From positions 684,501 to 748,500 of the forward strand of contig NZ_CP061035.1 of assembly GCF_016743815.1 (NCBI RefSeq): DNA of 64,000 nt. Direction: 5' to 3'. The number at the start of each line of letters is the position of its first letter. The first letter of the stretch is position 1. Position numbers and translations under genes: made by a program. The stretch is from Sphingomonas aliaeris (lineage in GTDB: Bacteria > Pseudomonadota > Alphaproteobacteria > Sphingomonadales > Sphingomonadaceae). The notes below the pieces were generated by a model. The model worked only from the letters and a program-made list of their open reading frames with translations, did no database searches and had not been told where the DNA came from. This document shows, one piece after another, positions 1 through 64,000 of the stretch.

Positions 1-164
1 GGCACGTCGGGCGTGATGCGCACGACGTCCGCGCGGATATGGCCGTCGCGCGTCCACGGATCGACTTCATACCGTCGCCACAACCAGATCGCGACCAGTA
101 TGGCGAGCAGCACGATCACCGCAGTGGCGAGGTAGCGGGCAAGGGGTTTCAACGTGGCGGTCAT
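1..164 (-). CDS. HlyD-family periplasmic adaptor subunit, N-terminus only (cut by window edge)
   Basis: Membrane-fusion (adaptor) subunit of an efflux pump, of the AaeA/EmrA type. Visible are a start ATG at 164, one N-terminal membrane anchor (about residues 10-28), then a periplasmic segment with the motif DPWTRDGHIRADVV and ITPDV, which is characteristic of this family just before the lipoyl-like domain. The start overlaps the stop of the DUF1656 gene (ATGA), so it is the last gene of the MarR-FUSC-DUF1656-HlyD operon. The rest lies outside the window. Substrate is inferred only from operon type (aromatic carboxylic acids in the AaeXAB system). Confidence 0.8.
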   Translation of the reverse strand, partial: MTATLKPLARYLATAVIVLLAILVAIWLWRRYEVDPWTRDGHIRADVVRITPDV

Positions 165-367
165 GCGGCGGGTCCGGTGAGCCAGGACAGAAGTCCCAGG
201 ATGATGAAGAACAAGGCGAGGTCGACGAGCGGGCGATAGGCGATGAACCGGTACGCCCCGACGATGGAGAGCAGGCGCGTGACCAGCCCGGTCAGGATCA
301 CCGCAAGAATGGCGATAATCAGGATGCTCGGCAGGAACACGCCGCCGATCGCAATCTCGCCGGTCAT
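161..367 (-). CDS. DUF1656 small membrane protein (AaeX-like)
   Basis: A 68-residue inner-membrane protein with two hydrophobic segments (about residues 5-28 and 45-62). Length, the start MTGEIAIGGVFLP and the position between a FUSC permease gene and an HlyD adaptor gene are typical of DUF1656/AaeX proteins of aromatic-acid efflux operons; their exact role is unknown. The ATG overlaps the FUSC stop and the stop overlaps the HlyD start, both by ATGA, so translation is likely coupled. Confidence 0.8.
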   Translation of the reverse strand: MTGEIAIGGVFLPSILIIAILAVILTGLVTRLLSIVGAYRFIAYRPLVDLALFFIILGLLSWLTGPAA

Positions 368-2407
368 GCCGCCGCTCCATAGGCCGGCGCGGTCGGGAAC
401 AGGTTGCGGCGGAGCGAGGTGAGCGCGAGCACGCCGGCGCGGCGGTGGTCCGCGCCGTCATCCTTCGCCACCTGCGTCAGCGCATGGTCCAGATCGCGGA
501 GCAATTCGGGTTCGGGCGGGGCGGGCCGGTCGGGTCGGAGGCGACGATAATGCGTCCCCACGCCGTGCAGCACGGGCTGAATCGTCGCCGCGTCGTCGGC
601 ATATCCGTCGATCCGCAATTGCCGCAACTCGCCCACCGAAACACCCACGCGCAGGTCGGTCAGCGCATCCAGCAGCGGCCGGCCCGGATCCGCACCGCTC
701 AGCGCCAGCCTCGGCGCGAGCAGCCCGATCCGGTCGAGCATCCGCGCGACCCAGCCGGGCGCATCGGGCGGGCCCGGCGCCACGCTGCGCTGCGCCAGTT
801 CGCGCCACCCCGCACGGATCAGCCGGCGCGCGGCGGTGTCCGCGCCGATCGTCTGGAACAGGCTGACCGTGACCACCGCGAACAACGTGCCGATCAACTG
901 CGCGACGGCCCCGTTGAGAAACGCGTCGAAACTCGCCGCGTAACTCGCGTTCAGCCCGACCGTGTTGAGGAATCCCAGCAACGCGCCCAGCGTGATCAGC
1001 ATCGTCTTCGGATTGGCCAGGAACGTGCCGCCGATCAGCATCGCCGGCGCCAGCACCGCCGCCAGCGTGACGAAATCCGTCACGCCCGGCAGGATGGCGA
1101 AGGCATAGACCGCCGCCACGACGAGGCCCAGGATCGATCCGTAGAAGAACGTCCGGATCGCGGGGGGCCGGATCGTCGCTATTGCCGAACAAGGCGCAGC
1201 ACACGCCCGCGATCAGCACCGCGCCACCGCCATCTGCCCAGCCGGTTCCGATCCAGAATGCGCAGCCGAGCAGGATCGTCGCCACCGTGCCCGCCGCCGC
1301 ACGCAGCGCGATACCGCGGTCGCGGTGCAACGGCCGGCGCGCGCTCCGGGCGAGCAGGGCGGCCACGCTCGGCGTGACCGGCGCGGGGCCGGGCGCACGC
1401 ATTTGATCGCGCAGATTGCGCACGTTGCGGTGCGCGGCGATCAGTTCGGCAAGTCGCGCGAGCAGGCTCAGGCGCAGCGCATCGCGCCACAGCAACGGCT
1501 CGGTTGCGGGCGGCTCCAGCGCCCGCGCGCGTGCGATCAACGCATCCGCCATCTCGTCGCGCACCGGATTGGGCGGCGGATCGCGCAGCCATTCGCGCAC
1601 CTCCTCGATCAGCGCCAGCGCCTCGGGGCGGGGGGCGTCGGACCCGCGCAGCAATTCGCTCACCCGGTCGTCCACCGCGCTCGCCAGCGGCAGCAGCATC
1701 GACATTTCCGCCTGCAGCGCGCGCAACGTCCGCACGCGCGGCGCAAGGCGCGCGGTGTCGAACGGCAGGTGGATCGACAATTGGTGCAGCTCGTTGATAT
1801 CGAGCGCGAGCCGTCGCCGGTCGGCATCCAGCGTCGCGCCCTTCTCCCCGCCCAGTGAATCCCGCGACCAGCGTTCGGCATCCTTCAGGATCGCGTCGAT
1901 CCGCGCGAGCAACGTCGCGGTCACCGTCTGCGGAAAGACGAAACCGTGGATCAGGCTGCCGCACAGGATCCCGATCGTGATTTCCTGCACGCGCAGGATC
2001 GCGGTCGTGAACACCGCATCGGGTGCGGTCACCGCCGGGAACCCGATGATGCTCGCGGTATAGCCCGCCAGCAGGAAGACATAGGCGCGCGGCGTGCGGT
2101 CGAGCAGCGAGATGTACAGGCACACGCCCAGCCACAAAGCGAGGCCGAGCGCCAGCAGTTCCGGCGCGTTGACCAGGTTCGGCACCAGCACGACCGCCGC
2201 CGTCGCGCCCAATATCGTGCCGAGAACGCGGAACACCGCCTTGGACAGCACTGCCCCGGCCAGCGGCTGCGCCACGATGTACGATGTCGTCACGGCCCAG
2301 AACGGGCGCGTCAGCCCTATCCGCAGCGCGATATAATAAGCGAGGATCGCCGCGACGAAGCATTTCAGCGAGAAGATCGCCTCGCGCAGGCCGAACCGCG
2401 CGATCAT
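364..2407 (-). pseudogene. FUSC-family aromatic acid efflux permease (AaeB-like), frameshifted in a G run
   Basis: Inner-membrane permease of the fusaric acid resistance/AaeB family: an N-terminal set of membrane helices (starting MIARFGLREAIFSLK), a long cytoplasmic middle, then a second FUSC membrane set. The frame is broken once, at the six-G run 1162-1167 on the + strand. With five G, the protein reads DDPAPAIRTFFYGSILGLVV and continues into the second membrane domain to the stop at 364. Both halves are otherwise intact and family-like. A sequencing error is more likely than a dead gene because five other genes in the window show the same kind of defect. Start ATG overlaps the MarR stop (ATGA). 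Inferred job: export of aromatic acids together with the downstream HlyD. Confidence 0.8.
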
Positions 2408-2859
2408 GACTGGTCCCGCGCGGTTGCGAAGCGCGCCTCCACCGCCCGCGCGACCCGCAGCGCCGCGGTCAGGTCGTCGTCCGGAATGTCCGCCAGCGTT
2501 TCGGCGCGCAATCCGGCCAGCGTCGTCTCGATCCGCTCGACCAGCGCGCGCCCGCGATCCGTCAGCCCGATCCGGCTCACGCGGCCATCGGCGGGATCGC
2601 CGCGCCGGCTGACGAGTCCCGCCTCCGCCAGCAGATCCACGACGCGCACAAGCGACGCCGCCCGGACGTCCAGCTTCGCCGCCAGATCGCTTTGCCGCAC
2701 CTCGCCGCCCAGCCGCCCGACCTCGATCAGCGCCCAGCCACCCGCGGCGGACAGGCCAAACCCGCTCAACGCGCGATCCGCCGCCGCCCGCCACATGCGC
2801 GCCAGCGGCAGCAAGGTCCGGGCATAAGCCGCTTCGACGGAAAGGCGATCGGATGTCAT
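2404..2859 (-). CDS. MarR-family transcriptional regulator
   Basis: A 151-residue winged-helix repressor. The MarR fold shows in the central helix-turn-helix (QSDLAAKLDVRAASLVRVVDLL, residues about 55-78) and the wing with RRGDPADGRVSRIGLTDRG, the classic DxRxxxxxLTxxG motif. It is the first gene of the efflux operon and is translationally coupled to the FUSC gene. MarR proteins usually repress their own operon until a phenolic ligand binds; here a short inverted repeat lies just upstream of the start and is a candidate operator. Confidence 0.85.
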   Translation of the reverse strand: MTSDRLSVEAAYARTLLPLARMWRAAADRALSGFGLSAAGGWALIEVGRLGGEVRQSDLAAKLDVRAASLVRVVDLLAEAGLVSRRGDPADGRVSRIGLTDRGRALVERIETTLAGLRAETLADIPDDDLTAALRVARAVEARFATARDQS

Positions 2860-2866
2860 TAGGATG

Positions 2867-2878
2867 CTAAGTAGTTAG
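2867..2878. promoter_or_regulatory. candidate MarR operator
   Basis: The 12-base sequence CTAAGTAGTTAG is an inverted repeat (CTAA/TTAG around GTAG) placed 8 bases upstream of the marR start codon. It stands out as AT-rich in GC-rich surroundings. Autoregulation by MarR is inferred from position only. Confidence 0.4.
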
Positions 2879-2974
2879 TCCCGGGCCGAGATCAACAGCC
2901 TAGGCGCTTATGGCATCCGCGCGTTGACCTGGATCGGTCGCGGGCGATCCGTTTCCGCGGCGATCGACCGCCGG

Positions 2975-3982
2975 TTAGGCGTGCCGGTCGCCCTCGATCG
3001 AGGCCAACTGCCGAACGTCCGCTCTTTCGCTCCGATCTCCATCGTCAAGCATCTCGCGCGCGACGGCGATGACCCGGTCCAGTCCTTCCTCGAGCCCGAC
3101 CACCGGTTCCCAGCCGAGCAAGGCGCGCGCCATGCGGATATCCGGGCGACGAAGCTTGGGATCGTCCTGCGGCAGGGGGCGGCGGATCACGGGAGACGAT
3201 GATCCCGTCCGCTCGATCACCAGCGCGGCAAGCTCGCTGATTGTAAACTCTATCGGATTGCCGATATTGACGGGGCCGATGCAGCTGTCATCCGCCTCCA
3301 TCAGCCGGATCAACCCCTCGACCGTGTCGGTGACGTAGCAGAACGATCGCGTCTGGCTGCCGTCGCCATAGATCGTGATCGGCTCTCCCCGCAGCGCCTG
3401 ATCGATGAAATTGGGGATGACGCGGCCATCGCCCGCCTGCATCCGCGTGCCGTAGGAATTGAACAGGCGCGCGACGCGAATGCCGACGCCATGTTCGCGG
3501 TGATAATCGAAGAACAATGTCTCCGCCGCGCGCTTCCCCTCGTCGTAACATGCGCGGATGCCGGTGCAGTTGACCGCGCCGACATACTCTTCGGGCTGGG
3601 GATGCACTTCCGGATCGCCATAGATTTCGCTCGTCGATGTCTGCAGCACGCGCGCGCCGGTTTTTCGAGCCAGCTCCAGCGCGTTGATCGCCCCGAACAC
3701 GCTGGTCTTCATCGTCCCGATCGGGTCCGCCTGGTAATGCCGCGGCGATGCGGGGCAGGCGAGGTTGTAGATGCGATCGAACGCCATATCCGGAAACGGA
3801 TCGCGCACGTCGCCCCGGACGAAGCGGAACCGCGCGAAACGTTTCAGATGTTCGATATTGTCTTCGGTACCCGTTTCCAGATTGTCGAGACACCAGATGT
3901 CGTGCCCGCGATCATGCAATTCCTCGCACAGGTGAGATCCCAGAAACCCGGCTCCCCCGGTGACCAATATGCGTTGACCCAT
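2975..3982 (-). CDS. UDP-glucuronate decarboxylase (UDP-xylose synthase), extended SDR family
   Basis: NAD-dependent enzyme converting UDP-glucuronate to UDP-xylose for cell-surface polysaccharide. The 335 residues start with the nucleotide-binding motif GGAGFLGS (residues 9-16). The active-site segment reads [17 protein letters not shown], followed by YDEGK (the catalytic Tyr and Lys) and [14 protein letters not shown], a combination typical of UXS rather than dTDP-glucose dehydratase. No membrane anchor is present. A GGAGG six bases before the ATG supports the start. Monocistronic. A related UDP-sugar epimerase activity cannot be fully excluded. Confidence 0.8.
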
Positions 3983-4234
3983 ATGACGCCTCCGAAAGAC
4001 GTGATGCTCGCCCTGTTCGGCGAGCTTCAGCTTCTTTCACATACGATCATCTTCTTGGTCTTAGAATTTACATGGGTTTATCGATCGGGAAATCGACCGT
4101 TTGTTTAACATGGTATAGCGAGTGTAAGCACTCATCGGAAGAAAGTCTTGCGTGGCGCGACCGGCCGGCCAAGCGCGAAGCCGAAACTCCGCGCCTGTCC
4201 GTCCGCTCCCGCCGGTTTGATCGTTACCCCGCGA

Positions 4235-4933
4235 TCATGCCGCGTCGACCAGGACCAGTTCCGCATCGGCGATCGCGGTAACGCGCAGGATCGCCTCGTC
4301 GCTGATCGCGGCCCCGTCGCGCGCGTCCAGCCGGACGCCGTTGACCTCGACCGATCCGCTCGCGGGCACCAGATAGGCGTGGCGATCGGCGCCCAGCGGA
4401 TATTCCGCCGTCTCGCCCGCCTTCAACGTCGCACCCACGATGCGCGCGTCGGTGCGGATCGGCAGGGCGTCGTCATCCCCCTGTATCCCGCTGGCGAGCG
4501 TGACGAACTGGCCGGACCGCTCGTCCCGCGGGAACGGCTTGGCGCCCCAGGACGGTGCCTCGCCCCGCGTCTTCGGTTCGATCCAGATCTGGAAGATCTT
4601 CGTCGTGACGTCCTCGCGATTATATTCGGAATGCCGCACGCCCGATCCCGCGCTCATCACCTGCACGTCGCCCGCTTCGGTCCGGCCGACATTGCCCAGG
4701 CTGTCGGTATGCGTGATCGCGCCTTCGCGGACATAGGTGATGATCTCCATGTCGGCATGCGGATGTGGCGGAAATCCGGTACCGGCGGCGATCGTGTCGT
4801 CGTTCCACACCCGGATCGGGCCCCAGCTCATGCGCTTCGGGTCGTAATAATTGGCGAACGAAAAGTGGTGCTTGGCGTCCAGCCAACCGTGATTGGCGGC
4901 ACCGAGTTCTGCGAAGGGGCGGCGTTCGATCAT
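4235..4933 (-). CDS. pirin-family protein (bicupin, YhhW-like)
   Basis: A 232-residue bicupin of the pirin family, some members of which have quercetin 2,3-dioxygenase activity. The N-terminal cupin carries the metal-binding set: FPPHPHADMEIITYV, then THTDSLGN and later SGVRHSEYN, giving the expected His/His/His/Glu ligands. The second cupin is degenerate, as usual. AAGGA eight bases before ATG supports the start. The gene is divergent from a LysR regulator about 100 bases away, a common arrangement in which the LysR protein controls the pirin gene. The physiological substrate is not known. Confidence 0.85.
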   Translation of the reverse strand: MIERRPFAELGAANHGWLDAKHHFSFANYYDPKRMSWGPIRVWNDDTIAAGTGFPPHPHADMEIITYVREGAITHTDSLGNVGRTEAGDVQVMSAGSGVRHSEYNREDVTTKIFQIWIEPKTRGEAPSWGAKPFPRDERSGQFVTLASGIQGDDDALPIRTDARIVGATLKAGETAEYPLGADRHAYLVPASGSVEVNGVRLDARDGAAISDEAILRVTAIADAELVLVDAA

Positions 4934-5039
4934 CGTCCAGATCCTTGTTCGTGTTGGGCCTCGCGGCTCCGATGATCAGGAGATGGGCGCTTGTCGGACT
5001 TGACGAAATAGAAACATTGGCATCACATCATTGCCGAAA

Positions 5040-5951
5040 ATGACCAGACGACTTCCAGACTTCGAAGCCTGGGCGATTTTCGCCAAGGTCGCCGAACGCG
5101 GGTCCTTCTCGGATGCCGCGCGCGAATTGCGCATGTCCAACCCCACCGTGTCGAAAGCGATCGGCCGGCTCGAGGCGCAACTCGGCTTCGCCTTGCTGTC
5201 GCGCACGTCGCGGCGCCTGTCGCTGACCGAGGCCGGGCGGCAGTCGCTCGATCGCGCCGCGCGGCTGTTGAGCGAGGGCGAGGCGCTGGAGGACGAAGCC
5301 GCCGATCAATTGCGCGTCCCCCGCGGTCTCGTCCGGATCAGCGCGCCCCTGTCGTTCGGCACTGCCTATCTCGGCCCCGCGCTGCCGGAATTCCTGAAAA
5401 CCTATCCCGAGATCACGCTCGACCTCGCGCTCAGCGACCGCCGCGTCGATCTCGTCGCGGAGGGGTTCGACTTCGCGCTCCGCATCGCCGCGCTGGAGGA
5501 TTCGTCGCTCCTGTCGCGCACCTTGTGCTCCGTCCGGCTGATGCTCGTCGGCGCGCCGGCCTATTTCGATGCGAACGGTCGCCCGACTCACCCCGCCGAG
5601 CTTCGGCGGCACGTCGCGCTCGCTTATACCGGCAGCGCGCAAAAGGGCGTGTGGCGGTTCGGGCATCCGACGTTCGGCGAAGAAACCATCGAGCCGCCGG
5701 TCCGCGTCTGGGCCGATAATGCCGATCTGCTCAACCCGGTCCTGCTGGCGGGGCAGGGGCTTGCGCTGCAACCGGAATTCCTCGTCTGGCGCCAGATACG
5801 GGACGGATCGCTGGAGGTCGCGATGCCCGACTGGACCGCACGACCGCTCGCGCTTCACCTCGTCATGCCGCCCAGCCCGTTGCGCCCGCAACGCGTCCAG
5901 CTGCTGATCGATTACTTCGCCCGCGCGCTCGCCAATCCGCCCTGGGCGTGA
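5040..5951 (+). CDS. LysR-family transcriptional regulator
   Basis: Typical LysR protein: N-terminal winged helix-turn-helix (AIFAKVAERGSFSDAARELR... SNPTVSKAIGRLE, residues about 8-50) and a periplasmic-binding-protein-like effector domain (from about residue 90). ATG 5040 was chosen; an in-frame TTG at 5031 would add three residues. It is divergent from the pirin gene and probably regulates it and itself (inference from arrangement). Effector unknown. Confidence 0.85.
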   Translation: MTRRLPDFEAWAIFAKVAERGSFSDAARELRMSNPTVSKAIGRLEAQLGFALLSRTSRRLSLTEAGRQSLDRAARLLSEGEALEDEAADQLRVPRGLVRISAPLSFGTAYLGPALPEFLKTYPEITLDLALSDRRVDLVAEGFDFALRIAALEDSSLLSRTLCSVRLMLVGAPAYFDANGRPTHPAELRRHVALAYTGSAQKGVWRFGHPTFGEETIEPPVRVWADNADLLNPVLLAGQGLALQPEFLVWRQIRDGSLEVAMPDWTARPLALHLVMPPSPLRPQRVQLLIDYFARALANPPWA

Positions 5952-5963
5952 CGCATGGCCGGC

Positions 5964-6707
5964 CTACCCGGCACTCCCGTTCAGCACCGCCTGGACACGC
6001 AATCGCGGGAACACGTCCTCGATCGGTTTCGTATCGGGCAGGATGTAGACGATCCCGCCCTTGCGCTGGAACGACGGCCGCAGGATCTTGCCATAGAAAG
6101 CGACCGGCACGTTGATACAGCCGAACGTGATCCGGTTGTCGTCCGGCGTCGGGGACAGCATGCGCTCGCGCCGCCGCTCCTTCTTACTCACCGTCGTCGG
6201 GATCGTATGCAGCGCGACCGACGTCGCATAATCGACCCACAGGATCCGCTCCCGCCCGAACGCCAGCCCGAACTTCGCGACGAAGCGTCCGGCGGGCGTC
6301 GTCTTTTCGGACGGCCCGATCTCGGCAAGGTTCTTGCTGCCGACGCCGGGTGTCGCATCGTCGCCCGTCGCGATGCCGATCAGCACGGGCACCGCACCGG
6401 TCTGGACGCCCTTCGCATCGAACATCAGCAGCGACGCGTTGATCTTGTCGATGATCGCATAGGGCAGCGACCGGTTGTCGCCGGATTGCGCGACCCAGTC
6501 CGCGACGCGCATCGCCTCGGCCGATGGCACGATCTCGATCTCGGGTTGCACCGCCGGTTTGGGGGCAGTCTTCGGCTTGGTAGGGGGCTTCGCTTTCGTC
6601 GCCACGACGGCCGGGCGCTCGCTTCTGGCAATTCGGGCGGCAGGCGCGGCGGTCGCAGCGGTCGTGACCGCGGCGATGCCGGCCAGCGCGAGAAGAACGA
6701 TAGTCAT
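5964..6707 (-). CDS. L,D-transpeptidase (YkuD/ErfK fold)
   Basis: Exported peptidoglycan cross-linking enzyme. A signal peptide (about residues 1-20, ending AATAAPA) and a Pro/Lys-rich linker precede the catalytic domain. The YkuD signature is visible: a His in ATSVALHTIPTT and, about 30 residues on, ITFGCINVP, holding the catalytic Cys. The usual S/T-H-G-C is varied here to TFGC, a point worth noting; the Cys and the following N-V are kept. An in-frame ATG at 6725 would add six residues before the signal peptide. Convergent with the LysR gene, 12 bases apart. Confidence 0.75.
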   Translation of the reverse strand: MTIVLLALAGIAAVTTAATAAPAARIARSERPAVVATKAKPPTKPKTAPKPAVQPEIEIVPSAEAMRVADWVAQSGDNRSLPYAIIDKINASLLMFDAKGVQTGAVPVLIGIATGDDATPGVGSKNLAEIGPSEKTTPAGRFVAKFGLAFGRERILWVDYATSVALHTIPTTVSKKERRRERMLSPTPDDNRITFGCINVPVAFYGKILRPSFQRKGGIVYILPDTKPIEDVFPRLRVQAVLNGSAG

Positions 6708-6797
6708 CTGGTCAGGCGTCCACATCGAAACGGCCGCCGCACGAGGCGACGGCCGTAGGAAATCTTACCGCATGATATGCCGGTAAGGCGTCGAAGA

Positions 6798-7106
6798 TCA
6801 ATTGCGCGGGCGCTTGCGACGCTGCTCCTGCGCGCTCAGCCGCTGGTCCACGCCATCGACGCGACCGGTAAGCTGGTCGATCCGCTGCGTGTTCTGCTGG
6901 ATCTGCCCGGATGCGGCCTGCGCTTCGGCCAGCGCGGTTTTCGCCGTCGTGTCGGTCTGCTGCAAACGCTGCTCCAGCGTGTCGACGCGCTGGCTGACCG
7001 GGGCGATCTGTTCGCGAACATAGGATTTGGTGGCGCAACCGCTGAGGCCGACGGCTCCGACGAGCAGGACGGCCATCGGGGCGAATTTCGTAACTGGCAA
7101 CACCAT
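6798..7106 (-). CDS. small alanine-rich coiled-coil lipoprotein
   Basis: A 102-residue predicted lipoprotein: signal peptide with lipobox LSGC (Cys about residue 24), then a heptad-rich segment with repeated V/L spacing (APVSQRVDTLEQRLQQT, later QRIDQLTGRVDGVDQRL) that should form a long coiled coil. The architecture recalls Lpp-like or OmpA-linked envelope spacers, but there is no C-terminal lysine of the Lpp type; it ends in a basic tail RRKRPRN. GGAAG seven bases before ATG supports the start. Function unassigned. Confidence 0.7.
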   Translation of the reverse strand: MVLPVTKFAPMAVLLVGAVGLSGCATKSYVREQIAPVSQRVDTLEQRLQQTDTTAKTALAEAQAASGQIQQNTQRIDQLTGRVDGVDQRLSAQEQRRKRPRN

Positions 7107-7219
7107 CGCGTTTCTTCCAACTGGTTAAGCAAATTCAACACCACAGCCAGCGTAACCGTTCCGAAACAATACGATTCTGTCGATCCGTGCCGCGCGTCAG
7201 GCAAACCGAGCGCCGCCAT

Positions 7220-7819
7220 TCACCTCTTTTCGCGCTTTTTCACGCCGGGTGCGAAGGGGTCTTTGGGAATCGCCCGCGCCGGTTTCGCATCCTTCGTCAC
7301 GCGCCGGGCGGCGGTGCGCTGGGCATCGACGCACTTTCGCAATTCCGCCACCGCGGCACCGCTCCCCGCCAGGTCCAGTTGCTCGACCGGAATGTCCCCG
7401 CGCGTTATCTGCAACGCACCCGATGTCGCGAGATGGGTAAGGAATTTGGGCTCGAACGCCGTCACGAACCCCTTCTTCCCGTTCGACGCCAGTCCGATCG
7501 AAATCTGGTTCGCATAGCCGCCCTTCGACAGGCGGAAATTCAGTTTCAGCCGCTCCTTCGGCTTGATCGACCAATTGTCGTTCAGCACCGACAGATGGTT
7601 GCTGCCGCTCACGTCCAGCCCCATCAACAGCGTCGTATCGCCGACGCCGTCATATTGCCGCGTCAGGAAACAGCCGCGCCCGTCCTCGCTTTCCGCCAAG
7701 GTCCACGATCCGATGTTCCGGACCGGATATAATTGCGCCGCCGCCGGCAGGGCCGGGAACGCAACGGCGGCAACCACAGCAAGCACCGGAAAGCGTCTTT
7801 TCGTCATGATCCTGCGCAC
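7220..7819 (-). CDS. hypothetical exported protein
   Basis: About 199 residues with a cleavable signal peptide (ending ALPAAAQ, about residue 29) and no membrane segments after it. Two Cys in the mature part (GRGCFLTR and LRKCVDA) could form a disulfide. The C-terminus is basic (GVKKREKR). A GTG at 7819 preceded by GAGG at good spacing was taken as start; ATG 7807 is the alternative. I do not recognise a characterised family. Confidence 0.6.
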   Translation of the reverse strand: MRRIMTKRRFPVLAVVAAVAFPALPAAAQLYPVRNIGSWTLAESEDGRGCFLTRQYDGVGDTTLLMGLDVSGSNHLSVLNDNWSIKPKERLKLNFRLSKGGYANQISIGLASNGKKGFVTAFEPKFLTHLATSGALQITRGDIPVEQLDLAGSGAAVAELRKCVDAQRTAARRVTKDAKPARAIPKDPFAPGVKKREKR

Positions 7820-7898
7820 CGGTTACCTCTTCGATCGGCCGGATCGGCCGCCAGGCGCGGGATGCTAAAGCGAGCCGATCCGGATGGCCATATCCGGT

Positions 7899-8027
7899 TT
7901 ATTGATATCCGCCTTCTTTGCGCTCCTCGGCGGCTTCCTCCTGCACTTCCTCCATCTCGCTCGCCTGCTCCGCGTCCGTGTCCGTATCGGGGCTCTTGAT
8001 GTCGTCCTGTTCGGGATCGTTCGTCAT
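7899..8027 (-). CDS. small acidic protein, 42 residues
   Basis: A short gene with a strong ribosome site (AAGGAG nine bases before the ATG at 8027). The product starts MTNDPEQDDIKSPDTDTD, is extremely acidic and contains a Glu-rich stretch MEEVQEEAAEERKE that could be helical. No hydrophobic segment or known domain. Coding bias matches the genome. Function unknown; small acidic proteins of this sort are common in sphingomonads. Confidence 0.5.
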   Translation of the reverse strand: MTNDPEQDDIKSPDTDTDAEQASEMEEVQEEAAEERKEGGYQ

Positions 8028-8135
8028 GATCATCGTCTCCTTCGACAGGCCCAACGATCGACGCGACAGAGGGATGCCTGAGTCATTGTGTTGGTGTCGA
8101 CGCTCACCAGAAGCGTCCCGATCGGGAGGATTGTC

Positions 8136-8333
8136 ATGAAGCGCTTCGCCTTGTTCCTGTTGGCCCCCTTTGCAGGTTTCGCGCCTGCCACGGCGCAGAC
8201 CCCGCCACCCGTCCAGCCCGCTCCGGCCACGCCGACCGATTATGCATCCGCCGCCACCTGGCTGTGCCGGCCGGGCGCGCAGGATGCGTGCAGCAATGCG
8301 GACCTGTCATGGGCAAGGATCAGGACCGCATGA
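8136..8333 (+). pseudogene. truncated DUF3089-like exported protein (remnant)
   Basis: ATG at 8136 opens a reading frame with a clear signal peptide (MKRFALFLLAPFAGF... ATAQ), a Pro-rich linker and TDYASAATWLCRPGAQDACS, which resembles the start of sphingomonad DUF3089 proteins (WLCxPGRxDACS). The frame then ends after about 13 unrelated residues instead of continuing for 300 or more. This suggests that a deletion joined the N-terminus to other DNA. The family assignment is from memory of the motif and is tentative. Confidence 0.4.
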
Positions 8334-8482
8334 TCTACGCCATGTCACGGCTCCACCTCGCCGCAATGCGCGGGCTCGCGATCGAGCGCCTGTTCGAGGC
8401 CGACAATGAAGCGATCGACGAAGCGTTCGATCTGCTCAGCTGGTACAAGGACCGGTTCGTCACCCGCCTGACCGAATCCTGA
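8309..8482 (+). CDS. hypothetical small protein or 3' gene fragment
   Basis: Overlapping the end of the DUF3089-like remnant in another frame, 57 residues starting MGKDQDRMIYAMSRLH and ending in TRLTES. The composition is protein-like, with an acidic amphipathic centre (RLFEADNEAIDEAFDLL). No ribosome site precedes the ATG, so it may be the tail of a gene whose head was lost in the same deletion. Confidence 0.35.
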   Translation: MGKDQDRMIYAMSRLHLAAMRGLAIERLFEADNEAIDEAFDLLSWYKDRFVTRLTES

Positions 8483-8667
8483 CGCCACCACGGCCCTGAT
8501 CTTTCGCCCCACGCCCGATGCCGCGCCGGGCGCGCCGGTGTGCCGCTGCGACACGTCCCCAAAATAATACTAACTCGTAAGAGAATGAATCTTGATCTCC
8601 GCCTTTTTCCGGCGCAATAGGAACGCCTGTAGCGGCAGAGATCGCACGGCGCAGGTAGGAGAAGGTG

Positions 8668-10929
8668 ATGAAAGTGCAGGGGATATTTTTGGGCGCGTCG
8701 GTTCTGGCGCTGACCTTCGGTTCGATCGCGGCGCAGGCGCAGACCGCGCCATCGGTGCCCGCCGACCAGTCCGAACAGACCGCATCGCAGGACGGCGAAG
8801 TCATCGTCACCGCCCGCCGGCGCAGCGAGAACCTGTCCACCACGCCCGTCGCTGCGACCGTGCTGAGCGGTGCCGATCTCGCCAACAAGGGCGTCGCCAA
8901 TGTCGACGCGCTCCAGTTCGCGGCGCCCAGCATCGTCGTCAACAATTTCGGTCAGGGGATCGATTTCAACGTCCGCGGCATCGGCAAGGGCGAACACAAT
9001 ACCCAGACCGCGACCGGCGTCATCACCTACCGCGACGGCGCGCCGACCTTCCCCGGCTATTTCCAGCAGGAACCCTATTACGACGTCGCCAATGTTCAGA
9101 TCCTGCGCGGCCCGCAAGGCACGACCGTCGGCCAGAACGCGACGGGCGGCGCGGTGTTCGTCAACAGCAACGATCCGATCATCAATGGCGGCCTGCACGG
9201 CTATGTGAATGCGAACGTCGGCAATTATTCGGAGGTCGGCGCACAGGGCGCGATCAACCTGCCGATCAGCGATACGTTCGCCGCGCGCGTCGCGCTCTAC
9301 GGAACGCGCCGCAACGGCTTCTACGATATCAGCGGTCCGGGCGGCACGCGCTACACCGGCAACAATGGCGATCAGCGCCACATCGCCGGCCGCATCAGCT
9401 TGTTGTGGAAGCCGACCGCGCAATTGACGATCTCGTCCAAGACCGATCTCGATTATCTCGACATGGGCGCCTATGTCGCGACGCCGTTCCAGAATTACCG
9501 GCCCGTCGGCGTCGCGCCCGTCACGCAATATAGCGACCTGTTCGACGTCTCGCTGAACTCGCCGCAGGAAGCGCGCGACAAGTTCTACCGCACGATCCTG
9601 CGCGTGAACTATCAGTTCGACAGCGGCATCCAGCTTCGCTCGATCACCGGCTATTCGCGCGGCAACACCAAGTACCGCGCCGATCTCGACGGCACGGCGC
9701 GCATCGCGACCGCCACCGGCGTCACGCCCGTCGTGCTGCCGACCGCGGACCGTACCTTCTTCGACAATGTCAACGAACGGCAATTGTCGCAGGAGCTGAC
9801 CTTGCTATCGCCCGACAATGCCAGGCTCAGCTACCAGCTCGGCGTGTTCGGCGTGTGGAACAAGTATAATTTCCTGCCGCCGTTCCAGTTCGTCAGCGAC
9901 AACTCCTCTCTCCCTGGTCCGGGAAGCGAATATCGGCTGCAAGGCACCAACCCCAACCGCTCGCTCGCCGTGTTCGGCCAGCTCGGCTTCGCGCTGACCC
10001 CGAAGCTGAAGGTCGAGGTCGGCGGCCGCTACACCGCCAGCCGCAGCGAGAACGATATCCAGATCCTGCAATTCAACACCCCGCTCACCGCGATCCAGAA
10101 GACGACGTCGGACAATTTCTCCTACAAGGCGTCGGTCGGCTGGGAAGCGAACGGCAACAACTATCTCTACGGCTTCGTCGCGACCGGCTTCAAACCCGGT
10201 GGCCTGAACCCGCCGGTCGGCCTGGCCGCACCCGATTTCTTCAAGGAGGAGACGGTCACTTCCTACGAGGCCGGCTGGAAATCGAACTTCGCGGACCGCA
10301 AGATCCGCACGACGATCAGCGGCTTCTATAACGCGTACAAGGACTTCCAGGTCATCATCGCCAACCCGTCGCTGCCGGTGTTCGGGGCGCAGATCAACGT
10401 CCCCGATACGACGAAGATCTACGGCTTCGAAGCCGAGGCCGAGGCGAAGTTCGGCGGGTTCGCCTTCAACGTCGGCATGAACGTCCTGCACAGCGAGATC
10501 GGCAGCTTCTTCGCGCTCGATCCGCGCGGCATGCTCAGCTTCACGCCCTGCAACCCCAATACCGGCCCCGCCAACACGCTGTGCCGCAACCTGAAGGGCA
10601 ACGATCAGACCTACGCGCCGAACTTCACCTTCAACGTCGGCGCGTCGTACGAGATCGCACTGGGCGACGGCATGACGCTGACGCCGCGCGCCAATTACGG
10701 CCATGTCGGCAAGCAATGGGCGACCTTGTTCCAGACCCGCGCGCTCGGCGACCGGCTGGAGGCACGCGACATCCTCAACGCGCAGGTCGCCTTCACCAAG
10801 GGCAGCCTGACGGTCACCGGCTATGCCACCAACCTGACCAACCAGCATTATCCGGCGGCGCTCAACAGCGGGCTCTATTTCGCCGGCGCGCCACGGCAAT
10901 ACGGCCTGAAGGTGCTGAAGGTGTTCTGA
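8668..10929 (+). CDS. TonB-dependent outer-membrane receptor
   Basis: A 753-residue TonB-dependent transporter. Signal peptide of about 25 residues (ending AQAQT); TonB box GEVIVTARRR around residues 45-54; plug domain with VRGIGKG and ILRGPQGTTVGQNATGGAV; then a beta barrel ending in the expected aromatic residue (KVLKVF). AGGAG six bases before ATG 8668 supports this start over GTG 8665. It uses energy from TonB-ExbBD to import a large substrate. The family cannot be narrowed from sequence alone; the downstream acyl-CoA ligase hints at a lipid or organic-acid compound, but this is weak. Confidence 0.9.
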   Translation: MKVQGIFLGASVLALTFGSIAAQAQTAPSVPADQSEQTASQDGEVIVTARRRSENLSTTPVAATVLSGADLANKGVANVDALQFAAPSIVVNNFGQGIDFNVRGIGKGEHNTQTATGVITYRDGAPTFPGYFQQEPYYDVANVQILRGPQGTTVGQNATGGAVFVNSNDPIINGGLHGYVNANVGNYSEVGAQGAINLPISDTFAARVALYGTRRNGFYDISGPGGTRYTGNNGDQRHIAGRISLLWKPTAQLTISSKTDLDYLDMGAYVATPFQNYRPVGVAPVTQYSDLFDVSLNSPQEARDKFYRTILRVNYQFDSGIQLRSITGYSRGNTKYRADLDGTARIATATGVTPVVLPTADRTFFDNVNERQLSQELTLLSPDNARLSYQLGVFGVWNKYNFLPPFQFVSDNSSLPGPGSEYRLQGTNPNRSLAVFGQLGFALTPKLKVEVGGRYTASRSENDIQILQFNTPLTAIQKTTSDNFSYKASVGWEANGNNYLYGFVATGFKPGGLNPPVGLAAPDFFKEETVTSYEAGWKSNFADRKIRTTISGFYNAYKDFQVIIANPSLPVFGAQINVPDTTKIYGFEAEAEAKFGGFAFNVGMNVLHSEIGSFFALDPRGMLSFTPCNPNTGPANTLCRNLKGNDQTYAPNFTFNVGASYEIALGDGMTLTPRANYGHVGKQWATLFQTRALGDRLEARDILNAQVAFTKGSLTVTGYATNLTNQHYPAALNSGLYFAGAPRQYGLKVLKVF

Positions 10930-10937
10930 TCCAAGAC

Positions 10938-10983
10938 CGGCCCCCGCCCGTCGTCCGGCGCACCGTCCGGCGCGTGGGGGCCG
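10938..10983 (+). terminator. GC-rich hairpin after the TonB receptor gene
   Basis: CGGCCCCC (10938-10945) pairs with GGGGGCCG (10976-10983) around an imperfect inner stem. It lies 9 bases after the receptor stop and before the acyl-CoA ligase gene. There is no U tract, so it may only attenuate. Confidence 0.45.
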
Positions 10984-11011
10984 ATCCTCTTCCTCCGGCA
11001 ATCTGGGCATC

Positions 11012-12670
11012 ATGCAGACCTACCCGCTGACCATCGACAAGTTTCTCGACCATGCGGCGAAGTGGTTCGGCACCACCGAAGTGGTCGGCGCCGCGGGCCC
11101 CGCCACGACGCGCTACGGCTATCGCGACCTGCGCCATCGCGCCAACCGCCTGTCCGGCGCGTTCGCCGCTTTGGGCCTGAACGCGGGCGACCGGATCGCC
11201 ACGCTGGCCTGGAACACGCCGCATCATCTGGAAGTCTATTACGGCGCGATGGGGATGGGGCTGGTCTGCCACACGCTCAATCCCCGCCTGACCGCTCAGC
11301 AACTCGCGGCGATGATCGACGAGGCGGACGATCGCCTGCTCGCGGTCTCGGCCGACCTGATGCCGCTCGCGCAGCAACTCGTCGCCGCCTGCCCCGGCAT
11401 CCGCCACGTCGTCTGCCTAGACGATGCCGCGCCAGAGGGCGGGGCCGCGCCAGAGGGCGGGGCCGCGCCAGAGGGCGGGGCCGTGCCAAAGGGCGGGGCC
11501 GTGCCAGAAAGCGGGGCGGGAAGGGCCGACACACCGGTCATGACGCTCGACCGTCTGCTGGACGATCGCGGCGCCGCGCACGCCTGGGGCGATTTCCCCG
11601 AGGAAACCCCCGCCGGGCTTTGCTACACGTCCGGCACGACCGGCCGGCCGAAGGGCGTGCTCTACACGCACCGGTCGAACTATCTCCACACGCTCCGCGC
11701 GCTGCAGGCCGACGCCATCGCGCTGACCGCCGCGGACGTTCTTCTGCTCGCCGTGCCGATGTTCCACGCCAATGGCTGGGGCCTCCCGTTCGCGGCTCCT
11801 GCGGCGGGCACGAAGATCGTCCTGCCCGGCCGGCATCTGGACGGCGCAAGCCTCGCCCGGCTGATGCGCGACGAATCCGTCACCGTCGGGGTCGGCGTGC
11901 AGACCGTCTGGCTCGGTCTGGTCGATCACCTCGATCGCACGGGCGAGACGCTGCCCGCGCTGCAACGCGTGCTCGTCGGCGGGTCGAGCTGCCCCGAGGC
12001 ACTCGTCCGCCACCTCGAAACGAAGCTCGGCGCGCGCGTCCAGACCAGCTGGGGCATGACCGAACTCTCGCCCGTCGGCACGATCGCACCCGCCGGCCGC
12101 GATCCGGAAACGCCGGGCACGGCGGGCCGCCCGCCGATCGGGCTGGACCTCAAACTCACCGATGCGGACGGCGTGACGCTTTTCGAACAGCGCGACACGC
12201 TCGGCCATCTCAAGGTGCGCGGCGCCAGCGTGGTCGATCGCTATTTCCTGGCGGACGAAGATGCGCTGGACGTGGAGGGCTATTTCGACACCGGCGATCT
12301 CGCGACGATCGACGCCGCCGGCAACCTGACGATACGTGGCCGCGCGAAGGATCTGATCAAGTCGGGCGGCGAATGGATCAACCCGGCCGAGATCGAAACG
12401 ATCATCGGCGCGCACCCCTCCGTCCGTCACGTCGCCGTCATCGCGCGATCGGATGCGAAATGGGGCGAACGTCCCGTCCTGATCGTCGAACAGGCAACCG
12501 GAGACGACCCGCGCGCCCTGCTCGATCTGCTCCGCGGCAAGGTCGCCGACTGGTGGATCCCCGATCAGGTCGCCACCGTCGCCACCATGCCACTCGCCGC
12601 CACCGGCAAGATCGACAAGGTCCGCCTCCGCGCCGACTACGCCCAAGGCACGATCGAACGCGCCGCCTGA
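11012..12670 (+). CDS. fatty acyl-CoA ligase (AlkK-like, AMP-forming)
   Basis: AMP-forming ligase activating medium- or long-chain carboxylic acids to CoA thioesters. Family motifs in order: RIATLAWNTPHHLEVYYG (AlkK-type N-domain), YTSGTTGRPKGV (ATP loop), GMTELSPVGT, YFDTGDLATID, IRGRAKDLIKSGGEWINPAEIE and the C-terminal Lys in ATGKIDKVRLR. The 552 residues match the family. It differs from relatives by a run of five AAPEGG-like repeats (residues about 139-168) encoded by an 18-bp minisatellite, placed in a surface loop between N-subdomains and so perhaps tolerated. Follows the TonB receptor by 82 bases. Confidence 0.85.
   Translation: MQTYPLTIDKFLDHAAKWFGTTEVVGAAGPATTRYGYRDLRHRANRLSGAFAALGLNAGDRIATLAWNTPHHLEVYYGAMGMGLVCHTLNPRLTAQQLAAMIDEADDRLLAVSADLMPLAQQLVAACPGIRHVVCLDDAAPEGGAAPEGGAAPEGGAVPKGGAVPESGAGRADTPVMTLDRLLDDRGAAHAWGDFPEETPAGLCYTSGTTGRPKGVLYTHRSNYLHTLRALQADAIALTAADVLLLAVPMFHANGWGLPFAAPAAGTKIVLPGRHLDGASLARLMRDESVTVGVGVQTVWLGLVDHLDRTGETLPALQRVLVGGSSCPEALVRHLETKLGARVQTSWGMTELSPVGTIAPAGRDPETPGTAGRPPIGLDLKLTDADGVTLFEQRDTLGHLKVRGASVVDRYFLADEDALDVEGYFDTGDLATIDAAGNLTIRGRAKDLIKSGGEWINPAEIETIIGAHPSVRHVAVIARSDAKWGERPVLIVEQATGDDPRALLDLLRGKVADWWIPDQVATVATMPLAATGKIDKVRLRADYAQGTIERAA
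11426..11515 (+). repeat. 18-bp minisatellite inside the acyl-CoA ligase gene
   Basis: Five head-to-tail units (starts 11426, 11444, 11462, 11480, 11498). The first three are identical (GCCGCGCCAGAGGGCGGG); the last two carry substitutions. Being a multiple of three, units can be gained or lost without breaking the frame. Confidence 0.9.
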
Positions 12671-12726
12671 GAGGGGAACGGGCGGGACCGGGCAAGCGAA
12701 CAGACATGCCACGTCACCACCCCACA

Positions 12727-12805
12727 CCGTTCGTTTCGAGCGAAGTCGAGAAACAGGCCCCGCGGACCCCCGCAAAGGTTTCTCGACTACGCTCGAAACG
12801 AACGG
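12727..12805. repeat. family-A palindromic intergenic repeat, copy 1
   Basis: Arms CCGTTCGTTTCGAGCGAAGT at the left and its near-complement (CGACTACGCTCGAAACGAAC) at the right, about 27 bases each, with a variable 25-base centre. Four more copies occur in this window. Confidence 0.9.
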
Positions 12806-12860
12806 ATTGCAGCGGCTTGGAGTAGAGTGAGGGGAGGCGGAGCCACAACCCAACCCCGTC

Positions 12861-12880
12861 ATCCCCGCGCAGGCGGGGAT
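12861..12880. repeat. family-B palindromic repeat, single arm
   Basis: ATCCCCGCGCAGGCGGGGAT, a near-perfect palindrome in a GTC...CATAAT context. The same core recurs at 52804-52890. Confidence 0.8.
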
Positions 12881-13020
12881 CCATAATCACGGCATTTTGA
12901 TGAAAGCCTGATAGCTCGCCCAATATGGCTCCCCGCCTGCACGTCGATGACGACCTCGCGGCACAGGCGACCGGCTATGTCTCCCGCGCAGCGCCGGATA
13001 CCACGCCGCCTAAAGCCCCC

Positions 13021-14661
13021 CTAAAGCCCCCCGCACGCCGCCACCGCCGCCGGCATCTTCGGCGCCGCCAGCCCGACATTCCAGTTCCACGCAATCTTGC
13101 CCGTCGCCCGGCGGCGGCACATCACCTGTTCGTTCAGGTCGTACATGCCGGGAAACAGGTCGCGCTTCGCCTCGGGCTTGTCCGCAAAGTGCAGGTACGC
13201 CCGCGTCGTGCCGTAAGCGGGCCAGGCGGTGGCCGCCTGCGCGACCGGTTTGCCGTCGCGCGCGAAGCTCGTCCAGTAATCGATCATCGCATCGGACATG
13301 GCACGCTCCTCCTGCGTGTCGGGCACCTTTGGCCAGTTGGGCGGGGTGCCGCCGAACGTCCCGAAGACGTACGGTAGTTCGCTCGCGTGAAAGGCGTGCA
13401 GCCCCGCGGTATCCATCGCGGGATATCCCTGATCGAACATATACAGATAGGATGGCTGGCCGATCCCCGTCTGCTTGCGCACCAGCCGCTCGCTGGTCCA
13501 TCCGTACAGCGCGTCGCGCGTCGTCGCGATGATGCTCTGGCGATAGTCCGCTGCGGGATAGAGGCGTAGGAACGCGTCCGACAGATCGCCATACCGGCCG
13601 CGAATCTCCTTCTCATACGCCTCCGCGGAGGCGGGCGGCTTGGGCGCGAGCATGCCGAGCGACCGGATCTCGCCCTGGTTGAACCCGGCCAGCACCGGCA
13701 CCGGCGCCTGCTTGCCGCCATCGAACGCATCGACCATCTGCTGCGGCAGGAACACCCCGTCCACCGTGCCCCACGGGCCGAAGCCCATCTTGGCGGCACT
13801 GTCGGTCAACGTCTGCGCATCCATCCCGCGCAACGACTGGATGCCCGTGGCCTGCATCCCGGCGCTCAGCATCTGGCCCATCGCCTCGCCGGACGGTGCG
13901 CCGAATGCCGATTTCTTCAGGTCAGGCATCGCGATCATGTACGCGCTCTGTGCGATCGCACGCGTATACAGGCCGCGCGCCGCGGGCGACGTCATCAGAT
14001 ACATCACGCTCAGCCCGCCGGCGGATTCCCCCGCGATCGTCACGTTGCGGGGGTCACCCCCGAAAGCGCCGATATTGCCGCGAACCCAGTGCAATGCGGC
14101 GATCTGGTCCTGCAGCCCGTAATTGCCTGACACGCTTTTGTCGTTCTCGCGGCTCAACTCCGGATGCGCCAGCCAGCCGAGCACCCCCAGCCGATAGTTG
14201 ATCGATACGACGATCACGCCGCGCTCCGCCATCCTGCGCCCGTCATACATCGGCTCGCGGCTCGATCCCGTCACCAGCGCGCCGCCGTGGATCCATACCA
14301 GCACCGGCGCGCCCTTGGCGTTCGCCGGGGTCCATACGTTCAGCGTCAGGCAGTCCTCGCTGACCGGCATCGGATCGTTCGAATAGACCAGTGTCGACTT
14401 GCCCTGCGGCTGGACGCAGGCCGGGCCGAACGCCGTCGCCTCGCGCACGCCGCTCCAGCGCGGCAGCGGCATCGGCGCGCGCCACCGCAGGCCGCGCACC
14501 GGCGGCGCGGCATAGGGGATGCCCTTGAACACCCGGATCGCCGCATCGGTCGTGCCGCGCACCTGTCCGGCGGGGGCGTCGATCAGCGGGGCGGGGGTCT
14601 GCGCCAGTGCCGATCCCGCTGCAGACAGCGCCAGCACCGCCGCTCCACGATACGCGATCAT
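13021..14661 (-). CDS. type B carboxylesterase
   Basis: Exported alpha/beta-hydrolase, about 546 residues. Signal peptide at residues 1-20 (GSALAQT); family motifs FKGIPYAAPP, EDCLTLNVWTP, WIHGGALVTGS (oxyanion hole), nucleophile elbow GESAGG and catalytic His in LHAFHASELPYVFG. The ATG overlaps the stop of the MFS transporter (ATGA), forming a two-gene operon whose divergent TetR gene probably controls it. The natural ester substrate cannot be told from sequence. Confidence 0.9.
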   Translation of the reverse strand: MIAYRGAAVLALSAAGSALAQTPAPLIDAPAGQVRGTTDAAIRVFKGIPYAAPPVRGLRWRAPMPLPRWSGVREATAFGPACVQPQGKSTLVYSNDPMPVSEDCLTLNVWTPANAKGAPVLVWIHGGALVTGSSREPMYDGRRMAERGVIVVSINYRLGVLGWLAHPELSRENDKSVSGNYGLQDQIAALHWVRGNIGAFGGDPRNVTIAGESAGGLSVMYLMTSPAARGLYTRAIAQSAYMIAMPDLKKSAFGAPSGEAMGQMLSAGMQATGIQSLRGMDAQTLTDSAAKMGFGPWGTVDGVFLPQQMVDAFDGGKQAPVPVLAGFNQGEIRSLGMLAPKPPASAEAYEKEIRGRYGDLSDAFLRLYPAADYRQSIIATTRDALYGWTSERLVRKQTGIGQPSYLYMFDQGYPAMDTAGLHAFHASELPYVFGTFGGTPPNWPKVPDTQEERAMSDAMIDYWTSFARDGKPVAQAATAWPAYGTTRAYLHFADKPEAKRDLFPGMYDLNEQVMCRRRATGKIAWNWNVGLAAPKMPAAVAACGGL

Positions 14662-15949
14662 AGGGAATTCTCCTGCTTCTTGATGACGTTCGCCAGGATC
14701 ATGAAAAGGATGATCGCAACGACGTAGAATGGCGTCAGCGTGTACAAAGCGATCTGCAAGGCATGCGGAACGCCGCGCATCTGGAACCAGTCGCTCGCCG
14801 CACCGACCCAGGTCGGCCCCAGTCCCAGCCCGATGAAGTTCATCACCAGCAGCAGCAACGCCCCCGCCAGCACGCGCTGGTTCGGCCGGACTTCTTCCTG
14901 CACCAGCGCCACCGATGCGGAGAGATAGAAGTAATTGAAGAACATGACGATCGTCAGCAATATCAGCGCCAACGGCCATGACGGCGCCCATACGAACCCC
15001 AGGTAGAATGGCATAGCGACCGCCAGCGACGCCGCGGGCGCCACCGCATAGACCCGCCTGGACCGCCGCGACAGCCTGTCGATCACCTTGCCCGAGAAGA
15101 TCATACCGCCGCTCATTCCGATCGCGATGACCAGCGCGTAGAAGATCGCGATCTGTTCCAGCGTCATGCCCTTTTCCCGGATCAGGAACAGGACCGCGAA
15201 ATTGCCCAGGCCGTACGTCACGAACTGCGTCGCGCCGCTCGCGAAGGCCGCCAGCGTCAGCACGGGATTGGCGAAGAATGCGCGCACCGTCGCCCAGAAC
15301 GGCGCCTTGTCGCCATGTTCGGTCGCGGTTCGGCCCACCGGATCGGTCGCGCCTATCACCGGTTCCGGGATCAGCAGCGGCAGCGCGATCGCGGTGACGA
15401 TCCCGACCAGTCCGATCGCGATGAACGCCTGCCGCCAGTCGAACATGACGGCGATCGACGCACCCAGCGCGATGCCCAGCGCGGCACCGATCGGCGGACC
15501 CAGGTTGAAGATCCCGAACGCGATACCGCGGCGTTCCGGGGGAAGGTATCGCTGATGATCGCATAGGAGGGCGGGACACCACCCGCCTCGCCGAACCCGA
15601 CCACCATCCGCGCGGCGACCAGTTGCGGATACGTGCCCGCAAGCCCGCAGCAGATCGTCGCCCCGCTCCAGATCGCGCAGGCCAGCGTCAGCACCCCGAC
15701 GCGGTGCGTGCGGTCCGCCAGCCAGCCGACCGGGATCGCGATGAAGCAATAGAACATCGCGAAATACAGCCCGCCGATCAGCCCAAGCTGCCCGTCGCTG
15801 ATCTGCAGCGAATCCTGGATCGGCTTGGCGAGGATGCCGAGCAACTGCCGGTCGAGGAAATTGAGGACGTAGACGAACGTCAGCACCGTCAGAACGACGC
15901 CGGGCCGTTGTGTCCGACGCGCCGGGACTCGCTGTTGCACTGTCGCCAT
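14658..15949 (-). pseudogene. MFS transporter (spinster-like), frameshifted in a G run
   Basis: Major facilitator of the Spns/hexuronate group with 12 predicted helices; visible signatures are VLNFLDRQLLGIL in helix 1, the GWLADRTHRV loop motif and RMVVGFGEAGGVPPSYAII. The frame breaks at a five-G run (15538-15542); a sixth G would give SDTFPPERRGIAFGIFNLGPP and restore the whole protein. Probably a sequencing error. GAGAGG before the ATG at 15949 supports the start. Paired with a carboxylesterase, so it may export or import the ester or its product. Confidence 0.8.
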
Positions 15950-16029
15950 GATCCTCTCCCCGCCTTTTCGGCTTGTGATGCGACAGTGACAGCCAAGCCC
16001 CCATCCTGTCAACGCTCGCTCTCTCGCGT

Positions 16030-16048
16030 GTGAACATCATTCGATCAC
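16030..16048. promoter_or_regulatory. candidate TetR operator between the MFS and TetR genes
   Basis: Inverted repeat GTGAAC-N7-GATCAC in the 146-base divergent intergenic region. One mismatch between arms. Assigned to the adjacent TetR protein by position only. Confidence 0.35.
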
Positions 16049-16095
16049 GTGGTTCCGGTTGACGCTGATCCGAAGATGCTGGCAGGACCGCCCTC

Positions 16096-16791
16096 GTGAC
16101 GCAGACCGCCAAACCCGTTCCGAAGACCCGAAAGGCCGAGCAGCGCGCGGAGACGATCGAGCATATCTACGACGCCGCCGAAGACCTGTTCTCGAAGCAC
16201 GGGCTGCACGGCGTGACGTTGAAGGACGTCGCCAGGCAGGTCGGGGTCCACCACACGCTGCTCAACTATTATTTTGCCGACAAGAAGGCGTTGTTCGACG
16301 CGGTGTTCGCCCGCCGCGCGGTGGTGACCAGCGAACGGCGGCTGCGCGCGCTGGACGATTACGAGGCGAGCGCCGGCGACACACCGACCGTCGAGGGCGC
16401 CTTGCACGCCTTCCTCGACACCGATCTCGCCACCTATATCGAGGGCGGCGAGGGCTGGCGCAATTATGCCAAGCTGGGCGCGCAGGTCGCCAACACTCCC
16501 GAATGGGGCGCGAGCCTGATGGACGATCATTTCGACCCGGTCGTGCTGCGGTTGATCGGGATCCTGCGCAAGGCGATGCCCGACGCGGCGGAGGAGGATA
16601 TCTTCTGGGGCTATCACTTCGTCACCGGCGCGCTGATGCTGACGCTCGCGCGAACCGGGCGGATCGACAAGCTGTCGGGCGGGCTGTGCAAGTCGGACGA
16701 TTTCGAAGCCGTACGCGAACGCATGGCGACCTTCATGGCCGGCGGCTTCCGCGCCGTCCTCGCGCAGAAGGCCGCTCTCCCCGCCGCATAG
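16096..16791 (+). CDS. TetR-family transcriptional regulator
   Basis: A 231-residue repressor with N-terminal helix-turn-helix (IYDAAEDLFSKHGLHGVTLKDVA... VHHTLLNYYFADKKALFDAV, residues about 20-70) and a helical ligand domain. Start is a GTG at 16096 with no strong ribosome site; no later start keeps the domain whole. Divergent from the MFS-esterase operon, which it most likely regulates. Confidence 0.85.
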   Translation: MTQTAKPVPKTRKAEQRAETIEHIYDAAEDLFSKHGLHGVTLKDVARQVGVHHTLLNYYFADKKALFDAVFARRAVVTSERRLRALDDYEASAGDTPTVEGALHAFLDTDLATYIEGGEGWRNYAKLGAQVANTPEWGASLMDDHFDPVVLRLIGILRKAMPDAAEEDIFWGYHFVTGALMLTLARTGRIDKLSGGLCKSDDFEAVRERMATFMAGGFRAVLAQKAALPAA

Positions 16792-16869
16792 TCCCATGAC
16801 GATCGGCCCCGTGACGACGAAGCTTTCCGCAAGTCAGGCACTTACCCGCCTTCGCTTCGTTGAGCAGCC

Positions 16870-17892
16870 ATGCATCCGCCTTCCTCCTGCCGATCGTGCG
16901 ATACCGTCATCTGGTGGCTCATCGCGGCGATGGCCGCGTCCGGCCTGGTCGCCGGTGCAGGTCTGGGTTTCCGGATAGACATGCCGAGAAGCCTGATCGC
17001 GGTCGCAGGCGTCGCTTTACTGTTCGGCGCGATGGCGATCGGCAAGACCCGCGCGAAGCCCCGCCTGACGATCGGCGCGCGCGCATTCCTGCAAATGACG
17101 ATGTTCACCCTCGTCGGCGTCGTCCAGTCTTACGTCCTCGCGGCGCGTGGCGGTGTCTTGTGGGATGAGCGGTTGCGGGCGATGGATCGAGCGCTCGGAC
17201 TGGACTGGCCTAGCCTCTTCGACGCAGCCGACCGGCTCGGCCACTGGCTCTGGCTCGGCGGTCTCGCCTATCACAGCCTGACCGTGCAGATGGTCGTCTG
17301 CATCGTCCTGCTGAGCGCGACGCATCAGGCCGCCCGGCTGCGCGTCGCCGTGACGGCGGCCGTCGCCAGCGGCTTCGCGACGATCCTGATCTCGGGCGCG
17401 ATGCCCGCGCTCGGCAACGTCTTCGATCCCGCCGACTATCGCTATCTATGGCCCTCGGTCGCGTGGATGGAGCAGGCGATGCTCGCCGGCCTGCGCGACG
17501 GAAGCTGGCGCGTGATCGATCTGACCCAGCCGATGGGGATCGTCACTTTCCCGAGCTATCACGCCACCCTGCCGATCATCCTGACCTGGGCGATCTGGCG
17601 GACACCCCGATGGCGTGTCGTGTCGGCGCTGTGGTCGACCCTCACGATCGCCGCTACGCCATTGTTCGGCGGGCATTATGCGATCGACATCGTGGCCGGG
17701 GCGGGGCTTGCCCTGCTGGGCTTATATGTCGTGCTCGCATTCGCCAAGGCTTCCAAGCCAGCCTCGCTTCCTGTAACCGATGGTGCGAAGCGATGGCTCG
17801 CCCGCCGCCGTGGTTCGTTCCGCGGACCCCTCTTTCCAGGACAGATACGCGACGCGCGAAACGCGTCCGGAGCCGATGATGCAATGGTCTGA
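16870..17892 (+). CDS. PAP2-superfamily membrane phosphatase or phosphotransferase
   Basis: A 340-residue membrane protein with about seven hydrophobic segments. The PAP2 catalytic motifs are visible in FPSYHATLPI (residues about 223-232, with the PSxH) and FGGHYAIDIVAG (about 266-277, His and Asp). The layout resembles the inositol-phosphotransferase-like branch (Aur1/Ipt1 type) rather than short soluble phosphatases. The 3' end overlaps crtZ by 14 bases, so it is co-expressed with the carotenoid genes. A role in lipid head-group transfer or in pyrophosphate removal is inferred, not shown. Confidence 0.75.
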   Translation: MHPPSSCRSCDTVIWWLIAAMAASGLVAGAGLGFRIDMPRSLIAVAGVALLFGAMAIGKTRAKPRLTIGARAFLQMTMFTLVGVVQSYVLAARGGVLWDERLRAMDRALGLDWPSLFDAADRLGHWLWLGGLAYHSLTVQMVVCIVLLSATHQAARLRVAVTAAVASGFATILISGAMPALGNVFDPADYRYLWPSVAWMEQAMLAGLRDGSWRVIDLTQPMGIVTFPSYHATLPIILTWAIWRTPRWRVVSALWSTLTIAATPLFGGHYAIDIVAGAGLALLGLYVVLAFAKASKPASLPVTDGAKRWLARRRGSFRGPLFPGQIRDARNASGADDAMV

Positions 17893-18346
17893 AAAACTCG
17901 CTCTGGTGGTCGGCATGGTCGTGTTCATGGAATGCTTCGCCTGGGCGACGCACAAATACGTCATGCACGGCTGGGGCTGGGGCTGGCACCGCTCGCATCA
18001 CGAACCGCATAGTGGCGCGTTCGAGAAGAACGACCTGTACGCCGTCACTTTCGCGGTCATCGTCATCGGTCTGTTCGTCGCGGGCGTCCGGTGGGAACCG
18101 CTCTGGTGGGCCGCGCTTGGCATCACCGTCTATGGCGGCATCTATGCCCTCGTACACGACATCATGGTGCATCAGCGCTTCGGTACGCGCTGGGTCCCGC
18201 GCCGCGGCTATACGAAACGGCTGCTTCAGGCGCACCGCCTGCATCACGCCGTGAAGGGCAAGGAGGACGGCGTCAGCTTCGGATTCCTGATCGCGCCCGA
18301 TCCGGTCAAGCTGAAGCGCAAGCTGGCGGAGCGCGTCCGGAAATGA
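17879..18346 (+). CDS. crtZ: beta-carotene 3-hydroxylase CrtZ
   Basis: Membrane di-iron hydroxylase adding 3-OH to beta-ionone rings (beta-carotene to zeaxanthin, canthaxanthin to astaxanthin). The 155-residue length is usual. Histidine motifs: ATHKYVMHGWGWGWHRSHHEPH (residues about 22-44), HDIMVHQRF and AHRLHHA, which together bind the two irons. Two ATGs lie side by side; 17879 has the better spacing to GGAG. It overlaps the upstream PAP2 gene and its stop overlaps the crtW start by ATGA. Confidence 0.9.
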   Translation: MQWSEKLALVVGMVVFMECFAWATHKYVMHGWGWGWHRSHHEPHSGAFEKNDLYAVTFAVIVIGLFVAGVRWEPLWWAALGITVYGGIYALVHDIMVHQRFGTRWVPRRGYTKRLLQAHRLHHAVKGKEDGVSFGFLIAPDPVKLKRKLAERVRK

Positions 18347-19128
18347 CCGCGCAGCGCACAAGCGGGGCAGGGACCAGCGCGCTGCTGGCGGCGGCGATCG
18401 GCGCGGTCTGGGTCGCGATCCACGTCGGCGCGATCTTCTTCTGGCAATGGAGCGTCGGATCGGCCCTGCTTGCCGTGCCGCTCGTCCTGCTGCAGGCGTG
18501 GCTAAGCACCGGCCTGTTCATCATCGCGCACGATTGCATGCACGGGTCCTTCGCGCCCGGCCGTCCGACGTTGAATACGGTCGTCGGCACGCTATGCCTG
18601 GGGGCCTATGCGGGTCTGTCGTACCGGAGGCTCCATCCCAAGCACCACGCGCATCACGCCGCTCCGGGGACGGAGTCCGATCCCGATTTCAATCCCCGCG
18701 CCCCGCGGCACGCCGGGTCCTGGTTCATCACCTTCTTCCGCAACTATTACACGCACGCCCAGATCATCCGGATCACCCTCGCCGCGATCCTCTATATGCT
18801 GCTGGGCGCTTCGCTGCTCAACATCGTGGTGTTCTGGGCTGTTCCGGCGCTGGTCGCGCTCGTTCAGCTCTTCGTCTTCGGCACCTATCTGCCGCACCGC
18901 CACGATGCGTCACCCTTTGCGGACGCGCACAATGCGCGCGGCAACAGCCTGCCACGGCTCGCCTCCTTGCTGACCTGCTTTCATTTCGGCACCTATCACC
19001 ACGAACACCATCTCAGCCCGTCGACGCCGTGGTGGCGTCTGCCGCGCGCCGATACCTCACATGATGGCAGCGTCGATGGTCTGCGCGGCGTGCGCGGCCC
19101 CTCCGGCGGCATGTATATCAACCGATAA
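18343..19128 (+). CDS. crtW: beta-carotene 4-ketolase CrtW
   Basis: Membrane di-iron ketolase adding 4-keto groups to beta-ionone rings. Histidine motifs: IIAHDCMHGSF, HPKHHAHHA and FHFGTYHHEHHLSP near the C-terminus, then the family end STPWWRLP. The normal family end is followed here by about 25 extra residues, and the gene runs 72 bases into the 3' end of the convergent crtX. Coupled to crtZ. Together CrtW and CrtZ can make astaxanthin. Confidence 0.9.
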   Translation: MTAQRTSGAGTSALLAAAIGAVWVAIHVGAIFFWQWSVGSALLAVPLVLLQAWLSTGLFIIAHDCMHGSFAPGRPTLNTVVGTLCLGAYAGLSYRRLHPKHHAHHAAPGTESDPDFNPRAPRHAGSWFITFFRNYYTHAQIIRITLAAILYMLLGASLLNIVVFWAVPALVALVQLFVFGTYLPHRHDASPFADAHNARGNSLPRLASLLTCFHFGTYHHEHHLSPSTPWWRLPRADTSHDGSVDGLRGVRGPSGGMYINR

Positions 19129-20292
19129 CCGGGATGCGGCGCGCCGATAGGCCGGCTCGGACAGTATGCGATCGAGCGCTCGGGCAAGTCGCGCTTCGGA
19201 CAGCGATCGCGGGGAGAGAATTTCGCCCGCACCCAGCCGCGCGATACGCGCCGCCGTACCCGGCTGTTCGAACGCGATCGGCAACGCCACGATCGGTATC
19301 CCGGCGGCCAGCGCGTCCAGAACCGTGTTGAAGCCGCCATGCAGGATCGCCGCCGCGCATCGGCGAAGCACCGCCTGTTGCGGCCAGAAATCACGGACCA
19401 GCGGATCGCCCGGCAACGCCGCCGCCGCGGCGGGGCTCAGTCCGCCGGCATGTCCTATCACCGCGCGGGCACCGATGGCGGCACACGCGCCGGCCATCGT
19501 CGCGAACAAGGAAAGGCGCGATCCCTGCAAGGTCCCGAGCGAACAGAATATCAATGGCCGCCCGTCGATTGGCAGATCCACCTCCCGGCTCGATGGCTGC
19601 CGCCACGGGCCGCCATAGGAAAAGTTTCGCGGCAATGCGGACCGGGGATAATCGAGGCGTTCCGGGCATTGCGCGATACGCAGCCGCACGTCCGATCGAT
19701 GCGCCTCCAGATTCCAGCCTTTCCGGTATCGCTCGGTCACGCGCAACGCAGGCCGCATCAGCCGCTCGGACACCATGTAGCCCCCGCGATTGCGAAAGCG
19801 GCCGATCGCATCGGCCCTGTATCTCCAGCCGAGATATGGCGGCGGAATGTCGGCCTCGCCCAGCAGGGGAAGGCCGGTAACGCTGACGACGCAGGGCAGG
19901 CCCATATGCTGCGCGAGAAGCTCGCCCGCCGGTTCCGCGGAATCGGCGATCACCGCATCCGCACCCACCCGTTCCAACGCAGCGGCGCCGTGGTCGAGCA
20001 GGCGTTCGCTCATCGCCGCCGTCGCCCGGATCATGCGCGTCAGCCCGATCGGCCCCGTCGCCTTCGCCAGAACGGCGTTGTACCGGTCCAGCCGTTGTCC
20101 GCCGTCGGCCGTGCGGGTCAACGGTTCGAAGCCGGCGCGCGGGTCGCGCACCAGCGGTGCGACGTCCGCTTCGTGCACGAACGTCACCCGGTGGCCAAGG
20201 TCGATCAGTTCCGACCCCAAAGCCTGAAGCGGATTGAGGTGCCCCAGCGTGGGCGGCGCGATGATCGCGAAATGGCGGCGACCCGCGGTCAT
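19057..20292 (-). CDS. crtX: zeaxanthin glucosyltransferase CrtX
   Basis: GT1-family enzyme moving glucose from UDP-glucose to hydroxylated carotenoids. N-terminal MTAGRRHFAIIAPPTLGHLNP is the CrtX-type acceptor domain start. The donor-binding motif is visible as HGGFNTVLDALAAGIPIVALPIAFEQ (residues about 314-339), with GWNLEAH and FCSLGTLQGSR before it. Length 411 is normal. Convergent with crtW, so the region can make glucosylated zeaxanthin or astaxanthin. galU in this window makes the UDP-glucose donor. Confidence 0.85.
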   Translation of the reverse strand: MTAGRRHFAIIAPPTLGHLNPLQALGSELIDLGHRVTFVHEADVAPLVRDPRAGFEPLTRTADGGQRLDRYNAVLAKATGPIGLTRMIRATAAMSERLLDHGAAALERVGADAVIADSAEPAGELLAQHMGLPCVVSVTGLPLLGEADIPPPYLGWRYRADAIGRFRNRGGYMVSERLMRPALRVTERYRKGWNLEAHRSDVRLRIAQCPERLDYPRSALPRNFSYGGPWRQPSSREVDLPIDGRPLIFCSLGTLQGSRLSLFATMAGACAAIGARAVIGHAGGLSPAAAAALPGDPLVRDFWPQQAVLRRCAAAILHGGFNTVLDALAAGIPIVALPIAFEQPGTAARIARLGAGEILSPRSLSEARLARALDRILSEPAYRRAASRLSVDIHAAGGAAHAAQTIDAAIM

Positions 20293-20484
20293 GCAACGTT
20301 CGATCGGGCTTCAGTCAGCACCAGGAAAACCCTTGCATGATACGACGCAAATTGCCGCGCGATTCCAGCATTCTATACGAATGCCGAACCTGTCTGCCTT
20401 AGCGTCGATCATATGTGCCCGCGATGCCTCTTCCCGTTCGCCGGATAACGCGGGGCGCGTCGAAAAGGCCAAGCGCGCCACATT

Positions 20485-20499
20485 GTCCCGTTTCGGGAC
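20485..20499. promoter_or_regulatory. perfect inverted repeat upstream of the AraC gene
   Basis: GTCCCG-TTT-CGGGAC, a perfect 6-3-6 repeat ending 57 bases before the araC-like start. It could be an operator or a short RNA hairpin. Confidence 0.4.
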
Positions 20500-20556
20500 C
20501 GTCCGCCTTGTGCCTTTTCCGCTTAACTTGCGTTGGGCGCGCACGAAGGAGACGAG

Positions 20557-21510
20557 ATGATCCAGAGTGGAACCCTGACACCGGGCATAGATCCGGCGGA
20601 CTTTCGCCTGCCCGAAGGGACGGCACTGCGGTACGAACGGCCCGACGCGGCATTGCGACCCTTGTTGCCGAGCTATGCGGTGCTCGATCCCGATCCCACG
20701 GTGTTCAAGGGGCCGAACGCCTGGATGCTTCCCGGTTGGGCGCAACTCTGGATCATCCTGACCCCGGCCCCGGTCGCAGTCGCGGTGCGCAGCAAGACCG
20801 TGCCGCTAGGCAAGGCGATGGTGTTTGGTGGCACCAGCCAGGCGATGCCCACCACGTCGCATGGCGGGGTCAGTATCGTGGTCGATATCAGTCCACAAGG
20901 ATGGGCGCGGTTGTTCGATACGTCGGCCGAGGATTTTCGCGACAAGATCACGCCGCTCGATCAGCTCGGCCTGTCCTCCTGGGGGCAGGAACTCGGCGCC
21001 TTGCTGCACGGATCCGATCGTGCCGAACAGGTCAAGGGGCTGCTCGACGCCTTCTTCCTGCGCCGCCTTCCGCCGCCGCATCGTGACGAGGAAAAGATCG
21101 CCCTCATCACCGCCGCGCTTTCAAATGAATCGATCAGCGACAGTCGCGCGCTTGCCGACGTTCTCGGCCTGCCGCCCCGCGCGGTCTTGGGATTGACGAT
21201 GCAGCATTTCGGGCACGGCCCGAAAGTGTTGATGCGACGCACGCGGTTTTTGCGCGTGCTGGCCGACATGGTGATGGCGGACGAGGTCCCGAATTTCGCC
21301 GCCACCCCGCCGGGCTATCACGACGTTCCCCATTTTCTGCGCGATGCCAGCCTCTTTCTGGGGATTACCCCGCGGCGTTTCCTGGCGATGGAAATGCCGT
21401 ATCTGAAGGCCGCGCTGCGGGCGCGGACGCTGGTGCTCGGCGCGCCTCTGCCGTTGCTGGACCGGCCGGCGTTTATCGAACCGTCATGGAACGAAAATTG
21501 CGCTGCCTGA
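20557..21510 (+). CDS. AraC-family transcriptional regulator
   Basis: A 317-residue protein with an N-terminal ligand-like domain (cupin-like, residues about 10-150, of the type found in uncharacterised AraC proteins) and a C-terminal double helix-turn-helix (SDSRALADVLGLPPRAVLGL... YHDVPHFLRDASLFLGITPRRFL, residues about 195-285). The ATG at 20557 follows AGGAGACG. No adjacent target gene is obvious; it is convergent or unlinked with its neighbours. Confidence 0.75.
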   Translation: MIQSGTLTPGIDPADFRLPEGTALRYERPDAALRPLLPSYAVLDPDPTVFKGPNAWMLPGWAQLWIILTPAPVAVAVRSKTVPLGKAMVFGGTSQAMPTTSHGGVSIVVDISPQGWARLFDTSAEDFRDKITPLDQLGLSSWGQELGALLHGSDRAEQVKGLLDAFFLRRLPPPHRDEEKIALITAALSNESISDSRALADVLGLPPRAVLGLTMQHFGHGPKVLMRRTRFLRVLADMVMADEVPNFAATPPGYHDVPHFLRDASLFLGITPRRFLAMEMPYLKAALRARTLVLGAPLPLLDRPAFIEPSWNENCAA

Positions 21511-21639
21511 TCTGGAACCATTATCGATATGGTTCGTCGCAGATCGTGGAACGAGAAGTGGAATCACTGGTTTCAGCGCCAGTTTACCTGACCGTGCCCG
21601 GCACGGCAGCCGGAAATACATTGTGCGATAGGCCCGATA

Positions 21640-21798
21640 ATGACGCTGCTGATTCTGATGATCTCCCTGCTCGTTCTCTCGATCGCGACGACCTATGTCG
21701 TCAGCGAAATACGATCCGAGCGCGCGAAGTTGCGGGCTGGCACCTCTAGTCTGCGTGAGACCGAAGAGGACAGCCTGCCCGCCGCCTACATCAGCTGA
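21640..21798 (+). CDS. small single-span membrane protein, 52 residues
   Basis: ATG 21640 opens a short gene whose first 20 residues (MTLLILMISLLVLSIATTYV) form one membrane helix, followed by a charged tail with RSERAKLRAG and TEEDSLPAAYIS. No strong ribosome site. Function unknown. Confidence 0.45.
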   Translation: MTLLILMISLLVLSIATTYVVSEIRSERAKLRAGTSSLRETEEDSLPAAYIS

Positions 21799-21836
21799 TA
21801 CGTCCGTTTGCTATGCGGCGATGCGTCAAGTCGCGT

Positions 21837-23453
21837 TCATCGCGCGCCCACCGCCGTCATGATCGCACGCCGCTTCGGCGCATTCGCCAGCGGTTGACCG
21901 GTGAACTCATGCTGCCCCCAGCTGCCGAAGCGGCTGGTCGGCCCGGTCGAGTTGTACAGCATGATCGGACCGGTATGGACGGCGCGGAGGTCGGCCAGGT
22001 AGCGGTCGTATGCCGCCTCCATCAGCGGGCTGCGCTGCATCTCCTCGTTGATATCGGCATTGATCTCCGACGAGATCGTGCCATTGCCGCCCTCGTAGAT
22101 CATCGACAGCTTGCCGAGTTTCTTCGCGGCCGCGGCGATGTTGCTCGTCAGGGCGATGGACTTCTTGCGCTCGACCTCGACCTTGGCGAACAGATCCGCC
22201 TGCGTGCCGGTATAGCGCGTGGTCGTGTTCAGGTCGTTGACGCCGAAGTATGGCGCGTCGGCGAAAGCATCGACCCAGTTGATCGCGTCCGGGTACCGCA
22301 GGAAGATGTTCATCGCCACGGTGTTGCCGCTCTGGAACGATGCCACACGGACGAGGCGGTTCGGCTGCGCCTTGAACACGTCGGTGACGATCTTGTTCTG
22401 CTCGATCGTCTTCTGGGCATAGCGCAGGAACATATTGTCCCACTTGTTGCCGCTACCGGCGAGGTTGGCAGCTTCTCCCTCGGCCTGAGCCTGCCCCGTA
22501 ACCTTGAACATCCAGTTCCAGACCTCGTTTCCGGTCTCGAAATAGGCTTTGCCCTTCAGCGTATCGCGGATGAGCGTCGCCATGCGTCGGATATAATCGT
22601 CATCGGCGTTCCAGGGAATCGTGAACCACGCATCGCCGCCGATTGCATTGGCGATCTCGATCTGGTCTTCTAGTGGTTGGTCGCCGGTAAAGGTGCCCGA
22701 CCTTTGATGATTGGGCAGCGAGCGCGTGGCCCAGCTGATCGGCGCGTTGCTGTTCGCGGTCGACCAGTCGAGGAAGCGGACGACGCTGTAGAGCTTCATG
22801 TCGTCGACATAGCGCTGGTCGAGACGGCCGTTCGCGACGACGCTGGGCTCGCGACAGTCGAGATCGCGGAACGTGCCGTCACTCCCGGACAGATCGAACC
22901 AAACGCCGCCATGCTTGCCAGGAGGTCCCGCAGGTTGCCAGACGAAGCTGATCGTGCGCGTGTCGCTCTTGACCCAGTTGGGAACGCTTCCGTTGACGAA
23001 GGCCGCACCATTGCCTTGCCACGTACAGGTGATCCTCGTCGCCTTGCCGAGAAGCACGTCGTTCGGCGCCTGGAGGAAGATACGCCCGGCGGTGTTCGGG
23101 TTGCCATACTGATTGAGGCCGCCGACGACGTTCATCCATTCGCTGGCCCGGTAGGCGAGGTTCGCCCAGATCCGCTCAGTGCCGTAATAGCTGGCCGGCA
23201 CCGCGCTGACGCCGATCTGCCCGCGTGGCGATGGAGCCGGCGTGGCGGTCGGCGTGGGTGAAGGTGCTGGCGTGGTTTCGGGTGTCTTGGTCGATCCCTC
23301 TGCCACGACGCTGACGCCGGTGGCCGGCGCGCTGCCCGATCCGCCACAGGCCGTGAGCGCTGCGGTGCACGCCAGCACGACCAGACGATGGACCGGGGAC
23401 CGGTCCACGGCGCAAACGCCGTATTTCGACAACACTTCAGCTTTGCACGCCAT
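21837..23453 (-). CDS. glycoside hydrolase-like surface lipoprotein
   Basis: A 538-residue predicted lipoprotein: lipobox LTAC (Cys about residue 36), a Thr/Pro-rich linker (TPETTPAPSPTPTATPAPSP), then a catalytic-looking barrel. YFETGNEVWNW and SMIYEGGNGT are placed like the acid/base and nucleophile glutamates of clan GH-A enzymes. No assigned GH family is recognised with confidence. AAGGG six bases before ATG 23453 supports the start. It probably acts on an extracellular polysaccharide. Confidence 0.6.
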   Translation of the reverse strand: MACKAEVLSKYGVCAVDRSPVHRLVVLACTAALTACGGSGSAPATGVSVVAEGSTKTPETTPAPSPTPTATPAPSPRGQIGVSAVPASYYGTERIWANLAYRASEWMNVVGGLNQYGNPNTAGRIFLQAPNDVLLGKATRITCTWQGNGAAFVNGSVPNWVKSDTRTISFVWQPAGPPGKHGGVWFDLSGSDGTFRDLDCREPSVVANGRLDQRYVDDMKLYSVVRFLDWSTANSNAPISWATRSLPNHQRSGTFTGDQPLEDQIEIANAIGGDAWFTIPWNADDDYIRRMATLIRDTLKGKAYFETGNEVWNWMFKVTGQAQAEGEAANLAGSGNKWDNMFLRYAQKTIEQNKIVTDVFKAQPNRLVRVASFQSGNTVAMNIFLRYPDAINWVDAFADAPYFGVNDLNTTTRYTGTQADLFAKVEVERKKSIALTSNIAAAAKKLGKLSMIYEGGNGTISSEINADINEEMQRSPLMEAAYDRYLADLRAVHTGPIMLYNSTGPTSRFGSWGQHEFTGQPLANAPKRRAIMTAVGAR

Positions 23454-23529
23454 TCCAAACCCTTCCGCTGCTGAAGGGTCTGATAAATAAGGATACTGAA
23501 GATCCCGTTAGCGACGTGTCGCAGAGGCC

Positions 23530-23556
23530 GGCCGGACGATCCGCGATCGTCCGGCC
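23530..23556 (-). terminator. strong intrinsic-type hairpin
   Basis: Perfect 12-bp stem (GGCCGGACGATC) with a 3-base loop, directly after the stop of the acidic protein gene at 23563. It lacks a long U tract. Confidence 0.65.
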
Positions 23557-23562
23557 GCAAGA

Positions 23563-23940
23563 TCACTTCTTTCGCGCGCGCTTTGGTTCCGCCGCTGCTT
23601 CCGTATCTTCTTCCTCCTCCGCTTCCTCCTCCCCAGCCTCCCTCAAAGCCTCACCAAGAGCTTTCAATTTGTCTTGGGATTTGTCGGCCTTATCGGCGAT
23701 CTTGGTCGTGGCGACGCCAAGGCGGTGTAACAACGCGTGAACGCGATCGGCGTCGGGAGCATCTTTTTCGAGCTGCTTGCGGAGCGCGCCAAGGTCACGA
23801 AGAATGCCCTTCGATCCCGGAATTTCTACGTCGGCCAGCGCTGCTTCCCAATCTTCCACCATGTCGGCGCCTTTGGTGGGCTTCGTTTCGTCGAGACCGC
23901 GATTGATCGCGTTCATCGTTCCCGCAAATTTTACAGCCAT
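23563..23940 (-). CDS. hypothetical charged protein with acidic/basic C-terminus
   Basis: About 125 residues, no membrane segment. A helical centre (RDLGALRKQLEKDAPDADRVHALLHRLG) is followed by a strongly acidic stretch (EEEAEEEEDTEAAAEP) and a basic end (KRARKK). AAAGGA precedes ATG 23940 at good spacing; ATG 23949 is inside that ribosome site and was rejected as start. It lies beside two stress-type genes. Family not recognised. Confidence 0.6.
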   Translation of the reverse strand: MAVKFAGTMNAINRGLDETKPTKGADMVEDWEAALADVEIPGSKGILRDLGALRKQLEKDAPDADRVHALLHRLGVATTKIADKADKSQDKLKALGEALREAGEEEAEEEEDTEAAAEPKRARKK

Positions 23941-24042
23941 CAAACGCATCCTTTAATTTGGGATAGGTCCCGGAATGCAAACGGGGAGCGACCATGATGG
24001 GTCCTGCTCGTCCCCCCGAAAACAACTAGATCTCGATCAGTA

Positions 24043-24573
24043 TCAAGCAGATATGCGCGAGCGCCGAGAATTATGACCGCCGTTGCGGTACAGCAGGTCT
24101 GCGGCAGTCTCCGGCGATACGTTCCCGGCGCCGGTATCGACCGATACGAGTACGGCGCCTTTCTGCAGATGGTTGCCATAATATCCCGCATCCTGTTCAT
24201 CGATGCCGTGACTGGTCAGCGTCTCGTTGAGCGTGCCGGCAACGGCGCCGGCTGCGGCGCCGATCGCCATCGCGCCCGGAATGGCGGAAGCGGCGATCGC
24301 CCCCGCCGCCACCAAAGGGCCGACCCCTGGAATTGCCAGGGCGGCAACACCGAGTCCCGCACCCAACGCTCCACCGCCAAGGATGCCGCGAAGAACGCTA
24401 CCATTGCTTTCACCCACGATGTCTCCGTCGGGTGCGGCGGTGGTCGTGACGCCGTCGCGTTGCGTCAGGACCGACAGCGCGGAGTCTGAAATCCCCGCCT
24501 GCCGCAGGTCCGCTATCGCCCGTTCCGCATCGGCGTGCGTATCGAAAACGGCCGAAGCCAGATTGCTGTTCAT
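24043..24573 (-). CDS. glycine-rich stress-type membrane protein (general stress protein 17M-like N-domain)
   Basis: A 176-residue protein. Residues 1-35 (SAVFDTHADAERAIADLRQAGISDSALSVLT) match the N-domain of general stress proteins of the GSP17M/DUF1269 type. The centre is a Gly/Ala-rich hydrophobic region (residues about 62-115) like a glycine-zipper membrane insert. GGGAG before the ATG supports the start. It lies 17 bases downstream of the GlsB-like gene and is probably co-transcribed with it. Confidence 0.65.
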   Translation of the reverse strand: MNSNLASAVFDTHADAERAIADLRQAGISDSALSVLTQRDGVTTTAAPDGDIVGESNGSVLRGILGGGALGAGLGVAALAIPGVGPLVAAGAIAASAIPGAMAIGAAAGAVAGTLNETLTSHGIDEQDAGYYGNHLQKGAVLVSVDTGAGNVSPETAADLLYRNGGHNSRRSRISA

Positions 24574-24590
24574 TGCGGTGTCTCCCTTGT

Positions 24591-24860
24591 TCAACGGACC
24601 GAGCCACGGCGAAAGAGATTGATGATGGCGAGCAGAACGACCGCGCCGACCAACGATACGAGGACCGACTGGATGCTGATCGCGCCGCTGGTGATCGGTG
24701 CACCGCCGATAAAGGGGGTAACGATGAAGCCGGCCAGAAGCGCCCCGACGATACCAACAACGACATTCAGGATGATGCCCTGCTGTCCGTCCGTGCGCAT
24801 GATCATGCTCGCGACCCAGCCGATAAGCCCGCCGACGACGAGTAGTATGATGAGGCCCAT
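24591..24860 (-). CDS. GlsB/YeaQ/YmgE-family stress membrane protein
   Basis: An 89-residue transglycosylase-associated-type membrane protein with three hydrophobic segments. Family marks are GGLIGWVASMIM near the start and GQQGIILNVVVGIVGALLAGF in the middle. AGGAAG before ATG supports the start. Members are induced by envelope or osmotic stress; the biochemical role is unknown. First gene of a two-gene unit. Confidence 0.8.
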   Translation of the reverse strand: MGLIILLVVGGLIGWVASMIMRTDGQQGIILNVVVGIVGALLAGFIVTPFIGGAPITSGAISIQSVLVSLVGAVVLLAIINLFRRGSVR

Positions 24861-25020
24861 GTTTCTTCCTTCGGTTTGTAAACGACGGCGTAAGAACATG
24901 GGGGAGCGACCGAATGTTCATTCTCGCGACAGGCAGCCCACGATCGGCATAGTACCTATGCACTATACGGGCTGGTAAAGGTCGTCGGAACGTCTGCGCC
25001 GTTGGAGCGCTTTTGTGGGC

Positions 25021-26493
25021 ATGCATAAGACGTCATCCACCGCGATTCCGCCGACGCTTCGTCACCTCGAACAGTTGATGGCACGACTGCTCGACGGCGT
25101 TATCGTGATCGATACGGCAGGGACAATCTTGAGCGCCAATGTTGCAGCATTGGATATGCACGGCGTCGATGCGTTGGACGACCTGGGGGGAACCGCGGAG
25201 GGGTATGCCCAGCGTTTCTCGTTGCGATCGGCGGACCATAAGCCGCTTCGACACCGGGAATATCCCTTGTTCAAACTCCTTGCCGGCGAGGCATTTCCTG
25301 ATCTCGTCGTTGAAGTCGCGTCGGCGGGCGATGATCAGGTTCGGTGGGTTCACCGTGTCCGGGACGTCGTTTTGGATGTCGATGGTGGAGAGCCAGATTA
25401 TCTTGCGCTGGTGCTGTCGGACGTCTCCGACGGCTTCGACGCTGAAGCGCGATTCAAGGCAATGTTCGAGTCGAATCCTGCGCCGGCAATCATCGTCCGG
25501 CTAGATGATCAGCGAGTTGCGCAGGTGAACCCCGGCTTTCTGGACCTGACCAAATTTCACGCGGAGCAACTGGTAGGCAAGAGCTTCTGGGGATTGGACC
25601 TGATCACGGACGAACCGGCGCGTACTGCGTTGCGCGGGGCGCTCGATGGCGGAAGCATCTTGCGGCAGACCGAAGCCGAGTTGCGCCTTGCGGATGGTTC
25701 TCGGCGGTTGATAGTGTTCGCCGCGCAGCCGATCGACGTAACCGACGATGACGGGCTGTTGTTGACCTTCGCAGACCTTGAGCCAAGACGACAGGCACTG
25801 GACGCGCTGGGGGCCAGCGAACGGCAACTGACTGCGATATTTAAAATGGCCCCGGTCGCAATGATGGTGAGTCGATCCGACGGTGGCCACATCACGAACG
25901 TGAACGCAGCCTTCCGTACGCTGACGGGCCATGACGATGGCGATGCGATCGGTCGTACCGCGGACGACCTTCGGCTTTGGCCTGCTGCCGGTGAATTGCA
26001 TCAGGACCCGCCCCCCGATCCGCCGGTACGCGACCGGCCTGTGCAGTTGCGCACTTCCGCCGACGTCGTGATCGACTGTCTCGTTTCAACGGAGATGATC
26101 GTCATGGACGGTTCCGCCTCGATACTGTGGGTGATCCACGACGTTTCCGAGCGGCGGAGGAACGAATTGGAATTGGCCGAGGCGATCGAACAGGTGATGA
26201 AGGATACCAGTTGGCTCAGCCGTTCGATCCTGGACAAGCTCGCGACCGTGCGCCGGGGGACCGCACCTGCCCAGGCCGTCGAACTCAGCAAACGGGAACG
26301 GCAGATCTTGGAATTGATCTGCGACGATCTGGACGATCCAGCGATCGCCGACGCGCTTTCGATTTCGCGCAACACCGTCCGTAATCATGTGGCCAATATC
26401 TACGCGAAGATCGGGGTCAATCGTCGCAGCGGCGCGGTCGTCTGGGGTAGGGAGCGGGGAATGGGTAATCCCCAGAATTCCGGCGTCGGATGA
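25021..26493 (+). CDS. PAS-domain sensor with LuxR-type DNA-binding domain
   Basis: One-component regulator of about 490 residues. Three PAS-like units (residues about 10-130, 140-260, 270-375), the third ending in VIHDVSERRRNE. The C-terminal LuxR/GerE helix-turn-helix reads ELSKRERQILELICDDLDDPAIADALSISRNTVRNHVANIYAKIGV (cut here only for citation of its ends: ELSKRERQ to YAKIGV). No receiver or kinase domain. Divergent from the stress genes, which it may control. In-frame GTG 25015 is an alternative start. Confidence 0.75.
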   Translation: MHKTSSTAIPPTLRHLEQLMARLLDGVIVIDTAGTILSANVAALDMHGVDALDDLGGTAEGYAQRFSLRSADHKPLRHREYPLFKLLAGEAFPDLVVEVASAGDDQVRWVHRVRDVVLDVDGGEPDYLALVLSDVSDGFDAEARFKAMFESNPAPAIIVRLDDQRVAQVNPGFLDLTKFHAEQLVGKSFWGLDLITDEPARTALRGALDGGSILRQTEAELRLADGSRRLIVFAAQPIDVTDDDGLLLTFADLEPRRQALDALGASERQLTAIFKMAPVAMMVSRSDGGHITNVNAAFRTLTGHDDGDAIGRTADDLRLWPAAGELHQDPPPDPPVRDRPVQLRTSADVVIDCLVSTEMIVMDGSASILWVIHDVSERRRNELELAEAIEQVMKDTSWLSRSILDKLATVRRGTAPAQAVELSKRERQILELICDDLDDPAIADALSISRNTVRNHVANIYAKIGVNRRSGAVVWGRERGMGNPQNSGVG

Positions 26494-26507
26494 GCGGTAC
26501 GGTTCGT

Positions 26508-27461
26508 CTAATCACGCCGGAAAGCTTTCATCAGGGTCCGGCTGTATTCCATGTGCGTCGGCGTTTCGCGGTGGCACCCGGCGGCCGATGGCGCGATGCC
26601 GAGCGAGGCCGCAGCGGTGAAGGTCAGTTCGCCGAAATACATGCCGTCCGCTCCGTCATACAAATCGACCCGGACGTAATCGAACGGCACGGCGAGGGCG
26701 CGAGCGGCGGCGGTCATCTCGGCAAGACGATCGTCGTCGGGAAGCGTATATCCGACGGGGGTCGTGAGCCCGTCGTTCGGATCCATCGGTTCGAACGACG
26801 GTACGCGGAACAACCTGCTCCATGACTGGCCGAAACGAGCGTGATCGACCTGGCAAAGCAGTGGTTCGCCGTGAATGCAATGAAACTTGTAATCGTCCGG
26901 TGCCGCGGCACCCTTCGTCGGTATGAGCGCCTCGACGATAACGTTTCGCGGTAGTTGCCAATACTGCATTTCCCGCATGATGCCGGCATAATCGAAGGTG
27001 CCGAGTTCGTAGAGCTTGCGGAGGTCGTCCAGTGCAATGCCATCACGCAGGAATACGGTGCCACCGCTGGCATGGGACGGCTTGGCGATTACGCCGGTAC
27101 CGATGAACGGTTCCAGCCGATCGTACAGGTCTTGTTGGCTGCGAACTTGGTGCGTCGGAAAGACCAGCAGCGTTTCGGGCACCTTCAGAGCGGGACAGAG
27201 ACGCTGCGCCTGCTGTTTGGCGGTGGTCTTATCCACCAGTGCGCGTTTTAGGGCCGACCAATGCGGATCGATCATACGGCCGAATATCAGGTCGTTGACC
27301 GAAGCGGCTGGATCATCTTCAGGCAACGGCCATCGCCCGAACTTCTGCGCGAAAACGGTGCCAGCGATCAGGTGATTGAAGGAGCGCGTCAACGGAACGG
27401 CGTCCTTGAAACGACGAACTTCCTCTACCGCGCAGCTATCTGCTTCCCCGGACGCGTTCAC
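26508..27461 (-). CDS. ATP-grasp protein of the TupA type
   Basis: A 317-residue enzyme of the TupA-like ATP-grasp group, whose founder makes teichuronopeptide by ligating amino acids to a polymer. Marks: NDLIFGRMIDPHWSALKRAL with VDKTTAKQQAQRLCP after it, the ATP-binding GVIAKPSHASGGTVFL, and DGMYFGELTFTAAASLGI near the end with the metal-binding Glu. Its GTG start overlaps the stop of the YihY gene. In Gram-negatives such genes are usually linked to polysaccharide modification; here the substrate is unknown. Confidence 0.7.
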   Translation of the reverse strand: MNASGEADSCAVEEVRRFKDAVPLTRSFNHLIAGTVFAQKFGRWPLPEDDPAASVNDLIFGRMIDPHWSALKRALVDKTTAKQQAQRLCPALKVPETLLVFPTHQVRSQQDLYDRLEPFIGTGVIAKPSHASGGTVFLRDGIALDDLRKLYELGTFDYAGIMREMQYWQLPRNVIVEALIPTKGAAAPDDYKFHCIHGEPLLCQVDHARFGQSWSRLFRVPSFEPMDPNDGLTTPVGYTLPDDDRLAEMTAAARALAVPFDYVRVDLYDGADGMYFGELTFTAAASLGIAPSAAGCHRETPTHMEYSRTLMKAFRRD

Positions 27462-28645
27462 TGCTCCCCCGCTGGTTCAGTCGATGTGGGGTGACGGTCA
27501 CGGCGCAGCCAAACGGCCGCGGCCACGACGCCGATCACCGCCGAACCCGCCTTCCCCCGACCCCGGCGCAATAGCGCCAGTCCGAAAGTGCTGGCGATTG
27601 ATGCCGTCCAGCCGACCCTGGGCAGTCCGGTCAGCGGCGCGGCTCGCGCGGCCGCCAATCCGGCCGGGTAGCCGCGCGGCGTTGGGGGTGTGCTATCCGA
27701 ACCGATCTCGGCCGCTGCCTTGGGTTCTGAAGCGACGTGATCCGCGACCCAGGCTCCGCGGGCGCCTATCGGGGCATCGGCGCGCGTCGTGTCTTCCGCC
27801 GTCTGGTGTTCCAGTTCGGAGTTCAGTTCGGCACCGAACAGCAGGATGTAGCTCGACAGGTATATCCAGGTCAGCGTCACGACGACCGCGCCAAGCGATC
27901 CGTAGGTTGCATTGTAATTGCCGAAATTCGCGACGTAGATGCCGAATCCGATCGTCAGTGCGAGCCAGAGCAACGCGGCGAGGATGGAGCCCGGCGTCAG
28001 CCAGGTCCAGCGTGCCCGTTTGCGCGACGGGCCGTAGCGGTACAGCGTCGCCGCAGCGCCGGCGCCGGCGAGCGTGAGGAAAAGGTAGGCGGCAACCTTA
28101 CCCAGAGCGAGAACAATTTTCGGCGCATCTGGAACGAGCGACTCCAGATGCCCGAGCGCGGCAATCGCTATCAATGCGATGACGAAGACCAAGGCTGCTG
28201 CCGCGGTCATGCCTATGGCCAGAAAGTTGACGCGCAGGAAGCCGCGGTCTTCCTCCTCCTCATAGGCGATGTTGAGTGCCGTGATCAGCGCGCCCGCCCC
28301 ATTGCGTGCGCCGAATAATGCAAGCCCCAGGGCGAGCAGGAGGCCAAGACCCTTCTTGCCGTCGGACGTGTTGACGACCGTCATCAATTGTTCGCCAACA
28401 AGGTGCGCGACATCGGCAGGCATTACCGACGTCAATTGGGCCATATCCCGCATGACGGTCGCCGGGTCGGCGGCAAGGCCGTAGAGCAAGACGACGGCGC
28501 CGAGCATCGGGACCAGCGCCAGGAAGCCGTAGAAGGCGACGCCGGCGGCGATCAGTCCGATATTGTCGCTGCTGGTTTCCGCCCAGGTGCGCTTGGCTAC
28601 CGCCCACCAGGCGGCCCTCGGCATCTGCCACGGTGACGTCGCCAT
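27458..28645 (-). CDS. YihY/BrkB-family inner-membrane protein
   Basis: About 395 residues with six membrane helices. Family marks are NIGLIAAGVAFYGFLALVP in helix 1, GARNGAGALITALNIAYEEEE, and YGSLGAVVVTLTWIYLSSYI followed by LLFGAELNSELE. The C-terminal third is a disordered-looking extension ending in a further hydrophobic stretch. Members were once called RNase BN in error; the function is a proposed transporter or flippase. ATG 28645 was taken; ATG 28705 is possible. Coupled to the ATP-grasp gene by GTGA. Confidence 0.8.
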   Translation of the reverse strand: MATSPWQMPRAAWWAVAKRTWAETSSDNIGLIAAGVAFYGFLALVPMLGAVVLLYGLAADPATVMRDMAQLTSVMPADVAHLVGEQLMTVVNTSDGKKGLGLLLALGLALFGARNGAGALITALNIAYEEEEDRGFLRVNFLAIGMTAAAALVFVIALIAIAALGHLESLVPDAPKIVLALGKVAAYLFLTLAGAGAAATLYRYGPSRKRARWTWLTPGSILAALLWLALTIGFGIYVANFGNYNATYGSLGAVVVTLTWIYLSSYILLFGAELNSELEHQTAEDTTRADAPIGARGAWVADHVASEPKAAAEIGSDSTPPTPRGYPAGLAAARAAPLTGLPRVGWTASIASTFGLALLRRGRGKAGSAVIGVVAAAVWLRRDRHPTSTEPAGEQ

Positions 28646-28733
28646 ATGTCCCTGTTCGTCCACGTCATTGCCCCATTCGATGATCTCCCGGCTACGGGAG
28701 AACATCGAACAGATCAGGTAACGGCCTGTTCCG

Positions 28734-29516
28734 TCAGGCGCTCAACGCGATCGATTCCTGCCAGGTTGCGATGGGTGGAAGCGCCGCCAGCATCGGCTTG
28801 GCGAAGATGTAGCCCTGAATGTACCGAACACCGAGGTCGGCGAGGGTGTTCAATTCGGCCTGTGTCTCTATGCCTTCTGCGATGACGAGAATTCCCATCG
28901 CCGAGGCCAGCTTGATCACCGCATCGACGATCATACGGCGTGGCATGCTCGCTTCGATGCCGCGGACCAGATCCATGTCCAATTTGATGATGTCGGGCTG
29001 GAACCTTGCCAGGAGGTTGAGCCCGGCATGGCCTGCGCCGAAGTCGTCCAGCGCGGTGCCGAAGCCCATCTCCTTATAGCTCTCGACGATGTGAGCGATA
29101 TGTGCCGGATCGACCATTCGCTCATTCTCGGTGAATTCGAAGATCAGTCGCGAGGTGGGCAAGCCGACGGCCCTTGCGGTCGCAAGCGTCAATTTGATGC
29201 ACGCGGCTGGCGAATAGACGGCGTTGGGGAGGAAATTGATCGACAGCTTTGCGCCAACTTCGAGTATTCCCGCTGCGGTCGCCAGTTCGATGGCCCGGAC
29301 GCGGCAGCGCTGATCGAAGGCGTAGCGATTGGCCTCGGTAACCTGGGCCAGTACGGACGCGGCGGACTCGCCTGACGGACCGCGGACCAAGGCTTCGTAC
29401 GCAAACGGCAGATGCGTGGTCAGATCGACGATCGGCTGGAACGCCATCGAAATCTCGAATTCCAACGCGTCGCCGTTCTTGCAGCCTTCACACTTTGCTG
29501 CTGGTGGTTTTAGCAT
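28734..29516 (-). CDS. EAL-domain cyclic-di-GMP phosphodiesterase
   Basis: A stand-alone EAL protein of 260 residues. Catalytic set is visible: FAYEALVRG, NFLPN, FEFTENE, LDDFGAGHAGLN, IIKLDMDLVRG, IAEGIETQ and YIQGYIFAKP, so it should hydrolyse c-di-GMP. The N-terminus has a CxxC motif (KCEGCKNG) that could bind metal or sense redox. A GGDEF protein with the opposite activity is encoded at 51.7 kb. ATG 29516 has a GGAG upstream; ATG 29558 would add 14 residues. Confidence 0.85.
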   Translation of the reverse strand: MLKPPAAKCEGCKNGDALEFEISMAFQPIVDLTTHLPFAYEALVRGPSGESAASVLAQVTEANRYAFDQRCRVRAIELATAAGILEVGAKLSINFLPNAVYSPAACIKLTLATARAVGLPTSRLIFEFTENERMVDPAHIAHIVESYKEMGFGTALDDFGAGHAGLNLLARFQPDIIKLDMDLVRGIEASMPRRMIVDAVIKLASAMGILVIAEGIETQAELNTLADLGVRYIQGYIFAKPMLAALPPIATWQESIALSA

Positions 29517-29733
29517 CGTACCCGGTCTCCGAAACACAGACCGTTTAGCTGCCACCATATCGTTAATTTAATACCACGCGGCGCAGCGCCGATCGCGAAA
29601 TCCGTATAATGTAGAGCAACTTGCAGGTCGCTAACCCGAACAAGTCCGAAGCAGAAGAACGCGTTGCGCGTTGTCGATACGGATGCACGAAATTTTTGAG
29701 GCCCATCCGCCGTTTCATGCGAGACGGGAAAAA

Positions 29734-29809
29734 TGGTGCCCGAGGGCGGGTTCGAACCACCGACACCACGATTTTCAATCGTGTGCTCTACCAACTGAGC
29801 TACTCGGGC
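29734..29809 (-). tRNA. tRNA-Phe (GAA), CCA encoded
   Basis: Cloverleaf on the minus strand: acceptor GCCCGAG pairs with CTCGGGC, discriminator A and encoded CCA. D-loop AGCTCAGTTGGTAGAGC; anticodon arm with loop TTGAAAA and anticodon GAA; T-loop GGTTCGAACCC. A run of T follows the CCA and may end the transcript. Confidence 0.97.
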
Positions 29810-29839
29810 ACATCCGATCTCTCGATCGGAAGCGCGCTC

Positions 29840-30049
29840 TTAGTCGGCGGACTTGCGGCTGTCCAGCCCATCTTGATCATGATCGACAAGACTGTCCGCC
29901 TCGTCCGCGCTCGTCGGGCCGGCGGGAATGCGATAGCCTTCGCCCAGCCATTGCAGCAGGTCGCGGTCGCGGCAGCCCTGGCTGCAGAAGGGCTTGTGCG
30001 TCGCGGAGGCGGGTTTGCCGCAGATCGGGCAGGCGTCTGTCTTGGCCAT
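29840..30049 (-). CDS. yacG: DNA gyrase inhibitor YacG
   Basis: A 69-residue zinc protein that binds GyrB. The four zinc Cys are seen in DACPICGKP and PFCSQGCRDRDLLQWLGEGYRIP, the latter being the family signature. The acidic tail (ADSLVDHDQDGLDS) is usual. Third gene after maf and RNase E/G, an order conserved in sphingomonads, with tRNA-Phe just downstream. Confidence 0.9.
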   Translation of the reverse strand: MAKTDACPICGKPASATHKPFCSQGCRDRDLLQWLGEGYRIPAGPTSADEADSLVDHDQDGLDSRKSAD

Positions 30050-30051
30050 GA

Positions 30052-31001
30052 TCATTCCAGCTCGAAGGTCGGGGCCACGCCGGTGCGGCGGGCAAGTTCG
30101 TCCACCCATGTGGGGTGTGCCGCGATCGTCGCAAGCATGCGGGGCGATACATGGTGGTGGGCGGGAACGGGGGGCGGCGTGCGTTCGATCTGGCGGAACA
30201 GCGCACGTACCCGGGCGGCGGCCGGATCGGCACGCAGGCGTTCGGGCAGCGACGCGTGCAGCCGGGGACGGACGATCTGGAGAAAACCGAAGCCGTTTAC
30301 CGCGGTGCGTTCGAACGGCAGGGGCAGCACGGCGTCGATCGCCGCCGCGACCGCCAGACGCGGCGCCTTTCCGGTGATGGTCGGGAAATCGATGCCGATC
30401 GACCCGCCGATATCGTGGCGAAGGATCGCCTCCGCCACTTCGGTTGCCGCGGCGACGGCGAGCGATTCGAGCCCGCCGGTGCCATCCACGTCGAACAGCG
30501 TCATGGCCGGGGTCGGTGTCATGCGCAGCGCGCCGCCGTGGAACGCGATCTCCCCCGTGGTCGCTTCCTCCAGCACTTCGGACCAGCCGGCCTGTTCCAG
30601 CGCATCGGATTCATGAGCGCGCAGCATTCGGACCGGGTGGCCGGTCGCGGCGATGCGGGCGTGCAAATCGGGGCCGGGAGTCGGGGCGTCGTCGCTCGGC
30701 ATGGCGCGGGGACGTTTGGGGCGGCCGGCCTCCGGAATGGCTTCGCGGACGATGCGGACGGTCAGCCGGGCGCCTTGCGTAATGCCGGGGGAAGCGGGGA
30801 CAGCGTCGCTTCGCTGCCATCGTCCAGCGTGATGCGGCCTTCGCGGCCCTTGGTGGTGATCTCGACCAGGCGGGCACCGGTGACGAGCCCGACGCGGACC
30901 TTCGCCGCGTCGGTTTCGATCCGGGCCAGCAGGATGCGGCCATCGTCGACCAAAGCGGCCCGGGCTTCCCCGATGCCCGCCTCGTACAGCCATTCAGGCA
31001 A
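30052..31001 (-). pseudogene. RNase E/G-family ribonuclease, frameshifted in a G run
   Basis: Short RNase E/G-type protein of about 315 residues starting at TTG 31001 (MPEWLYEAGIGEARAAL) inside the end of maf. It has an S1-like N-part and the catalytic core with ALRMTPTPAMTLFDVDGTGG, corresponding to the metal-binding DVxG region. The frame breaks at the five-G run 30787-30791; a sixth G gives LPPGITQGARLTVRIVREAI and joins both parts. Likely a sequencing error. Family members process rRNA and turn over mRNA. Confidence 0.8.
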
Positions 31002-31572
31002 GGGGCAGGCCGGCGCTGGTCAGAAGTGCGCGGGTTTCGAACAGCGGCAATCCGACGACGCCCGAATGACTGCCCGACAACAGGCGGACCCACGCCTCGG
31101 CGCGACCCTGAATGGCATAGCCGCCCGCCTTGCCCATGCCCTCGCCGCTGGCGACATAGGCGTCGATGTCCGCGGTCGAGAGCGGTTTGAAGGCGACGAT
31201 CGTATCTGACAGCCGGGTGCGGGCCTTGCCGGTCGCATCGATCACGCAGACGGCGGACAGGCAGTGATGGCGGCGGCCCGACAGCAAGGCGAGCATGCGG
31301 CGTAGGTCCGCCTCGTCCACGGGCTTGCCGAGGATCCGGCGACCGACGGCGATCGTTGTGTCCCCGGCCAGGATGACCTCGCCCGGCGCCCGCTCCACCG
31401 CATGGGCCTTGGCGGTGGCGACGCGGAGCACATAAGGGCGGGGCGCCTCGCCGGGCAGCGGGTCTTCATCCATGTCCGGCGCGGCGATGCGGGCGGGGAC
31501 GATGCCGATTCGCGCGAGCAATTCCAGCCGGCGCGGGCTGGTCGAGGCGAGGACAAGGGATGTTTCCGTCAT
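30994..31572 (-). CDS. maf: Maf-family nucleoside triphosphate pyrophosphatase
   Basis: A 192-residue house-cleaning phosphatase that removes non-canonical nucleotides. Motifs: LVLASTSPRRLELL at the N-terminus, GEVILAGDTTIAVG with the catalytic Asp, and GKAGGYAIQGRAEAWV near the end. The last bases overlap the TTG start of the RNase gene. Lies between infA and RNase E/G in the usual order. Confidence 0.9.
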   Translation of the reverse strand: MTETSLVLASTSPRRLELLARIGIVPARIAAPDMDEDPLPGEAPRPYVLRVATAKAHAVERAPGEVILAGDTTIAVGRRILGKPVDEADLRRMLALLSGRRHHCLSAVCVIDATGKARTRLSDTIVAFKPLSTADIDAYVASGEGMGKAGGYAIQGRAEAWVRLLSGSHSGVVGLPLFETRALLTSAGLPLA

Positions 31573-31662
31573 GCTGAACTCGATTTCAGTCGGGCATGCA
31601 AACGGGGCGGACGATCCGGTCCCGTGCGATCCTGCTTATGACGGTCTGGTAAAGCGGCGTCG

Positions 31663-31881
31663 TTATTTGAAGCGGTACGTGATCCGGCCCTTGGTCAGAT
31701 CGTAGGGCGTCAATTCGACCAACACTTCGTCGCCCACCAGCACACGGATACGGTTCTTGCGCATCTTGCCGGCGGTGTGGCCGAGAATTTCGTGATCGTT
31801 TTCAAGCTTCACGCGGAACATGGCGTTGGGCAAAAGCTCCACCACCTGTCCGCGCATTTCGAGCAGTTCTTCCTTGGCCAA
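31663..31881 (-). CDS. infA: translation initiation factor IF-1
   Basis: A 72-residue OB-fold protein. Sequence from the TTG start at 31881 is (M)[19 protein letters not shown], with [20 protein letters not shown] and the end [13 protein letters not shown], all typical of IF-1. The TTG is preceded by AGAGG at 5 bases; no ATG is present at the right place, so a TTG start is well supported. Essential gene; heads the infA-maf-RNase-yacG cluster. Confidence 0.95.
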
Positions 31882-32201
31882 ACAAACCTCTAGCAAATAT
31901 CGGGAAATCTTGAGCGCGGCCCTTAGCGGATCGAGCCGTGAAAGGGAAGTGCGGGAGGGAAGTTCGCGCTAGGGTCACACCAGGGTCACACTGTGCGCGG
32001 TGTCGGTGGCACCGAAGTTCACACAAAGTCACACGGTATTGGGGTGTCGGCCGCGCGGGTGCGGAGCGGTTGGAGAGTGTCCGGTGGCGGCGATGTGAAA
32101 GAGCGGACGCGTGCAGCGGCGGGGAGGATAGCAAGCGGGATCGGTGTAGGACAGGGCATCGGATCGTTCGCCATGAGAATGGCACGCACGAATGCGCTGC
32201 A
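31882..32201. other. 320-base intergenic stretch upstream of infA
   Basis: Holds the infA ribosome site and the GTCACAC repeat cluster (31974-32035), and runs to the 3' end of the restriction gene. No gene seen. Confidence 0.6.
31974..32035. repeat. cluster of GTCACAC direct repeats upstream of infA
   Basis: GTCACAC at 31974, 31985 and 32029, and TTCACAC at 32018. The first two are 11 bases apart, one helical turn, within AGGGTCACAC units. They may be protein-binding sites or a decayed tandem repeat. Confidence 0.5.
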
Positions 32202-35200
32202 TCATTCGAGAGGGTGGGTGATCTCCCGCATGATTTTGTCCGTTTCAGCGAGGATTTTGACGAGACGCTGATAGTGGCTGATATCGTCCCACGACAGGAT
32301 GCGACCGCGGCGATCCTTCAGCCATTTCTGCGCTGGTTGATAGCCGCCGATATGGAGGTTCCACGCGACGGCCGGGACCACGTCGAAATACTGTTCCGCG
32401 TTGATCGACACGCGCCCCTTGTCGAATTTTGGATAGCCGGATGTCACCGTATCATCACCCTCGCCGCAATATGGATAGGGCGTTTCGCCGATGGCGGCAG
32501 GCTCCATGAGATGCAGGCGTCGCAAGGCTTCGCCTTTTTGTGAGAAGATAGCGAAAGTCGCGGGGTCTAGCGGATAAGGGATGCGCGGAAAGTCTATCTT
32601 GAGGAATTGTGCGTAGGTCTCTCGATAGGCGGGAGAATGTAGAACAGCGTAGATGTAATCGAAAACTTGGACCTCGCTTGGGCGGGCGCCGCCGGTAGCA
32701 GTACGGAAGCCATCGCCTGTTCCGGCATCGGGGGAGGGTTTCAGACCCGCGGCGTTGCAGATCGCGGCATAGATTTCCGCATCGAAATTGAGTGCACGGC
32801 CGAGCTCCGCGATGCGTTTCTGCCCCGCCTTCTCCGGACGTGCCGTGACGTAGAGCGGCATGACGGACGTGATGTCGTAGGCGCTGTACGATTTGTGCGT
32901 CGCGATCGTGTCGATCACGAAGGCGCCGCTTTGCTCCTTCGTCTGCTTTGGTGTCAGTAAAGCGAGCGTGTCACCGGCGAACAGGCTGTCCGAAACCTTG
33001 TCGGCCGGGAAGAAGTGCAATCCCTTCGTCGTGCCGGTGTAGAACGTCCAACGAAGATCCAGTGGCCGATGCACGACCCGACAGATGCGTTTGCCGTCGA
33101 GGTTCTCGGTGACATCGGCCTTGGCGTTCTGGAGCGACCAGCTGCGGCTATCGTCGCCAACGGAGTAGCGCCTGCGTAATGTATCGACGTCGGTTGCTAC
33201 AATGTCGTTCATGCGCGCCCATAAAGCGTCCCTGTCGTGATCGATCGAAAGCGCATCGCGCGCCGTCAGAATGCCGGCGGACGCTGTCTTGAAAAGAGAT
33301 CCGAGCGAAAAACCCCGTTCGTACGCTGCCAGCTTCGAGGCATTACGTGGCACGAAGGCATGGGCGGGACCAGTCGCTGCCAGCTTCGTGGCGGCCAGAT
33401 GCGTCAAAGTTCCATCCCATAACGAGATCGTATTTGTCCTCCCGGCTTCCCCACAGGTCGCCGTGGTGGACGGTAGCGAGCGAAGCGCCCTTCTTGCCCG
33501 GGCGGCGAACGGCGATGATGATCGACACGCCCTGCTGGATGTCGAAGATGTTCTTGTCGGGCGATCCGTCCGGGCTTTTCTCCTTCTTCTTCGCATTGCC
33601 ATGCATGTCGAGCACATGGATCGCGTCGAAGCTTTTCAGCAGGTGCCAGCGCATTCCCCGGAACGTCGGATTATCCAGATATCCGTGGTTGGTGATGAAG
33701 CCCAACACGCCGCCGCCTTCGCTGCGATCAATCGTCGCCTCCGCCAGCCGGATGAACTTGACGTAATCGTCGAGAAGCCAGCGAGGCTGATGCTCATCCA
33801 GACGGAGCTTTCCACCGGGTTCCTTCTTATAGGCTTCCATCAGCCCGGTGATCCACGCACCCGTGTTCGAACTTTCGCCCGAATATGGTGGATTACCGAT
33901 GATGCACATGATCGGTGTGTTGCGCTTTACTTCGCTAGCGCCGCGCGCTTCGTCGGCCAGGGCGGTGAAGAACAGGTCGCGCACCTCGCGTTCACCGGGT
34001 TCCAGCGCGTTGGTCAACCAGACGGACAATCGTGGTGCCCCGGCGCTTGGTTTGTACCCCGTTTCGCGCAATTGCATGTCGAGTTTCATGTGACACATCG
34101 CATAGCTTGCCATCAGCAGTTCGAAGCCGTGGATACGCGGAATCAATTCGTTTTCGACATAGCCCGACCATTTGCCCGGTGCGCGTGCCTTTACGCGGTC
34201 GGCGATCGTTTGCACCGCCTTGGCCAGGAACGTGCCAGTACCGGTCGCCGGATCGAGGATTTGCACGCGATGAATATCCTTGCGGATCAGGCGCGGCCGG
34301 CCCTTTGCGTCATTGGTGCCGGTGTCGTAATCTATCGTGACCTTGCTGGTATCGGCCAAGCCATCGGGCAGACCGAATTCCGTTTTCAGGACATCGTCGA
34401 CTGCACGGACGATGAAATCGACGACTGGTTCGGGCGTATACCAGACGCCCCGGCTCCTGCGCTTCTTCGGATTGTATTCACGCAGGAAGTCTTCGTAGAA
34501 ATGCACGAACGGATCGTTGCGGGCGGTGAACTTGCCGAAATCGCGGAACAGCATCCGGGGGTCCGATGCGCGCAGAATATCGGCAAGATCGTCGATGATC
34601 CACGCGATGCGGTCGTCCAGTTCGGGGCCGGCAATGTAGCCGAACAGGCTGCGCAGAAACGGGTTGGAGCGCGGCAGATGCTGCAGCGCTTCGCCCCGGC
34701 TGAACGTTTCCAGGCTGTCGTCGTGCAGGCGTGCGGCGAACATGCCGTAGGTAATCGTCTCGGCATACAGATCGGCAAATTCATCCGTATCCATATGCGG
34801 CAAGAGATCGGCCTTGAACGCGCGATATTGGCCGCCGAGCGCGCTGCGGAGCGCCTTGTCGTCCCGTAGAAGCTGAGCGAGGACATCCTTGATGATCGCG
34901 GCCTTGCCCGCCATCATCTCGGCGAGCTTGGCCGCCGACCGGATGCTTATCGGCGTCGCCTGTGCGAACGACCGCAGGTTGCGCGACAATTCGTCGAAGC
35001 GATGCGGCTTTGCCGGGAGCGAGGGCAGCAGATCCGCGATCGAGACGAAATTGATCCTGTCGCCTTCGCGCAGGAATTCGAAGTCGATCCCGTTGGTGTA
35101 GATCAGGTTGGGCAGGCCCTTGCGGTACCGATCCTTCTGTTCCTTGCCGTAATCGTTGGCGCCGAAGCGCGTGATGTCGCGACCGATGTCCTTGGCTTCG

Positions 35201-35400
35201 GCCCAACCGATGCTCAGGCCCTTACGATTGAAGACGAAATCCGGCGCACCGACCGCAACGCGACGCGGTTCGTTGATCACCTCCAACTCCGGGTCGATCG
35301 AGCGGAACAAGCTTTCCAGCGCGGGGCGATAGCTATGTTCGGTGGCTTGGCCGCTGGCGTATTTGGCACGAACTTCATCCAAATAGGACTGAATGTTCAT
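32202..35400 (-). pseudogene. single-chain restriction-methylation enzyme (PD-(D/E)XK nuclease, N6-adenine methylase), frameshifted
   Basis: About 1065 residues once joined. N-terminal nuclease: EYR-type region then GAPDFVFNRKGLSIGWAEAK, a PD...ExK catalytic site (residues about 51-70). A helical connector follows. Methylase: VQILDPATGTGTF (SAM-binding motif I) and IIGNPPYSGES (catalytic NPPY, target adenine N6). The C-terminal third should recognise the DNA site. No helicase domain, so it is closer to type IIG than to the type ISP enzymes it resembles. The frame breaks near 33423, where one extra base turns KYDLLWDGTL into KYDLVMGW; this is not in a homopolymer. No partner modification or specificity gene is adjacent. 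Confidence 0.75.
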
Positions 35401-35405
35401 GCGAG

Positions 35406-35429
35406 TTCGACACCGCGACGGGTGTCGAA
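35406..35429. promoter_or_regulatory. inverted repeat just upstream of the restriction gene
   Basis: TTCGACACC / GGTGTCGAA, a perfect 9-bp repeat with a 6-base loop, ending 5 bases before the start codon at 35400. It could be an operator or an RNA hairpin limiting translation, which would fit a gene that must be kept low; no other ribosome site is visible. Confidence 0.45.
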
Positions 35430-35451
35430 CCGGGAACAGAGAGAGAAGGTC

Positions 35452-35538
35452 ATGCTTGGCGCCCGAGTCGTTGAAGGACTCAAGCGTTGGGAGAATGACG
35501 CTTATCTCAAAGGCGGGGCTGGACCGTTATGGAGGTAA
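35452..35538 (+). CDS. possible 28-residue peptide (or gene fragment)
   Basis: ATG 35452 follows GAGAGAAGG and encodes MLGARVVEGLKRWENDAYLK plus a GGAGPLWR end. Divergent from the restriction gene. The good ribosome site argues for a real peptide, but it may be a fragment of a longer gene. Confidence 0.3.
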   Translation: MLGARVVEGLKRWENDAYLKGGAGPLWR

Positions 35539-35626
35539 TCGGCACTGCGGAAGTGCGTGATTTTCTCGGTGGTCACGGAAGAAGGGACCGACTTTCGCCG
35601 ATCCCCCCATCCGATCCCCGACCCGA

Positions 35627-37777
35627 TCAATGCGCCGCGAGTGCTGCCAGCAGCAGGAGGGCGACGATGTTGGTGATCTTGATCATCGGGTTGACCGCCG
35701 GTCCGGCGGTGTCCTTGTAGGGATCGCCGACCGTGTCGCCGGTGACGGCAGCCTTGTGCGCTTCGGATCCCTTGCCGCCGTGATTGCCGTCCTCGATATA
35801 CTTCTTGGCATTGTCCCAGGCGCCGCCACCGCTGGTCATCGAGATGGCGACGAACAGGCCGGAGACGATCACGCCGAGCAGCAGCGCGCCGAGTGCGGCG
35901 AAGCCGGAGGCCTGGCCCGCCACTGCGGTGATGATGAAGTAGACTGCGATCGGGGCGAGCACGGGCAGCAGGCTGGGGACGATCATCTCCTTGATCGCAG
36001 CCTTGGTGACGAGATCGACGGTGCGGGCGTAGTTCGGGCGGCTGGTGCCGGCCATGATGCCCGGATCGTCGCGGAACTGCGCGCGGACATCCTCCACGAC
36101 CGAACCGGCGGCGCGGCCGACTGCGGTCATGCCAAATGCGCCGAAGCTGAACGGCAGCAACGCGCCGAGCAGCAGGCCGACGATGACGTACGGGTTGGAC
36201 AGGCTGAAATCGACCGCCAGGTTGGGGAAGAATTCGGTCAGGTCCGTCGTGTACGCGCCGAACAGCACCAGGGCGGCGAGCGCGGCGGAACCGATCGCAT
36301 AGCCCTTCGTCACGGCCTTGGTCGTGTTGCCGACTGCGTCCAGAGCATCGGTGCGGTGGCGGACGTCGTCCGGCAGGCCGGCCATCTCCGCGATGCCGCC
36401 GGCGTTGTCGGTGACCGGGCCGTAAGCGTCGAGCGCGACGACCATGCCAGCGAGCGCCAGCATCGCGGTCGCCCCGAATGCGATGCCGATCACCCCGGCG
36501 AGCTGATAGGTGGCGATGACCGCGACCGAGATGACGATCGTCGGCAGCGCCGGGCTTTCGAGGCTGACGGCGAGGCCCTGGATCACGTTGGTGCCGTGGC
36601 CGGTTTCCGACGCCTTGGCGATGCTGCGTACGGGGCGGTAGTTGGTGCCGGTATAATATTCGGTGATCCAGACGAGCGCGCCGGTGAGTGCCAGGCCGAT
36701 CATCATGCACCAGAACAGCGCCATGCCGGTGAATGACGCACCGGTGCCGGCGACGGCTTCGGGGGTGAGGCCGGGGGTTGCGGCATCGAGAAACGCCGCG
36801 CCGCCGATCACGGTGTGCATGTCGCCCAGCACGTATTGCGTGGCGAAGTAGATTGCCGGGATCGACAGGATGACGGTGGTCCAGAAGCCCTTGTACAGCG
36901 CGCCCATGATCGACTGGCCAGAGCCCAAACGGACCATGTACGTGCCGATGATCGAGGTGATGATGCACACGCCGCCGACGAGCATCGGCAGCGTCATCAG
37001 CTTGAGCAGGTCCGCGGCATCGGCCTTCACGAGCAATGCGATCGAGACCATCGTCACGCCCAGCGTGACGACATAGGTTTCGAACAGATCGGCAGCCATG
37101 CCGGCGCAGTCGCCGACGTTATCGCCGACATTGTCCGCGATCGTGGCGGGGTTGCGGGGATCGTCCTCCGGAATGCCGGCCTCGACCTTGCCGACCAGAT
37201 CGGCGCCGACGTCCGCCGCCTTGGTGAAGATACCGCCGCCGAGACGCGCGAAGATGGAGATGAGCGAGGCGCCGAACGCGAGCGCGACGAGCGAGTCGAT
37301 GACGATGCGGTCGTTAGGCGCATGACCGGCGGGACCGGTGAGGTACCAGAAGAAGCCCGCGATCGAGAGCAGCCCGAGGCCCGCCACCAGCATGCCGGTG
37401 ATCGCGCCCGAACGGAACGCCATCGTCAGACCGCCTTGCAGCGAGGTGCGCGCCGCCTCCGCGGTGCGGACGTTCGCCTTGACCGAGACGTTCATGCCGA
37501 TGAAGCCGGTGATGCCCGACAGGATCGCGCCGATCAGGAAGCCGGTCGCCGAGACGAGCCCGAGGAAGTAGGCGACGATCAGGGCGACGACCACGCCGAC
37601 GATCGCGATGGTGCGATATTGCCGCCCGAGATAGGCGCGCGCGCCCTCCTGAATGGCGGCGGCGATGTCCTGCATTCGCTCGTTGCCCGGACTGGCGGAC
37701 ATGACCTGGCGGCTGGTGATAATGCCATAGACGACGGCGATCAGGCCGCAGACAATGGCCGCATAGACTATCGGCAT
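35627..37777 (-). CDS. hppA: membrane-bound proton-translocating pyrophosphatase
   Basis: A 716-residue inner-membrane pump coupling pyrophosphate hydrolysis to H+ export, with about 16 helices. Substrate-site motif [20 protein letters not shown] and [20 protein letters not shown] (residues about 195-235) are intact, as is the second site near [18 protein letters not shown]. The segment [10 protein letters not shown] has Lys where K+-dependent enzymes have Ala, so it should be K+-independent. GGGAGA before ATG supports the start. Next to thiL, as in other sphingomonads. Confidence 0.95.
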
Positions 37778-37874
37778 GCTCTCTCCCTCAACTGTTGACG
37801 AGGGAGCCGGTGCTTTGCGCCGTACTCCCAGCGTGGGGGGAGCGTATATAGCCGGTGTCGGGAGCGCAACCCGG

Positions 37875-38774
37875 TCAGGTCGCGTGCTGAAATCCGAGCG
37901 ATTTCGGGAGGATGACCGGTTTTCCCGCATCGGTCAGGGTCAATCCTTCGCCTTGGGCGAACGTACCGACGCGGGTTGCGGCGACGGGCGGCGTCCAGTC
38001 GGAGGGGGCGGCGAAGAGCAGTTCGTAATCGTCGCCGGCGGTTGCGGCGGCGATCTGGTCTCCGTCGAACGCTCGATACTCCGGGGAAAGCGGGACGGTG
38101 GCGAGGTCGATCGTCACGGCGAGGCGGCTCGCGGCGGCCATGCGGCTCGCGTCGATCAGCAGGCCGTCGGATACGTCCATCATCGCGTGGACGTGCGGCG
38201 CCAGTGCCGCGCCTTCGGTGAGGCGGGGGCGGGGGCGGCGATAGGCGTTGAGCAGTTCGGCCGGGCCGGGCTGCCCCTGTGCAATGCGAAGGCCGGCGCC
38301 GGCATCGCCGATCGTGCCGGTGACCCACAGGACGTCGCCTGCGAGGGCGCCGGTGCGCAAAGGCACGCGGGGGGATTGGCCGATCGCGGTCAGCGTCAGG
38401 ACGCGGGGGGCGTGTGGCTGGAGCGATACGGTGTCCCCGCCGAGGATCGGGGTGGCGAAGTCACGGAGCGCTTCGGCGATGCCGCGGAGGAAGGCGTCGT
38501 CCCATTCCGTGTCCCCGGCGCCGCGGCGGAGCGGGTAGTTGAGCAGCACCCCGACAGGCGTCGCGCCTTTCGCCGCGAGATCGGACAGGTTGGTTGCGAG
38601 CAATTTCCACGCGACGGTATCGGCCGGGTCGGTGGGGAGGTAATGCACGCCCTCGACCAACGTATCGGTGGTGATCGTGTAGGGGCCGAGCGTTGCGCTG
38701 TCGTCGTTCAGGCCGTGCGCGCCGGGGTGTAGCGGGAGGCGGCGCAGGCGGGCGAGGAAGTCGGATTCGGTCAC
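37875..38774 (-). CDS. thiL: thiamine-monophosphate kinase
   Basis: Makes thiamine diphosphate from thiamine monophosphate and ATP. The 299-residue protein begins [10 protein letters not shown] at a GTG (38774). Family marks: [24 protein letters not shown] (metal and substrate Asp residues), [18 protein letters not shown] and [16 protein letters not shown]. Lies 97 bases from hppA on the same strand. In relatives it commonly follows nusB directly; here a reductase gene and an IS element intervene. Confidence 0.9.
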
Positions 38775-38865
38775 GAGCGGACGATAGGGGAGTGTCGGGG
38801 GGAAGTCTGCCTTGCTGTCTTTGTGCCCGCTGGTTTGTTCGGTTTGGCTGCTTTGTTGCAAGCGC

Positions 38866-38960
38866 CCCCCCACCGTTCGTTTCGAGCGTAGTCGAGAAAC
38901 CCTATCGGCGGGCTGTGCGGCCTGTTTCTCGACTTCGCTCGAAACGAACGGTGGGGGGGC
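38866..38960. repeat. family-A palindromic repeat, copy 2
   Basis: Arms extended by C7/G7 runs: C7-ACCGTTCGTTTCG on the left and CGAAACGAACGGT-G7 on the right. Lies between convergent-facing ends of the reductase gene and the thiL start region. Confidence 0.9.
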
Positions 38961-38986
38961 GGGTTACTGCTGAATAGGTGGCGGTT

Positions 38987-40048
38987 TTACGGGATCAGGC
39001 GATCCGATCTCAACCGCGCGAACAGGTCGAAGAACGCGTCATCCGTGGGCTGGTAGGCGGTGAAGCCCATGCGGCGGCTTTTGCTCATGTCGGTGACGAC
39101 CTCGATCGGGCGGCCGAGATCGGCGTCGGTGTGCCATGGGGAGGCCAGGCGGGAGAGGTCAGGTTCGACCAGCCCCTCGCGCTCGGCGATGCGGCGCCAG
39201 ACGGGGGCGTCGTCGGCCATCTGTACCTCCAGCGGCCGCACGGTGCCGTCGAACGGCGCTGGTTCCAGCCCGAACCAGTCGGCGATGCGGCCCCACATCC
39301 AGCTCCAGCGAAAGACGTCACCATTGACGACGTTGAATGCCTCATCGCGCGCGGCGGGGGTGGTCGCGGCCCAGAGCAGGTGTTTCGCCAGCTGACGGGC
39401 GTCGGTCATGTCGGTCAGGCCGGACCATTGCGCGTCGGACCCGGGAAAGCGGAACGGGCGGCCGGTCTCGCGGCACAAGGTGGCGTAGACGGCGAGCGTG
39501 GTGCCCATGTTCATCGCATTGCCGACGGCCTTGCCGATCACCGTGTGCGGGCGATGCACGCTCCAGCCGAAGCCGTCGCGTTCCGCCGCAGCGAAGACCT
39601 CATCCTCCTGTGCGTAATAGAAATTCTCGATGTCGAGCCGGTCCTGTTCCTCGCGGAACGGCGTCTGGGGCAGGGCGCCTTTTCCGTACGCCTCGAACGG
39701 GCCGAGATAATGCTTCAGGCCGGTGACCAAAGCGACGTGACGCGGGGCGTCGTCGCCGCGCAGGCCGTCCAGCAGATTGCGGACCATCGCCGAATTGACG
39801 CGAATGTTCTCGGCCTCGCTGTCCTGTCGCAGCCAGGTGGTGATGAAGACCGCGTCGGGCGCTAGGCAGGACAGCGCTTCGGCGGTTGCCGCGGCATCCT
39901 GCAGATCGGCGACGACCGGGTGGACGCCGTCCTGTTCGAGCGGCTTTCGCGCGAGACCGTGAACGGTCCAGCCCTGTTCGTGCAGCAATGCCGCCGTCGC
40001 GCTGCCCACTATTCCGCTGCCGCCGACCACCAATGCCTTGCCTGTCAT
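38987..40048 (-). CDS. PRISE-type NAD(P)H-dependent reductase (SDR superfamily)
   Basis: A 353-residue short-chain reductase. It starts with the nucleotide-binding GGSGIVGS and carries the PRISE signature NFYYAQED (residues about 148-155), where the Tyr replaces the normal YxxxK motif. The founder plant enzymes reduce progesterone or iridoid enals; bacterial members reduce various enones. AAGGA before ATG supports the start. It lies between thiL and the IS110 element and is not part of the usual housekeeping order there, which suggests local gain. Confidence 0.75.
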   Translation of the reverse strand: MTGKALVVGGSGIVGSATAALLHEQGWTVHGLARKPLEQDGVHPVVADLQDAAATAEALSCLAPDAVFITTWLRQDSEAENIRVNSAMVRNLLDGLRGDDAPRHVALVTGLKHYLGPFEAYGKGALPQTPFREEQDRLDIENFYYAQEDEVFAAAERDGFGWSVHRPHTVIGKAVGNAMNMGTTLAVYATLCRETGRPFRFPGSDAQWSGLTDMTDARQLAKHLLWAATTPAARDEAFNVVNGDVFRWSWMWGRIADWFGLEPAPFDGTVRPLEVQMADDAPVWRRIAEREGLVEPDLSRLASPWHTDADLGRPIEVVTDMSKSRRMGFTAYQPTDDAFFDLFARLRSDRLIP

Positions 40049-40150
40049 ATCGTCTGTCCTTCGCCTGCGGGCCGAAGCCCGGGGAGCGGAGGTAACGATC
40101 GGCGGCGGGATCGTTCCCCGTGCGTGGCGAAATAGCTATGGTCGTAGCGG

Positions 40151-40195
40151 GGCTTGTCGAAGCGCCGGTCCTGCATTCCCGCCCTTCGACAAGCT
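40151..40195. repeat. left part of a family-C repeat split by the IS110 element
   Basis: Contains CTTGTCGAAG and its complement CTTCGACAAG in inverted order, then CT at 40194-40195 where the IS element begins. The missing part resumes at 41357 as CTCAGGACGAACGGGG. Confidence 0.8.
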
Positions 40196-40226
40196 TGTCT
40201 GTCTGGAATGGTGTAATCGGCAAGGT

Positions 40227-40385
40227 GCCTGAGCCGGGTGGCCACCCGGCTCAGGCGGCGGATGTGAGGCCGTTCGACAAGCCGGTCGACAAAGACCGTT
40301 CCTGAGCAGGGCCACATCCGTCTTCCCAAACCCCGGACAGTTGCCTGGGGCCGTGCTTACGGACCCCGCATGACAAGCTTGGGAG
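40227..40385 (+). ncRNA. bridge RNA of the IS110 element
   Basis: Three structured parts. First, a perfect 30-base palindrome (40227-40256) forming a 5' hairpin. Second, a target loop closed by GGATGTG (40260-40266) and CACATCC (40313-40319): its left guide TTCGACAAGC (40273-40282) equals the left flank 40185-40194, and its right guide TCCTGAG (40300-40306) is complementary to CTCAGGA at 41357-41363. Third, a donor loop closed by CCCAA (40325-40329) and TTGGG (40379-40383): guide ACAGTTGC (40337-40344) equals the right element end 41350-41357, and GACAAG (40372-40377) is complementary to CTTGTC at 40194-40199. In each loop a hairpin separates the guides. This matches the bridge RNA plan established for IS621. 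Exact 5' and 3' ends are not known. Confidence 0.85.
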
Positions 40386-40393
40386 ACCGGATC

Positions 40394-41347
40394 ATGTCAC
40401 ACTCCGACCTCTTTGTCGGCATCGATGTTGCCAAGGACGAACTCGTTATCCACGCTCATCCGGCAGGAATGCTCTGGCGGGTACCCAATACCAAGACCGG
40501 CATTGCCGCACTCGGCCGCAAGCTTGTCCGGCTTGCCGGTACGGCGTGCCTGCGGATCGGCTTCGAGGCATCGGGCGGTTACGAGCGCAAGCTCGCCATC
40601 CTGCTCGATCGGATGGACGTTACAGCCTATCTCCTCGATCCGGCACGCGTGCGCAGTTTCGCCCGTGCCGAGCGACAACTCGCGAAAACCGACCCACTCG
40701 ATGCGGCCGTCATCGCGCGGTGTCTGGCAGCACTGCATCCCGAACTGACGCCCTATGTCCATGATCCCGAGGCCGTGAGGCTGGCCGAGCATGTCCGCAT
40801 GCGCGATCTTGCCGTCGCCCAGGCGGTCCAGTTCGGCAATCAGTTGGAGAGCATCGCCGATCCCGCCATGCGCCGCCTCGTCGTCGCGCAGGTCGCACGG
40901 CTCAAGGCCCTGGTTCTGCGCATCGAAAAAGCCATTGCCAGCGTCATCGCCGCCTCGCCCGATCTGGCCGCTCGCGAAGCCCTGCTCCGCACAGCACCCG
41001 GCGTCGGGCCGGTCGTTGCCGCATGCCTGCTGGCACGCATGCCAGAACTCGGACGCCTCTCCAGTCGACAGGTCGCAGCGCTTGCTGGCCTCGCCCCCTT
41101 CGATCGCCAAAGCGGCAAGACCAGCCGGCCGGGGCGATGCTCGGGCGGCAGGCCCAGCATCAGACGTTGTCTCTATCTGGCCGCGCTCAGCATCGCGCGC
41201 TCGGGCAAGGGGCAACTCGCCGCTACCACCAACCGCCTGCGAGAGGCCGGCAAACCCTTCAAGCTTGCCATCGTCGCCACAATGCGAAAACTGCTCGTAA
41301 CCCTCAACGCGATGGTCAAAAACAATACCGAATATCGCACCGCGTGA
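40394..41347 (+). CDS. IS110-family transposase (bridge-RNA-guided recombinase)
   Basis: A 317-residue DEDD recombinase. RuvC-like site: D11 (VGIDVAK), E58 (GFEASGG), D100 and D103 (KTDPLDAAVIA). C-terminal Transposase_20 domain: RTAPGVGPVVAACLLARMPE and APFDRQSGKT with the likely catalytic Ser240. ATG 40394 has GGGAG at 8 bases. An in-frame ATG at 40370 lies inside the bridge RNA donor loop and was rejected. No frameshift, so probably active. The RNA overlaps the ribosome site, which may link translation to RNA folding. Confidence 0.95.
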   Translation: MSHSDLFVGIDVAKDELVIHAHPAGMLWRVPNTKTGIAALGRKLVRLAGTACLRIGFEASGGYERKLAILLDRMDVTAYLLDPARVRSFARAERQLAKTDPLDAAVIARCLAALHPELTPYVHDPEAVRLAEHVRMRDLAVAQAVQFGNQLESIADPAMRRLVVAQVARLKALVLRIEKAIASVIAASPDLAAREALLRTAPGVGPVVAACLLARMPELGRLSSRQVAALAGLAPFDRQSGKTSRPGRCSGGRPSIRRCLYLAALSIARSGKGQLAATTNRLREAGKPFKLAIVATMRKLLVTLNAMVKNNTEYRTA

Positions 41348-41356
41348 ACACAGTTG

Positions 41357-41373
41357 CTCAGGACGAACGGGGG
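41357..41373. repeat. right part of the split family-C repeat
   Basis: CTCAGGACGAACGGGGG, the right half of the repeat arm whose left half ends at 40195. CTCAGGA is the part paired by the right target guide of the bridge RNA. Confidence 0.75.
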
Positions 41374-41440
41374 GTGTGGGACGACGTTGTCGCTCTTCGA
41401 TAGATCGGCGGAAGCGCGGGATCTGGAGGTTCCTTTACCC

Positions 41441-41517
41441 CGCCCGTTCGTGCTGAGCCTGTCGAAGCACCTATCCCGTATTCCCTGCCCCCTCGACCAA
41501 CTAAGAACGAACGGGGG
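41441..41517. repeat. family-C palindromic repeat, second copy
   Basis: Left arm CGTTCGTGCTGAGCCTGTCG followed by AAGCACC; right arm is degraded (CTCGACCAACTAAGAACGAA). It shows the intact form of the repeat family targeted by the IS110 element, which lies only 70 bases away. Confidence 0.75.
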
Positions 41518-41535
41518 TCGACGTATCGCCTCGGA

Positions 41536-41712
41536 TCAGGTGTCGCGCTTGGCTCCGTCGAGCGTGCGGTCGCGTGCCGCCTGGGTTCGGGCGGTTGCGT
41601 CCCGCTCAGCCTTGGTGCGGCCGAACACCGCCCGGTTCGCGGCGGCGTCCGCCTCCTTCGTCGTGCGGGCCTTTGCCTTGCGGGCGAGGCGCAGGTTAAC
41701 GATGTCCGTCAC
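41536..41712 (-). CDS. DUF4169 small protein
   Basis: A 58-residue basic protein starting at GTG 41712: MTDIVNLRLARKAKARTTKE, then ANRAVFGRTKAERDA and a helical Arg/Ala-rich tail. IVNLRxARKxKAR and FGRTKAE are the DUF4169 marks. It begins two bases after the nusB stop, so it shares the his-nusB operon. Function unknown. Confidence 0.75.
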   Translation of the reverse strand: MTDIVNLRLARKAKARTTKEADAAANRAVFGRTKAERDATARTQAARDRTLDGAKRDT

Positions 41713-41714
41713 GA

Positions 41715-42182
41715 TCAGGCGCGAACGTCCTTGGCGATCGCGTCGAGCAGGCCGTTGACGAACCCGGCCTCGCGCTTGTCGAAAAAGGCGTGGGCGACGT
41801 CGACATATTCGGTGATGACGGTGCCGACGGGGACGTCGGGGCGCGCCATCAGTTCGTAGCTGCCGGCGCGCAGGATGGCGCGCATCGACTTGTCGAGCCG
41901 GGCGAGATTCCAGCCCTTGGCGAGCTTCGCGGCGATCGCGGTGTCGATCTCGTCCAGGCGGGCGGCGGTGCCCTTCACCACGTCGTCGAAGAAATCGACT
42001 TCGGCTTCCGCATATTCCGCATCCTCGATCGTCGCGCCGAGCCGGTGCTGGTGGAATTCGTGCAGCAGGGCGGTGATGGAGGTGCCCTCCATATCATGCT
42101 GGTATAGCGCCTGTACGGCGGCGAGACGCGATGCTGCGCGGGCCTGGCTGCGGCCCTTCGTGCGGGAATTGGGAGTGCTCAT
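41715..42182 (-). CDS. nusB: transcription antitermination factor NusB
   Basis: A 155-residue all-helical protein that binds boxA RNA with NusE in rRNA antitermination. Family marks: ARAASRLAAVQALYQHDMEG at the N-terminus, LDKSMRAILRAGSYEL and the end segment VITEYVDVAHAFFDKREAGFVNGLLDAIA. Follows hisD, separated by a family-A repeat, and precedes DUF4169. Confidence 0.95.
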   Translation of the reverse strand: MSTPNSRTKGRSQARAASRLAAVQALYQHDMEGTSITALLHEFHQHRLGATIEDAEYAEAEVDFFDDVVKGTAARLDEIDTAIAAKLAKGWNLARLDKSMRAILRAGSYELMARPDVPVGTVITEYVDVAHAFFDKREAGFVNGLLDAIAKDVRA

Positions 42183-42214
42183 GTGCGGTGCCTATAGTGC
42201 CGCTCGTCAAAAAA

Positions 42215-42300
42215 CCCCACCGTTCGTTTCGAGCGTAGTCGAGAAACCTGTGACGACCGTTGGGCCTGTTTCTCGACTACGCTCGAAACGAACGGTGGGG
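42215..42300. repeat. family-A palindromic repeat, copy 3, between nusB and hisD
   Basis: CCCCACCGTTCGTTTCGAGC on the left and its complement ending in GGTGGGG on the right. The right arm overlaps the last codons and stop of hisD. Confidence 0.9.
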
Positions 42301-43617
42301 GGCGTAAAGCGCAAGTCGAGCCGTATGGTGCGTTACAGACGCAGCGCGACCAGACTTCGCGTGCGCGGGCAGGCCTTCCGCCTCGGCCAGCGCGACGGCG
42401 GCGGGGCCGATTGCCGCGAGGGCGGCTTCGTCCAGTTGCAGGAAGCTGGTACGCTTCATGAAATCCAGCACGGACAGGCCGCTGGCGAAACGTGCGCGGC
42501 GGCCGGTGGGGAGGACGTGATTGGGACCGGCGACGTAATCGCCGATCGCCTCGGGGGTAAGTCGGCCCATGAAAACCGAACCGGCGTGGCGGACCTTGTC
42601 GAACAGGGCCTGTGGATCGTCGCATGCGAGCTGCAGATGTTCGGGGGCGAGGCGATCGACCAACGGGATCGCCTCATCGAGGCTTGCGGTGACGATGATG
42701 GCGCCGTTCGCGTCCCAGCTGGTGCGTGCGGTGTTGGCAGTGGCGAGTTGGCCGATCTGCATATCGACCGCATCCGCGACCGTGCGGGCGAAGGCGGCAT
42801 CGTCGGTGAACAGGATCGACTGGCTGGTGGGGTCGTGCTCCGCTTGGCTGAGCAGGTCGGCGGCGATCCATTGCGGGTCGTTGCGATCGTCCGCGACGAC
42901 GACGATTTCGGACGGGCCGGCGACCATGTCGATCCCGACCACGCCGTACAACTGGCGCTTGGCCTCCGCGACCCAGGCGTTGCCGGGGCCGGTGATGACA
43001 TCGACGGGGGCTATCCGCTGTGTACCGTAGGCTAGCGCGGCGATCGCCTGTGCGCCGCCGATCCGCCAGATCTCGTCCACGCCGGCGATGTGCGCGGCGG
43101 CGAGGACGAGCGGGTTGATCTCGCCGTCCGGGGTCGGGGTGACCATTGCGATGCGGGATACGCCGGCGACGCGCGCGGGGATCGCGTTCATCAGGACCGA
43201 TGACGGATAGGCCGCGCGTCCGCCGGGAATGTAGATGCCGGCCGCCTCGATCGCGTTCCAGCGTGCGCCCAGGCGGACGCCGGCATCGTCGGTCGTGTCG
43301 CTGTCCTGCGGGCGCTGCTTCTCGTGATAGGTGGTGATGCGGGCGGCGGCGAGGTCGAGCGCATCGCGCAGGGCGGGGTCGAGACCCTGATAGGCGGCGA
43401 GCCATTCGCTCTTTTCGATCCGCCAGCCGGTTTCGTTCGGATCGTGGCGGTCGAATTTCTTCGTGAAGGCGGCCAGCGCTGCATCGCCTTCGTCGCGGAC
43501 GCTGGACACGATGATCCGCACGTCGCGCGCGACGTCCGCATCCGCTTCGCGGCGGGCGTTGACGAGCGCGGTGAAGTCGCGGTCGAAGGCGGGGTCGGAT
43601 GTGGAGAGGGTGATCAC
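42277..43617 (-). CDS. hisD: histidinol dehydrogenase
   Basis: Last two steps of histidine synthesis (histidinol to histidine, NAD-dependent, zinc enzyme). Zinc and catalytic residues are seen in LLSQAEHDPTSQSILFT, APEHLQLACDD (catalytic Glu-His), GDYVAGPNHVLPTGR and GLPAHAKSGR. GTG start at 43617. The final residues APHRSFRA and the TAG stop are encoded by the family-A repeat, so the natural C-terminus has been replaced by repeat sequence; the family core is complete before it. Confidence 0.95.
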   Translation of the reverse strand: MITLSTSDPAFDRDFTALVNARREADADVARDVRIIVSSVRDEGDAALAAFTKKFDRHDPNETGWRIEKSEWLAAYQGLDPALRDALDLAAARITTYHEKQRPQDSDTTDDAGVRLGARWNAIEAAGIYIPGGRAAYPSSVLMNAIPARVAGVSRIAMVTPTPDGEINPLVLAAAHIAGVDEIWRIGGAQAIAALAYGTQRIAPVDVITGPGNAWVAEAKRQLYGVVGIDMVAGPSEIVVVADDRNDPQWIAADLLSQAEHDPTSQSILFTDDAAFARTVADAVDMQIGQLATANTARTSWDANGAIIVTASLDEAIPLVDRLAPEHLQLACDDPQALFDKVRHAGSVFMGRLTPEAIGDYVAGPNHVLPTGRRARFASGLSVLDFMKRTSFLQLDEAALAAIGPAAVALAEAEGLPAHAKSGRAASVTHHTARLALYAPHRSFRA

Positions 43618-43627
43618 GACGATATGT

Positions 43628-43705
43628 CCGTTCGTTTCGAGCGTAGTCGAGAAAGGGTTGCGGATCGCTGGGCGTCGGTTTCTCGACTTCGCTCGAAACG
43701 AACGG
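43628..43705. repeat. family-A palindromic repeat, copy 4, between hisD and hisG
   Basis: CCGTTCGTTTCGAGCGTAGT to its complement ending CGAACGG. It sits inside an operon, so it will be transcribed and can form a long RNA hairpin between hisG and hisD. Confidence 0.9.
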
Positions 43706-43720
43706 GGGATAGGAAGGATT

Positions 43721-44383
43721 TCACGCCGCCACGTCCTGCGCCACGGCTTTCCGGAACGCCTCGACCAGCGGCACGACTTCGGCGCGGGTCTTGAAGGCGG
43801 CGCGGTTGACGATGAGGCGGCTGGTGACTTCGCAAATCACGTCCACCTCGACCAGGCCGTTCTCCTTCAGCGTGCGGCCTGACGAAACGAGATCGACGAT
43901 GCGCGGTGCGAGGCCGAGCAGCGGCGCGAGTTCCATCGCACCGTTCAGCTTGACGCATTCCGCCTGCACGCCGCGCGCGGTGAAGTGGGCGGCGGTGACG
44001 TGCGGGTATTTGGTCGCGATGCGCACATGGCTCCAGCCACGCGGATCGCCCTGCTCGGCGAGCGATGCCGGTTCGGCGACCGACAGGCGGCAATGGCCGA
44101 TGCCCAGATCGACCGGTGCGTAGAGTTCCGAATAATCGAATTCCGCCAGCACGTCCGACCCGACGATGCCGAGCTGTGCCGCGCCGTGCGCGACGAAGGT
44201 GGCGACGTCGAACGCGCGGACGCGGATCAGGTCGATACCGGGGTTCGACGTGGTGAAGCGGAGCGCGCGGGAATCCTCGTCGCTGAACGCCGCTTCGGGC
44301 ACGATTCCGGCGCGCGCGAGCAGCGGAACGGCCTCGGCGAGGATGCGGCCCTTGGGCACCGCGATGATGATGGGGTCTGGCAT
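43721..44383 (-). CDS. hisG: ATP phosphoribosyltransferase, short form
   Basis: First step of histidine synthesis (ATP plus PRPP). The 220 residues lack the C-terminal regulatory domain, so it is the short HisG that needs HisZ, which is not in this window. Marks: [44 protein letters not shown] and the PRPP loop [16 protein letters not shown]. Starts the hisG-hisD-nusB operon. Confidence 0.95.
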
Positions 44384-44457
44384 GCTGGCGGGGCTTTACT
44401 TGCGCTGGGGGGTGGGCGCAACTTGCGGTGCGGTTGGAAGCGCAAGGGAGCGATCGG

Positions 44458-45561
44458 ATGGCGAGCGAGGAGAACAACCGGGACGCGTTTCTGATCCAGC
44501 GTTTCTATTGCGAGAAGATGGATGCGCCGATCTACGCCCGGATCTGCGTCGCGCTGGCGGAAGGTTTGACCCGCGACAGCCGGGTCGGCGCGCGGGTCCT
44601 GGACTGGCCGGGCGAGCCGACGCGCGATGCCGTGCCGTTGCGCCTGATAGGCGGGCTGCACGCGCTGGTGCTGGCGGGCGCGGACGAGGAACTGGCGGCG
44701 GTCTTTTCGGGTGCGGTCGCGGGGCCGGACGCGGTGAAGGCGACGTTGCAGCGGGTTCTGTCGCGGCATGACGAAGCGTTGCTGCCGTGGCTGGATGGAC
44801 CGCCGCAGACCAACGAGCCGGGGCGATCGGCCGGGTTGATGGTCGGCCTGATCGAGATTGCGCGGCGGCATGGGCCGAAGCTGGAGATATTGGAGATCGG
44901 GTCGAGCGCGGGGCTGAACCTGCTGATCGACCGGTACCGGATCGATCTTGGCGGGACGGTGGTCGGGCCGCCCGATGCGCCGGTGACGATCCGGCCAGCG
45001 TGGAGCGGTCCGGCGCCGGTGCCCGTGCCGGTCGAGATCGTATCGACGCGCGGGTGCGACGTGCATCCGATGGACGCGACCGATCCGGCGGTCGAACGGC
45101 GGCTATCCGCCTATGTGTGGGCCGAGACGCCGGAGCGCGCGGTGCGGCTGCGGGCTGCGATCGGGATGATGCGGGACAAGGGCGTCCGGCTGAACGAGGG
45201 CGATGCGGCGGACTGGGTGGAGGCACGGCTGGCGGAGCCGCAGGCGGCGGGGGTGACGCGCGTGCTGATGCATTCAGTGGTGTGGCAGTATCTGCCCGAA
45301 CCGGTGGCGGCGCGAGTCACGGCGGCGATGCATGCGGCGGGCGCGCGGGCGAGCGCGGAGCGGCCACTCGGCTGGGTGACGATGGAACCTGACCGCGCGC
45401 GCGGACACCAGATGATCCGGGCAAGAAGCTGGCCGGACCTGCCGGACTGGACGGATCTGGCGACGGCACATGCGCATGCGGCGTGGGTCGATGCGGGTGG
45501 GCCGTCGGTCGGGGGTGCGGTGGCGAATCTGCCGGAGGGAGCCCGGGTGGAGATTGCTTGA
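44458..45561 (+). CDS. DUF2332 family protein
   Basis: A 367-residue cytoplasmic protein. DUF2332 marks are the N-terminal YARICVALAEGL region, RSAGLMVGLIEIARRHGP and LEILEIGSSAGLNLLIDRYR, the last resembling a methyltransferase glycine loop. AAGGGA before ATG 44458 supports the start. Divergent from hisG. Biochemical role not established. Confidence 0.8.
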   Translation: MASEENNRDAFLIQRFYCEKMDAPIYARICVALAEGLTRDSRVGARVLDWPGEPTRDAVPLRLIGGLHALVLAGADEELAAVFSGAVAGPDAVKATLQRVLSRHDEALLPWLDGPPQTNEPGRSAGLMVGLIEIARRHGPKLEILEIGSSAGLNLLIDRYRIDLGGTVVGPPDAPVTIRPAWSGPAPVPVPVEIVSTRGCDVHPMDATDPAVERRLSAYVWAETPERAVRLRAAIGMMRDKGVRLNEGDAADWVEARLAEPQAAGVTRVLMHSVVWQYLPEPVAARVTAAMHAAGARASAERPLGWVTMEPDRARGHQMIRARSWPDLPDWTDLATAHAHAAWVDAGGPSVGGAVANLPEGARVEIA

Positions 45562-45600
45562 GCTATCGGGCTGCCGGCTTTTCTCCTCCTGCGTCCCTTT

Positions 45601-48114
45601 TCACAAATCCGGCAGGACCTGACGTGCGATGCCCCAGCCGGATAGGGAGGGGTCGGAGGCGCGTTCGAGCAAAGCCTGTTCGTCGCCGACGTGCCATTTG
45701 GCGGGGGTGTCGATGTCCGCGAGTTCGGTCCAGGTGACGGGGACCGCGACCGGTGCGCCGGAGCGGGCGCGGACGGTGTAGGGCATGACGGCGGTGGCGC
45801 CGCGTTGATTGCGGAGCCAGTCGATGAAGATCTTTCCCTTGCGCTTGGCCTTCGACATCGTGGCGGTGAAGCGGTGCGGTTCGGCCTGGGCGAGGGCTTG
45901 TGCGAAGCGGTCGGCGAAATCCTTGACCGCGGGCCATTCCGCCTCGGGCGTCAGCGGCACGACGACGTGGACGCCTTTCCCGCCCGACAGCAAAGCAAAG
46001 CTGACAAGTCCGATTTCGGCGAGATGCGACTTCAGGTCGGCGGCGGCGGTCTTGACCTCGGCGAATCCGAGGCCCTCGTCCGGGTCTAGATCGAAGACCA
46101 GACGGTCGGGTTTCTCGACATCGCCGTTCGACGCGCCCCAGCCGTGGAATTCGATCGTCCCCATCTGCACGCAGGCGACCAGGCCGTCCGCGGAATCGAC
46201 GTAGAGATAGGGCTCGAGCGCGCCGTCCTTCTCCTTGATGTCGACATGATGGACCTGCCCGCCGAACGACCCGGCATCGTGTTTCTGGAAGAAGCAGTGC
46301 TTCCCGCGCCCCTGTGGGCAGCGGACGAGCGAGATCGGGCGATTGGCGGCAAACGGCAGGATGAGCGGTGCCATCGTTTCGTAGAAGGCGGCGAGATCGC
46401 CCTTCGTCATCGTGCTGTCGTCGAACAGCCGGCGTTCGGGATGAGTGATCGTGATGCTCGATTTCGGCGCGGCGGGCGCGGCGGCCGGTTTTTCCGCGAC
46501 CACGTCCTTCGCCGCCTTGTCCTCGCGCAGGCCGAGAAAGCTGGAATGGCGCAGCACACCGTCGGGCGTGACCTCGGCAAAGGCGATTTCCGCGACCAGT
46601 TTCGGAGTCACCCAGTGCGCGCCGCGAACCGCCGCCTTGGGGGCGTCGACCGTCGGCGACTTGCGTGACAGGCGTTCCAGTTTCGCGCCGATGTCGAGCA
46701 TCAGATCCTGCGAGAAACCGGTACCGACCTTTCCGGCGTAGCGGATCGTATCGCCGTCGTTGACGCCGAGCAGGAGCGAGCGGAAGCCGCGCGACTTTTC
46801 GCTGGGGAGCCAGCCGACGATCAGGAATTCCTGCCGGTGCAGGCATTTGATCTTCAGCCAGCCCTGCGTGCGCTTGCCGGCATAGGGGGCCTCGGCGCGT
46901 TTCGAGACGATCCCCTCATACCCTTCGCGGCACATCGTCTCGAACAGCTTTTCACCCGCGCCGACGATATGTTCGGCGAATTGCAGGCGGTCGTCCGCAC
47001 CGTCGATCAGCGCGCGCAGCCGGTCCTTGCGCTGGACGTTTGGGAGTTGCTCCAGCCGTTCCCCGTCGAGTTCGAGCAGGTCGAAGGCGAACAGGGTCAT
47101 CGCCTTGTTGTTCGATATTGCATCCTTCAGCGTCGAAAAATCGGGCTTGCCGTTCTTGAAGGCGACGATCTCTCCGTCGATCAGCGCGGAGGCGACGGGC
47201 AGTTTTGCGGCGGCTTCGGCGATGCCGGGAAATTTGTCGGTCCAGTCGAGCCCGGAGCGGGTGAACACCTTCGCCTGGCCGTTTGCGATCGCGATCTCGG
47301 CGCGATAGCCGTCATATTTCACCTCGTGGATCCAGCCCGATCCGGTGGGGACGCTGTCCACCAGCGTACACAATTGCGGCGCGCGAAATTCGGGCATAAC
47401 CGATTTTGTCCCGGATCGGCGGGCGGCCTTGGGCTTAGTGGCTTCGGGCTTTGTGGTCTCAGGCTTTTCGGGAGCCTTCTTCGGTGCTGCTGCTTTTGGA
47501 GCGGACCGCAGCTTTTTCCATGACGCCAGTTCCTTGGCGGGCTTGTCACTGGCGATTTCCTGCATCGTCCGGCCGGTTTTCACGCTGGTGAGCGCACCCT
47601 CGACCAGATCGTCCGATCCGCCGACATATTCGTCCGCGACCTTGCGAAGCAGCCAGTTGACGTTGCGTTCCTTGCCGCGCGGTTTCAGGCGGATGAGCAG
47701 CCATTCGCCCTTCATCCGTTGCCCGTCGACGACGAAGTGCAGATGGCCTTTTTCGAGATCCTTCGCGGATTTGCCCGGGACCGGGGCCCATGTGCCGTCG
47801 TCCCACAGCATCACCGTGCCGCCGCCATATTCGCCGGCCGGGATCGTGCCCTCGAAATCGGAATAGCTGAGCGGGTGATCCTCGGTCTGCACCGACAGGC
47901 GCTTGTCGTCGGGGTTGAGGCTGGGGCCGCGCGTGACGGCCCAGCTTTTCATCACGCCGTCCACCTCCAGCCGCAGGTCCCAATGGAGCCGGGTGGCATC
48001 ATGCTTCTGGACCATGAAGCGGTTGCCCTGGCCGGGTTCGAGCGCGCCGCGTGGTTCGGCGGTCTTTGCGAAATCGCGTTTGGCGTTGTATTTTTCTAGG
48101 GGGTCTGGGGTCAT
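45601..48114 (-). CDS. ligD: multifunctional ATP-dependent DNA ligase LigD (NHEJ)
   Basis: Repair enzyme for double-strand breaks, 837 residues, domain order phosphoesterase-ligase-polymerase. Phosphoesterase: [18 protein letters not shown] (residues about 33-50). Linker rich in Lys/Pro/Ala (about 200-238). Ligase: HEVKYDGYR with adenylated Lys at about 266, and GWLKIKC. Polymerase/primase: [20 protein letters not shown] then [11 protein letters not shown] (catalytic Asp pair). Next to ku on the same strand, the standard bacterial NHEJ pair. Confidence 0.95.
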
Positions 48115-48133
48115 TGGCTGGTGTCGGGGATTG

Positions 48134-48258
48134 CTCCCCTCCCTGTAAGGGACGGGTTGGGGGTGGGTGGCGTCCGGGCGATATGGTCGGGCTGAGCTGT
48201 AGGTTGGTGTGTCGCCAAGCCTCGACCCACCCCGGCCCCTCCCTTTCAGGGAGGGGAG
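48134..48258. repeat. family-D inverted repeat between ku and ligD
   Basis: Left arm CTCCCCTCCCTGTAAGGGAC to 48168 and right arm 48224-48258 are near-complements. The right arm also holds its own perfect hairpin CCCCTCCCT/AGGGAGGGG (48236-48256), which may end or slow ku transcription. Confidence 0.75.
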
Positions 48259-48269
48259 AAGAGGGGGGC

Positions 48270-49121
48270 TCAGGCACGTTTCTTGGCCGTGGGCTTCTTC
48301 GCTGGCGCCTTTGCCGCCGTTGTGCCGCCGGGCTTCTCGATCGACTTCTTCAAGGCGGCCATCAGGTCCACCACGTTCGACCCGGACTTTCCGCCGCCTT
48401 CGTCCTTGTCGTCGATGATCTTGCGGTTGGATTTCGACTTCTGCTTACGCGCGATCAGGTCGCGCAGGGCGTCGACATAGCGGTCGTGGAACTTGCCGGG
48501 ATCGAAGTCGGCGGTCTTCTTGTCGATCAACGTCGTGGCGAGTTCGAGCAGGTCGGCGTCGGGCTTGTCGTCGGGAATGTCGCGGAAATAGCCCTGCGCC
48601 TTGTTCACCTCGTCGGCATAGCGCAACGTTTCCAGCACCATGCCGCGTCCGCAGGGTTTCAGGCTGACGACATATTCCCGGCCCCGCATCGCGAGTTGGC
48701 CGAGGCCGACCTTCTTCGCCTGACGCAATGCCTCGCGCAGGACGATGAACGCCTCCTCCGCGAGATCGTCGGCGGGGACGACGAAATAGGGGCGCTCGTA
48801 ATAGAGGACGTCGATCTCGCTCGCATCGACGAACTGGGTGAGTTCCAGCGTCTTCTTGGACTCGAGTTTGACCGCGTCGATCTCGTCCTGGTCGAGCAGG
48901 ACGTAATCGCCCTTGTCGACCTCATAGCCCTTGACGATCTCGTCCGTGTCGATCGCGCCGAGGCCGGGGACGACCTTCTCGTATTTCACGCGCTTGCCGG
49001 AGGGTTCGTGGATCTGGTGGAACGCGATCTGCGCGCCGGATTTGGTTGCGGCGTATATCTCTACGGGGATCGAGACGAGCGCGAGCCTGATCTGCCCCTG
49101 CCAATAGGCGCGTGCCGCCAT
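48270..49121 (-). CDS. ku: Ku-family DNA end-binding protein
   Basis: Homodimeric ring protein that holds broken ends and recruits LigD. The 283 residues start [20 protein letters not shown], with [16 protein letters not shown] and YYFRDIP-like [10 protein letters not shown] later. The C-terminus is a Lys/Ala/Pro-rich tail ([15 protein letters not shown]) as in long bacterial Ku proteins. AAGGAG nine bases before ATG 49121 decides the start over ATG 49160. Confidence 0.95.
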
Positions 49122-49247
49122 GTCGTTGATCTCCTTATCGTTCCGGACCCGATTCAACACAGGCCGCGTGGCATCGTTCCGCCCGGTCGGCGATTGTCGG
49201 GGCCAAGCACCTGTAATCGTGGGGCGGGAGCGGCTAAGGGGGCCAAG

Positions 49248-50868
49248 ATGCTACGCCTGACCGAACTGACCCTGCCGCTCCATCATCCGGACGAGGCCCT
49301 GCCGGCCGCGATCTGCAAGCGGCTGCGCATCACTCCGCGCGAACTGGTCCGCCACGTCGTCGCGCGGCGGGCGCACGATGCGCGCGACAAGAGCGATATC
49401 CAGCTGGTCTATTCGGTCGACGTCAACGTGAAGAACGAGGCGGCGGTGCTGGCGCGGTTCCGCAAGGACCGGAATGTCGGGCCGACACCGAACACCAGCT
49501 ATCGCCCCGTGGCGACGGCGCCGGCGACGGGGTTCAAGCGGCCGGTGGTGGTGGGGGCGGGACCGTGCGGGCTGTTCGCCGGGCTGATCCTGGCGCAGAT
49601 GAGATACCGGCCGATCATCCTGGATCGCGGCAAGGTGGTGCGCGAACGGACGAAGGATACGTGGGGGCTGTGGCGGCGCGGTGTGCTGGACCCGGAATCG
49701 AACGTGCAGTTCGGCGAGGGCGGGGCGGGGACCTTCTCCGACGGCAAGCTGTACAGCCGGATCAAGGATGCGCGGCATCTGGACCGCAAGGTGCTGACCG
49801 AATTCGTCAAGGCGGGCGCGCCACCCGAAATCCTGACCGAGGCGCATCCGCATATCGGTACGTTCCGGCTCGTCACGATGGTGGAGAGCATGCGCGCGTC
49901 GATCGAGGCGCTGGGCGGGGAATATCGCTGGCAGCACCGCGTGGACGGGCTGGACATCGGGGCGGATGCGGCGGGCGAGCGGCAGGTGCGCGGGGTGCAT
50001 CTGCACGGCGGCGGCTATATCGAGACGGACAATGTCGTGCTGGCGGTGGGGCACAGCGCGCGCGACACGTTCGCGATGCTGCATGCGGCGGGCGTGTTCG
50101 TGGAGGCCAAGCCGTTCTCGATCGGGGTGCGGATCGAACATCCGCAATCGTGGATCGACCGGTCGCGCTTCGGTAGCAATGCCGGGCATCCGGTGCTGGG
50201 CGCGGCGGAATATCACATCTCGCACCACTGTTCGAACGGGCGGACCGTCTACAGTTTCTGCATGTGCCCCGGCGGCACGGTGGTGGCGGCGACGTCGGAG
50301 GAAGGGCGGGTCGCGACCAACGGGATGAGCCAGTATTCGCGCAACGAACGCAATGCGAATTCGGGCTTCGTCGTCGCGATCGATCCCGCGCGCGACTATC
50401 CGGGCGATCCGCTGGCCGGGATCGCGCTGCAACGGCATTGGGAAGAGCGCGCATTCGTCGCCGGCGGATCGAGCTACAAGGCGCCGGCGCAGCGGCTGGG
50501 CGATTTCCTGGCGGGCAAGGCGTCGGTGTCGCTGGGCAGCGTCGTGCCGTCCTATAAGCCCGGCGTGACGCCGACCGATCTGGCAGAGTGCCTGCCCGAT
50601 TTCGCCGTGACCGCGATGCGCGAGGCGATCCCGGTGTTCGGGCGGCAGATCCCCGGTTACGATCATCCCGACGTGGTGATGACGGGGGTGGAGACGCGGA
50701 CGTCGTCGCCGGTGCGCTTCACGCGCGGCGATGACCTGCACAGCCTGAACACGCGCGGGCTGTTCCCGGCGGGCGAGGGGGGCGGGCTATGCCGGCGGCA
50801 TCCTGTCGGCGGCGGTGGACGGCATCAAGGTTGCCGAGGCGGTCGCGGCGAGCATCGGGGTCCGGTGA
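49248..50868 (+). pseudogene. FAD-dependent dehydrogenase (NAD(P)/FAD oxidoreductase), frameshifted in a G run
   Basis: About 540-residue flavoprotein of the uncharacterised FAD-dependent dehydrogenase group: an N-terminal small domain ([18 protein letters not shown]) and the FAD site [19 protein letters not shown], then [16 protein letters not shown]. The frame breaks at the six-G run 50777-50782; with five G it ends [20 protein letters not shown] and stops at 50868. The break falsely fuses it to rluE. Likely a sequencing error. Confidence 0.8.
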
Positions 50869-51407
50869 CGCTGATCCTGTTCAACAAGCCGTTCGACGTG
50901 CTGTGCCAGTTCACCGATGCGGGCACCGATACGCCGCGCCGTACCTTGTCTGATTTCATCGACCTGCCCGGCGTGTATCCCGCGGGGCGGCTGGACCGGG
51001 ACAGCGAGGGATTGCTGCTGCTGACCGACGACGGACGGTTGCAGGCGCGGATATCCGATCCGAAGTTCAAGACCGCGAAGACCTACCTGGTTCAGGTTGA
51101 GGGCACGCCCGGAGATGAGGATCTGGAGCCGCTCCGCCGCGGGGTGATGCTGAAGGATGGAATGACCCGCCCGGCGAACGTCGCGCGGATAGCGGAGCCG
51201 GCAAATCTGTGGCCGCGCGACCCACCGGTGCGGTTCCGCAAGACGGTGCCGGACAGCTGGATCAGCGTGACGATCCGCGAAGGCCGCAACCGGCAGGTGC
51301 GACGGATGACCGCCGCGATCGGTTTCCCGACGCTTCGCTTGATCCGCCAGAGCATCGGGGACTGGTCGGTGGACGGTATCCTGCCGGGTGAATGGCGCCG
51401 CGCCTGA
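50865..51407 (+). CDS. rluE: 23S rRNA pseudouridine synthase (RluE-like)
   Basis: RsuA-family enzyme of 180 residues lacking an S4 domain, as in RluE (U2457). Marks: [34 protein letters not shown] with the catalytic Asp, KTYLVQVEG and [23 protein letters not shown]. The GTG start at 50865 overlaps the stop of the flavoprotein gene (GTGA), so the two are coupled. Confidence 0.9.
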
Positions 51408-51714
51408 GTCGGGGTGCGACCTGCGCTCACCGCTCCTTTCGTGCTTTAGCGGTACGGCCTCTGCCAAAATATGTGTGGGGACGATGGGCGTTTCGAACCC
51501 GGCAGACGGCTTGCCGTTGAACAGTCGTCTTTCCAGTGGTCTGAAATCCAAGATGATTTGGCGCCATCCGAAGGGCGAGGGCGGAGGTCTTGTGGACCCT
51601 GCGCCAATACTTGAGATTGCCGCGTTTACCTTGGCCGAGAGTGATTTCTCCTCGTCGGTAGTGCCGATTGTTAAGACAATCGCGCTATCCGACTGCCCGG
51701 AAGGACGGTGATCA
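51408..51714. other. 307-base stretch before the GGDEF gene, with a doubtful small reading frame
   Basis: A frame at 51484-51711 would encode 75 residues starting MGVSNPADGLPLNSRL and ending CPEGR. Its third codon positions are not GC-biased like real genes here and its ribosome site is poor, so it is probably leader DNA. It ends three bases before the GGDEF start. Confidence 0.3.
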
Positions 51715-52755
51715 ATGATTTTCAGACGCAGGCATAAGAACGGCGCGGATGGCTTGCCCGATGCCGCGATGGAAGACCTTTACGACGTCATGGCCTTCCT
51801 GTCCGAACAAGATTTGCCCGCGACACCGATAAACTTCGAGCTCGCCTTCCTGCGCAAGAACGATCCCCGGAGCCTGGCCGCACGTGCGATCGACGCGATC
51901 CTGATCGGCGGCGACCGCATCACCCAGGCGCAGGCGAACCAGATCGTTTCAGCTTATCGCCAATTGGGCGGCGGCACGGATCGCGAGAAATCGGAAAAGG
52001 AAGCGGCTGGCCATACGCGCCTGCGGCACCAGACGTTGCACCTTGCGGATCTTACCGGCGAGGCAATGTCCGCCACGGGACAGTTTGGGCGCGATCTTAG
52101 CGAACATCTGGACGAAATGGATGGCGGGCAGTCCGCGCAGGCCGTCGCGGACAGCATCTCCGCGATGATCGACCTGACGGGTGATACGGAGCGCCGGTTG
52201 AGTGCGGCGATCGAACAGATCGAATCGCTCAATACCGAACTGGCCGCCGCCAAAAACGATGCCGCCCGCGACGCCCTGACCGGTCTGGTCAACAGGCGCG
52301 GGCTGCAGGTGCATTTGGACGCGCTGGAGCCGCATGGCTGCACGGCGCTCGCGATCTGCGATATCGACCGGTTCAAGAATATCAACGATCGGCACGGCCA
52401 CCAGGTCGGCGATCGGGTCATCCAGGCTGTGGCGGAGTCGATCGCGACGAGTTGCGAACCCCACATCGTCGCACGATGGGGTGGCGAGGAATTCGTCGTA
52501 CTGATGGACGGCGTCGCGCTGGAAGACGCCGCCAGCCTGATCGAGGCCGCCAACCGCAACCTTCAGGGCCGGTCGTTCCGCGTACGGGATACTGGAGAGG
52601 CGCTGTCCCCGGTCACCTTCTCCGCCGGCGTCGTGATGATCGACGACGGCAAGGCCGAGGATGCGATCACCGCCGCCGATGCTTTGCTGTATCAGGCGAA
52701 GGTCGAAGGACGCGACCGCGTGCTGACGGTTCACCCGGCCGCGCTGGCCGCCTGA
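51715..52755 (+). CDS. GGDEF-domain diguanylate cyclase
   Basis: A 346-residue soluble protein. The N-terminal half is helical (residues 1-180, ending in a coiled coil ERRLSAAIEQIESLNTELAAAKND). The GGDEF domain has DALTGLVNRRGLQVHL, CDIDRFKNINDRHGHQVGD and the active-site RWGGEEFVVL. No RxxD inhibitory site precedes GGEEF, so product inhibition is unlikely. Should make c-di-GMP, opposed by the EAL protein at 29 kb. Confidence 0.85.
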   Translation: MIFRRRHKNGADGLPDAAMEDLYDVMAFLSEQDLPATPINFELAFLRKNDPRSLAARAIDAILIGGDRITQAQANQIVSAYRQLGGGTDREKSEKEAAGHTRLRHQTLHLADLTGEAMSATGQFGRDLSEHLDEMDGGQSAQAVADSISAMIDLTGDTERRLSAAIEQIESLNTELAAAKNDAARDALTGLVNRRGLQVHLDALEPHGCTALAICDIDRFKNINDRHGHQVGDRVIQAVAESIATSCEPHIVARWGGEEFVVLMDGVALEDAASLIEAANRNLQGRSFRVRDTGEALSPVTFSAGVVMIDDGKAEDAITAADALLYQAKVEGRDRVLTVHPAALAA

Positions 52756-52803
52756 TCGGGGCTGGGCGACTTCTTCGAGAATTATTCGGTCTGCACTTCG
52801 TCA

Positions 52804-52890
52804 ATTCCGCGCAGGCGGGAATCCATACTGGCTGACGTTCATGAGTCAGTTCGAACCGTCGTGATTATAGATTCCCGCCTGCGCGGGAAT
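52804..52890. repeat. family-B inverted repeat pair
   Basis: ATTCCGCGCAGGCGGGAATC on the left and ATTCCCGCCTGCGCGGGAAT (52871-52890) on the right, about 50 bases apart, in the convergent space between the GGDEF and LysR genes. Same core as at 12861. Confidence 0.8.
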
Positions 52891-52943
52891 GACGGGTTGA
52901 GGTTATGTTGGGACCAGACACGTTATTGCGGGGGTATGAACGG

Positions 52944-53831
52944 TTAGAGCGACACCCCGGCGTGCGACCGTTCGCCGGAGTGCCTGATCGCATCACCAAA
53001 CCCGGCGAACGCTGCGCTGTCGCGCAAACGCCCCGTGCCGTCCGCATCCAGCGTGAAGCCGATCGACCGCGTGACCGAGAACCCCGTCAGTGCCGCCATC
53101 GCGATACCGTCGCCCGCGAAACAGCGCGGCATGACCGTGATGCCGAGACCGCTTCGGACATAGGCCAGCGCGCGTTCGTCGTTGGTGGTGCGTGCGGCCA
53201 TGAAGGGGCGGACGCCGCGTGCGGTGAAGAAGCGGCTGATATCGGGCAATGCCTCGCAGTGCCGCCGCACGATCATCGTGTCGCCTGCGACCTCGTCCGC
53301 GCCTATCTCCGCGCGACCCGCGAGCGGATGATCGGCGGGCAGGGCAAGCGCATAGGCTTCGGTGAACAGCGCTTCGCCGCCGGAAGCAACGGGCCCGAGA
53401 ATGGCGTCGATCCGCCCGCGATCGAGCATCGGGGACAGGTCGCGCATCCGTCCTTCGACCAGTTCGATCCGTTCGCCCGTGCCGCGCGTGGCGGCGATGG
53501 CCTGTTCGATCCAGGCGGCGGGCAGGGTGGGCACGATTCCGATCCGCACCAGCCGGCGCGGCGCATCTTCCAGCACCGCGCGCTCCGCCTCCGCGAACTC
53601 CGCCTCGATCCGGCGGGCATGTGCGGCGAAGCGCGTTCCCGCCGCAGTCAATTCGACGCGGCGGTTGCTGCGCAGGAACAGGGGGCGTTCCAGCAACGTC
53701 TCCAGCTTGGCGATGCCGACCGAGAGCGTAGGCTGTGTGACGCGGCAATGCTGGGCCGCGCGGGAGAAGTTGCCATGATCGACCACGGCGAGGAAATAGC
53801 GCAACAAATAGCGGTCGATCATAGATGCCAT
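52944..53831 (-). CDS. LysR-family transcriptional regulator
   Basis: A 295-residue LysR protein with helix-turn-helix YFLAVVDHGNFSRAAQHCRVTQPTLSVGIAKLE (ends cited) and an effector domain from about residue 90. Divergent from the leucine-degradation operon and likely its regulator. ATG 53831 taken; ATG 53822 is possible. The start codon lies in a perfect inverted repeat. Confidence 0.8.
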   Translation of the reverse strand: MASMIDRYLLRYFLAVVDHGNFSRAAQHCRVTQPTLSVGIAKLETLLERPLFLRSNRRVELTAAGTRFAAHARRIEAEFAEAERAVLEDAPRRLVRIGIVPTLPAAWIEQAIAATRGTGERIELVEGRMRDLSPMLDRGRIDAILGPVASGGEALFTEAYALALPADHPLAGRAEIGADEVAGDTMIVRRHCEALPDISRFFTARGVRPFMAARTTNDERALAYVRSGLGITVMPRCFAGDGIAMAALTGFSVTRSIGFTLDADGTGRLRDSAAFAGFGDAIRHSGERSHAGVSL

Positions 53832-53835
53832 CTAT
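53821..53835. promoter_or_regulatory. inverted repeat over the LysR start codon
   Basis: ATAGAT-GCC-ATCTAT, a perfect 6-3-6 repeat spanning the start codon of the lysR gene and about 80 bases before ivd. Fits an autoregulatory LysR site. Confidence 0.45.
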
Positions 53836-53915
53836 AGCATGCATGTGCGCAGTTCAATTTTTACGCTTTGCCTTCGGCGTGCTAGACGTACCGCCAAGAT
53901 AGAAACGGAGAGAGC

Positions 53916-55082
53916 ATGACGCCCGATTTCGATTTCGCGCTCGGTGAGGCCGCGGACATGATCCGCGACACGACGCAGCGCTTCGCCACCGACAAGATCA
54001 TGCCGCTCGCCGCGAAGATCGATGCGGAAGACTGGTTCCCGCGCGACCTGTGGCCGGCGATGGGCGAACTCGGCCTGCACGGCATCACGGTCGAGGAAGA
54101 ATATGGCGGGCTGGGCCTCGGCTATCTCGAACATGTCATCGCTTGCGAGGAAGTGAGCCGCGCGTCGGCGTCGATCGGGCTGAGCTATGGCGCGCATTCC
54201 AATCTGTGCGTCAACCAGATCCGCCGCTGGGCCAATCCGGAGCAGAAGGCCAAGTATCTGCCGAAGCTGGTGTCGGGCGAGCATGTCGGCAGCCTGGCCA
54301 TGTCCGAGGCGGGGGCCGGGTCCGACGTCGTGTCGATGAAGCTGCGCGCGGACAAGACGGACAGCGGCTATGTCCTGAACGGTACGAAGTTCTGGATCAC
54401 CAATGCGGCCTATGCCGACACTTTAGTGGTCTATGCGAAGACCGGCGATGGCAGCCGCGGAATTACGACGTTCCTGATCGAAAAGGATATGCCGGGTTTC
54501 TCGATCGGCCAGAAGATCGACAAGATGGGCATGCGCGGATCGCCGACCGCTGAACTGGTCTTCACCGATTGCGAAGTGCCGGAAGAGAATATCATGGGGC
54601 CGCTGAACGGCGGCGTCGGCGTGCTGATGTCGGGGCTGGATTACGAACGCACGGTGCTGGCCGGGATCCAATTGGGGATCATGCAGGCGTGTATCGACGT
54701 GGTCGTGCCGTATGTGCGCGAACGCAAGCAGTTCGGCCAGCCGATCGGCATGTTCCAGCTGATGCAGGCGAAGATCGCCGACATGTATGTCGCGTTGAAT
54801 TCGGCACGCGCCTATGTCTATGCCGTCGCGCGGTCGTGCGATGCGGGCAAGACGACGCGGTTCGACGCGGCGGGCGCGATCCTGCTGGCGAGCGAGAATG
54901 CGGTGCGTGTCGCGAACGAGGCGATCCAGGCGCTTGGCGGTGCGGGCTATACCAAGGACTGGCCGGTCGAGCGGTATCTGCGCGACGCCAAGCTGCTGGA
55001 TATCGGCGCGGGGACGAACGAGATCCGGCGCATGCTGATCGGTCGCGAGCTGATCGGCGCGAGCGAGCGGGTGGTGCAGTGA
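53916..55082 (+). CDS. ivd: isovaleryl-CoA dehydrogenase
   Basis: FAD enzyme oxidising isovaleryl-CoA to 3-methylcrotonyl-CoA in leucine breakdown. The 388-residue acyl-CoA dehydrogenase fold has [18 protein letters not shown] and [11 protein letters not shown]. The catalytic Glu is placed as in isovaleryl-CoA dehydrogenases ([13 protein letters not shown], about residue 246), not near the C-terminus, which defines the subtype. GGAGAG before ATG. First gene of the operon; the stop overlaps the next start (GTGA). Confidence 0.9.
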
Positions 55083-56681
55083 GCGCACCCGTTCTAGATA
55101 CGAAGCTGTCGCCCGACAGCGAGACGTTCCGGGCCAATGCCGCGCATAACCGCGCGCTGGCGGAGACGTTGCGGGCGGATGTGGCGCGCACGTCGCTCGG
55201 GGGTAACGAAAAGTCGCGCGAACGGCATAGCGCGCGGGGCAAGCTGCTGCCGCGCGACCGGGTCGAGCGGTTGCTCGATCCTGGTTCGCCGTTCCTGGAG
55301 ATCGGTCAGCTTGCCGCCAATGGACTGTACGACGACGAGGTGCCGGGCGCGGGCGTGATCGCCGGCATTGGTCGGGTGTCCGGGCGCCAGTGTATGATCC
55401 TGTGCAACGACGCGACCGTGAAGGGGGGGGACCTACTACCCGCTGACGGTCAAGAAGCACCTGCGCGCGCAGGAGATTGCCGAGGCGAACATGCTGCCGT
55501 GCATCTATCTGGTCGATAGCGGTGGCGCGAACCTGCCGCATCAGGCGGAAGTGTTTCCCGATCGCGATCATTTCGGCCGCATTTTCTATAACCAGGCGAA
55601 CATGAGCGCGAAGGGCATCCCGCAGATCGCCTGCGTGATGGGAAGCTGCACCGCGGGTGGCGCGTATGTTCCCGCCATGTCGGACGAGACGATCATCGTG
55701 CGCGGGCAGGGGACGATCTTCCTCGCCGGGCCGCCGCTGGTGAAGGCGGCGACGGGCGAAGTGATCAGTGCGGAGGAACTGGGTGGCGCGGAAACTCATG
55801 GCCGCCGGTCGGGGGTGGTCGATCATGTCGCGGAGAATGACGAGCATGCGCTGACGATCGTCCGCGATATCGTCTCGACGTTGCAGCCGCAGGCCGGCAC
55901 GCCCGTCAACCTGAAGGAGCCACGCGCGCCGAAATTCGATGCCGACGACCTGTACGGTGTCGTGCCGAGCGACGTGCGTGCGCCGTACGACGTGCACGAG
56001 ATCATCGCGCGGCTGGTGGACGGCAGCGAATTTCACGAATTCAAGGCGTTGTACGGCACGTCCCTGGTGTGCGGCTTCGCGCATATCTGGGGCATTCCGG
56101 TCGCGATCCTGGCTAATAACGGCGTGTTGTTCAGCGAGAGCGCGCAGAAGGGCGCACACTTTATCGAACTGGCATGCCAGCGGCGTATCCCGTTGCTGTT
56201 CCTGCAGAACATTTCCGGGTTCATGGTCGGTGGCCGATATGAGGCGGAGGGGATCGCCAAGCATGGCGCGAAACTGGTCACCGCCGTCGCCACCGCGACC
56301 GTGCCCAAGATCACCGTGCTGATCGGCGGCAGCTTCGGCGCGGGGAATTACGGCATGTGCGGCCGCGCCTATTCACCGCGATTCCTGTTCAGCTGGCCCA
56401 ACAGCCGGATCAGCGTGATGGGCGGCGAGCAGGCGGCATCGGTGCTGGCGACGGTCCACCGCGATGCGGACAACTGGACCGAGGAGCAGGCTGAGGCCTT
56501 CAAGGCGCCCGTCCGGCAGAAATACGAGGATGAGGGCAATCCGTGGTACGCGACCGCGCGGCTGTGGGACGACGGCATCATCGATCCGGCGCAAACCCGT
56601 GACGTGCTCGGCCTGGCCTTCGCCGCAACGCTGAACGCGCCGATCCCGGAGCGGCCTGCGTTCGGCGTGTTCCGGATGTGA
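55079..56681 (+). pseudogene. mccB: methylcrotonyl-CoA carboxylase beta subunit, frameshifted in a G run
   Basis: Carboxyltransferase subunit, about 533 residues. Starts at GTG 55079 ([20 protein letters not shown]), with [37 protein letters not shown] and [20 protein letters not shown], which distinguish it from propionyl-CoA carboxylase. The frame breaks at the eight-G run 55423-55430; with seven G it reads [16 protein letters not shown]. Likely a sequencing error, since the rest and the operon are intact. Confidence 0.85.
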
Positions 56682-56730
56682 CGGGCGTGATGACCTTCGG
56701 AAACGCGTCGCACGACGGAAAGTGGGTGCC

Positions 56731-58638
56731 ATGATCGAATCGCTGCTCATCGCCAATCGTGGCGAGATCGCCTGTCGCATCATCCGCACCGCGCGGGCGA
56801 TGGGGGTGCGGACGGTGGCGGTCTATTCCGACGCCGACGCCAAGGCGCTGCACGTGCGGCAGGCGGACGAGGCGGTGCATATCGGCCCGTCGCCGGCGCG
56901 CGAAAGCTATCTGGTGGGCGAGAAGATCATTGCCGCCGCGCTGGCGACGGGGGCGGAAGCGATCCATCCCGGTTATGGCTTCCTGTCGGAGAATGCCGAT
57001 TTCGCGCAGAGCGTGATCGATGCCGGTCTGATCTGGGTCGGGCCGAATCCGGACAGCATCCGCGCGATGGGGCTGAAGGATGCGGCGAAGGAGCGGATGA
57101 TCGCGGCGGGGGTGCCGGTGACGCCGGGCTATCTGGGCGCCGATCAATCGCCCGACCGGCTCGCGGCGGAGGCGACGGTGGTCGGCTATCCGGTGTTGAT
57201 CAAGGCGGTCGCGGGCGGCGGCGGGAAGGGCATGCGGCGCGTGGACGACGCGGCCGATTTCGCCGACGCGTTGCAATCATGCCAGCGCGAGGCGGTGTCC
57301 AGTTTCGGCAATACCGACGTGCTGATCGAGAAGTACATCCTCTCGCCGCGCCATATCGAGGTGCAGGTGTTCGGGGACAAACACGGCAACGTCGTCCATT
57401 TGTTCGAACGCGACTGCTCGCTCCAGCGCCGCCACCAGAAAGTGATCGAGGAAGCCCCCGCGCCGGGCATGGACGACGCAACGCGGGCCAGCATCTGCGA
57501 CGCGGCGGTCAAGGCGGCGAAGGCGGTCGACTATGTCGGCGCGGGCACGATCGAGTTCATCGCGGATGCGAGCGAAGGCCTGCGCGCCGACCGCATCTGG
57601 TTCATGGAAATGAACACGCGGTTGCAGGTCGAACATCCCGTGACGGAGGAGATTACGGGGCAGGATCTGGTCGAGTGGCAATTGCGCGTCGCGAGCGGCG
57701 AGCCGTTGCCGAAGCGGCAGGACGAGCTGTCAATCGACGGCTGGGCGATGGAAGCGCGGCTGTATGCAGAAAACCCGGCGACCGGTTTTCTGCCCTCCAC
57801 CGGTCCACTGGACCATCTCGCGCTACCGGATCACCAGCGTATTGAAACCGGAGTTGCCGAGCGAGATGTTATCTCGCCGTTTTACGATCCCATGATCGCC
57901 AAGATTGTCAGCCATGGCGATACCCGAATTGCTGCGATCGAAGACCTGTCGATCGCGTGCAAGCAGGTTGAGTGCGAGCCGGTAAAAACCAATGCTTGGT
58001 TCCTGGCCCGCCTGCTGGATCGATCGGAATTTAAAGCGGGAATAGTCACGACCGGGTTCATCGGCGAACATATTGACGATCTCTGTTCCCAGCCGCGCCC
58101 TTCCAACGCGCTGCTGCAATATGCAGCAGACGATATCGCCTTCGTTGATGATAATATGTCGGCCCCGTGGGGAAGCCCGATCTTCGAATTGACCAAAGCC
58201 CGGTTTGGCTTCCGTTTGAACGCTTCCCCCAGACGCGACGTATCGCTGTTGGTGGATTTCGTGCCCGAGAGCGTCGAGGTTGGTGATCACGCGATATGGA
58301 ATGATAGAGCGAGAACATCGATACGCGATGGTGCCGCGACGACCTATTTCGAGGATGGCGCTGCCTTCGTCATCGCGTTCCGCCGCGCTTCAGGCGCCGC
58401 CGCCGGGATCGCCGCCGACGGTTCGATCCTGTCGCCGATGCCGGGACGGATCATCGCCGTAGAGGTGGCCGAGGGGGATGCCGTCGCCAAGGGGCAGAAG
58501 CTGGTCACGCTGGAGGCGATGAAGATGGAGCATAGCCTGGTCGCACCGTTCGACGGGACGGTCGAGGCGCTGAATGCCGTTGTCGGGGGGCAAGTTAGCG
58601 AGGGTGCCACGCTGGTGAAGATCGGGAAGTTGGAATGA
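56731..58638 (+). CDS. mccA: methylcrotonyl-CoA carboxylase alpha subunit (biotin carboxylase plus BCCP)
   Basis: A 635-residue biotin-dependent subunit. Biotin carboxylase domain: SLLIANRGEIACRIIRTAR, KAVAGGGGKGMRRV (ATP loop) and FMEMNTRLQVEHPVTE. BCCP domain at the C-terminus has the biotinylation site LEAMKMEHS. The segment 57830-58340, between the two domains, is clearly less GC-rich than the rest of the gene, suggesting recombination. A family-A repeat follows directly. Confidence 0.9.
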   Translation: MIESLLIANRGEIACRIIRTARAMGVRTVAVYSDADAKALHVRQADEAVHIGPSPARESYLVGEKIIAAALATGAEAIHPGYGFLSENADFAQSVIDAGLIWVGPNPDSIRAMGLKDAAKERMIAAGVPVTPGYLGADQSPDRLAAEATVVGYPVLIKAVAGGGGKGMRRVDDAADFADALQSCQREAVSSFGNTDVLIEKYILSPRHIEVQVFGDKHGNVVHLFERDCSLQRRHQKVIEEAPAPGMDDATRASICDAAVKAAKAVDYVGAGTIEFIADASEGLRADRIWFMEMNTRLQVEHPVTEEITGQDLVEWQLRVASGEPLPKRQDELSIDGWAMEARLYAENPATGFLPSTGPLDHLALPDHQRIETGVAERDVISPFYDPMIAKIVSHGDTRIAAIEDLSIACKQVECEPVKTNAWFLARLLDRSEFKAGIVTTGFIGEHIDDLCSQPRPSNALLQYAADDIAFVDDNMSAPWGSPIFELTKARFGFRLNASPRRDVSLLVDFVPESVEVGDHAIWNDRARTSIRDGAATTYFEDGAAFVIAFRRASGAAAGIAADGSILSPMPGRIIAVEVAEGDAVAKGQKLVTLEAMKMEHSLVAPFDGTVEALNAVVGGQVSEGATLVKIGKLE

Positions 58639-58644
58639 TCCGGA

Positions 58645-58715
58645 CCGTTCGCTTCGAGCGCAGTCGAGAAGCCTGCGCGCATCATCGGTTTCTCGACTTC
58701 GCTCGAAACGAACGG
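58645..58715. repeat. family-A palindromic repeat, copy 5, between mccA and MaoC
   Basis: CCGTTCGCTTCGAGCGCAGT to its complement ending CGAACGG. The last two G form part of GGAAG, the ribosome site of the next gene. Confidence 0.9.
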
Positions 58716-58723
58716 AAGTAAAT

Positions 58724-59179
58724 ATGGCTGGGCGCTATTACGACGAATGGCAGATCGGCGACCGCATGTCGCACGACATCCGCCGGACCGTGACGGAGAC
58801 AGACAACCTCCTATTCTCCACGATGACGCACAATCCGCAGCCGCTGCATCTCGACGTGGAGGCGGCGAAAGCGAGCGAGTTCGGGCAGATCCTCGTCAAC
58901 GGCACCTTCACCTTCGCGCTGATGGTCGGGCTGTCGGTCGGCGACACGACATTGGGTACGCTCGTCGCCAATCTGGGCTATGACAAGCTGGTCCATCCCA
59001 GCCCCGTGTTCATCGGCGACACGATGCGCGCGGAAACCGAGGTGGTCGCGTTGAAGGACAGCAAGTCGCGGCCCAACGCAGGCATCGTCACGTTCGAACA
59101 CCGGCTGATCAACCAGCGCGACCAGATCGTGTGCCAATGCCTACGCAGCGCGTTGCTGCTTCGGCGGCCTATTCCATAA
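58724..59179 (+). CDS. MaoC-family (R)-specific dehydratase
   Basis: A 151-residue hot-dog-fold enoyl-CoA hydratase-type protein. Marks: DNLLFSTMTHNPQPLHLD (catalytic Asp/His region, residues about 27-44) and ILVNGTFTFALMVGLSV. Last gene of the leucine operon, where it may act on 3-methylglutaconyl-CoA or another enoyl-CoA (inference). Its ribosome site GGAAG comes from the end of the repeat. Its 3' end overlaps the convergent GH130 gene by 11 bases. Confidence 0.8.
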   Translation: MAGRYYDEWQIGDRMSHDIRRTVTETDNLLFSTMTHNPQPLHLDVEAAKASEFGQILVNGTFTFALMVGLSVGDTTLGTLVANLGYDKLVHPSPVFIGDTMRAETEVVALKDSKSRPNAGIVTFEHRLINQRDQIVCQCLRSALLLRRPIP

Positions 59180-60483
59180 CCGCCAGTACGCGTTCCACCG
59201 TCGTCGTTGCGAACGCGGCGAAATTGTCCGCGACGCCGTAGGGGGATCAACAAATCGCGGCCATGCGCGATCGCGCCGCAGCTGTAGACGACGTTCGGGA
59301 CATAGCCGTCGCGGTCGTTCGGGCTGGGCATCAGGATCGGTTCGGGCGTGCGCGCGAGCAGTTTGGACGGGTCGTCCTTGTCGAGCAGGCAGGCGCCCAT
59401 GCAGTAATTGCGCACCGTGCCGACACCGTGCGTCAGGACCAGCCAGCCTTCGTCCACCTCGATCGGCGATCCGCAATTACCCATCTGGATGAATTCCCAC
59501 GGATATTTCGGCGAGACCAGCCGGTGCCCGCCATTCCAGACGAGGATGTCGTCGGACCGGTGCAGCCAGATGCTCTCGCTGTCCTGACGGCCGAGCATGA
59601 CATATTGCCCGTTGATGCGGCGCGGGAACAGCGCCATGCCCTTGGCCCCGGCCGCGTCGCCGGTCAGCGCGCGCATCTCGACATTCTTGAAGTCGATGCC
59701 GGTCAGCAGTTCGGGCCGCGCGGACGCGCCGCTGAACGCGGTATAGGTGCCGTGATAGCTGACGCTGCCGTCGTCGTCGGTAAAGCGCACGAGCCGGAGA
59801 TCCTCGATTCCCTGACGCTGACTGGGCAGAACGGGGAACAGCACCGTCTCCGAAATCTCCCGGCTGCCGCCGCAATGCAGTTGTACCGTCGTATGCGTGT
59901 TGTCGTCGGTATTGCCCTCCACGATCGGCGGAACCGCGGTCGGGCTGGGCGTATCGACGGTGATCGCGCCGCCGGGCACCCAGGTGCCTGTGCGGAAGGT
60001 GACGGAGGAGACGTGCCCCTCGCCGATGCCGCGCAGCGACATGATGAAGTTCAATCCGCCTTCGGGCGCGTCGCTCTGGTCGTCGGCGATCACTGCGCTG
60101 GGATTGAACAAGGCGGCGGCTTCGAACGAATATTCCTCGCTGAAATAGGCGCCGATCAGGCGTTTCTGCGGTTCGCTCGCGTCGATCGGCTTTGGAAGCT
60201 GTGCGGCGATCTCGGCATAGCGGCGACACAGCATCGCATCCACGTCGCGGTGTCGTTCGTCGAGCGAGTGCGTCAACAGGTCGAGTTCGCTCTCCATCTC
60301 CATTTCGTCCAGCGTCAGGATGCGATCCACGATCGCCTGGGTACGGGTATGTCCTTGTTCGCGAAAGCCTTCAGGATATTCGAGCGAGAATGGACGGACG
60401 ACGGTGCGGGAGGGATCGGGGCGGAGAATCAGATCGTGATGGTCGAGAACGGGCTGGCCATCGGGCATCGTCTGGAACTCCAT
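59169..60483 (-). pseudogene. GH130-family glycosidase/phosphorylase, frameshifted in a G run
   Basis: About 438 residues of the mannosyl phosphorylase family GH130, acting on beta-mannosides by phosphorolysis. Marks: LYFSEE-like YFSEEYSFEAAALFNPS, DDDGSVSYHGTYTAFSG, FPRRINGQYVMLGRQDSE and MGNCGSPIEVDEGWLVLTHG. The frame breaks at the five-G run 59241-59245; with four G it ends IPYGVADNFAAFATTTVERV and stops at 59169. Likely a sequencing error. A possible role is mannoside use, with the neighbouring galU making UDP-glucose. Confidence 0.75.
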
Positions 60484-60653
60484 TTATGTTAAGTCTGGCC
60501 GCTGAACGCGCGTCTCGCGGGAATGGTCCGGGATGCGCGACTTTCGCCGCCGATCCGGTCCCATGATGAATTTCCGGTGTTGGGACGCCTGCCGCCGTTG
60601 CGCTGCACCGGGGGACTGACTAGGCACTCAGGCGATTTCGGGGAGCAAGCATC

Positions 60654-61520
60654 ATGATCAAGCCACTTCGCAAAGCAGTGTTTCCGGTCGGCGGTCTCGG
60701 GACGCGATTCCTGCCCGCAACGAAGGCCATGCCCAAGGAAATGCTGCCCGTGGTCGATCGGCCGCTGATCCAGTGCGCAGTGGACGAGGCGCTGGAGGCG
60801 GGGATCGAACAGATGATCTTCGTCACCGGTCGCGGCAAATCCGCGATCGAGGATCATTTCGACATCGCCTACGAACTGGAAGCGACGATGTCGGGCCGCG
60901 GCAAGTCGCTCAGCGTTCTGGACGGCACGCGGCTGAAGCCGGGCGCGATCTCCTATGTCCGGCAGCAGGAGCCGATGGGGCTTGGCCATGCCGTATGGAG
61001 CGCGCGTCACATCGTCGGCGACGAACCCTTCGCGGTGCTGCTGGCGGACGATTTCATGGTCGGGAAACCCGGCTGTCTCAAGCAGATGGTCGAGGCGTAT
61101 AACAAGGTCGGCGGCAACATGATCTGCGCGCAGGAAGTGCCCGAGGACCAGACGCATATGTACGGCGTCATCACCCCCGGCGCGCGCGACGGATCGCTGA
61201 CCGAAGTGCGTGGGCTGGTCGAGAAGCCGGCCCCGGGGACGGCGCCGTCAAACCTGTCGGTGATCGGTCGCTACATCCTGCAGCCCGAAGTGATGCGCGT
61301 GCTGGAGACGCAGGAAAAGGGTGCCGGTGGTGAGATCCAGCTGACCGACGCGATGGCGAAGATGATCGGCGACCAGCCTTTCCACGGCGTAACGTTCGAC
61401 GGCCGACGCTATGATTGCGGCGACAAGGCCGGGTATATCCAGGCCAATCTGGCGATCGCTCTGGGCCGCGCGGACATTGGCGAATCGGTGCGCGCGTTTG
61501 CGGTCGATCTGCTGCGCTGA
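60654..61520 (+). CDS. galU: UTP-glucose-1-phosphate uridylyltransferase
   Basis: Makes UDP-glucose from UTP and glucose-1-phosphate. The 288 residues carry KAVFPVGGLGTRFLPATKAMPKEMLPVVDRP (nucleotide loop; ends cited), FVTGRGKSAIEDHFD, LLADDFMVG and GLVEKPAPG. UDP-glucose feeds CrtX, UDP-glucuronate and so the decarboxylase at 3 kb, and exopolysaccharide. Monocistronic. Confidence 0.95.
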   Translation: MIKPLRKAVFPVGGLGTRFLPATKAMPKEMLPVVDRPLIQCAVDEALEAGIEQMIFVTGRGKSAIEDHFDIAYELEATMSGRGKSLSVLDGTRLKPGAISYVRQQEPMGLGHAVWSARHIVGDEPFAVLLADDFMVGKPGCLKQMVEAYNKVGGNMICAQEVPEDQTHMYGVITPGARDGSLTEVRGLVEKPAPGTAPSNLSVIGRYILQPEVMRVLETQEKGAGGEIQLTDAMAKMIGDQPFHGVTFDGRRYDCGDKAGYIQANLAIALGRADIGESVRAFAVDLLR

Positions 61521-61632
61521 CCGTCGCGCCTGACATCAGGTCCGGGTCGAAGGCCGCGTCGTCGCTTTGATGGGATGACGTGGGCCGGACGCTTGTGCCA
61601 CACTGCCCCAAAGCAAAGAGCGGAGGGACAGG

Positions 61633-62796
61633 ATGCCAAATTTCGGCGGCTATCAGAACGAGTTGTACGGCGCCGCCCTGAGCGGCGTGCTGCCTAAGGT
61701 GCCGGTCGATTATGCGACTCTGGTCGCGCGGGCCGAGGCCGCGATGCCGCCTTACGTCCTGAATTACGTGCAGGGCGGTTGCGGCGACGAGACGACCCAG
61801 AACCGCAACCGGTCGGCATTCGACCAATGGGGCATGGTGCCGCGCATGATGGTCGATGCGAGTGAGCGCGACCTGTCGATCGACCTGTTCGGGATGACGT
61901 TGCCGACGCCATTGTTCATGTGCCCGATCGGCGTGACCGGGATCTGCACGCAGGACGGGCACGGCGACATTGCCGCCGCGCAAGCCGCCGCGGCGACCGG
62001 CATTCCGCTGTGCGCATCGACGCTGGCGAACGATCCGCTGGAGGATGTGTTGAAGGCGAGCGGCGAGACGCCCGGCCTGTTTCAGCTTTACACGCCGCGC
62101 GACCCGGACCTTGCGGCCAGTCTTGTCGGTCGCGCCGAGGCGGCGGGCTATAAGGCGATCGTCGTGACGTTGGACACATGGGTCACTGGATGGCGTCCGC
62201 GCGACCTGAATTCAGGCAACTTCCCGCAATTGCGCGGGCATGTGCTGGAAAACTACTTTGTCGATCCGGTCTTCCTCAAGCTGCTCGGCAAGCCGGTCGC
62301 GGGGAATTTGCCCGAGGCGATCGGCTTGTGGAGCCGGTTGTTCGGCAAGGTGCTGACCTGGGACGACATGGCGTGGCTGAAATCGCTGACCAAGCTGCCG
62401 ATCGTGCTGAAGGGGATCTGCCACGGCGACGATGCGCGGCGCGCTGTGGATGCGGGGGCGGACGGCATCTATTGTTCAAATCATGGCGGGCGTCAGGCGA
62501 ATGGCGGGATCGCCGCGATCGACCTGCTGCCCGACGTCGTGGCGGGATCGGGCGATCTGCCCGTCCTGTTCGATCTGGGAATCCGGTCGGGATCGGACGT
62601 GGTCAAGGCTCTGGCGCTTGGCGCGACGGCGGTCGGCGTTGGGCGTCCGTATAGCTACGGACTCGCGCTGGATGGCGCGGCGGGCGCAGCGCATGTGCTG
62701 AAATGCATATTGGCGGAGGCGGACCTGATGATGGCGGTCAACGGATATCCGTCCATCGCGGCGGTGCGGGCGGAGGGCGCGCGGCGGCTTGGATAG
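61633..62796 (+). CDS. FMN-dependent alpha-hydroxy acid oxidase (lactate 2-monooxygenase-like)
   Basis: A 387-residue TIM-barrel flavoprotein. FMN motif SNHGGRQANGGIAAID holds the catalytic His and Arg; AAAATGIPLCASTLANDP and LFQLYTPRDPDLAASLVGRA are also typical. WVTGWRPRDLNSGNFPQLRG is the insertion seen in lactate 2-monooxygenase, so this subtype is favoured over L-lactate dehydrogenase. Preceded by GGAGG. Substrate not certain. Confidence 0.8.
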   Translation: MPNFGGYQNELYGAALSGVLPKVPVDYATLVARAEAAMPPYVLNYVQGGCGDETTQNRNRSAFDQWGMVPRMMVDASERDLSIDLFGMTLPTPLFMCPIGVTGICTQDGHGDIAAAQAAAATGIPLCASTLANDPLEDVLKASGETPGLFQLYTPRDPDLAASLVGRAEAAGYKAIVVTLDTWVTGWRPRDLNSGNFPQLRGHVLENYFVDPVFLKLLGKPVAGNLPEAIGLWSRLFGKVLTWDDMAWLKSLTKLPIVLKGICHGDDARRAVDAGADGIYCSNHGGRQANGGIAAIDLLPDVVAGSGDLPVLFDLGIRSGSDVVKALALGATAVGVGRPYSYGLALDGAAGAAHVLKCILAEADLMMAVNGYPSIAAVRAEGARRLG

Positions 62797-62894
62797 GGCC
62801 CGACGCGGGGCGGGCCGTGCCGTTTGTACTGCGATAATCGCGCAAACATGCATCGGCACTTGAACATTCCCGCGCTTCGGGGATTGGTTCGCGC

Positions 62895-64000
62895 ATGAAG
62901 TTGTTCGCCCGCGCGCCCCGCCGGTCCTCGGGCCATGCGGAGGCACCTCCGCCGGGCCTCAGGCGTATGCGTATCGTCGCGACCGGATTGCTGGTCGCGA
63001 TGGCGATCCTGTTCCTGATCAGCCGCGCGCTGGACACCGGGCATCCGGTGTTCGGCTTCGTCCGCGCCTTTGCCGAGGCGGCGATGGTCGGCGGGCTGGC
63101 GGACTGGTTCGCGGTGACCGCCCTGTTCCGGCATCCCCTTGGCCTGCCGATCCCGCACACGGCGATCGTACCGCGCAACAAGGATCGTATCGGCGATACG
63201 CTGGCGGTGTTCCTGCGCGACAATTTCCTGACGCCGGCGGTGATTTCCCGCCGGATGCGCCGGATGGACATGGCGGGGATCGCGGGCGAATGGCTCGCCA
63301 ATCCGGGCGTTGCGAGCCGGCGGCTGACGCGCGGTGCGTCGCGGATCGCGGTCGAGATATTGCAGGCGCTGGATCAGGAGCGACTGGGCGGCATGGTGCG
63401 CGGCGCGATGGTCAAGCAGGTGCGCGACCTCGATCTTGCGCCGTTGCTGGGGCAGGCGCTGGGCGCGGCGATCGCCGAGAAACGCCATCTGCCGATCCTC
63501 GACGGGATCGTGCTGTGGGCGGGCAAGATACTGGAAGCGAACGAGCATCTCGTCCGCGCGATGGTGCATGATCGCGCCGGATCAATCCTGCGCTGGACCG
63601 GGCTGGACGAGACGCTGTCGAACAAGATCATAGACGGGCTGAAGGGCCTGGTGCGCGAGATGGCTGAAAATCCCGAGCATCCGTTGCGCGACAAGGCGGA
63701 GGAAGGGCTGGCGCAGCTGGCGCACGATCTGCAGCATTCGCCGGAGATGCGCGACCGCGTCGACGCGCTGAAGCTCGGCATGCTCGACAATCCGGCGATG
63801 CAGAACTGGATCAACGGGCTGTGGGAACAGGCGCGCGCAGCCATGCTGCGTATCGCGCGCGACCCGGAGAAGTTGCTGGGCGGCAAGTTCGGCGAGGCGT
63901 TGCGTCAGTTGGGCGAGACGCTGCAACGCGATCCGCGGCTGCGCGCGACGCTCAACCGGTTCGTGCGGCGTGCGGTGGTGGGCACGGCGGCGGATTATGG
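62895..64000 (+). CDS. DUF445 membrane protein, cut by window edge
   Basis: ATG 62895 opens a frame that runs off the window. After a basic N-terminus and one membrane helix (about residues 28-46) comes AAMVGGLADWFAVTALFRHP and LPIPHTAIVPRNKDRIGD, the DUF445 (YjiN) signature. The long helical middle is typical. Inner-membrane protein of unknown function. At least 368 residues are visible. Confidence 0.85.
   Translation, partial: MKLFARAPRRSSGHAEAPPPGLRRMRIVATGLLVAMAILFLISRALDTGHPVFGFVRAFAEAAMVGGLADWFAVTALFRHPLGLPIPHTAIVPRNKDRIGDTLAVFLRDNFLTPAVISRRMRRMDMAGIAGEWLANPGVASRRLTRGASRIAVEILQALDQERLGGMVRGAMVKQVRDLDLAPLLGQALGAAIAEKRHLPILDGIVLWAGKILEANEHLVRAMVHDRAGSILRWTGLDETLSNKIIDGLKGLVREMAENPEHPLRDKAEEGLAQLAHDLQHSPEMRDRVDALKLGMLDNPAMQNWINGLWEQARAAMLRIARDPEKLLGGKFGEALRQLGETLQRDPRLRATLNRFVRRAVVGTAADY

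Follow-up and report, generated by a model that had tools for sequence, protein, structure and literature searches.

The IS110-group element and its recombinase

The window, by which we mean the whole stretch of 64,000 nucleotides of Sphingomonas aliaeris DNA that was analysed, carries an insertion sequence in which a recombinase gene follows a long non-coding left end (Table 1). The offset of the element is ambiguous, GCT being common to 40193-40195 and 41356-41358. Its non-coding ends comprise 198 nt before 40394 and 11 nt after 41347, and a scan for exact inverted repeats between the terminal 45 nt at either end yielded a longest match of 5 nt. The longer upstream end, together with the lack of exact sub-terminal inverted repeats of 7-17 bp, assigns the element to the IS110 group rather than to IS1111.

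The predicted recombinase matches both PF01548 (N-terminal DEDD RuvC domain) and PF02371 (C-terminal domain with a conserved Ser) above their curated cut-offs, and it matches NF033542, the NCBI model for IS110 family RNA-guided transposases, at 199 bits against a cut-off of 140. This domain pair and a length of 317 aa, inside the family range of 300-460 aa, identify it as an IS110 family protein. In a by-eye alignment, residues D11, E58, D100, D103 and S240 line up with the DEDD and Ser residues D11/E60/D102/D105/S241 of IS621, as numbered in the portion of PMC11208158 available to us, and the nearest solved structures are those of ISCro4 (9t56) and IS621 (8wt6). A further in-frame ATG, at 40370, would overlap the donor guide. 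We also observed a weak match of the middle region to a TIGR-Tas endonuclease model (25.5 bits, cut-off 100) and of the family profile to TasH structures (24 bits).

The S. aliaeris genome (4.26 Mb, 3 contigs) contains 10 full copies of the element, each with at most two substitutions over 1,163 bp relative to the window's copy. Compared over 80 nt per side, the outer flanks vary from copy to copy outside the repeats in which these lie. A search of a plasmid collection returned two weak partial matches, and a search of a viral collection returned none.

Table 1. Positions of the element, its predicted RNA domains and guides, its target and a second repeat family in the window
Feature	Position	Strand	Basis
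Insertion sequence, 1,163-bp unit	40196..41358	+	10 near-identical copies with differing outer flanks
IS110 recombinase gene, 317 aa	40394..41347	+	PF01548 and PF02371, NF033542, IS621 and ISCro4 structure chains
Predicted 5′ hairpin, 13 bp, GGCC loop	40227..40256	+	Fold; two-sided changes in 4 of 13 pairs, 6 sphingomonad copies
Predicted target-binding loop domain, 10-bp stem, terminal hairpin 40283-40298	40257..40322	+	Fold, pair counts
Predicted donor-binding loop domain, outer stem, inner stem 40347-40367	40323..40385	+	Pair counts
Predicted left target guide (LTG), TTCGACAAGC	40273..40282	+	Identical to left flank 40185-40194
Predicted right target guide (RTG), TCCTGAGC	40300..40307	+	Reverse complement of GCTCAGGA at 41356-41363, 8 nt
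Predicted left donor guide (LDG), ACAGTTGC	40337..40344	+	Identical to right element end 41350-41357
Predicted right donor guide (RDG), GACAAGC	40372..40378	+	Reverse complement of GCTTGTC 40193-40199 at left end
Putative donor-loop handshake guide, CTTG	40378..40381	+	Would pair with target side of recombined left junction
Left half of interrupted target, CTTCGACAAG and core CT	40184..40195	+	CTTCGACAAGC in 10 of 10 copies; uninterrupted repeats elsewhere in genome
Core CT and right half of target, CAGGACGAACGG	41357..41370	+	TCAGGAC in 9 of 10 copies, TCAGCAC in 1
TTTCGAGCGNAGTCGAGAAA repeat pairs	12734-12798, 38880-38944, 42227-42288, 43635-43698, 58652-58708

Predicted bridge RNA and its guides

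The preliminary description of this DNA had proposed that the segment before the transposase gene, tnp, folds into a 5′ hairpin and two guide loops of a bridge RNA. The hairpin was recovered, and the segment 40227-40385 folds with a minimum free energy (MFE) z-score of -5.3 (0 of 200 shuffles equally stable); for the whole non-coding end, 40196-40393, z was -3.2. The predicted RNA has two internal loops beside the hairpin, placed open after the published family model; the MFE fold closes some of the guide bases. Across six sphingomonad copies, 99.2% of cells in five helices were paired, under a helix model drawn from one of the six copies scored. Two-sided changes occurred in four pairs, all within the 5′ hairpin, and helices 2-5, in the target and donor domains, had none among these six close copies. 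Folds of three of the five relatives examined (L039, L096 and L102) were no more stable than those of their shuffles. By analogy with IS621, the RNA is probably about 160-190 nt long.

An Rfam search of 39000-42500, with E up to 1, gave no bridge-RNA match; it gave five weak matches, four to miRNA families and one to RT-15, around the inverted repeat 42213-42395, none of them on the element. A strong sigma-70-like promoter was sought at the modelled junction of right and left ends (RE-LE) of the window copy and was not found; the best match there was weak, at 8 of 12 positions with a spacer of 15-16 nt (no control run). The corresponding junctions of relatives L039 and L040 matched at 9 of 12 positions with a spacer of 17. 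The circle junction of IS621 is reported to create a promoter (PMC11208160, as far as the accessible text goes).

All guide strings proposed in the preliminary description were found exactly where it had placed them, the RTG match extending over 8 nt instead of the 7 first given. The predicted RNA lies upstream of tnp, in the left end of the element, and the strand logic recognised earlier as that of IS621 holds in target and donor loops alike: the 5′ side of each loop reads as the top strand and the 3′ side as its complement. Extended guides fit the recombined junctions further, 40372-40381 matching CAAG|CTTGTC over 10 nt and 40300-40308 matching TG|CTCAGGA over 9 nt. The matches had also been said to converge on a CT core, which fits; since GCT is common to target and donor, the core may be either CT or GCT.

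The same account had counted four independent matches. All four are present, but two of them are interdependent: owing to the palindromic left junction, GACAAGCTTGTC (GACAAG|CTTGTC), the RDG string is identical to the left flank as well. The reverse complement of 40372-40381, CAAGCTTGTC, is likewise present in the left junction, a match that the palindrome makes less independent. In relatives L034 and L036 the flank reads GACGGG/GACAGG, yet the RDG GACAAG and the left end CTTGTC are kept; these two elements separate the guide from the flank and thereby break the tie. Among 20,000 first-order Markov sequences modelled on 40227-40385, the guide strings (10, 8, 8 and 7 nt) arose at rates of 5e-5, 0.0031, 0.0029 and 0.016, respectively, and all four together in none (0/20,000), which agrees with the earlier judgement that their joint occurrence by chance is very unlikely.

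Target repeat, site choice and covariation across relatives

The preliminary description had missed two things: the REP-like nature of the target, a genomic repeat, and the presence of ten copies of the element in the genome. All ten split the same point of a dispersed repeat, CTTCGACAAG^CT^CAGGACGAACGG or a close variant. The genome contains 128 uninterrupted sites within two mismatches of the repeat's 18-nt centre (23 exact), against 2 for a reversed control pattern. Of the 201 genomes sampled from the genus, 32 contain the exact 24-mer of the repeat, which is commonest in that of S. aliaeris (22 sites). In 20 fetched stretches of our own choosing, the repeat stands mostly as inverted pairs with a short linker.

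The repeats vary at two positions, left CAAG/CAGG/CACG and right CAGGAC/CAGCAC, and the occupied sites are biased towards the letters that match the guides. Among the occupied sites 9/10 match at both letters, and among the unoccupied 22/89 do (Fisher p = 9e-5); the unoccupied pool consists of the 89 uninterrupted repeats fitting a 23-mer template and includes the partner arms of occupied pairs. Taken singly, the left letter matches in 10/10 versus 33/89 (Fisher p = 1.2e-4) and the right in 9/10 versus 33/89 (Fisher p = 1.7e-3). Against the 18-mer pool, both letters match in 9/10 versus 23/128 (p = 6e-6), and when L009, an occupied site one base off the 23-mer template, is left out of the both-letter test, p = 2.6e-4. 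These tests presuppose ten independent insertions, and four of the copies have a common linker.

An empty orthologous site was sought through the upstream gene in 61 genomes, 28 of which gave any match, many of them short and weak, and none was found. The REP core was present in 0 of 11 inspected loci of neighbouring species (L114-L124), so only paralogous empty sites of the same genome were used. One such uninterrupted site (L133) resembles an occupied site (L127/L016) in its outer flanks, consistent with clean insertion without target duplication.

Two further observations concern the repeats of this genome. The repeat pairs at L127, L133, L137 and L144 apparently lie inside a longer, diverged repeated stretch found at several genome places, which reads roughly gcgatgacgtt...TAGAG.T.GA..GACCTTA. 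A second inverted-pair family, TTTCGAGCGNAGTCGAGAAA, forms five pairs in the window, with 10 sites within two mismatches where 0 are expected; its pair at 42227-42288 underlies the sub-threshold Rfam miRNA matches.

Searches for relatives of the element covered 201 genomes of the genus, of which 5 matched at E <= 1e-60, 397 of the family, of which 1 matched (the own genome), and, at E <= 1e-50, 289 of the class (18 matching) and 398 of the phylum (35 matching), as well as named genome contigs (25 loci); the counts for genus, class and phylum include the own genome. Scanning of 79 related loci left 53 that gave no donor-guide motif pair and stayed outside the covariation tests. From the other 26, five were dropped by eye as spurious (L037, L044, L047, L050 and L108) and six as already counted (L076 and L084 from the own genome; L077, L085, L078 and L086 as duplicates), giving 15 relatives and, with the window's copy, 16 elements. 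Because relatives were selected by a left donor guide matching the right end, that guide was kept out of the permutations. Protein identity to the window's recombinase, measured over the longest aligned segment, is 81-88% for L033, L034 and L038 and 32-41% for the other 12.

Target guides covary with flanks across the 16 elements, and several relatives fit their flanks only in part. For the RTG, we searched the target-loop region for the reverse-complemented right flank, reading away from the core. The matched lengths summed to 112 versus a permuted mean of 66 (0/5,000 as high), and to 93 versus 52 (0/5,000) in the 13 elements that remain once the three close sphingomonads are set aside. Such matches include GGGAGAGC for flank GCTCTCCC (L040), CAATAAGC for flank GCTTATTG (L088) and GTAGGAGC for flank GCTCCTAC (L095); the weakest matches, 5 nt each, are those of L033, L067, L102 and L105. 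For the LTG, the totals were 122 versus 93, and 100 versus 75 without close relatives (0/3,000 each), in fixed search intervals that left out the left flank of L088 and truncated the LTG of L105. At the handshake position, described for IS621 in the available part of PMC11208158, the base following the RDG is complementary to the last target base ahead of the core in 14/18 elements, a count reached in 11 of 20,000 permutations; with close relatives excluded it is so in 10/13, a count reached in 170 of 20,000. The letters were read by eye, and the misses are L035, L063, L096 and L102.

The expectation of the preliminary description that guides track flanks in relatives is borne out by these permutation results for both target guides and fails in individual elements. 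The close relative L038 keeps the CAAG guide, yet its flank is CTTCGACTTTG; the left guide mismatches in L034 (guide CAGG, flank CGGG) and L035 (guide CAGT, flank CAGG). The recombinase gene of L033, which lies on the same contig as G126, contains four stop codons.

Interpretation and relation to known IS110 systems

We hold with high confidence that the insertion sequence belongs to the IS110 group and that the non-coding end upstream of its recombinase gene encodes a bridge RNA guiding insertion into the REP-like repeat. The identity of the recombinase, an RNA placed upstream of tnp, the order and strand logic of the guides and their covariation with flanks all argue for the bridge RNA first proposed, and on this comparative evidence the assignment is well supported. 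By analogy with IS621, the RNA would be expressed and bound by the recombinase. Its first internal loop would pair with both strands of the repeat, CTTCGACAAG-CT-CAGGAC, and its second loop with the joined right and left ends of an excised circle (ACAGTTG-CT-TGTC). The DEDD/Ser recombinase would then exchange strands at the CT core by the same chemistry, so that the circle would land at one fixed point of a guide-matching repeat.

Other explanations were weighed against this one. That the matches merely reflect chance in a repeat-rich, GC-rich region might be suggested by the commonness of REP-like strings in the genome and by the palindrome that ties one of the four matches to another; given the Markov control and the covariation of guides with flanks in relatives (RTG, LTG and handshake), we rejected this reading, whose probability is next to negligible. 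It is also highly improbable that the recombinase recognises the repeat by protein-DNA contacts and that the guide-like strings are captured REP relics. The target repeat is common enough in the genome for similar strings to arise by capture, but a captured REP would have both halves in one sense, whereas the element has a sense left half and an antisense right half flanking a hairpin, and divergent relatives with other flanks have the same arrangement matched to their own flanks. On these two grounds the captured-relic reading was rejected.

A more serious, though still unlikely, alternative is that occupied repeats spread by duplication or recombination, in which case there were fewer than ten insertion events and the site statistics within this genome are inflated. 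Four of the ten copies (L127-L130; G000:C1 57631, 1728652, 3226887 and 3650570) adjoin an identical repeat-pair linker, and all 4 guide-matching arms beside that linker hold a copy, as against 5 of the 27 found elsewhere, L009 being one of the five (p = 0.004, post hoc). Against such spread stand the outer flanks of the ten copies, which differ over the 80 nt compared, and the cross-species covariation, which is independent of the ten copies. Two empty pairs with the exact linker of the four copies (L125 and L126) were also observed, with arms that do not fit the guides. It seems very unlikely that repeat pairs already bearing the insertion sequence moved as units, the repeat family spreading its own parasite; the one hint of such co-movement is again the identical linker beside four copies.

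Guide-directed insertion, our preferred reading, makes this genome a natural test of targeting: it holds about 100 near-identical repeats (89 unoccupied and 10 occupied) that differ at two positions contacted by the guides, with the ten occupied sites in line with the guides. With this element the IS110 family gains a sphingomonad member whose bridge RNA can be read and, after E. coli, Pseudomonas and Sinorhizobium, a further host lineage with REP-like targets. The preliminary description knew of no account of it, and no sphingomonad case of such an element was among the papers listed (15 of 313 for one of the searches), which cover few subscription journals.

As far as the accessible portions of the cited papers describe them, several known systems are close. 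Bridge RNAs with REP targets were reported in IS110 elements by Durrant et al. 2024 (PMC11208160), with guide covariation over 5,511 target pairs and a bridge RNA predicted for 85.7% of elements of the IS110 group; under the name seekRNA, target selection guided by RNA was described for IS1111 and IS110 elements (PMC11187229). IS621 of Escherichia coli, of the IS110 group, resembles the window element in its DEDD and Ser recombinase, CT core and REP target (Durrant 2024, PMC11208160; Hiraizumi 2024, PMC11208158), and in a bridge RNA upstream of tnp that runs from 5′ hairpin to target loop to donor loop with the same guide sense logic. The window element differs from IS621 in its REP family and guides, in its diverged protein (phmmer 85 bits) and in its modelled circle junction, where the promoter match is weak. 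ISCro4 (PDB 9t56) was compared by its recombinase, which is the nearest solved IS110 recombinase by sequence. The IS110-family elements ISPa11, ISPpu9, ISPpu10 and ISRm19 also target REPs, with 6/6, 7/7, 7/7 and 4/4 copies, respectively, in host REP (Tobes and Pareja 2006, PMC1525189); their hosts are Pseudomonas and Sinorhizobium and their REP families are others, and ISPa11 further differs in belonging to the IS1111 group, with its RNA downstream (PMC11187229). The window element is a new example of a known mechanism and not a new mechanism, bridge RNAs and REP targeting by IS110 elements having already been published.
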